Virus record (IMG/VR): IMGVR_UViG_3300044613_002608
Location: 1 to 26,858 of that record
Strand: one strand, 5' to 3'
Source: a virus
DNA: 26,858 bases
The position numbers and the translations under genes are program-made. Numbering within the stretch: the first letter of the stretch is position 1; every line of letters starts with the position of its first letter. This document shows positions 1-26,858 of this stretch, piece by piece. A model generated the notes under the pieces. It saw nothing but the letters and a program-made list of their open reading frames with translations. It was not told the origin of the DNA and ran no database searches.

Positions 1-8
1 AGAGGGTG

Positions 9-305
9 ATGGCTCAACAAGAAATGGACAGACTGGTGGTGACAATTAGAGAGACGATGGTGTACCAGTCACCGCCTGAGATGGGTGCTTTGTATAGCGA
101 GGTCTTTAAGATGCGGGAAGTCATCTCAGAGGAACAGGAAAAAGCTAGACTCAAGCAGGAGGCGAAAAAGAGGCAAGACGCATGGCTACACAGGCAAGAG
201 GAAAGAAACCTCCAGCTAAAGTTGGCAACAGTCGTAGCGACTACTATGTTCCTCCTCTACCTGTGGTTGTGGCTTCTCCTAGTGAGTCGTTGGGGGAAAG
301 CATAA
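9..305 (+). CDS. Small membrane protein with N-terminal helical region, lysis cassette
   Basis: Encodes about 98 residues. The first two thirds is charged and helical (a Glu/Lys/Arg/Gln-rich stretch at residues 40-70 that could form a coiled coil). One hydrophobic segment follows at residues 73-93 (TMFLLYLWLWLLL), ending in a short basic tail (SRWGKA). This is a C-terminally anchored, single-pass membrane protein. The ATG at 9 is chosen; a GTG at 6 is directly in front, and the purine run AGAGGG at the window edge is the likely ribosome site. It is the first gene of a series of small membrane proteins leading into spanin and endolysin genes, so a lysis role is inferred from context only. I do not recognise the family. 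The gene upstream is cut off by the window. Confidence 0.6.
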   Translation: MAQQEMDRLVVTIRETMVYQSPPEMGALYSEVFKMREVISEEQEKARLKQEAKKRQDAWLHRQEERNLQLKLATVVATTMFLLYLWLWLLLVSRWGKA

Positions 306-472
306 TGGGCTGGATTGCTGCATGTGTGTTGGTTGCCCTGCTTCTTCCGCTTGGCGCAATGCTTTATCTCGACATCTTGGAAGCTAAGAATGAGGTCAAG
401 CAAGAGGTAGAGAAGGTTCAAAAAATGAGACGGGAAATTGAACAGGAGAGACGCAAAAATGACAAGACATGA
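305..472 (+). CDS. Small single-pass membrane protein with coiled-coil tail
   Basis: Encodes 55 residues: a hydrophobic segment at residues 3-24 followed by a heptad-like charged helix (EVKQEVEKVQKMRREIEQER). The start at 305 overlaps the preceding stop as TAATG and has the purine-rich GGGGGAAAG just upstream, which suggests translational coupling. The same frame stays open back to an ATG at 182, which would add 41 residues but would overlap the upstream gene by 124 bases, so the short form is preferred. The topology (N-terminal anchor plus periplasmic or cytoplasmic coiled coil) resembles small holin/antiholin or i-spanin-like proteins. No family was recognised, and the lysis role is inferred from neighbours. 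Confidence 0.6.
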   Translation: MGWIAACVLVALLLPLGAMLYLDILEAKNEVKQEVEKVQKMRREIEQERRKNDKT

Positions 473-662
473 ACTTTCACTGCTGGCGCTGACTGTTTGC
501 GTTGGCATCCTCTGCGGCTTGCTGGCCGGTTGTGATGACCGTTTTAGATACGCCTGCCAAGACCCGACAAACTGGAATAACGCCGAGTGCAAGCCACCAA
601 TCTGCACTGCCACTGGCACTTGCCCCGAACAACTTGTTAAACCTGAACAGGAGAAAAAGTGA
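459..662 (+). CDS. Small Cys-rich lipoprotein
   Basis: Encodes 67 residues with a clear type II signal peptide: Met-Thr-Arg-His-Glu, a hydrophobic core, and the lipobox LLAGC with the lipidated cysteine at residue 25. The mature part is only about 43 residues. It carries four further cysteines (CDDRFRYAC, AEC, PPIC, GTC) that could form two disulfides in the periplasm. The ATG at 459 is chosen because AGGAG lies 9 bases upstream; a TTG at 438 is a weaker alternative. It overlaps the previous gene by 14 bases and its stop overlaps the next start (TGATG). It sits inside the lysis cassette. It could be a lysis accessory or a host-surface or superinfection-exclusion lipoprotein; the sequence does not decide. 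Confidence 0.72.
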   Translation: MTRHELSLLALTVCVGILCGLLAGCDDRFRYACQDPTNWNNAECKPPICTATGTCPEQLVKPEQEKK

Positions 663-982
663 TGCCTACTGTTGCCTACAAAACAAACAACCGCCTGACC
701 GCCGAAGAGATTGAGGTGCGTGTCTGGGCTTTCGTGATTGTGGTGCTGGTCAGCATCCTGCTCGGAGCGATGGCAATGTTCCTTTACTCGGTGACCTACG
801 TCACCCAACCCATGTCCGGCATGGCCCCAATCGACAAGATTTACACAAGCCAGATTAGCACCATCATGGTGTTCATCACAGGCGTTCTGGGTGGTGTGGC
901 TGGCCGATCAGGGATCAAGGCCATTGCCAATGCAACCGCCAAGGCCGAAGCTAACGACACTGACGAGCCTCCCAAGCCATGA
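662..982 (+). CDS. Putative holin (two transmembrane segments)
   Basis: Encodes 106 residues. Two hydrophobic segments are visible, at about residues 23-46 (FVIVVLVSILLGAMAMFLYS) and 67-84 (ISTIMVFITGVLGGVAG). A charged C-terminal tail (AEANDTDEPPKP) follows. Size, two-TM topology and position directly before the spanin and endolysin genes fit a class II-type holin, which would permeabilise the inner membrane to release or activate the endolysin. The ATG at 662 overlaps the lipoprotein stop (TGATG) and AGGAG lies at 649-653. The call rests on topology and context; I did not recognise a specific holin family. Confidence 0.6.
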   Translation: MPTVAYKTNNRLTAEEIEVRVWAFVIVVLVSILLGAMAMFLYSVTYVTQPMSGMAPIDKIYTSQISTIMVFITGVLGGVAGRSGIKAIANATAKAEANDTDEPPKP

Positions 983-1440
983 AAGGTTTACTCTCTGGAT
1001 TGATTGCCCTGCTGCTGACCTTCGGCGGCGGGTATTTCTACGGCAAGTATGTCGAGAGAGAAGCCCAGCAGGTGGAAGTTGATCGTTTAAACACCGAAGC
1101 ACGGGCCAAGGAGCAGGCTTTAGCCGCTGCCGTAACAACAACCGCTGAAGCATTGAGGAAGACAAATGAAAAAGCCAAACTTGCTACAAAGCAGCGCGAT
1201 GCTGCTATTGATTCTGGTGCTCTCAAGTTGCGCCTCAAAGCGTCCTGCCCCGTACCAGCCTCCCCAGATTCCGCCACTCCCACAGGAAATAGTGGAGGAG
1301 AAGCATCAGCCGAACTTGACCGAGAGACTGCTAAAGCTCTTGTCGCCATAACCGACGAAGGCAACCGAGCCATTGAAAAGCTCAACGCCTGCATATCTTT
1401 GTACAACCAAGCCCTTGAATCACAGAAGGAACTGAAATGA
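979..1440 (+). CDS. Rz: Rz-like i-spanin
   Basis: Encodes 153 residues. A short N-terminal signal anchor (residues 4-22, LLSGLIALLLTFGGGYFYG) is followed by a long, charged periplasmic helical region (residues 25-75 rich in Glu, Ala, Lys) and a C-terminal segment with two cysteines. This is the layout of inner-membrane spanins, which join an outer-membrane lipoprotein to fuse the two membranes in the last step of lysis of Gram-negative hosts. The identification is strongly supported by an out-of-phase lipoprotein gene nested wholly inside it (1166-1351), the arrangement known for lambda-type Rz/Rz1 pairs. It starts with an ATGA overlap with the holin gene and ends with an ATGA overlap with the endolysin gene. 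Confidence 0.85.
   Translation: MKGLLSGLIALLLTFGGGYFYGKYVEREAQQVEVDRLNTEARAKEQALAAAVTTTAEALRKTNEKAKLATKQRDAAIDSGALKLRLKASCPVPASPDSATPTGNSGGEASAELDRETAKALVAITDEGNRAIEKLNACISLYNQALESQKELK
1166..1351 (+). CDS. Rz1: Rz1-like o-spanin lipoprotein, nested inside the i-spanin gene
   Basis: Encodes 61 residues in the +1 frame relative to the surrounding i-spanin gene. It has a basic N-terminus, a hydrophobic core (AMLLLILVLSS) and a lipobox ending LSSC with the lipidated Cys at residue 22. The mature part is proline-rich (RPAPYQPPQIPPLPQE), a hallmark of Rz1-type o-spanins, and ends in an amphipathic stretch. GAGGAAG lies about 6-12 bases before the ATG, giving it its own ribosome site. It should be exported to the outer membrane and pair with the i-spanin C-terminus across the periplasm. 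Both frames must be maintained over 186 bases, so this is a true dual-coding segment. Confidence 0.87.
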   Translation: MKKPNLLQSSAMLLLILVLSSCASKRPAPYQPPQIPPLPQEIVEEKHQPNLTERLLKLLSP

Positions 1441-1904
1441 CCCAATTGACCACCAACTTTTCCCTCCACGAACTGACCAAATCTGAGACCGCCCTGCGTC
1501 TGGACTTGGATAACACCCCCGGTGAAACAGAGACCGAAAACCTGCGCACCCTGTGCGAGATGGTGCTTCAACCGGTGCGCGACCACTATGGCAAGGGCGT
1601 GAAGGTGAACTCTGCCTATCGCAGTCCTGAGTCAAATGCAGCAGTGGGAGGATCAAAAACCAGTGACCATTGCAAGGGGATGGCAGCAGACATCGAGATT
1701 CCCGGCGTAGCGAACGCTGACTTAGCTCAGTGGATTATGGATAATCTGGACTACACCCAGTTGATTCTGGAGTTCTACACTCCGGGTATACCCGATAGCG
1801 GCTGGGTTCATGTGTCTTACGACCCGAACAACCTCAAAAAGCAGGAATTGACTGCTACCAAGGTAGCTGGTAAAACACAGTATCTTCCCGGCCTTGTAGC
1901 GTAA
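1437..1904 (+). CDS. Endolysin, M15-type zinc peptidase
   Basis: Encodes 155 residues that fit a peptidase M15A-type domain (D-Ala-D-Ala carboxypeptidase-like, as in phage L-alanyl-D-glutamate endopeptidases), which cuts cross-link peptides in peptidoglycan. The signature is visible: VNSAYRSPESNAAVGGSKTS at residues 57-76, then SDHCKGMAADIE with the zinc ligands His78 and Asp85, and WVHVSYD with the third ligand His125. No signal peptide or transmembrane segment is present, so it should need the holin to reach the wall. It begins with an ATGA overlap with the i-spanin gene. The protein is one catalytic domain without a recognisable cell-wall-binding module, as usual for phages of Gram-negative bacteria. 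Confidence 0.9.
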   Translation: MTQLTTNFSLHELTKSETALRLDLDNTPGETETENLRTLCEMVLQPVRDHYGKGVKVNSAYRSPESNAAVGGSKTSDHCKGMAADIEIPGVANADLAQWIMDNLDYTQLILEFYTPGIPDSGWVHVSYDPNNLKKQELTATKVAGKTQYLPGLVA

Positions 1905-1909
1905 CGATC

Positions 1910-3988
1910 ATGCCACTGCAAAAAATAGTATTTAAACCCGGCGTAAATCGAGAAAACACTCGATATACAACTGAAGGGGGATGGTACGAAGCGGATAAAG
2001 TGCGTTTTCGCCAAGGCACGCCTGAAAAGATTGGTGGCTGGGTGCGTATTTCTTCAGCAATCTTTTTGGGAATCTGTAGATCAATAAAAAATTGGACCAC
2101 ACTGGGTTTTCAAAATCTTTTAGGTATTGGAACACATCTAAAGTTTTATATATCTAATGGGGGACAGTATTACGATATTACGCCGACCATCCCCGTTCAC
2201 ACACTTACCGACCCTTTTGCAACGGTCAGCGGTTCTACCACCGTTACCGTTACAGATGCTACTACAACCTATTCTAATGGGGATTTTGTAACTTTCACAG
2301 GGGCAACGGCGGTTGGGGGATTGACGATTTCTGGAGAGTTTCAATTATCTTTTACTACTGGCACAACTTACACGATCACGGCAGCTTCTGCTGCCTCATC
2401 TACTGCCTCAGGGGGCGGAACCGTTTATGCGGTATATCAGGTGAACGTAGGTCCCCCGATTGTTAATGTGCTAGTGGGCTGGGGTGCGGGCGCTTGGGGG
2501 TTAGGTGCTTGGGGGGCAGGGTCAACTTCTTCCGAGGCATTGCGAATTTGGAATCAGGCTAACTTTGGTGAGGACTTGATTTACGGTCCACGGGGCGCGC
2601 CTCTTTACTATTGGGACGCTACGATTGGATACATAGCCCCAACTATTACGCTAACAATTGCTACTCCTTGCGTGGTTTCAACCACGCTAAATCTCCCTGA
2701 TTTAACAGCAATTGTTTTGGAAACCTCTGGTGCGTTGCCCACAGGGCTTTCAGTGGGCGTGACGTATTACACACGATACGTGTCGGCTACCACTTTTAAT
2801 TTATCAACGACTCCCGCAGGAGCGCTGATTAATACTACTGGCAGTCAATCTGGCGTTCATAAAATATCGCAAAGAGGAGTTTTGCTGTCTTCTTTGAATG
2901 GGGCAACTGGCGTTCCCACGGCTCAAAATTATTTTCTTATATCAGATGCAAGTCGCTTCGTGCTTTGCTTTGGAACTAACGAAATTGGTTCTTCAACTGT
3001 TAGCCCTATGCTGGTGCGATGGTCCGATCAGGAGAACCCGGTTGACTGGACTCCTTCTGCTACCAATCAAGCAGGCAGCATTACCTTGTCTCGCGGCTCA
3101 GAAATCATCACAGCCATACAGACTAGGCAAGAAATTCTAATTTACACCAACATTGCTCTATATTCCTTCCAGTATCTTGGGCCTCCGTTTATTTGGGGCT
3201 CACAGATACTTTCGGACAACATTTCGATCATCAGCCCTAATGCTGTTGCAACCGCTTCCGGTATTGTTTTCTGGATGGGTGTGGATAAGTTTTATATGTA
3301 CGATGGCAGTGTAAAAACAATGCGCTGTGATCTCAGGCAATTTGTTTTCAGTGACCTAAACATGGCGCAATCTGATCAAATATTTGCCGTTACTAACGAA
3401 GGATTTAACGAGGTGTGGTGGTTTTACTGCTCCGCCGGTTCAATCGCTGTTGATCAGTATGTGGTCTACAACTACCTAGAGGACATTTGGTACTACGGCA
3501 CCATGGCCCGCACAGCGGGCCTTGATTCTGGGATAGGACAATTCCCAATTGCTGCAACGTACAGTAACAATATTGTGGAGCACGAAAACGGCCTGAATGA
3601 TCAAGAAACGGCTACGGCTACGGCTATCAATGCATACATTACATCCTCTCAGTTTGACATTGGAGATGGCCATAACTTTGCATTTGTCTATCGCATGTTG
3701 CCGGATCTAACCTTCCGTGGTTCAACCTCTAACAGCCCTGTGGCAACGATGTACTTGTTTGGGTTAAAAAATTCAGGTTCTGGGTATAACAATCCCGCTT
3801 CTGTTGGGGGCAGCAACAATGCCAACATTACGGGCACTGCGATGATTCCAGTAGAGGAGTTCACGGGTCAGGTGTATACCCGCATACGTGGTCGTCAGAT
3901 GGCAGTAAAAATTGAATCAGATCAGTTAAACATGACATGGCAACTTGGGTCACCACGTATTGACATCAGGCAAGACGGGAGACGTTGA
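1910..3988 (+). CDS. Virion protein, probable tail/connector component (P22 gp10-like fold suspected)
   Basis: Encodes 692 residues, mostly beta-rich and Gly/Ser/Thr-rich, with no transmembrane segment. Residues 1-50 (GVNRENTRYTTEGGWYEADK) and the part from about residue 340 on (WSDQENPVDWTPSATNQAG, then SFQYLGPPFIWG, a FWMGVDKFYMYDG strand, and VVYNYLEDIWYYG) look like repeated beta-propeller-style blades. Similar blades occur in phage stabilisation/tail-hub proteins of the P22 gp10 type that plug the head-to-tail connector. Two Thr/Ser-rich modules appear inserted, near residues 98-175 and 247-320. The family call is from recalled sequence style, not a search. It starts 6 bases after the endolysin, and the next ATG overlaps its stop. 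It leads the block of large virion genes. Confidence 0.6.
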   Translation: MPLQKIVFKPGVNRENTRYTTEGGWYEADKVRFRQGTPEKIGGWVRISSAIFLGICRSIKNWTTLGFQNLLGIGTHLKFYISNGGQYYDITPTIPVHTLTDPFATVSGSTTVTVTDATTTYSNGDFVTFTGATAVGGLTISGEFQLSFTTGTTYTITAASAASSTASGGGTVYAVYQVNVGPPIVNVLVGWGAGAWGLGAWGAGSTSSEALRIWNQANFGEDLIYGPRGAPLYYWDATIGYIAPTITLTIATPCVVSTTLNLPDLTAIVLETSGALPTGLSVGVTYYTRYVSATTFNLSTTPAGALINTTGSQSGVHKISQRGVLLSSLNGATGVPTAQNYFLISDASRFVLCFGTNEIGSSTVSPMLVRWSDQENPVDWTPSATNQAGSITLSRGSEIITAIQTRQEILIYTNIALYSFQYLGPPFIWGSQILSDNISIISPNAVATASGIVFWMGVDKFYMYDGSVKTMRCDLRQFVFSDLNMAQSDQIFAVTNEGFNEVWWFYCSAGSIAVDQYVVYNYLEDIWYYGTMARTAGLDSGIGQFPIAATYSNNIVEHENGLNDQETATATAINAYITSSQFDIGDGHNFAFVYRMLPDLTFRGSTSNSPVATMYLFGLKNSGSGYNNPASVGGSNNANITGTAMIPVEEFTGQVYTRIRGRQMAVKIESDQLNMTWQLGSPRIDIRQDGRR

Positions 3989-4260
3989 TGGCAGAATTAA
4001 ATGTTGCACCCCCTAATTTGCCTGTGGCCCCTAAAGAGTACAACAGTACTTATCAAGAACAGCTGAACAACGTTTTACGTTTGTTTTTTTCTCGGCTAAA
4101 CACTCCCGGCTCTGTTGGCGCGTCTACTTTAAATTTAAATCTAACAACGCTACCGACGGAGGCAGATTTACCTAATCTTCGATTGGGCGATGTTTATAGA
4201 GACACACAAGATGGCGTGCAGGTAAACAGCCAAATGCTTCGCATAAAGACCTCCCCGTGA
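3988..4260 (+). CDS. Small hypothetical protein, probably virion-associated
   Basis: Encodes 90 residues. The N-terminal part is proline-rich (VAPPNLPVAPKEYNSTY), followed by a helix (QEQLNNVLRLFFSRLN) and a Thr/Leu-rich tail. There is no signal peptide or transmembrane segment. The ATG at 3988 overlaps the stop of the preceding virion gene (TGATG), which indicates translational coupling; a TTG at 3985 is dismissed. Its position between the tail-like protein and the large internal-type proteins suggests a small structural or assembly protein. I do not recognise a characterised family. Confidence 0.72.
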   Translation: MAELNVAPPNLPVAPKEYNSTYQEQLNNVLRLFFSRLNTPGSVGASTLNLNLTTLPTEADLPNLRLGDVYRDTQDGVQVNSQMLRIKTSP

Positions 4261-4296
4261 TACGATTAGAAAACCTTTACGGTACAAGGAAATAAC

Positions 4297-6666
4297 ATGG
4301 CAACGATGAACCCCGAAGGCATTATGGCGCTCCCCGCAGGAGGCGCACCTGCTGGTACAGGCGCACCTGAGCAACCTCAGTTGACGCTTAATGATTCGTA
4401 TGATGCGGTCCAAGAGGGCTTGCAAAATGCCAGTCCTGATGCACATGCAGCGGTCAATGCTGAACTGGCCAACATCATTCCTCAGTTGGATTCTTTGTCC
4501 GATGAGGAACTGGATGAGCTGTTCCAAATTATTCAGTATTTGTATGACAACCCTGATAAGTACGCCCAGACCTTAGCGCAACTAATTGCGGACGGATCAA
4601 TTGAAGCAGGGGACTTGCCCGAAGAGCATGACCCAGAATTCTTGGCCACGTTTGGCATGATCTTGATGCAGGCTAAGAAGTCTCGTCAAGCCTCTCAGCA
4701 GTCAGCCCCTATTCAACAACCGCCCGTTCCCCCTATGGGTATGGCACGGGGCGGTATTGCTGAAGCTGCACGGATGGTTGCCTCGCAAGGTCGGGGCACA
4801 GACACCATGTTGGCCCACATCAATCCACAGGAAGCTGCTTTGCTGCGCAAGCGCGGCGGCATGGGCGTGATTAATCCAGAAACTGGATTGCCTGAATATA
4901 AAAAATTATTCAAAAAGCTTGGGTCCGCAATCAAAGGCGTAGTTAAAACAGTTACCACTGCCGTTAAAAAAGTCGTTGCAAGTCCCATCGGCAAGGTTTT
5001 GGCAACGGTTGCTATTGCAACATTTGCAGCGCCTCTCCTTGCAGGGCTTAGCCCCGCCCTTGCCGCTGGCACGGCTGCGGGAGCAGGCGCTACGATGGCC
5101 GTGGCTTCTGGCGCAGTAACTGCGCTGGGTGGCGGCAGCCTCAAGGATGTAGTAAAGAGTGCGGTTGTTGGCGGTGCAACGGCTTTCTTCGGCGCTCCCG
5201 GTGGACCGGTTTCCAAGTTTGTAGGCGGTGCGGTAACCAACCAAGCTGCCAACGCTGCGATCTCTTCAGGCATCGTGGGAACGGGCATCGGTTTGTTGTC
5301 CGGCCAGAAACTTAAAGATGCTGTGAAGAATGGCCTGACAGCCGGTGCCATTTCTGGTTTGACCACTGGATTTAGCAAGGGATTTGGTTCGCAGATGGGC
5401 CCATTTAAGGCTCCATCTCCTATTGGTAGTGCAGAAGCGGCTGAATTACCTCGCCCTGACCTTAGATCCGCTGATCCTAGCTCCTCTTACACTGGCCAAA
5501 GCAGAGCAGCCGGTATGATGCCTAGCCCAGAACCATATTCGTTTGAAGGGCAGATACAAGCCCCCACCACGGTTGAAGCACCCACGGTTGAAGCACCCAC
5601 GGTTGATAGCATGCTAAGTAAGGCATCACTTGATACTTCGGGCCCTAATAGCTCCTCTTACACGCCAAGTGCCGGGACTAGTACCAGCCCGGTCAGTGAT
5701 GCAGGCGGTTCACCTGCATCAGCAACAGTCGGTGGCCGGTTTGACGGCGTGGCCCCTGTAGAGCCTCTTCCTCCTCAAGTGGCCGGACCGTACAAGCCTC
5801 CAACTCTTATGGGTTCGCTTAAGGAGATGGGCGGCGGCATATCAGACATTGCTCAAGGTGACTTTGAAAAAGGCTTTGGTCAGCTGGGAACGGGCGCTAA
5901 AAACCTGTTCTTGCCGTCCACTCCCTCCCCCTCTGACGTGATAGGCTCTCAAGAGTACAAGGATCTGATCGCACAGGGCATCAGCCCCGATAAGGCGTTA
6001 GACATAGCGAGCAAGTCAATGTCCCCCGGCATGTTGCGCACCTATGGCCCTGCCGTAGCAGCGGGCCTTGGCGTAATGGGATTGGCCGGAGGTTTTGATC
6101 AGAAACAACCAGAACCTACCGCTTTGCAAAAAGATATGGATGCACGGTTGCAGGCAGAAAGAGACCGTGTAGCAGCCAATCCGGGAGACTATGTTCCAAA
6201 AGGGATGGAGCGGTTCGGCATTCAATACAACGAAAAGGGCGAGATAATTGGGTCCACCCCTTTTGATCCTCAACCAGTGGGCCCGGCCAGTGTTGCAGCT
6301 AAGGACTACTTCGCAGATTACGCTCCACCACCCTCGTATAACACACCTGCCAATGCAGTAGGCGGGGGGTCTTCTATCTATCAGCCCTTTAACACCGCAA
6401 GCATGTACACCAACTTGATGCCTCCTCAGTATCGGGCAGATGGTGGTATTGCTTCTTTGGCCAGAGGAGGTTATCCTCGGCGCACGGGTCAAATATCCGG
6501 TCCGGGGACCGAGACTTCCGATTCCATCCCTGCAATGTTGTCCGATGGCGAATTTGTCATGACAGCCAAAGCTGTTCGCGGCGCTGGCAAAGGCAATCGC
6601 TTAGCTGGCGCAAAGAAAATGTACGCTTTGATGCACCAACTTGAACGTAACGCTGCACGGGGATAA
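4297..6666 (+). CDS. Large virion protein with Gly/Ala-rich hydrophobic core; putative internal/ejection protein
   Basis: Encodes 789 residues. Residues 1-125 are acidic and helical (LDSLSDEELDELFQIIQYLY). At about residues 165-200 a motif GRGTDTMLAHINPQEAALL leads into VINPETGLPE, a pairing I recall from uncultured-phage virion proteins. Residues 210-370 are a long Gly/Ala-rich, weakly hydrophobic region (VLATVAIATFAAPLLAGL) that could insert in membranes. The middle is Pro/Ser-rich with a tandem TVEAP repeat. The C-terminus carries GPGTETSDSIPAMLSDGEFV, also a recurrent phage structural motif. AAGGA lies 5-9 bases before the ATG. A role as internal core or membrane-penetrating ejection protein is inferred from composition and neighbours. 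Confidence 0.75.
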   Translation: MATMNPEGIMALPAGGAPAGTGAPEQPQLTLNDSYDAVQEGLQNASPDAHAAVNAELANIIPQLDSLSDEELDELFQIIQYLYDNPDKYAQTLAQLIADGSIEAGDLPEEHDPEFLATFGMILMQAKKSRQASQQSAPIQQPPVPPMGMARGGIAEAARMVASQGRGTDTMLAHINPQEAALLRKRGGMGVINPETGLPEYKKLFKKLGSAIKGVVKTVTTAVKKVVASPIGKVLATVAIATFAAPLLAGLSPALAAGTAAGAGATMAVASGAVTALGGGSLKDVVKSAVVGGATAFFGAPGGPVSKFVGGAVTNQAANAAISSGIVGTGIGLLSGQKLKDAVKNGLTAGAISGLTTGFSKGFGSQMGPFKAPSPIGSAEAAELPRPDLRSADPSSSYTGQSRAAGMMPSPEPYSFEGQIQAPTTVEAPTVEAPTVDSMLSKASLDTSGPNSSSYTPSAGTSTSPVSDAGGSPASATVGGRFDGVAPVEPLPPQVAGPYKPPTLMGSLKEMGGGISDIAQGDFEKGFGQLGTGAKNLFLPSTPSPSDVIGSQEYKDLIAQGISPDKALDIASKSMSPGMLRTYGPAVAAGLGVMGLAGGFDQKQPEPTALQKDMDARLQAERDRVAANPGDYVPKGMERFGIQYNEKGEIIGSTPFDPQPVGPASVAAKDYFADYAPPPSYNTPANAVGGGSSIYQPFNTASMYTNLMPPQYRADGGIASLARGGYPRRTGQISGPGTETSDSIPAMLSDGEFVMTAKAVRGAGKGNRLAGAKKMYALMHQLERNAARG
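5569..5606 (+). repeat. Tandem 15-bp repeat, about 2.5 copies
   Basis: The unit ACGGTTGAAGCACCC occurs at 5569-5583 and 5584-5598, with a partial third copy at 5599-5606. In the protein it reads as repeated TVEAP. Short in-frame tandem repeats like this can change copy number by slippage and alter linker length. Confidence 0.9.
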
Positions 6667-6668
6667 AA

Positions 6669-8564
6669 ATGGCAACAGAAACAGTAACACAGATATCCCG
6701 GGAAGCCCCGGAAGTTGAAGCGTATAAACTTAATTTAATGAAGGCTGCGGCAGCGCAGCAAGCACCGGTCCTGCCTGACTATCAAGTAGCAGGATTACAA
6801 AAGTCGCAATTAGACGCAATTGCCGCAGGTCAAAGAGGAACGCTGCAATCGGGCATTGGCGCGTACACCCCATTCATGCAAGCAGGCCAAGCAGCATTAA
6901 CTGCGGGCACTGCCACTACGGGAGAGGCAGCGGACGTATTGCGTGGTGCAGATACCCGTGGACAATTCGCTGCGGCCCAACAGGCATTAAATCAAGCAGC
7001 CGTACCTGCCGCTCAGATAGGGCAACTGGCCAATGTAGCGGGATCAGGTCTCGGGTATTTATCTTCTGGTGCTGCTGATATCGGCCGTGCGCAACAGATG
7101 GCCCAATTGTCCTCTCAGGCTAATTTGCAGCCGTCACAGCAGATGATGATGAATGCTGCGCAGCAAGCGCAGCAAGCCGCCTATCAGCCCGGGTTTGGGC
7201 AAGCTTCTCAAGCTTTGGGGGCGGCGCAACAACAAGCAATGGCCGCAGGGCCTTCTGATTTCGCCCAATCTAATGCATTGTTGGGCAGAGGCTTGTCTCA
7301 GAGTGATATGGCTTCACGGCAAGCCCAAATGGCTGCGTATCAGCCCGGGTTTGTTCAAGGGCAGGGCGCTGTGCAATCTGGCATTGGCGCACTGCAAGGG
7401 GCGGCGCAACGATATGATCCGTCCTCTGCTCAGGCGTACATGAATCCGTATCAGCAGCAGGTTATCGATGAGTCAATGCGACAAATTGATAGACAAGGTG
7501 CGATTCAACAGGCTAATTTACAGGCTCAGGCCACACGTGCTGGCGCTTTTGGCGGCTCTAGAGAGGGCATACAACGCGCAGAACTTGGCCGCAATTTAGC
7601 TGAAACAAAAAACGCTGCCATCATTGGTGCGTTGCAGCAGGGGTATGGAACTGCTCAACAGCAAGCGCAACAGGCTTTCGAGCAGCAACAGCAACGACAA
7701 CTGGCTCAAGGTCAGGGCTTGGCCCAAACGGGGGCTACAGCCGGAAGCCTCGCTTCACAGCAGGGCCAATTGGGTCTGCAAGCGGCTCAGCAACAATTTC
7801 AATCCGCTGGCTACGATGCCAACACCGCCATGCAAATGGCTCAATTGCAGCAAACTCAGCAACAACAAAGGCTGGCCCAATCGCAAGCCATGCAGGGAAT
7901 TGGCTCGTCATTTGGGCAGCAAGCGGCCCAACAGGCAGGTCTGCAACAAGCTGGCGCACAGTACGCTGGTAGCGTTGGTCAAAATCTCGGTGCGCAAGAA
8001 ATGCAGCAGGCAGGACTCGGTCAAAGTGCCGCGAGCCTATATGGTCAATTAGGGGGCCAAAAAGCTGGATTGGCCAGTCAAATGGCGGGGATCGCGGGCC
8101 AGCAAGCTGGAATTTTGGGACAACAATCCCAGCTTCAGCAGCAGCTTGGTCAGGGTATTGGCAGCTTGGCGGGCCAGCAGTTTGGCATTGGCCAGTCGAT
8201 GTCGCAGGGCCTTGGTGCTTTGGGCGGTCAAATGGGCCAGATGGGTATGCAACAAGCTGCACTTGGTCAAAGCGCTCAGCAACTCGCTCAGGGCGATGTC
8301 AACTTCCTGTATAACTTGGGCTCTCAGCAACAAAGACAGCAACAAGCCGAATTGGATGCAACACGCGCAAGCAAGATGCAAACTGCAATGCAGCCGTATC
8401 AACAGATGGCATTCCAGTCGGACATTTATAGGGGTGCGCCGTCCACGCAGATGGCTATGACCACGCAGAATGCGCCATCGCCCAGCCCCTTCCAACAGAT
8501 CGCGGGCCTCGGAACAGGATTGGTTGCAGCCGGTGCAGCCGCAGGCAGATCCGGATTATTCTAA
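6669..8564 (+). CDS. Gln/Ala/Gly-rich virion protein, putative internal protein
   Basis: Encodes 631 residues with extreme Gln, Ala and Gly content and no predicted membrane segment. The N-terminus (REAPEVEAYKLNLMKAAAAQ) and the central block (residues about 255-310: SAQAYMNPYQQQVIDESMRQ, then GAFGGSREGIQRAELGR) look like conserved anchors. The rest is repetitive, for example AAYQPGFGQ/AAYQPGFVQ near residues 172 and 224 and many QQAGLGQ-type units from residue 340 to 530. The start is 3 bases after the preceding stop. Such proteins lie among the internal-core genes of podovirus-like genomes; a role in ejection or as a coiled scaffold is inferred. Low complexity makes distant similarity searches unreliable. 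Confidence 0.75.
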   Translation: MATETVTQISREAPEVEAYKLNLMKAAAAQQAPVLPDYQVAGLQKSQLDAIAAGQRGTLQSGIGAYTPFMQAGQAALTAGTATTGEAADVLRGADTRGQFAAAQQALNQAAVPAAQIGQLANVAGSGLGYLSSGAADIGRAQQMAQLSSQANLQPSQQMMMNAAQQAQQAAYQPGFGQASQALGAAQQQAMAAGPSDFAQSNALLGRGLSQSDMASRQAQMAAYQPGFVQGQGAVQSGIGALQGAAQRYDPSSAQAYMNPYQQQVIDESMRQIDRQGAIQQANLQAQATRAGAFGGSREGIQRAELGRNLAETKNAAIIGALQQGYGTAQQQAQQAFEQQQQRQLAQGQGLAQTGATAGSLASQQGQLGLQAAQQQFQSAGYDANTAMQMAQLQQTQQQQRLAQSQAMQGIGSSFGQQAAQQAGLQQAGAQYAGSVGQNLGAQEMQQAGLGQSAASLYGQLGGQKAGLASQMAGIAGQQAGILGQQSQLQQQLGQGIGSLAGQQFGIGQSMSQGLGALGGQMGQMGMQQAALGQSAQQLAQGDVNFLYNLGSQQQRQQQAELDATRASKMQTAMQPYQQMAFQSDIYRGAPSTQMAMTTQNAPSPSPFQQIAGLGTGLVAAGAAAGRSGLF

Positions 8565-8570
8565 GGAAAC

Positions 8571-11096
8571 ATGATGAAAGATTCAGTAGTTCTCAAACGT
8601 TCCATGTTCTCCGAAAAGTTGCCCAAGTCTGTGCGCAATAGCGGGATCATGGCCGGATTTGAAGATGACGATATGTTGGAAGCTCCGGAAAAAGAAGACG
8701 AGATGCCTGTAATGGCGCGTACGCCGCAGAATCCTGAAATCTTGATGAACAATTTGCGGGGCGATATGCGCTCTGTTGATGCACGGTACCAAGAGCTGGC
8801 CCAGATGGTGGGCGATGAAGCTGCTCAGGAGACTCCTCCTGAGGTCTTGGCCATGCTTCAAATGCAGTTTGGGCAGAAGCAGGAAGGCATTGGCGCGTTG
8901 CCGCAAGGCGCAGAGATGATGCCTCCTCCCATGGGCGGTGGCGCACCCATGGGGGCACCCGGCGGGGCTCCTGCAATGCCCTCCCCACAAGGCATGCCAG
9001 CCATGCCACCACAGGGCGCAATGCCTCCTCAAGGAGCTATGCCGCCCGGCATGGAGGGTGCTGGCCCTTTTCCGCAAGGCGGGGCTGAACAGGCTCCGCA
9101 GGGGTTTGCCAAAGGCGGCTATGTTCCGGGCTTTGCCCCCGGCGGCTCAGTATCCAAAAAAGCTTTGGATGAACAATTGCTGGAAGGCGGGGGCGGTGGC
9201 GGAGGTGCTGGTGGATTTGGTGCGGCTGCTTTAGCTAATAAACAGCGCGAGACGGCAGCAGGCCGTCTTTCCGCGCAATTTCCAAGTCTCTCCAGTATGT
9301 CCTTAGCGGATTTAAACAAGAGCCTTGGTAGCCGATTTATGTCCCCACAACCCACAGTCTCTCGTTTGACTGGGGGAGATCCGGCAATAAACCTGACGCG
9401 CCAAGGCCGCGAGTCTTTAGTCAAAGACCCCGCTACGGGCATAATTAGTCCCGGAACGGGGACAAAGCTTGCCCCATATACAACCATGGGCCCACTTACT
9501 TCGCCTACCTTTACCCAAGGTTTAACCCAAGGGTTAAATAGATTGGCTGCGGAGTATCCCCGTGTTGCAGCTTTGCTGCCTCCATCTATTTTGGCTGCCG
9601 TTGGCGTTGTTGGCCCTACGTTGACCGAGGAGCAGCAATCTACTCCTTTGACGGCACCCGAACAAGCCAAGTACGACGAAACCATGGCGCTGATTGACGC
9701 TGTTAATAAGCCTACCCCACCGGTACAACCAACCCCACAACAGCTTGAAAGCTTTGTGAAAGCGCCGCCACCTGTGGATCAAGATCCGTTAGGCACGTTC
9801 ATCACTGAAAAACTCAAGGCTCAGGAAGAGCGCGAGGCCACAACAGAGGACCAGACCACCGATGACTTCATCAAGGAAGCCTCTGCCAAGCCCAAGGCAC
9901 TGAGCCGCATTGAGCGCATCCGGCAGGCCAGTGGCGAGTATGCGCCTTTGTATAAGGAATTGTTGGGCGACACCAAGGAAGACGCTAAGACCAATGCATT
10001 GTTGCTGTTGGCCGATGCAGGCTTCAAGCTGGCCTCTACGTACAAACCGACTTTTGCCATGGCTCTTGCTGAATCAGCCAAGGATCTGCCACGTGGCCTT
10101 GCAGCAATTGCTGCACAGGATAAAGACCGCGACATCAAGGTTAAAACCGCAGCACTCAGTCAGGCCATCTCCGACATAACTGCGCAAGATGCAGCAGCGG
10201 CAGCAGAGAAGAAACTGATCCTTGAGTACACCATGAAGGAGCAATTAAAAAGAGCAGAAGGGCAGGGGGTTGTTTACGAAAACGCCGGGGCAGGTGGTCG
10301 TATTGGGAAAGATAAGTTAGGAAACTATAAAGGATTCTTTATTGATCCTAACTCTGACGACTACAAGGAAATTGCAGAAAATCCGTTGCTGGTCAATAAC
10401 TTTACGACAGTTAATCCTTTTGCAAAGGATATGGGCAAGGCCACAACCGTTACTTCAAAGAGCTTAAAGAAACGCGAAGAAATAGAAGAAAAAATGAACC
10501 TGCTTTCGGGTTTGATTGCAAAAGTAGACACGGGCTTGAGCCAAGTAACAAATGCGTTTAGTCCGGGAACCTTCGTAACTAATCTTGCAAACAACGTGGT
10601 TGTTCCGCTGGTGCCTAATTTTGTCTTGCGCCCAGATGTAGACCAAGCAGCCATCATCGCTAGTCTTGGCACCATATTTAGTGACATCACTAGGGGTAAT
10701 GCGGACGTGGGCGGAAAACTTTCTGTGCAAGGTGAAAAATGGCAACGGGAAAATATAAAGGCCATTCAAGATCCTGCGGCTTTGTTAAAGAACCCAGAGC
10801 TTGCGGCAGGGGTTTTTAAAACAATAAAAACCGCTTATCTCAATGAATACTACGCGTATGCCACGCAGTTGGGTATTGGCGACCGCAACATTGTTGTAAG
10901 CACTCCGCCTACAGGGACAAAAAATGATCCATTTGTAATTCCTTCAGATCCGGAGAAACAACAACAAATGTTGAATTATCTAAAGGTCCAGTTTGGATCA
11001 GTTGATGATCCTAAAGCCAAGATTTACATACGTAAGCCCACTGGGGAAGTAGTGGATACTCCCGTGATAAATCTTTTTACTCCTAGAGGGCAGTAA
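8571..11096 (+). CDS. Large virion protein with Pro/Gly-rich N-terminal third
   Basis: Encodes 841 residues. Residues 1-100 are acidic and helical. Residues 105-225 are very rich in Pro, Gly, Met and Gln (repeats such as GAMPPQGAMPP) and include KGGYVPGFAPGGS and a poly-Gly run, probably a flexible linker. From about residue 390 on the protein is helical and charged (FKLASTYKPTFAMALAESAK). The C-terminal 250 residues are globular, with GTFVTNLANNVVVPLVPNFV and VGGKLSVQGEKWQ. AAGGAA precedes the ATG at 8571; an ATG at 8574 is equally possible. It is tightly packed between two other large virion genes and probably encodes an internal capsid/ejection protein. No enzymatic motif was seen. Confidence 0.75.
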   Translation: MMKDSVVLKRSMFSEKLPKSVRNSGIMAGFEDDDMLEAPEKEDEMPVMARTPQNPEILMNNLRGDMRSVDARYQELAQMVGDEAAQETPPEVLAMLQMQFGQKQEGIGALPQGAEMMPPPMGGGAPMGAPGGAPAMPSPQGMPAMPPQGAMPPQGAMPPGMEGAGPFPQGGAEQAPQGFAKGGYVPGFAPGGSVSKKALDEQLLEGGGGGGGAGGFGAAALANKQRETAAGRLSAQFPSLSSMSLADLNKSLGSRFMSPQPTVSRLTGGDPAINLTRQGRESLVKDPATGIISPGTGTKLAPYTTMGPLTSPTFTQGLTQGLNRLAAEYPRVAALLPPSILAAVGVVGPTLTEEQQSTPLTAPEQAKYDETMALIDAVNKPTPPVQPTPQQLESFVKAPPPVDQDPLGTFITEKLKAQEEREATTEDQTTDDFIKEASAKPKALSRIERIRQASGEYAPLYKELLGDTKEDAKTNALLLLADAGFKLASTYKPTFAMALAESAKDLPRGLAAIAAQDKDRDIKVKTAALSQAISDITAQDAAAAAEKKLILEYTMKEQLKRAEGQGVVYENAGAGGRIGKDKLGNYKGFFIDPNSDDYKEIAENPLLVNNFTTVNPFAKDMGKATTVTSKSLKKREEIEEKMNLLSGLIAKVDTGLSQVTNAFSPGTFVTNLANNVVVPLVPNFVLRPDVDQAAIIASLGTIFSDITRGNADVGGKLSVQGEKWQRENIKAIQDPAALLKNPELAAGVFKTIKTAYLNEYYAYATQLGIGDRNIVVSTPPTGTKNDPFVIPSDPEKQQQMLNYLKVQFGSVDDPKAKIYIRKPTGEVVDTPVINLFTPRGQ

Positions 11097-14000
11097 ATGG
11101 CATCCTACATTGTTGAAGATTCCCAAGGCCGTTTGGTTGATCTTTTCGGCACCGCCAAAGGGCCCGTAGGCAGAGCCGAGGGCGCTCCCGTTGCACGCGA
11201 CCCAAGAGCCAAGGGCCCTGACGAAGCAGTCAGTGACCCTGTAACGGGTTTGATTAAACAAGGTACTTGGGGGTTTAATGCTGGGCTGTTCGCTTTGCCT
11301 GATTTGGCTGTCAAAGGCATTGGCAATGCGCTGGGTATGGACGAAAAAAACGTTACGACCCTGACAAAAATATTTAACCGAGGAGAGACAGCTCCTCGTA
11401 ATGAACAAGAGCGTTATGCACGGGCCATCGGAGAAGGAATTGGCGGCGGCTTGTTGCCCACAGGCGTGCTATCGTTTATAGCAAGGGGCCGATCTGCTGC
11501 CTCTCTTGCAACAAAGGCAGATGACAGTGTTTTAAAAGCAATCACAAACGACACGCTTGATTTTATTAAAAAGAATCCTAAGCAAGCGTTTGCGATGGAC
11601 GCTGCGTTTGGCGCGGCCCACGAAACATTGGCGCAGGCAGTAGAAGAAAACATGTCTGACGACGATCCTGAGCGCAAACAGTTTTTTAAAACTTACATGC
11701 CCACGGCAGCTTTGATCGGAGGGCCCCTAGCTCTTGCAACGCTTAGCCCAGCGGCTCGCGCATATAAATTTGGTAAAAAGAAATCTCAGGATTTAGATGC
11801 TTCTTTGGGTGGCTTAGAGCAAGATGCACTTGCTGATCTTGGTTCAAGAATACCTATTGCACCTAAAATACTTGCTGCCCGAGGTAGTGAAAAATTGAGA
11901 AAGTCCTTGGGGGCCGCTGCGGACACGCCCGAGGGCAGGGAAGCAGCAGCCGTATTAAATCAGATATTAACCGACTATCCGCAACTGACGGCTGCCGGTT
12001 ATAAAGCAAACATTGTTGAGCAGTTAATGGACCCTGTTTTAATAGATAGGATGGAAAAAGCCATATCAAACCTGCCTGCAAATAGCCCGGCCCTGAAAAT
12101 GTTTCGAGAACAAGTGGCAAAAAACGAAGCTGCCCGTGCATCACTCTATGACAATTTAACTCCTGAGGCAAACATAGAGCTGCAAGAAGCTTTAAGTCAA
12201 GTTCAAAAACAACGTCAGGAGTTGTTTGACTCGTTTGCGGCTACTCGAGAAAATGTCACGCAAGAAGAGATTGATCGTCTAAGCATATTTTATGGTCCCC
12301 TCAATCCGGACAAGTTAAACGGAGAACTGCGTGGGATTTTGCAAGCTGAGACTGAGCTTGACGTGAACATGGGCAAAAAGATTTTGAGCCGACTGGGTCT
12401 CGGTCAAGGCACAGATAAAAACGGATTGCCTATTCCTGTGCGGGATGAGAGGGGTCAATCCCTGTTCCCTGCGTCTAATGTGGAACAGCCATCCGTGGAC
12501 TTGCTCGACTACTACGACAAGTTGCTCAAGGGACGCACAACAATGTCCACTGAAATGCGTAGTTTTATCGCAAATTCAGAACCCTTGAATACACTGCGCA
12601 AGAACGTCACAGCAAAAATCAAGGCCCGTGACGAAATGGAGAGGACGCTTGTTGATGATTTACTAAGTAACAAAATTGACGAGCAGTTAAACAACTCCCC
12701 CATCATGGCACGTATTAAAATGGTGGCAGAAACAGGGGCCGCACCGGAAACAGTAGCGAAAGAACTAGAAACCTTAAATACTATTAAGGGCTTGGCGAAA
12801 TTGTTGACAAAGAGTCAACAAAAAGGCGTTCCATTGACGAAGGCAGAAAAAGCACGCCTAGAGGCAGAATCTGGTTTTGGATCACTCATCATCCCAGAAA
12901 CGGGAGAAGTCAGAATTCGATTGGGTAACGAAACTATAAGTTTTAACCCAAAGACAATTGCAGAAGATGCAAAACGAATTGCTGTTGCAAATAATACCGT
13001 GGACATGAATGTTCCCGAAGCTGTTGACTATCTGCAAGCCGCAGCACGTTTTCGCAACCAAGCCTTAGATAAGCATAATTCAGTGCTTGCAGGCAAGCGT
13101 GCAACTCGCGTAATAGATGCTGATCAGTACCTCACGTTAGGCAACAAAGTCCTTGACGACTTTGAGAAAATGATCCTGAACAACGTGCCCCGTTTGAAGA
13201 AAGAACGGGAGGTAATGAAAATGGTCATGGATGATTACCGTAGCGTGTATGAGCAGCGGTTGCCATTGATCATTGGAAGAAAAGTAAACGAAGGCGGGGC
13301 CACCCGTTACGCCACGCCCAACGAACAGGTGCTGTCCGCTGCCTTCAAGAGTGCAGCAGATGTGCGGAACTTGTCCGCTCTAATTGGAAACAATCAATTA
13401 GGGATAGATCTTCTAGAAAAGGGCACATTGAACTGGTTGCAAAGCAAAAACATTTTTGACAAATCGGGCGTGACAGAAGGCTTAATTAATCCGAAAAAGA
13501 TCAACGATGTTTTGCAAAAAAACCAAAATATTATTTCTGCATTGCCCAAGCAAGTCCAAGATACTTTACGAAACGAAGCGGACATCGCAGTCAATGTGTC
13601 TCGCCGTTTAGGCGAAATAAAAGATCAAGAAATCGTTGCTCAGGACATTGAGTTTGATAACTTCTTGAAAACGGTTCTTCGTCCGGGAACAGACAAAGAA
13701 ATTATCCTTACAAAGGCACTCAATAATCCGATTGAGATGACTAAGCTTGTGAACGTCTTAAAGGGAGACCCCGACAAGCTGGCAGCACTGCGACGTGCTG
13801 TGTTTGACATCACTAAAGAAGGCACGTTCACAGGTGGTTCCCTAAAAAAATTTATGGAACTAACGAACAAGTCTTTAAAAGTGGTGTTTGATGAGACACA
13901 CCTTAAGCATTTAACGGCACTTGCGGACCTTCAAGAGCGGGAGCTAGCTCTTAAAAACGTCACGGGAATGAACCCAAGATTTGAGTCCCTTAGTCAAAAT

Positions 14001-14609
14001 TTTCAACGCATATTAGGGGTGTCTATCCCGGGATTGATGACCTATGGGCGAGATGTTACGGGGGGACGTATCTCTCCCGAGGGGGCAGGTATAAGCTTGG
14101 GCGTGCGTTTTTTTTCCTCTATGGAAGAGAACTTACAAAGTAAAATGTTGGTCCGCGCACTTACTGATCCTGACGTAGCAAAGGCTTTAGTCAACCCTAA
14201 AAACGCAGATGACGCAAAATTACTTTTACGTGAAGTGCAGTCTGCGGGATATCTTTCCCGCGCACTCATGGCAGATATCGGCTTGACAAGCTCACAACTG
14301 GCAATGCAGGATAGGCAGGTGCCGATTGAGGGCATGGAAGGGATGCCCGTTGTTTCACGTGGAACAACTGCTGCCGCACCAAGTTCAGGGGCCTCTGCTT
14401 CTACCATGTTAAGAGAAATGCCGGTTGCGCCCCCCACACGGGGCATGCCACCTGCCACACTTTCTCCTCGTTTTGGTGCCCCTCCTCCGCCAGCGCCGCC
14501 AGCGCCCGGGATGTACCAAGCGCTGTTTCCAGACGATCCAATTAGTAAAATGTTGCAGCAACGTCAAGCGCAAACACAAGGAGGTCAAACACCTCCCCCG
14601 GGCCAATAA
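11097..14609 (+). CDS. Very large helical virion protein, putative ejection/internal core protein
   Basis: Encodes 1170 residues, the longest in the window, predominantly alpha-helical and charged. A Gly/Ala-rich stretch at about residues 115-135 (GEGIGGGLLPTGVLSFIARG) and one at 197-215 (TAALIGGPLALATLSPAA) are the only hydrophobic parts. The middle holds long helices, and a region near residues 900-930 reads GDPDKLAALRRAVFDITKEG. The last 90 residues are Pro-rich and disordered. Size, helicity and last-large-gene position parallel the internal virion proteins of T7-like phages (gp15/gp16), but I see no lytic transglycosylase motif and claim no homology. The start codon abuts the previous stop (TAAATG). 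Confidence 0.75.
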   Translation: MASYIVEDSQGRLVDLFGTAKGPVGRAEGAPVARDPRAKGPDEAVSDPVTGLIKQGTWGFNAGLFALPDLAVKGIGNALGMDEKNVTTLTKIFNRGETAPRNEQERYARAIGEGIGGGLLPTGVLSFIARGRSAASLATKADDSVLKAITNDTLDFIKKNPKQAFAMDAAFGAAHETLAQAVEENMSDDDPERKQFFKTYMPTAALIGGPLALATLSPAARAYKFGKKKSQDLDASLGGLEQDALADLGSRIPIAPKILAARGSEKLRKSLGAAADTPEGREAAAVLNQILTDYPQLTAAGYKANIVEQLMDPVLIDRMEKAISNLPANSPALKMFREQVAKNEAARASLYDNLTPEANIELQEALSQVQKQRQELFDSFAATRENVTQEEIDRLSIFYGPLNPDKLNGELRGILQAETELDVNMGKKILSRLGLGQGTDKNGLPIPVRDERGQSLFPASNVEQPSVDLLDYYDKLLKGRTTMSTEMRSFIANSEPLNTLRKNVTAKIKARDEMERTLVDDLLSNKIDEQLNNSPIMARIKMVAETGAAPETVAKELETLNTIKGLAKLLTKSQQKGVPLTKAEKARLEAESGFGSLIIPETGEVRIRLGNETISFNPKTIAEDAKRIAVANNTVDMNVPEAVDYLQAAARFRNQALDKHNSVLAGKRATRVIDADQYLTLGNKVLDDFEKMILNNVPRLKKEREVMKMVMDDYRSVYEQRLPLIIGRKVNEGGATRYATPNEQVLSAAFKSAADVRNLSALIGNNQLGIDLLEKGTLNWLQSKNIFDKSGVTEGLINPKKINDVLQKNQNIISALPKQVQDTLRNEADIAVNVSRRLGEIKDQEIVAQDIEFDNFLKTVLRPGTDKEIILTKALNNPIEMTKLVNVLKGDPDKLAALRRAVFDITKEGTFTGGSLKKFMELTNKSLKVVFDETHLKHLTALADLQERELALKNVTGMNPRFESLSQNFQRILGVSIPGLMTYGRDVTGGRISPEGAGISLGVRFFSSMEENLQSKMLVRALTDPDVAKALVNPKNADDAKLLLREVQSAGYLSRALMADIGLTSSQLAMQDRQVPIEGMEGMPVVSRGTTAAAPSSGASASTMLREMPVAPPTRGMPPATLSPRFGAPPPPAPPAPGMYQALFPDDPISKMLQQRQAQTQGGQTPPPGQ

Positions 14610-14631
14610 TCACGTAAGATAGGAAACAGTT

Positions 14632-14835
14632 ATGCCAAACGCCAAACTTCCCGTCAAGGCAAAGTCCAAAGTCAACGCTGCGGGCAACTACACCAAACCA
14701 GAGTTACGCAAACGTATATACAGTCAAGTCAAAGCCGCTGCGGTACAGGGCACAGGCGCAGGGCAATGGTCAGCCCGCAAGGCCCAGCTTGTCGCCAAGA
14801 AATACAAGGCCGCAGGCGGCGGGTACAGAGACTAG
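14632..14835 (+). CDS. Small basic protein (DUF5872-like, label uncertain)
   Basis: Encodes 67 residues, strongly Lys/Arg-rich with almost no acidic residues. The core TKPELRKRIYSQVKAAAVQG is followed by GQWSARKAQLVAKKYKAAGG and then GYRD. This GQWSARKAQLxAxxYKxxGGGY signature recurs in phages and large algal viruses; I recall the Pfam name DUF5872 for it but cannot confirm this. AGGAAAC lies just before the ATG. The composition suggests nucleic acid binding, and placement after the virion genes suggests a packaged DNA-binding protein (inference). Confidence 0.75.
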   Translation: MPNAKLPVKAKSKVNAAGNYTKPELRKRIYSQVKAAAVQGTGAGQWSARKAQLVAKKYKAAGGGYRD

Positions 14836-14836
14836 T

Positions 14837-15070
14837 ATGAAAGCCCCACAAAAATCCCTGAGCGATTGGGGAAACCAAAAATGGAGAACTAAAAGTGGTA
14901 AAAAATCTTCTGAAACAGGTGAGCGATACCTTCCTAGCGCTGCGATTAAAAGTCTCAGCCCTGCTGAGTACGCTGCGACAACCAAAGCCAAGCGAGCCGG
15001 AAAAGCCGCCGGGAAACAATTCGTAGCGCAGCCCAAAAAGATTGCAAAGAAAACAGCGGGCTTTAGATAA
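14837..15070 (+). CDS. Small Lys-rich basic protein
   Basis: Encodes 77 residues, very basic. It contains WGNQKWRTKSGKKSSETGER, then YLPSAAIKSLSPAEYAATTK and a tail QFVAQPKKIAKKTAGFR. This pattern (KWRTKSGK...RYLP...LSPxEYAAT...QPKKIAKKTA) recurs as a short independent protein in phages and algal viruses, but its function is unknown to me. The ATG at 14837 is 1 base after the preceding stop; a TTG at 14789 would overlap the neighbour and is rejected. It pairs with the preceding basic protein and is the last gene before the convergent nuclease gene, whose stop codon is 1 base away. DNA compaction or packaging with the genome is a reasonable inference. Confidence 0.75.
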   Translation: MKAPQKSLSDWGNQKWRTKSGKKSSETGERYLPSAAIKSLSPAEYAATTKAKRAGKAAGKQFVAQPKKIAKKTAGFR

Positions 15071-15071
15071 A

Positions 15072-15806
15072 TTAGCAGTTGCCGTCCTCTCCATCGGCAC
15101 CATTCGGCCCCGGCAGCGATGCTGGGGCCATTTTTTCAAACTGCTCAACCCGTCTCCACCACTTGTCCTTGTAGCCGTCAAACTCCCGGCCACAGGTCAC
15201 AAACTCCTGCACCTCACCACTTTGGGCAACCATCATGATCACCCCATGGTCGATGGCCGTGCCGTGGACCTCGTTGTGCGCACAGGCATATGCCGCCAGT
15301 TGGATAAAGTAATCTTCAATCCACTTGCGCTGCTTCATCTTGTTGGTTTGTTTAAAGTCAACAATTGAGGGTTCTCCCCTATAGACTCCAATGCAGTCAG
15401 ACGTGCCAGCGTACCGCGCTGGGTGATACAGCGGCACTTCCGCACCCCAAACCTCGTTGACGTGGGGAAAGAAATGCTCGATCAACTGGTAGCCCATGCG
15501 GTAGCCCTTGACTTGCAGCCATGTCCGTGGTGCGGGTAAATCCCTATTCAACAGCAGTCGCTCAACCACGTTGTGCATGTGCGTGCCAACCGTTGCCGCA
15601 TCATTTTTGATCCGATCCGCTTCTGCCTCACCAACCCTCGCGGCCCACGAATCAAGGTGGGTTTTGTCCTTTGTATCCGACAGGATGCGGGTGACGCTGG
15701 GCATGTCGTATTCCTGCCCATCGATGCGGTAAACACGGCCCGTGGGTGCGTCGATTCTTTCCAATCTCTCGTACACAAACTTGCGCCGGATAGGGATGAG
15801 CTGCAT
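15072..15806 (-). CDS. PD-(D/E)XK superfamily nuclease (RecB/Cas4-like)
   Basis: Encodes 244 residues with the full motif order of RecB/Cas4/MGME1-like exonucleases: GTHMHNVVERLL (residues 74-85), GAEVPLY (Glu123), GTSDCIG with Asp137, IVDFKQ with Asp150 and Lys152, and QLAAYA with Gln169 and Tyr173. These residues bind the metal ions and cut DNA, likely from ends. No Cys cluster for an iron-sulfur centre is seen, unlike true Cas4. The ATG at 15806 overlaps the helicase stop as TAATG; a TTG at 15818 is a weaker alternative. Coupling to the helicase suggests a joint role in DNA recombination, end processing or host DNA breakdown. The last 12 codons double as a terminator hairpin for the opposite strand. 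Confidence 0.88.
   Translation of the reverse strand: MQLIPIRRKFVYERLERIDAPTGRVYRIDGQEYDMPSVTRILSDTKDKTHLDSWAARVGEAEADRIKNDAATVGTHMHNVVERLLLNRDLPAPRTWLQVKGYRMGYQLIEHFFPHVNEVWGAEVPLYHPARYAGTSDCIGVYRGEPSIVDFKQTNKMKQRKWIEDYFIQLAAYACAHNEVHGTAIDHGVIMMVAQSGEVQEFVTCGREFDGYKDKWWRRVEQFEKMAPASLPGPNGADGEDGNC
15106..15136 (+). terminator. Intrinsic terminator of the late operon, inside the opposing nuclease gene
   Basis: On the + strand a 10-bp stem (15106-15115 with 15120-15129, one G-T pair) closes a GCGA tetraloop and is followed by ATTTTTT. This is a textbook rho-independent terminator 35 bases after the last + strand gene. The reverse strand has no T tract at this hairpin, so it acts in one direction only. 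It is embedded in the C-terminal codons of the nuclease gene (MAPASLPGPNG). Confidence 0.8.
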
Positions 15807-17257
15807 TAAATAATCCAATCTTTGAAATCTTCGCCCAGCACCTGCGAGGCGATGTTGATTTTGTTCCGAAGCGCCTTGACGATGTGTTCATCCACGGTGT
15901 CCTTGGCAATCAGATCGACATAGGTCACCTTGTTGGTCTGGCCAATACGGTGAGCCCGGTCCTCGGACTGCAAACGTACCTCCAAATCAAAGCTGTTACT
16001 GTAATAAATTACAGTGTGCGCAGCCGTCAGGGTCAAGCCGTAGCCGCCGGTGCGGGGGTTGCCGACAAAGAAGCGCAACTCGCTGGCCGGGTCTTGGAAC
16101 TGATCGACGATGTTTTGGCGATCCTCCGCTTCGGTGTCGCCGTAGTAGGTGGCCACAGAGGTCATGCCGTACTCCTTTTGCAGCGCCAGCCGAATGTTCT
16201 CGATGTCCCTGCGGTAGTTGGCCCAGATGATGACCTTGCCGCTGGTCTCCTCCAGTACGGACAGGAGTTCTGTGATTCGGTTGTTGGGAATGTCAATCTG
16301 TTGGCCATCGTCAAGCTTCACGTGCCCACAACAGATCTGGTGCAGCCGCATGAGCTGGGTCAGGGCATTGTTGGTGCTCATCAAGTTGCCATCAACGAGC
16401 GCCAAGGCCATGAGCTTCATCTGGTCATAGTATTTCTTCTGCTCCGGGGTCAGCTCGACATCGCGGCGCGTGTAGATCTTGTCGGGCAAGTCCAAGCATT
16501 CATCCTTGGTCACACGGAAGGAGAACCCGTTGAGCTTTTCCTGCAACTCATCCAGCCTGCGGTAGCCGACAATCTGCTTGAAGGTGTGCGTGGGCAGCTT
16601 GCGCTCGACAAGGATCGCGTACCGGGCTTGGAAGGCGTAGAAGCTGGCGCTGTTTAAGCACTCAGGTCCCAAGAATTCGCACTGGCTGTACAGATCCAGC
16701 GGGGACTTGGTGACAGGGGAACCTGTTGCAATCCTCCTGTACCGCGCCTCGCGGGCCACCTTGATGATGCTCTTGGTGCGCTTGGTGTTCGGTGTTTTGA
16801 TGGTGGTCGATTCGTCCACGGCCATGAAGGCAGAGGTGACGCGCAGGAACGTGCGGGCGTAGGCCACACCTTTTTCGGTGCTGAATGCCTCGACGTTCAT
16901 GATCATGATGCGCAGCTTGTCAAGGGAGTTGATCATCTCCTCCATCTCAAGCTTTTCCGCCTTGCGGGGCGTGGGTGACCAGCATGCCATCTTGTAGCTG
17001 ATGTGATCCGGCATGTGCTTTGGCAACTCGGATTTATACCAATTTCGGTATACGCCCTTTGGTGCCACAATGAGCATTGCATTGATCTTGCCCTTGTCGT
17101 AGAGCATGGCCGCGTTGTTGATGAGCATGAAGCTCTTGCCCGTACCCATCTCTGCGAACAATGCCGCCTGCTGGTGCTCCCAAAAGCGTTCCAGATACGC
17201 CGCTTGATGCACAAACGGCTTGTTCTTGAACGGATACCGCTCCAAAAAATAATTCAT
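15806..17257 (-). CDS. SNF2-like superfamily 2 helicase/ATPase
   Basis: Encodes 483 residues. Motifs in order: a Q-motif-like HQ near residue 18; Walker A EMGTGKS with Lys41; motif Ia IVAPKGVYRNW (63-73); motif II VDES at 147-150 in place of DEAH; motif III ATGSP (177-181); motif V GGYGLTL; and motif VI QSEDRAHRIGQ. This is the SNF2/RapA branch, which translocates on double-stranded DNA; no accessory targeting domain is fused. The ATG at 17257 has AAAGG 8-12 bases upstream and a promoter-like region in the divergent gap. It is coupled to the downstream PD-(D/E)XK nuclease. A role in replication or recombination is inferred; replicative helicase activity is not typical of SNF2 proteins. Confidence 0.92.
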   Translation of the reverse strand: MNYFLERYPFKNKPFVHQAAYLERFWEHQQAALFAEMGTGKSFMLINNAAMLYDKGKINAMLIVAPKGVYRNWYKSELPKHMPDHISYKMACWSPTPRKAEKLEMEEMINSLDKLRIMIMNVEAFSTEKGVAYARTFLRVTSAFMAVDESTTIKTPNTKRTKSIIKVAREARYRRIATGSPVTKSPLDLYSQCEFLGPECLNSASFYAFQARYAILVERKLPTHTFKQIVGYRRLDELQEKLNGFSFRVTKDECLDLPDKIYTRRDVELTPEQKKYYDQMKLMALALVDGNLMSTNNALTQLMRLHQICCGHVKLDDGQQIDIPNNRITELLSVLEETSGKVIIWANYRRDIENIRLALQKEYGMTSVATYYGDTEAEDRQNIVDQFQDPASELRFFVGNPRTGGYGLTLTAAHTVIYYSNSFDLEVRLQSEDRAHRIGQTNKVTYVDLIAKDTVDEHIVKALRNKINIASQVLGEDFKDWII

Positions 17258-17286
17258 GACTTTCTACCTTTCTTTGATAAAGGGTA

Positions 17287-17314
17287 TTGACAACCCGAAA
17301 AGATAGTGTACACT
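17287..17314 (+). promoter_or_regulatory. Sigma70-like promoter for the replication operon
   Basis: A perfect -35 hexamer TTGACA (17287-17292) is separated by 16 bp from the -10-like TACACT (17309-17314, 4 of 6 matches). It lies 33 bp before the GTG start at 17347. It is the best sigma70 match noticed in the window and sits in its largest intergenic gap. Confidence 0.7.
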
Positions 17315-17329
17315 AAAAGCACGTTTCAA
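17300..17329 (-). promoter_or_regulatory. Candidate divergent promoter for helicase-nuclease operon
   Basis: Read on the - strand, TTGAAA (17329-17324, 5 of 6 matches to -35) is followed after 18 bp by TATCTT (17305-17300, 4 of 6 matches to -10). Transcription would start about 35 bases before the helicase ATG at 17257. It overlaps the + strand promoter, so the two polymerase sites should compete. Confidence 0.45.
17304..17315. promoter_or_regulatory. Perfect 12-bp palindrome over the -10 region, candidate operator
   Basis: TAGTGTACACTA is a perfect inverted repeat. It covers the + strand -10 element and touches the - strand -10 element. A dimeric repressor bound here would block both divergent promoters. 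No regulator gene is obvious in the window except the HTH-type proteins at 24211-24543 and 25068-25535. Confidence 0.5.
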
Positions 17330-17346
17330 GAAAGGAGAGCGTAAAC

Positions 17347-17676
17347 GTGGCAAAAGTTTTTATCGTACAAGAGATGCCCAATCATGATATTGCGCCTGCA
17401 ATGAAGTATGGGGACATGGTGGTTTTATTGGACCCCAATACCCAGATTGCATTCAGCACAATACCTACGGTTCGCACACTGCGGCGCAAGCTGCGGGAAT
17501 ACAAGGATGGGGACTTCCTGTTGTTGACGGGTGACCCTGTAGCTATCGGCTTGGCCTGCTCGATAGCTGCTTTCTATAACTCTGGCCGTTTCACAGCACT
17601 GAAGTGGGATCGACGTGAAAGAATGTATATCCCTGTTAAAATTGACATCACTGAGAATGGAGAAAGAGATGAATAA
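17347..17676 (+). CDS. Hypothetical early protein
   Basis: Encodes 109 residues with a GTG start; GAAAGGAGAG lies 7-16 bases upstream, an excellent ribosome site. The protein looks like a compact alpha/beta domain (KVFIVQEMPNHDIAPAMKYG, then GDFLLLTGDPVAIGLACSIA, then FTALKWDRRERMYIPVKIDI). The stretch LLLTGDPVAIGLACSIAA is hydrophobic but short and probably buried rather than membrane-spanning. It is the first gene after the divergent promoter and overlaps the next gene by 8 bases, so it should be expressed early, before the replication proteins. I recall similar proteins in other phages but no known function. Confidence 0.8.
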   Translation: MAKVFIVQEMPNHDIAPAMKYGDMVVLLDPNTQIAFSTIPTVRTLRRKLREYKDGDFLLLTGDPVAIGLACSIAAFYNSGRFTALKWDRRERMYIPVKIDITENGERDE

Positions 17677-18223
17677 CATTGAAATGTTTGAGCACGACGC
17701 TGGCGCATTGACTGTCCAGAATGACGATTTGCAATCTGTTGGTGAGTTGGCCAAGCGTGCTAAACAACTTGAGAAAGAGATAGAAGAGCTGGAAGATACC
17801 GTCAAGGAACGCAAGGAACAGCAACGCAAGTTGCTTGAAGAAAGCATTCCCGGTCGTCTGACTGAGCTGGGCATGAAGTCGTTCAAGATGTCTGACGGCA
17901 GCCTGATCGACATCAAGGCGTTCTACAACGCCAGCATCAAGGAAGAAAACCGCGCCAAGGCCTATGAGTGGCTTCGCGATAACGGTTTCGATGACATCAT
18001 CAAGAACACGGTGTCTGTGCGCTTTGGTCGCGGTGAAGACCAATTGTGCGAGACCCTCCTAAACCAATTGCGTGAGGACAACTACCCAGTTGAACAAGCG
18101 CAAAAGGTCGAACCCCAGACCTTGAAAGCTTGGGTTCGCGAGCAGGTGGAACGCGGAAGCGAGTTCCCCACAGAGCTGTTTGGCGTGTACATCGGCCAAA
18201 GAGCAACCATCAAATCAGCATGA
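17669..18223 (+). CDS. Hypothetical protein with N-terminal coiled coil
   Basis: Encodes 184 residues. Residues about 22-62 form a strong coiled coil (LAKRAKQLEKEIEELEDTVK). A mixed alpha/beta part follows (GMKSFKMSDGSLIDIKAFYN) and then a basic helical C-terminal half. The ATG at 17669 is chosen because GGAG ends 6 bases upstream and the overlap with the previous gene is 8 bases; an ATG at 17657 is possible. It lies directly before the putative ssDNA-binding protein and is probably part of the replication or recombination module. I do not recognise the family, and no catalytic motif is visible. Confidence 0.8.
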   Translation: MNNIEMFEHDAGALTVQNDDLQSVGELAKRAKQLEKEIEELEDTVKERKEQQRKLLEESIPGRLTELGMKSFKMSDGSLIDIKAFYNASIKEENRAKAYEWLRDNGFDDIIKNTVSVRFGRGEDQLCETLLNQLREDNYPVEQAQKVEPQTLKAWVREQVERGSEFPTELFGVYIGQRATIKSA

Positions 18224-18239
18224 AAAAGGAAAATTGAAA

Positions 18240-19004
18240 ATGGCTAAAAACGAATTGGCAGTGAAGAAAGAAGGCGCATTGGTCTTGGCAAATGATTTTG
18301 AGCAAGACGTTGGTGGCTTTGACGGCATGGGACAAGAAGACTTTGCGCTTCCGTTCCTGCGTCTGTTGACCAACACTTCTCCCGAAGTCGGCGAAGTTGA
18401 TGGAGCCATGCCCGGCATGATCCTCAACTCTGTGACCGGCGAGCTGTATGACGGCAAGAAAGGTATCACCGTGATCCCCTGCGCATATGTACGTCAGTAC
18501 ATTGAGTGGGCACCACGTGGTAGCGGTAGTGGTGCCCCCATTACCATCTACCCGGCCACGTCTGACATCTTGAGCCGCACGCACCGCGAACCGGGCGACA
18601 ACAAAGACTATCTCGATAACGGCAACTACATCGAGAACACCGCCAATCATTACGTAATGGTCATCAACGATCAAGGCTTCCCAGAAGCTGCTTTGATCAC
18701 CATGAAGTCCACGCAACTGAAGAAGTCGCGAAAGTGGAACAGCATGATGATGTCCACCAAGATGATGGGCGCAAACGGTCCTTTCACTCCTCCCATGTAC
18801 TCACACCTGTACCGTCTGTCCTCACAAGCTGAGTCAAACGACAAGGGCAAGTGGTTTGGATGGGAGATCGAGCGCATCGGCCCTATTGAAGATAAGAGCG
18901 TGTACCAAGCCGCAAAAGCATTTGCTACTCAAGTGAATTCTGGCGAAGTCAAGGTCAAGCACACTGACGAAGAAGTCAGCAGCGCAGGACCCGCACCGTT
19001 CTGA
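18240..19004 (+). CDS. Putative ssDNA-binding protein
   Basis: Encodes 254 residues with a Lys-rich start and a conserved-looking core (FALPFLRLLTNTSPEVGEVD, then KKGITVIPCAYVRQYIEWAP, then YRLSSQAESNDKGKWFGWEI). The C-terminus is acidic and Ser/Pro-rich and ends in an aromatic residue (HTDEEVSSAGPAPF). Acidic tails ending in Phe are typical of bacterial SSB and T7 gp2.5, where they recruit replication partners. Position directly before primase, helicase and polymerase fits. The fold cannot be confirmed by reading; a RecT-like annealing protein is the main alternative. AAAAGGA lies about 10 bases upstream of the ATG. An intrinsic terminator follows at once, so it may be made in excess over the downstream enzymes. 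Confidence 0.55.
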   Translation: MAKNELAVKKEGALVLANDFEQDVGGFDGMGQEDFALPFLRLLTNTSPEVGEVDGAMPGMILNSVTGELYDGKKGITVIPCAYVRQYIEWAPRGSGSGAPITIYPATSDILSRTHREPGDNKDYLDNGNYIENTANHYVMVINDQGFPEAALITMKSTQLKKSRKWNSMMMSTKMMGANGPFTPPMYSHLYRLSSQAESNDKGKWFGWEIERIGPIEDKSVYQAAKAFATQVNSGEVKVKHTDEEVSSAGPAPF

Positions 19005-19007
19005 TTT

Positions 19008-19034
19008 GAGGGGGCGCGATGCCCCCTCTTTCTT
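19008..19034 (+). terminator. Intrinsic terminator/attenuator inside the replication operon
   Basis: GAGGGGGC (19008-19015) and GCCCCCTC (19021-19028) form an 8-bp perfect stem with loop GCGAT, followed by TTTCTT. It begins 3 bases after the stop of the putative ssDNA-binding protein. No clear new promoter is seen downstream, so it probably lowers rather than ends expression of the primase-helicase-polymerase genes. Confidence 0.75.
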
Positions 19035-19048
19035 CAATAGAGATGCCA

Positions 19049-20581
19049 ATGGAACAACTACAAAGATTTCAGGACATATTCAGGGGACTGGATATTGCCT
19101 ATGGGACATACGTAATCAAAGCGGAAAGAGGCGATGGAAAGCAAGCAGGAAAAGCCACGGTTGTTCGCAAACCACCTACAGATGACCTATGGCAAAAACA
19201 CCTTGAAGGCGTTGACCCGAGTCTGGGGATTATTCCAATCCGGGCGGATAACACATGTATCTGGGGATGTATTGACGTTGACCAGTATCCTCTGGACCAC
19301 AAGGGACTCGTAGAAAAAGTTGCACAGTTGAAGCTGCCGCTTATTGTTTGTCGTAGCAAATCGGGAGGCGCACATGTTTTTCTCTTTACAAAGGAACCGG
19401 CCCCAGCCCGGGATTTTCAGCAGTACCTTAAGGATGCGGCAGCGCTGCTCGGCGAAGCTGGCAGAGAGATTTTTCCTAAGCAGGCCGAAATCCTTGTTGA
19501 TCGAGGAGACACCGGAAACTTCCTCAACCTCCCGTACTTTGGGGGTGACGCGGGAACAAGGTATGCATTCAATGACGACGGTTCGGCGGCAACGCTTGAC
19601 GAGTTCTTTGGACTATATGCGGCGAATGTCCAAGAGCTACCGCTCAATTTTCCTGAGCCGCCTAAGCAAGCGGAGAGTCCCATCAAAGATGGCCCTCCTT
19701 GTTTACAGGCTCTATGCGCACAGGGCTTCCCAGAGGGGACGCGCAATAATGGACTATTCAACATTGGGATCTATCTTAAGAGGTCCGCCCCCGGATCTTG
19801 GGAAGACAAGCTTGTGGAGTACAACATCAAGCATGTGGCTCCCCCTCTCCCGAACAACGAGGTACAAATACTCGTCAAACAAGTCGGCAAAAAAGACTAT
19901 CAGTACAAGTGTAAGGATGCGCCCCTCAACAGCTTCTGTAATTCGGGCCTATGTAGATCGCGCAAATATGGCATCGGAGGAAACGGTCCTGATGCGCCTC
20001 AAATAGCATCGCTCTCCAAGTACGCGTCCGACCCACCACTGTGGTTCTTGGATGTCAACGGCAAGCGTGTGGAGCTTGAAACAGAAAGCCTCTTCACCCA
20101 AGCTGCATTCCAAAAAGCATGCGTTGAAAAACTCAACGTGCTGCCCCCAACCCTGCGCAAACAGGATTGGGAAAACATGCTCAACGCCCTGCTCAAAGAG
20201 ATGGTGGAGACAGAACAGATCGCCGAGGCCAGTGAAGACACAAGTCTCACGGGCCGTTTTATGGATCTGCTAGAAGAGTTCACGACCCACATGCAGCAAG
20301 CAATGGACCGCGATGAGATCCTCATGGGCCGACCATGGCGTGAGGACGATGAAGCCAAGACCTACTTCCGCATGAAAGATCTGGAAGGCCACTTGAAACG
20401 CAACAACTTCGTTGGCCTCACAGCCCCCAAGATGGCCCAGCGCCTGCGGGACATGGGCGGAGAACCCATCCCACTGTTCCTTAAAGGCCGTGCTACTCGT
20501 TGCTGGCGCATACCAAGCTTTGAGAAGCAAGACGCTCCATTCCAAACCCAGACCACCCGCATCGAAGGGAGCCCATTTTGA
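19049..20581 (+). CDS. Archaeo-eukaryotic-type primase (AEP/PrimPol-like)
   Basis: Encodes 510 residues. The catalytic DxD is WGCIDVDQY (Asp76 and Asp78), the nucleotide-binding sxH motif is SKSGGAHVFLF (His109), and the later ILVDRGDTGNFLNLPYF carries the third acidic residue and the conserved NLP. A cysteine motif C-x8-C-x4-C leading into RSRKYGIGG sits about residue 295-320, as in plasmid and TOTE-type AEP proteins. The C-terminal third is helical. The ATG at 19049 is used because ATGs at 19019 and 19043 lie in a terminator loop or lack a spaced ribosome site. It makes primers, and possibly DNA, for the family A polymerase downstream. No helicase domain is fused. Its stop overlaps the next TTG start. 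Confidence 0.85.
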   Translation: MEQLQRFQDIFRGLDIAYGTYVIKAERGDGKQAGKATVVRKPPTDDLWQKHLEGVDPSLGIIPIRADNTCIWGCIDVDQYPLDHKGLVEKVAQLKLPLIVCRSKSGGAHVFLFTKEPAPARDFQQYLKDAAALLGEAGREIFPKQAEILVDRGDTGNFLNLPYFGGDAGTRYAFNDDGSAATLDEFFGLYAANVQELPLNFPEPPKQAESPIKDGPPCLQALCAQGFPEGTRNNGLFNIGIYLKRSAPGSWEDKLVEYNIKHVAPPLPNNEVQILVKQVGKKDYQYKCKDAPLNSFCNSGLCRSRKYGIGGNGPDAPQIASLSKYASDPPLWFLDVNGKRVELETESLFTQAAFQKACVEKLNVLPPTLRKQDWENMLNALLKEMVETEQIAEASEDTSLTGRFMDLLEEFTTHMQQAMDRDEILMGRPWREDDEAKTYFRMKDLEGHLKRNNFVGLTAPKMAQRLRDMGGEPIPLFLKGRATRCWRIPSFEKQDAPFQTQTTRIEGSPF

Positions 20582-20832
20582 GATACCTGAAGATTGATGG
20601 CCACGACAACGCAATCATCGGCCCGGCGTTCATCTGGCACAACCAGACACATACCTCGGTGCTTGTGTACAACGCTGAAACGATCAGGGACAACCTTGTT
20701 CGTGAAGACGGCATGAGCCTTGAAGATGCGCGTGAATTCATCGAGTTCAACATTGAGGGTGCGTATGTTGGCCCCCACACACCCGTGCTGGTGTGGCCCG
20801 AGGACATGTGGGACGGTGAATGGGATGACTGA
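20578..20832 (+). CDS. Small acidic conserved hypothetical protein, TTG start
   Basis: Encodes 84 residues, acidic. The pattern GHDNAIIGPAFIW, then VLVYNAETIRDNL, MSLEDAREFIEFNIEGAYVG and TPVLVW recurs as a small stand-alone protein in many phages and some bacteria; the function is unknown to me. The start is the TTG at 20578, which overlaps the primase stop as TTGA and has AGGGAG 7-12 bases upstream. The next in-frame ATG would remove half the conserved part. It overlaps the following helicase gene by 8 bases, so primase, this protein and the helicase are translationally linked. Confidence 0.8.
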   Translation: MRYLKIDGHDNAIIGPAFIWHNQTHTSVLVYNAETIRDNLVREDGMSLEDAREFIEFNIEGAYVGPHTPVLVWPEDMWDGEWDD

Positions 20833-22327
20833 CATCCACAAGATCTTCGGCCCACCCGGTTGCGGCAAGACGACCTACCTGCTCAACGTGGTGGACAAGG
20901 AACTGGAGGCGGATGTTTCCTCTGCAAGAATTGGCTACTTTTCTTTCACCAGAAAGGCTGCCAACGAAGCGCGGGACCGGGCCATCCAGAAGTTTCCCCA
21001 GCTCAACGCCAAAACCGACTTCCCCTATTTCCGAACCCTGCACAGCTTGGCATTTCAGTGCCTTGGCGTACGGTCCGAGGACATCATGCAGGCTGAGCAC
21101 TTCCATGAGTTCGCCGCCCAAGCAGGGATTGAGCTATCCCTGTCCCATGACACCGAGGTGGATCTGGTCAAGCCCGACAACCCCATCCTGAACGAGATCA
21201 ATATCGCCCGCATCAAGGGTGAGGACTTGAAAACCCACTACAACAAGTGCGGCCTAGACATCGAATGGCACCACTTTGAATTCGTTGAGCGGACCTACCG
21301 CCACTACAAACGCAGCAAGAATCTGTTGGACTTCACCGACCTGTTGGAGATGATCGTCAACCAACCCGAGCGCCTGCCCATGCTGGAGGTGCTGATCGTG
21401 GACGAGGCACAGGATCTTTCCCGCCTGCAATGGATGATGGTCGAAGCCCTGACCGTGAGATCCAAGCGGACATTTCTTGCCGGTGACGACGACCAAGCCA
21501 TTTTCTTCTTTGCCGGTGCGGACGTGAAAAGCTTCCTCGCCTTTGAAGGCAGCGTCACCATCTTGAACCAGTCCTACCGCGTCCCGGCCAAAGTCCATAC
21601 CTTGGCCAATCGCATCGTTAATCGCATCCGCGAGCGCCAGCCCAAAGAATGGGAATCCCGCGAGTTTGAAGGTCTCGTCAAGACCTACCAGCGCTTTGAG
21701 GACGTGCCGGTTGAAAACGGCCAGTGGCTCATCATGGCCAGCACCAACTACATGCTCAACCCCATCCACGAATGGCTCAAATCCATCGGGGTGCTGTTTG
21801 AGCGCAACGGCGTTCCAAGCCTGTCCCCACAGATCGCCCAAGCCGTGGTGGAGTGGGAGCGCCTGCGCAGGGGCAAAGCATTGGGCTACAACAGCGTCCA
21901 GACGGTGTACCGGTACCTAGATACCAGCGCCGTGGCCCGGGGCTACAAGACATTTAAGACCGGCGACATCAATGGCCTGTACACCATCGATGAGCTGAAG
22001 GAAAAGCATGGCCTCTTGACGGATGCCGTGTGGCATGAGGCGCTGACCAAGATCGCCGACGACAAGAAAGAATATTTGATCTCCTTGCTACGCCGGGGCG
22101 TGAAGCTGTCGCAAGCGCCAAAGGTGCGCCTGTCCACCATCCACGGAGCCAAGGGCGGCGAGGCTGACAACGTCATGCTGCTGATGGATCTGAGCCCCAA
22201 ATTCGCCAAAGAATATGCAAGCAACGCGGACAACGTCCACCGCTTGTTCTATGTCGGGGTCACCCGCGCCAAACAATCGCTGCACCTTGTGCTGGCCAAA
22301 CACACTGAAAAAGGATTCCGACTGTGA
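20825..22327 (+). CDS. UvrD/Rep-like superfamily 1 helicase
   Basis: Encodes 500 residues with SF1A motifs in order: Walker A GPPGCGKTT (residues 9-17, Lys15), motif Ia SFTRKAANEA (40-49), a TLHSLAFQ motif Ib-like block (71-78), motif II VDEAQD (192-197), motif III GDDDQAIFFFAGA (220-232), motif IV SYRVP (250-254), motif V STIHGAKGGEADNV and motif VI YVGVTRAK near the C-terminus. It should translocate 3'-5' on single-stranded DNA and unwind duplex for replication or recombination. It is shorter than UvrD (about 720 residues), with reduced 1B/2B insertions. The ATG at 20825 overlaps the preceding gene by 8 bases, and its stop overlaps the polymerase start. Confidence 0.92.
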   Translation: MTDIHKIFGPPGCGKTTYLLNVVDKELEADVSSARIGYFSFTRKAANEARDRAIQKFPQLNAKTDFPYFRTLHSLAFQCLGVRSEDIMQAEHFHEFAAQAGIELSLSHDTEVDLVKPDNPILNEINIARIKGEDLKTHYNKCGLDIEWHHFEFVERTYRHYKRSKNLLDFTDLLEMIVNQPERLPMLEVLIVDEAQDLSRLQWMMVEALTVRSKRTFLAGDDDQAIFFFAGADVKSFLAFEGSVTILNQSYRVPAKVHTLANRIVNRIRERQPKEWESREFEGLVKTYQRFEDVPVENGQWLIMASTNYMLNPIHEWLKSIGVLFERNGVPSLSPQIAQAVVEWERLRRGKALGYNSVQTVYRYLDTSAVARGYKTFKTGDINGLYTIDELKEKHGLLTDAVWHEALTKIADDKKEYLISLLRRGVKLSQAPKVRLSTIHGAKGGEADNVMLLMDLSPKFAKEYASNADNVHRLFYVGVTRAKQSLHLVLAKHTEKGFRL

Positions 22328-24189
22328 AAACGATGCCCCTATTTCCCACCATCACCGAGTGGGTGCCCCCTGATACATTCCCAAATCTATCTGCTGCAAA
22401 GGAGATTGCAATTGACCTCGAAACCTGTGACCCCCACATGGAATCTTTTGGCCCCGGATGGCCTCGCAACGATGGTTTCATTGCTGGGTACGCTGTTGCT
22501 GTGGAGGGCTGGAGTGGATACTACCCTGTTGCTCATGCTGGTGGCGGCAATCTTGATAAGCGCCTTGTTGAGCGTTGGGTCCGTGATGTTCTCGCAACCC
22601 CTGCCGACAAGGTTATGCACAACGCCGCTTATGACTGGGGATGGCTTAGAGCCAGCGGATTCACTGTCAATGGCCGAATTGTCGATACCATGCTCGCCGC
22701 CCCTCTCATTGATGAGAATCGATTCAACTATTCACTCAATTCCCTCGGCTTCGACTACCTCAAAGAAGTCAAGTCGGAAGCAGCGCTCAAACAAGCCGCC
22801 GCTGACTTTGGTGTCCACCCCAAAAAGGAACTTTGGAAGCTCCCTGCTATGTACGTTGGTGAGTACGCGGAGCAAGACGCGGCGCTGACCCTGAAACTCT
22901 GGCAGGACTTCAAGATCAAGATGCGCCAAGATGAAGTGGAATCAATCTTCAATCTGGAAACCGAGGTCTTCCCTGTTCTCATGAACATGACGTACCAAGG
23001 CATCCGCTTTGACCGCAGCAAGGCAGAGCAGTTGATCGACCAGCTTCAAAAGCGTGAGAAAGAGATCCACAAAGAGCTGCGCACAATCTGTGGAGCAGGT
23101 GTGGATATCTGGGCCGCACAGTCCATCGCCGTGGCCTTTGACAAGCTCGGCGTGGCCTATGGCAAAACAGGTCGTGGCGTTCCAACCTTTACAAAAGGCT
23201 TTCTCGATGCCTGTGAACATCCTGTGGCTAAGTTGATCGTCGAAGCCCGCGAGACCAACAAGACGCACAGCACATTCCTCCAGCCATATCTGGACTTCAG
23301 CGCCAAGACCGGGCGCATCCACCCGCACGTCAATCAGATGCGCAATGAGGACGGCGGCACGGTGACAGGACGGTTGTCCATGAACAGCCCTAACCTGCAA
23401 CAGGTGCCTGCCCGCCACGAAATCATCGGCCCGCTGGTGCGCTCGCTCTTTCTGCCCGAAGAGGGCGAATTATGGGCATCAAACGATTTCAGTTCTCAAG
23501 AACCGCGACTTTTGGTGCATTACGCCCACCTCTTGAACCTGCCCGGGGCAGAACGGATGGTGGATGCCTACAACAACGATCCCAACACCGACTTTCACCA
23601 AATGGTGGCGGACATGGCTGGGATCAAACGCAAGGCTGCCAAGACCATTGGCCTTGGCTTGATGTATGGCATGGGCAAAGGAAAGCTTGGCGGCGAGTTG
23701 GACTTGTCCGCTGACGAGGCTTCAGAGCTGATCAACACGTTCCACACCAAGGTGCCGTTCCTCAAGGGCACGGTGAACGCGGTCATGCGCCGGATTGAGC
23801 ATCCAGCATCCGGCGGAGCTATCCGCACGCTGCTTGGCCGCAAATGCCGCTTCCCTCTGTGGGAACCGGTGGAATGGGGCGTGAACAAGGCGCTTCCGCA
23901 TGAACAAGCAGTCATTGAATACGGCTCGCGGATCAAGCGTGCGGGGACCTACAAGGGCCTGAACAGGCTCATTCAAGGGTCGGCCGCAGACCAGACCAAA
24001 GCGGCCATGGTGGCGCTCGCCAAGGCCGGGTTCAACCCCATCCTGCAAGTGCATGATGAGCTGGCGCTGTCGGTTAAGAATCGGGAGGAGGCACTGGCTG
24101 CTGCCGAGATCATGGCCAATGCTGTGCGCTTAGAAGTTCCCAGCCGCTGTGACGTAGAGGTTGGCCCGAGCTGGGGTGAGGCAAAATAA
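22324..24189 (+). CDS. polA: DNA polymerase family A with 3'-5' exonuclease
   Basis: Encodes 621 residues. The proofreading domain is intact: Exo I DLE (Asp31, Glu33), Exo II HNAAYD (Asp104), Exo III YAEQD (Tyr181, Asp185). The polymerase domain has motif A NDFSSQEPR (Asp388), motif B RKAAKTIGLGLMYG (Arg436, Lys440, Tyr448) and motif C QVHDEL (His577, Asp578). No 5'-3' exonuclease domain is present, as in other phage replicases. The residue equivalent to E. coli Phe762 is Leu444. The GTG at 22324 overlaps the helicase stop as GTGA and has AAGG upstream; an ATG at 22333 is possible. It is the likely replicative polymerase and the last gene before a strong terminator. Confidence 0.95.
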   Translation: MKTMPLFPTITEWVPPDTFPNLSAAKEIAIDLETCDPHMESFGPGWPRNDGFIAGYAVAVEGWSGYYPVAHAGGGNLDKRLVERWVRDVLATPADKVMHNAAYDWGWLRASGFTVNGRIVDTMLAAPLIDENRFNYSLNSLGFDYLKEVKSEAALKQAAADFGVHPKKELWKLPAMYVGEYAEQDAALTLKLWQDFKIKMRQDEVESIFNLETEVFPVLMNMTYQGIRFDRSKAEQLIDQLQKREKEIHKELRTICGAGVDIWAAQSIAVAFDKLGVAYGKTGRGVPTFTKGFLDACEHPVAKLIVEARETNKTHSTFLQPYLDFSAKTGRIHPHVNQMRNEDGGTVTGRLSMNSPNLQQVPARHEIIGPLVRSLFLPEEGELWASNDFSSQEPRLLVHYAHLLNLPGAERMVDAYNNDPNTDFHQMVADMAGIKRKAAKTIGLGLMYGMGKGKLGGELDLSADEASELINTFHTKVPFLKGTVNAVMRRIEHPASGGAIRTLLGRKCRFPLWEPVEWGVNKALPHEQAVIEYGSRIKRAGTYKGLNRLIQGSAADQTKAAMVALAKAGFNPILQVHDELALSVKNREEALAAAEIMANAVRLEVPSRCDVEVGPSWGEAK

Positions 24190-24211
24190 AAGGGCCCCGT
24201 AGGGCCCTTTT
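24188..24211. terminator. Bidirectional intrinsic terminator between convergent operons
   Basis: A 10-bp perfect stem AAAAGGGCCC/GGGCCCTTTT with loop CGTA. It has a T tract on the + strand for the polymerase gene and, read in reverse, a T tract for the - strand operon. It overlaps the stop codons of both flanking genes. Confidence 0.85.
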
Positions 24212-24543
24212 TACTTGAACAAGTTTTTGATCTTCTCCCAGATCTGTTTCTTCGGAGACCTTACGATCTCCATCCACGAACCGGGCTTGGGTTTGTTGTC
24301 TTCAAACAAATCCAGCTGCGTGATCGTGAACCTGTACTCACCCTTGCCCCTTCCGGGGACAAGGGCCGCTTCAATCTTGTTCTCGTTGGCCAAACCCAAC
24401 CCACAACGGCGGACCATGGAAATGGGCAGCGTTGTAAAGGCTGCAATCTCCGAGGTCTTCATCGAGTAATTGTTCGTGCGTAACGCGCCGAGGAACAGGG
24501 CCCGAACCTCAGCAGGCGTTCTGGATATCGTTGATTTAATCAT
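24211..24543 (-). CDS. Winged-helix-like small DNA-binding protein (putative)
   Basis: Encodes 110 residues. Residues 8-62 look like a helix-turn-helix of the winged type (TPAEVRALFLGALRT, then MKTSEIAAFTTLPISMVRRC, then LANENKIEAALV), followed by a basic beta wing (RGKGEYRFTITQLDLFE). The tail is Lys-rich and helical. The ATG at 24543 has GAGGAAAG upstream and overlaps the HNH gene stop by 8 bases; an upstream in-frame ATG at 24645 would overlap that gene by about 110 bases and is rejected. It is the last gene of the accessory operon. A role as transcriptional regulator, perhaps of the divergent promoter near 17.3 kb, is only a hypothesis. Confidence 0.7.
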   Translation of the reverse strand: MIKSTISRTPAEVRALFLGALRTNNYSMKTSEIAAFTTLPISMVRRCGLGLANENKIEAALVPGRGKGEYRFTITQLDLFEDNKPKPGSWMEIVRSPKKQIWEKIKNLFK

Positions 24544-25078
24544 TTTCTTTCCTCTCTTTTCTTTTCTTTCTGTGTCTTGCATTATTTGATCCTCGGCAAA
24601 GGTCACACCTGCATTTATGCCCTTCATATCCCGCACGCGTACCATGTTTCCATTCCTTCAAACGACCGGAAGACAGTGCTTTTTCTGGGCCCATCCGCTT
24701 AAGTCGTTTTGCCAACGTATTCGGCTTGATTTTTAGGTGTTTTGCCCATTGCGATTGCGTCATCCTCAGCCCGCAATACTCAATAACCACATTTCTACGC
24801 TGATTGTTCAATTGCTGACTAATGGTGGACCATTTGCAGTTTTCAGGAGAATACCCTTGATTGTTGTCAATCCGATCAAGCGACAACCCCGGTGCGGGGT
24901 TGCCCATGTCTTCATAAAAATTATCAAAGCTATTCCGCCATCGATCACATACTGTGATGCCCCGCATACCATAGTTGGGGTATGCGGAATCGTTGACGTT
25001 GTAGCACCTGCGCCTCATGCTTCTCCACGAGTTGTACGCCCGGGTGGTTGTGGGATATTTCCATTTTTTAAAGCTCAT
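24536..25078 (-). CDS. HNH endonuclease-like protein with C-terminal zinc motif
   Basis: Encodes 180 residues in three parts. Residues 14-85 match the common phage HNH/AP2-type block: YNSWRSMRRRCYN, YGMRGITVCDRW, then LDRIDNNQGYSPENCKW with the His replaced by Asp at the first HNH position, as often seen. Residues 105-130 resemble a DNA-binding HTH (MTQSQWAKHLKIKPNTLAKR). Residues 145-161 (HGTRAGYEGHKCRCDLC) form a candidate zinc site, and the end is very basic. It may be a homing-type nicking enzyme or a DNA-binding protein. It overlaps its upstream neighbour by 11 bases, so if mobile it is well integrated in the operon. Confidence 0.8.
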   Translation of the reverse strand: MSFKKWKYPTTTRAYNSWRSMRRRCYNVNDSAYPNYGMRGITVCDRWRNSFDNFYEDMGNPAPGLSLDRIDNNQGYSPENCKWSTISQQLNNQRRNVVIEYCGLRMTQSQWAKHLKIKPNTLAKRLKRMGPEKALSSGRLKEWKHGTRAGYEGHKCRCDLCRGSNNARHRKKRKERKEND

Positions 25079-25535
25079 GCTCCTTGCCTCTCATGTGCCG
25101 TAACATGAGTTCAGTATATCCCATAATGTCAACAACATTATCATCATATGTTGGATCCCCATTGAGCATCCGGGCTATCTTGTGCATGACCATTTCAAGG
25201 GCTTCTTTTTGAACTTCGGATAGCTTGTAAAAGCCCTTTTCTGCACGTAATGCATTTTTAAGACTTTGTGCAATTCGCGCTTGCTCACTAAACAGGCCAT
25301 ATCGTTGCCCTCTTTGTTTCAATACGGCTGTCGTTTCACTATCTGGCACTTCGGGCATAGGAACCATCTCCGGGGGTGCCCAAATCCCGATCTGATTGTC
25401 CAGCGCCTTCTTGCGCAACTGGTATCCAAGGGACGGGGTGATGCCAAACTTCTTGGCCACTGCCCCCACCTTGGCATTGGGATGATTCATGATGTACTCC
25501 ATGAACTTGACTGACTTGCTGCTTTGCTTTCTCAT
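25068..25535 (-). CDS. DUF6378-like protein with N-terminal HTH
   Basis: Encodes 155 residues. The N-terminal part looks like a helix-turn-helix (KVGAVAKKFGITPSLGYQLR, residues 22-41). The C-terminal part (LSEVQKEALEMVMHKIARML, then NGDPTYDDNVVDIMGYTELM) fits the small helical domain I know as DUF6378 in phages. Its conserved acidic pattern (KIARxLNGD...DDxxxDIxGY) recalls all-alpha MazG-like nucleotide pyrophosphohydrolases, but that is inference. The ATG overlaps the stop of the preceding gene as ATGA. The fusion of an HTH with this domain may mean a regulatory role or host-targeting specificity. Confidence 0.72.
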   Translation of the reverse strand: MRKQSSKSVKFMEYIMNHPNAKVGAVAKKFGITPSLGYQLRKKALDNQIGIWAPPEMVPMPEVPDSETTAVLKQRGQRYGLFSEQARIAQSLKNALRAEKGFYKLSEVQKEALEMVMHKIARMLNGDPTYDDNVVDIMGYTELMLRHMRGKEHEL

Positions 25536-25774
25536 ACTGGTGCGTCCTCTGTTTGATGAACACCGGCTTTGCCGGGTTCGGATAGTAAAAAATATCGCCG
25601 AGTTTTTTCGGCATCCTGCTCATGCTTTCTGTGAAGCATTTCCAAAATCTTTGGATCTACGCGCTCGAACGGATTCCACCCGTTTCTCTCGATAATTGTT
25701 GAAACGGTCTCGGCCCTCTTCTTTGATCTGCGCGGACGTGACTGCAACTTCTTCAGTTGTGAACTTGTGTCCAT
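25532..25774 (-). CDS. Hypothetical basic protein overlapping the zinc-ribbon gene
   Basis: Encodes 80 residues from the ATG at 25774. GAAGGAGAG lies 11 bases upstream, but that purine run also encodes the Arg-rich part of the overlapping zinc-ribbon protein. The N-terminus is basic (KKLQSRPRRSKKRAE) and the middle reads GWNPFERVDPKILEMLHRKH, which looks like a genuine folded helix pair. It overlaps the neighbouring gene by about 155 bases in another frame. Its stop overlaps the next ATG as ATGA, matching the coupling seen across the operon. Either both frames are used or one is a translated remnant. The family is not recognised. Confidence 0.6.
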   Translation of the reverse strand: MDTSSQLKKLQSRPRRSKKRAETVSTIIERNGWNPFERVDPKILEMLHRKHEQDAEKTRRYFLLSEPGKAGVHQTEDAPV

Positions 25775-25862
25775 TTGCACACTCTCTCCTTCTTCTGTAT
25801 CTAACAGGACTGGACCGCGTTTCAAGGATCACGGACCACGCGCCACATTCAGGGCAATTCAT
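25620..25862 (-). CDS. NrdR-type zinc-ribbon protein
   Basis: Encodes 80 residues. The N-terminal half is a zinc ribbon of the NrdR N-terminal type: MNCPECG (Cys3, Cys6), an Arg-rich strand, then REC (Cys28), His32 and KFTTEE. Bacterial NrdR carries a similar ribbon fused to an ATP cone, which is absent here. The rest is charged and helical. The ATG at 25862 overlaps the preceding stop as ATGA, with GGAGG 11-15 bases upstream; an ATG at 25883 is possible. It should bind nucleic acid. Similar stand-alone ribbons are frequent in phages with no established function. Confidence 0.7.
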   Translation of the reverse strand: MNCPECGAWSVILETRSSPVRYRRRRECANGHKFTTEEVAVTSAQIKEEGRDRFNNYREKRVESVRARRSKDFGNASQKA

Positions 25863-26026
25863 TTGATTGGAGCCTCCATGCATTTATGCTTCTCTGCTTC
25901 TTTCTTGTTCAAGAAAATCAATTTGCAGTCGGTGCAATGCCAAAGCTCGTTTTGAACTACCACGGTCTGCTTCTCTGCGTGTTGCCCACGCACCCTGCCA
26001 AAGAATGTTTTGATCTTTTCAAGCAT
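25859..26026 (-). CDS. Short zinc-finger-like protein (55 aa)
   Basis: Encodes 55 residues, starting with a basic helix (MLEKIKTFFGRVRG). The second half is a compact Cys2-His-Cys-like finger: WHCTDCKLIFLNKKEAEKHKC, with spacing C-x2-C-x12-H-x-C. The start has a GGAG run upstream and overlaps the preceding gene by 8 bases; the stop overlaps the zinc-ribbon ATG as ATGA. Both junctions match the coupling pattern of the operon, which supports it as a real gene despite its size. It probably binds nucleic acid or a protein partner; the function is unknown. Confidence 0.72.
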   Translation of the reverse strand: MLEKIKTFFGRVRGQHAEKQTVVVQNELWHCTDCKLIFLNKKEAEKHKCMEAPIK

Positions 26027-26234
26027 CTTGTTGTCTCTCCCATCTTCTGCACAAATCTTTCACGGTCTGACTCTTGCGCTTGCCCTTGCATACGTTGCTG
26101 ATTGACTTCTGTTTGGCCTTGGCTTGCAACTGCGCTGGGGTCAGAGGCTTTACTGGTTCTGCTGTAGCTGGAAACAAACCTGTCACGCCCAGCCAACAGC
26201 ACACGGCGGCAACAAGTAAACGATCAAATATCAT
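26019..26234 (-). CDS. Small secreted (periplasmic) protein
   Basis: Encodes 71 residues with a type I signal peptide: Asp-Arg then a hydrophobic core (LLVAAVCCWLGVTGLF) and a likely cleavage site after Ala25 (ATA|EP). The mature part is about 46 residues, basic, with two cysteines (SNVCKGK and DLCRRWE) that may form a disulfide. The ATG overlaps the previous stop as ATGA, with GGGGGGAA just upstream. A periplasmic phage protein in an accessory operon could act on the host envelope or in superinfection exclusion; this is inferred from location only. Confidence 0.75.
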   Translation of the reverse strand: MIFDRLLVAAVCCWLGVTGLFPATAEPVKPLTPAQLQAKAKQKSISNVCKGKRKSQTVKDLCRRWERQQDA

Positions 26235-26443
26235 TCTTCCCCCCGATGTTCATACAGCCGCTTCTCCAGCCGCTCGATACGTTGTTGGTTGTACTGAACG
26301 ATTGACCTTGCATATTCCACAGCACTCTCAGCTTCCAGCTTCTTGATGACGGCCTCACGCATTTCTTTCTCGATGATCTCGCTGATTGGCTTTGGCTTCA
26401 TCAGTTCCTTGATGTATTTGAGTGTTGAATCTTTCCAGCTCAT
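26231..26443 (-). CDS. Small coiled-coil protein
   Basis: Encodes 70 residues, almost entirely helical and charged, with heptad-like spacing from residue 20 to 65 (EKEMREAVIKKLEAESAVEY, then NQQRIERLEKRLYE). There is no signal peptide or membrane segment. Its ATG overlaps the stop of the upstream short gene as ATGA and its own stop overlaps the next ATG. Proteins of this type occur next to small zinc-binding proteins in other phages as far as I recall; the role is unknown. Confidence 0.75.
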   Translation of the reverse strand: MSWKDSTLKYIKELMKPKPISEIIEKEMREAVIKKLEAESAVEYARSIVQYNQQRIERLEKRLYEHRGEE

Positions 26444-26610
26444 GGGTTTTTATCCTTGAGTTTGGCTTGCTCAATCTTGGACTCAATCTGATTGTCTTGT
26501 CCTTCAAAATGCTCAACCTTTAAACCGCAAGCCATACAAACATAGCGTTTGCCGTCTCGCATATAAAGTTCAAGTTCATATCGCCAATCATGTGTGCAAA
26601 AATCAGTCAT
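26440..26610 (-). CDS. Short zinc-ribbon-like protein (56 aa)
   Basis: Encodes 56 residues. The pattern Cys5-x-His7, then RYVCMACGLKVEH with Cys25 and Cys28, suggests one zinc ribbon at the N-terminus, followed by an acidic helical tail (GQDNQIESKIEQAK). The ATG at 26610 overlaps the stop of the gene to its right as ATGA, and its stop overlaps the next ATG as ATGA. AAGGAGAA just upstream provides a strong ribosome site. It is probably a nucleic-acid- or protein-binding adaptor; the family is not identified. Confidence 0.72.
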   Translation of the reverse strand: MTDFCTHDWRYELELYMRDGKRYVCMACGLKVEHFEGQDNQIESKIEQAKLKDKNP

Positions 26611-26858
26611 GTGTTCTTCTCCTTGAGTTTTGCTCTAATGGCTTGGGCAACATCCCAACCGACACCATCGCAGTCTTCTACGATATCTTCAATCTCCTCA
26701 TCCGTCAGCCCTACCCATGTGCGTTGTGGTTGGTGGGTGAAAAGTTTTGTGCCAACAGGCAATGCAGGTTCATGCCACCAAGACATTGTTATGTCTGCCC
26801 CTGTTTCACTTGTGACTGTCGCCACAGGCTCTTGGCTTTCAAGCTCTGCAATGGCTTG
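26607..26858 (-). CDS. Hypothetical phage protein, 5' end beyond the window
   Basis: The frame is open to the right edge, so at least 83 residues are encoded and the true start lies outside. A GTG at 26825 is probably internal, because the residues before it (QAIAELESQEP) read on smoothly. Visible pattern: SQEPVATVTSETGADITMSW, WHEPALPVGTKLFTHQP, then VGLTDEEIEDIVEDC and an acidic helix. The block ending in GTKLFT and followed by LTDEEI is frequent in small proteins of uncultured phages, with no function known to me. It is the first gene of the coupled series within this window. Confidence 0.75.
   Translation of the reverse strand, partial: QAIAELESQEPVATVTSETGADITMSWWHEPALPVGTKLFTHQPQRTWVGLTDEEIEDIVEDCDGVGWDVAQAIRAKLKEKNT

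Follow-up and report, generated by a model that had tools for sequence, protein, structure and literature searches.

The window, that is, the whole stretch of DNA that we analyzed, is the complete virus record IMGVR_UViG_3300044613_002608 of IMG/VR, with a length of 26,858 bases. Since relatives with the same plan are near 61 kb, the record is probably a fragment of a larger genome. Within it, a SNF2-type helicase gene and an exonuclease gene are encoded on the minus strand, facing away from a plus-strand replication operon in which genes resembling those for gp32, gp33, and gp34 of Pam3 are followed by genes for an AEP-type primase, a DNA helicase, and PolA. This is in agreement with the first-pass annotation of the sequence, which had placed a divergent promoter between helicase-nuclease and replication operons. 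The same annotation regarded the region between them as the only sizeable gap in the window, which holds roughly: when open frames of at least 60 aa are taken as likely genes, 25884-26018 and 26444-26606 are also intergenic, and by eye both contain shorter open frames. The features of the locus are as follows.

15072-15818, minus strand: exonuclease gene (phrog_298 exonuclease; PD-(D/E)XK type according to the annotation of its DSL-LC04 counterpart).
15806-17257, minus strand: SNF2-type helicase gene (PF00176/PF00271, phrog_62).
17258-17346: divergent intergenic region of 89 bp, between the helicase gene (minus) and the gp32-like gene (plus).
17267-17273, minus strand: ribosome-binding-like motif AGAAAGG of the helicase gene.
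17282-17296, minus strand: inverted repeat GGGT..ACCC (4 bp) around the forward -35, predicted to form a stem-loop at the 5' end of the helicase mRNA.
17287-17292, plus strand: forward -35 TTGACA (among 105 relatives, TTGACA in 80, TTGACG in 7, and other hexamers, mostly TTGCNN, in 18).
17304-17315, no strand: 12-bp palindrome, with strong constraint on the inner 10 bp (17305-17314) only.
17305-17310, minus strand: reverse -10 TACACT, sharing its TA step with the forward -10; predicted start near 17298.
17309-17314, plus strand: forward -10 TACACT (T1 in 103, A2 in 105, and T6 in 105 of 105 relatives, the counts for A2 and T6 being favored by the search that placed the hexamer); predicted start near 17321.
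17329-17337, plus strand: ribosome-binding-like motif AGAAAGGAG of the plus-strand operon (AGAA[AT]GGA upstream of the gp32-like gene in 105 of 110 regions).
17347-17676, plus strand: Pam3 gp32-like gene, the first of the replication operon (PF23992, phrog_5888).

The nearest named genome that we found was that of phage DSL-LC04 (OR003939), whose PolA and helicase are 74% and 68% identical to those of the window and which was assigned to the proposed family 'Dishuiviridae' in a 2023 paper (PMC10611076). The same divergent pair is present in DSL-LC04, where genes of the opposite strand flank the helicase-nuclease pair on both sides. Pseudomonas phage Yua has both matches, helicase and gp32-like, on a single strand, separated by about 10 bases. 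Together, these two arrangements suggest that the pair was inverted in one lineage. The divergent order was also found in the pelagiphage relatives 023Pt_psg01 and HTVC027P, where it spans the ends of their records. In HTVC023P, the helicase gene is reversed at the end of the record, and no gp32-like match to this phage was seen among the best 40 of 107 rows for the gp32-like protein. Visual inspection showed no palindrome in the printed stretches of these three pelagiphages.

Relatives of the region were collected in five scans of viral contigs, each contributing at most its best 80 loci, which together with DSL-LC04 and 023Pt_psg01 gave 331 loci, including many contigs fetched in more than one scan. 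We left out nine loci with no helicase match, four with no gp32 match, and one (L068) that is not divergent, and 110 distinct divergent regions were obtained after this removal. The five regions without the AGAA[AT]GGA motif have gaps of 211 to 267 nt, in which the palindrome was not seen by eye. The other 105 were reduced to 101 rows by removing L191-L193 and L273, which have another -10. A tree of 100 rows, from which L004 is missing, was built from the two flanking proteins. As the removed rows lack the palindrome, the percentages are valid for the palindrome-bearing clade. Smaller sets of 14, 27, and 40 records were picked by hand, mostly for length, and include many fragments.

The plus-strand promoter of the first-pass annotation is exact, with TTGACA at 17287-17292 separated by a 16-nt spacer from TACACT at 17309-17314, and the perfect palindrome TAGTGTACACTA lies across both -10 regions at 17304-17315, just as described. 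On the minus strand, the proposed TTGAAA (17329-17324) and TATCTT (17305-17300), with a spacing of 18 nt, are literally there, but they are not conserved, as TATCTT was found in only 20 and TTGAAA in only 22 of 101 rows. In contrast, the palindrome itself provides a reverse hexamer of the form TAnnnT in 99 of the 101. Matches to the promoter consensus mean little by themselves when read from sequence (four in 1.7 kb, with 1.1 expected), and it is conservation that constitutes the evidence for a promoter. The palindrome region is conserved in relatives, which makes the proposed divergent promoter likely. The plus-strand ribosome motif follows the -10 after 14 nt in 95 of 105 relatives.

About half of the relatives have the intact palindrome, while something inside it is kept nearly everywhere. 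The full TAGTGTACACTA was found in 50 of 105, and the other common forms were TATTGTACACTA/C/G (10, 6, and 4), CAGTGTACACTA (5), and TAGTGTACACTG (4). On the 100-row tree, the fewest changes needed per column from 17305 to 17314 were 1, 7, 2, 1, 1, 0, 2, 1, 3, and 0, compared to 15 and 13 for the outer palindrome columns and 20 to 22 for the two columns beyond on each side. The ten constrained columns correspond to two overlapping hexamers, a forward TACACT (17309-17314) and a reverse TACACT (17310-17305). Among 101 rows, the reverse hexamer is TACACT in 72, TACAAT in 24, TACGAT in 2, TATACT in 1, and TGCACA in 2. In the 100 rows of the tree, its most mobile column is restricted to G or T, leading to TACACT or to TACAAT, the latter being nearer to TATAAT, and it is mainly through this one change that the left half loses its symmetry. 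In most rows where this column changes, the opposite half stays unchanged. Both sides had changed and were still symmetric in 5 of 100 rows for the outer pair, in 2 for one inner pair, and in none for the other four. The A at 17305, the -7T of the reverse strand, is kept in 102 of 105 relatives, and we know of no use for it in a plus-strand promoter. The forward -10 keeps a non-consensus C at positions 3 and 5 (96 and 94 of 100 rows), which ordinary -10 elements do not need. Either of these features, the C residues or the common 14-nt spacing, might reflect a dedicated factor or the demands of the reverse promoter.

It had been suggested that one dimeric regulator, possibly one of two HTH-type proteins encoded at the right end (24211-24543 and 25068-25535), acts on the palindrome to set the balance between the two operons. 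We consider it unlikely that a phage-encoded dimer represses or balances both promoters from a 10- to 12-bp dyad. Such an operator would account for the perfect 12-bp dyad, present here and in about half of the relatives, and for the C residues kept at two -10 positions. However, the constraint covers the overlapping -10 hexamers and not the 12-bp palindrome, the outer dyad bases being weakly constrained, and departures from the dyad are mostly asymmetric. The number of copies does not indicate a regulated set of sites either. The core A[GT]TGTACA[AC]T (AKTGTACAMT) is present exactly once in 26 of 27 records and absent from G025, and since all 26 records carry it in the divergent region, the single copy is the one found there. 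Similarly, six genomes (370,935 bases) contain six copies of the core, all in the divergent region, where a first-order Markov model expects 1.35 copies overall. A palindrome with at most one mismatch is found at this place in 8 of 14 records. Within the window, the search for further copies of the palindrome led back to TAGTGTACACTA as the sole match at up to two mismatches (0.28 expected). One of the 14 records, G005, has an extra copy with one mismatch, TGGTGTACACTA (L165:18299-18310, G005:38299-38310), at a promoter-like site. This site lies within an operon carrying homologues of both candidate regulators, which is a point in favor of an operator.

As for the candidates themselves, neither right-end protein reaches a curated HTH cut-off. 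The second (25068-25535) has an HTH-like start and matches DUF6378 above the cut-off. Homologues of the first and the second were found in 21 and 25 of 40 records, respectively, absences being uncertain because some of these records are fragments. The second is encoded in 25 of 32 records with a symmetric core and in 0 of 8 without it, which speaks for an operator, but this association may follow clades, as it comprises three independent pairs, too few for a test on the tree, and is inseparable from shared ancestry. Moreover, the complete genome of DSL-LC04 keeps the 10-bp core and has no match to either candidate. An HTH_3 regulator was also considered as a group-wide candidate and rejected as not general, being found in 8 of 27 records and over the cut-off in 6. 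Since the constraint stops at the two hexamers and the changes are mostly unmatched, we prefer overlapping -10 elements over an operator, and as far as sequences can tell, such an overlap accounts for the palindrome better than a dedicated switch protein would. The site cautions against taking every palindrome across a divergent promoter for an operator.

We regard it as rather probable that the region is a bidirectional promoter for a bacterial sigma-70-type RNA polymerase, with the palindrome representing its overlapping -10 elements. Two TACACT hexamers, one per strand, would stand back to back with the TA step in common. The polymerase would bind in either orientation and never in both, so that the replication operon on the plus strand and the helicase-nuclease pair on the minus strand would compete for a single site, the consensus -35 favoring the plus side. 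The helicase transcript would open with a short stem-loop located just after its start and upstream of the ribosome site, and the loop of this stem would be largely the forward -35 read backwards. The use of the host polymerase, the start sites, and the mutual exclusion are what we infer, and protection of the mRNA 5' end would be the most likely role of the stem-loop. The conservation, the overlapping-hexamer pattern, the co-variation of the stem arms, and the single copy per genome were obtained directly.

The -10 elements of the two strands overlap, the forward and the reverse hexamers having TA in common, and the predicted starts, placed 7 nt after each -10, are 23 bp apart. For bidirectional promoters of E. 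coli with a shared -10, 18 bp is reported as the commonest distance between starts, 10 and 23 bp being also common, and the polymerase is described as unable to engage both orientations simultaneously (PMC12825309). Divergent pairs have also been defined by starts 7 to 25 bp apart (PMC10268837). A shared -10 mechanism of this kind would fit without an extra regulator. Several findings count against this reading. The reverse side has no recognizable -35, the minus-strand transcript is predicted to start on a pyrimidine in 86 of 105 relatives, and the two C residues of the forward -10 (positions 3 and 5) are conserved beyond the needs of a generic -10. The extra copy in G005, the lack of the palindrome in the printed stretches of the three pelagiphages, and the raised control ribosome sites described below also belong here.

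The missing reverse -35 and the strong plus side would also be expected if only the plus-strand promoter was real, the left half of the palindrome extending its -10 in the upstream direction and transcription of the helicase genes starting elsewhere. We hold this to be unlikely, given that the A at 17305 is conserved, that the reverse strand keeps TAnnnT almost everywhere, and that a co-varying stem is located where the reverse start would put it. In addition, both neighbors of the helicase pair lie on the other strand, here and in DSL-LC04, and a nearby minus-strand promoter is therefore expected.

This stem corresponds to the inverted repeat around the forward -35 and is predicted to have 4 bp in the window and 4 to 8 bp in relatives. 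A stem with a score of at least 11, allowing for wobble on the reverse strand, was found in 90 of 101 rows. The arm pairs differ between relatives (for instance AGGGTG..CACCCT, AAGCTG..CAGCTT, CAGGC..GCCTG, and CGGGT..ACCCG), with 41 distinct 5' arms among the 90. In a swap test with permutations that ignore relatedness, the rows scored 12.07 with their own arms and 9.33 with swapped arms (101 rows; z 13.4, 0/5000), and the values for 32 representatives were 11.84 and 8.67 (z 8.4, 0/5000). A shifted control, in which the left arm was taken 12 nt further out, gave a z of 2.2 for the 101 rows (65/5000) and of 0.13 for the 32 representatives. Of these 90 relatives, 88 have the first reverse-strand base of the stem 6 to 9 nt beyond the reverse -10, and a purine-rich ribosome-like motif follows the stem within 12 nt in all 90. 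The helicase mRNA would carry the stem 1 to 4 nt from its predicted 5' end in 88 of 90, provided that the reverse promoter is used. For the stem of the window, GGGU/ACCC, 15 of 200 leader shuffles fold at least as well (z -1.47). The direction of wobble pairs leaned to the reverse strand in the 32 representatives and not in all 101 rows, and a second test found one mismatch of each kind among the representatives. In E. coli, a 5' hairpin can stabilize an mRNA and impedes the conversion of its 5' end by RppH (PMC3997798). By analogy, we infer that the stem-loop of the helicase leader may stabilize its mRNA.

Other structures were considered as well. Reading the -35 repeat as a terminator was rejected as not general, a U-rich tail being present in 39 of 90 relatives. 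A hairpin in the forward leader, CACGTTT..AAACGTG, was also rejected: it showed no co-variation (z 0.5 and 1.6), and its fold was equaled or bettered by 171 of 200 shuffles. No Rfam family matched within the window at the gathering thresholds.

The repeat straddles the forward -35, and some other promoters of these genomes have inverted repeats in their spacers, again with different arms. This would be in agreement with a DNA element of the plus-strand promoter, either the site of a regulator with drifting specificity or an extruding hairpin, in place of an RNA stem-loop. The position of the stem relative to the reverse start is inseparable from its position relative to the -35 in most rows, the -35/-10 spacing being near-constant. 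With the -35 placed in the loop, at an almost invariable distance from the -10, a cause at the level of the DNA retains some probability. We nevertheless find it quite unlikely, as the spacing of the arms ranges from 3 to 11 nt among the representatives, which a dimer's site would not readily tolerate, and the repeats of the other promoters stop near the -10, whereas the -35 repeat stops about 12 nt before it.

Combining the RNA stem-loop with the bidirectional promoter leads to a more tentative proposal, which we consider possible but doubtful. The choice of the polymerase at one short site would act as an exclusive switch between recombination and replication genes, with one -10 common to both transcripts, the loop of the helicase-nuclease leader would be the opposing -35, and the same bases would be under selection both as DNA and as RNA. 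The strict TACACT, kept once per genome, may in addition be recognized by a phage-made initiation factor.

Units made of a promoter and a stem-loop seem to occur elsewhere in these phages, without being a general feature. Six relatives have 46 sites in which AGAAAGGA or AGAGGATAG precedes an open frame, and a stem of at least 7 pairs was found in the 50 nt upstream of 13 of them. The mean of 200 mononucleotide shuffles was 0.6 and the largest value 4, and among control sites 1 of 302 had such a stem. With stems of at least 6 pairs, the number rose to 17 of 46 (null 2.3), and control ribosome sites were also raised (36 of 302; null 13.7). A -10-like hexamer was called at 15 of these 17 sites and was followed by the stem after 3 to 7 nt at 11, one of which (G005 38319) has a spurious -10. 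In a second set of seven records, which covered 20,000 of 50,174 bases of G028, 60,000 of 60,977 of G001, and 60,000 of 60,181 of G040, the effect was weaker: 5 of 36 sites had at least 7 pairs (null 0.5, largest 3), some of them away from any -10, and the control sites exceeded their null as well (13 of 247, with a null of 2.9 and a largest value of 8).

At several promoter-like sites of relatives, perfect inverted repeats fill the spacer between -35 and -10, with arms that differ from promoter to promoter. They were found at L177:16233-16295 (G007:36233-36295), L181:19716-19777 (G008), L174 (G003:56979), L165:18280-18319 (G005:38280-38319), and L361:14996 (G010). Arms of 8 to 9 bp were seen, others being judged by eye, and a leader stem-loop often follows. 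For these spacer repeats, a structural role seems more likely than the site of one regulator.

Bacterial bidirectional promoters with a shared -10 element were reportedly described by Warman et al. in 2021. The phage region resembles them in its overlapping -10 elements on opposite strands, in the predicted 23-bp distance between starts, and in the divergent mRNAs of linked function. It differs in its phage setting, in keeping TACACT and not a sequence near TATAAT, and in the stem-loop of the reverse leader, and its starts are predicted. Arbiol et al. are said to have described in 2010 the 'PeSL' promoter-stem-loop cassettes of T4-type phages, which are mobile and present in many copies. Like these, the region has a probable promoter immediately followed by a predicted stem-loop before a phage gene, with arms that vary from copy to copy. 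Unlike them, it belongs to a different phage group and has a different ribosome motif. Stem-loops at the 5' terminus stabilize E. coli mRNAs such as those of ompA and papA (PMC3997798). The predicted stem is similarly located 1 to 4 nt from the 5' end and before the ribosome site, but it has only 4 to 8 bp and a loop dictated by the opposing -35, and stabilization would be an analogy. On plasmid pLS20, overlapping divergent promoters are reported to form a genetic switch with DNA looping (PMC4207663); the promoters of the phage site likewise overlap, but no regulator is supported there.

Promoters of this kind are already known, and what sets the present one apart is its embedded stem-loop and its occurrence in a phage. 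No description of the element was found in the titles and abstract openings of the literature on DSL-LC04, Dishuiviridae, HTVC027P/HTVC023P, and bidirectional or phage early stem-loop promoters. In the main texts of PMC10611076 and PMC9599517, the word promoter is never used, and neither promoter nor helicase occurs in the accessible part of the HTVC027P transcriptome paper (PMC12753301). If the bidirectional reading is true, about a hundred natural variants show a shared -10 that is held two-way across a divergent phage group, so that nature itself has put the idea of bidirectional promoters to the test. The locus would then also illustrate, in a compact form, how the same DNA can act as part of a promoter on one strand and as an RNA structure on the other.

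A replication origin at this site was weakly rejected, the extremes of the cumulative GC skew of five IMG/VR relatives and DSL-LC04 lying elsewhere, the nearest of them at 4.5 kb (G002). Two further structures were noticed in the window. At 24188-24211, between the convergent ends of polA and the 24211 gene, AAAAGGGCCCCGTAGGGCCCTTTT can pair perfectly over 10 bp, carries runs of A and of T, and looks like a two-way intrinsic terminator. At 19008-19028, the hairpin GAGGGGGCGCGATGCCCCCTC lies over the start of the primase gene, where it could damp primase translation or end transcripts.
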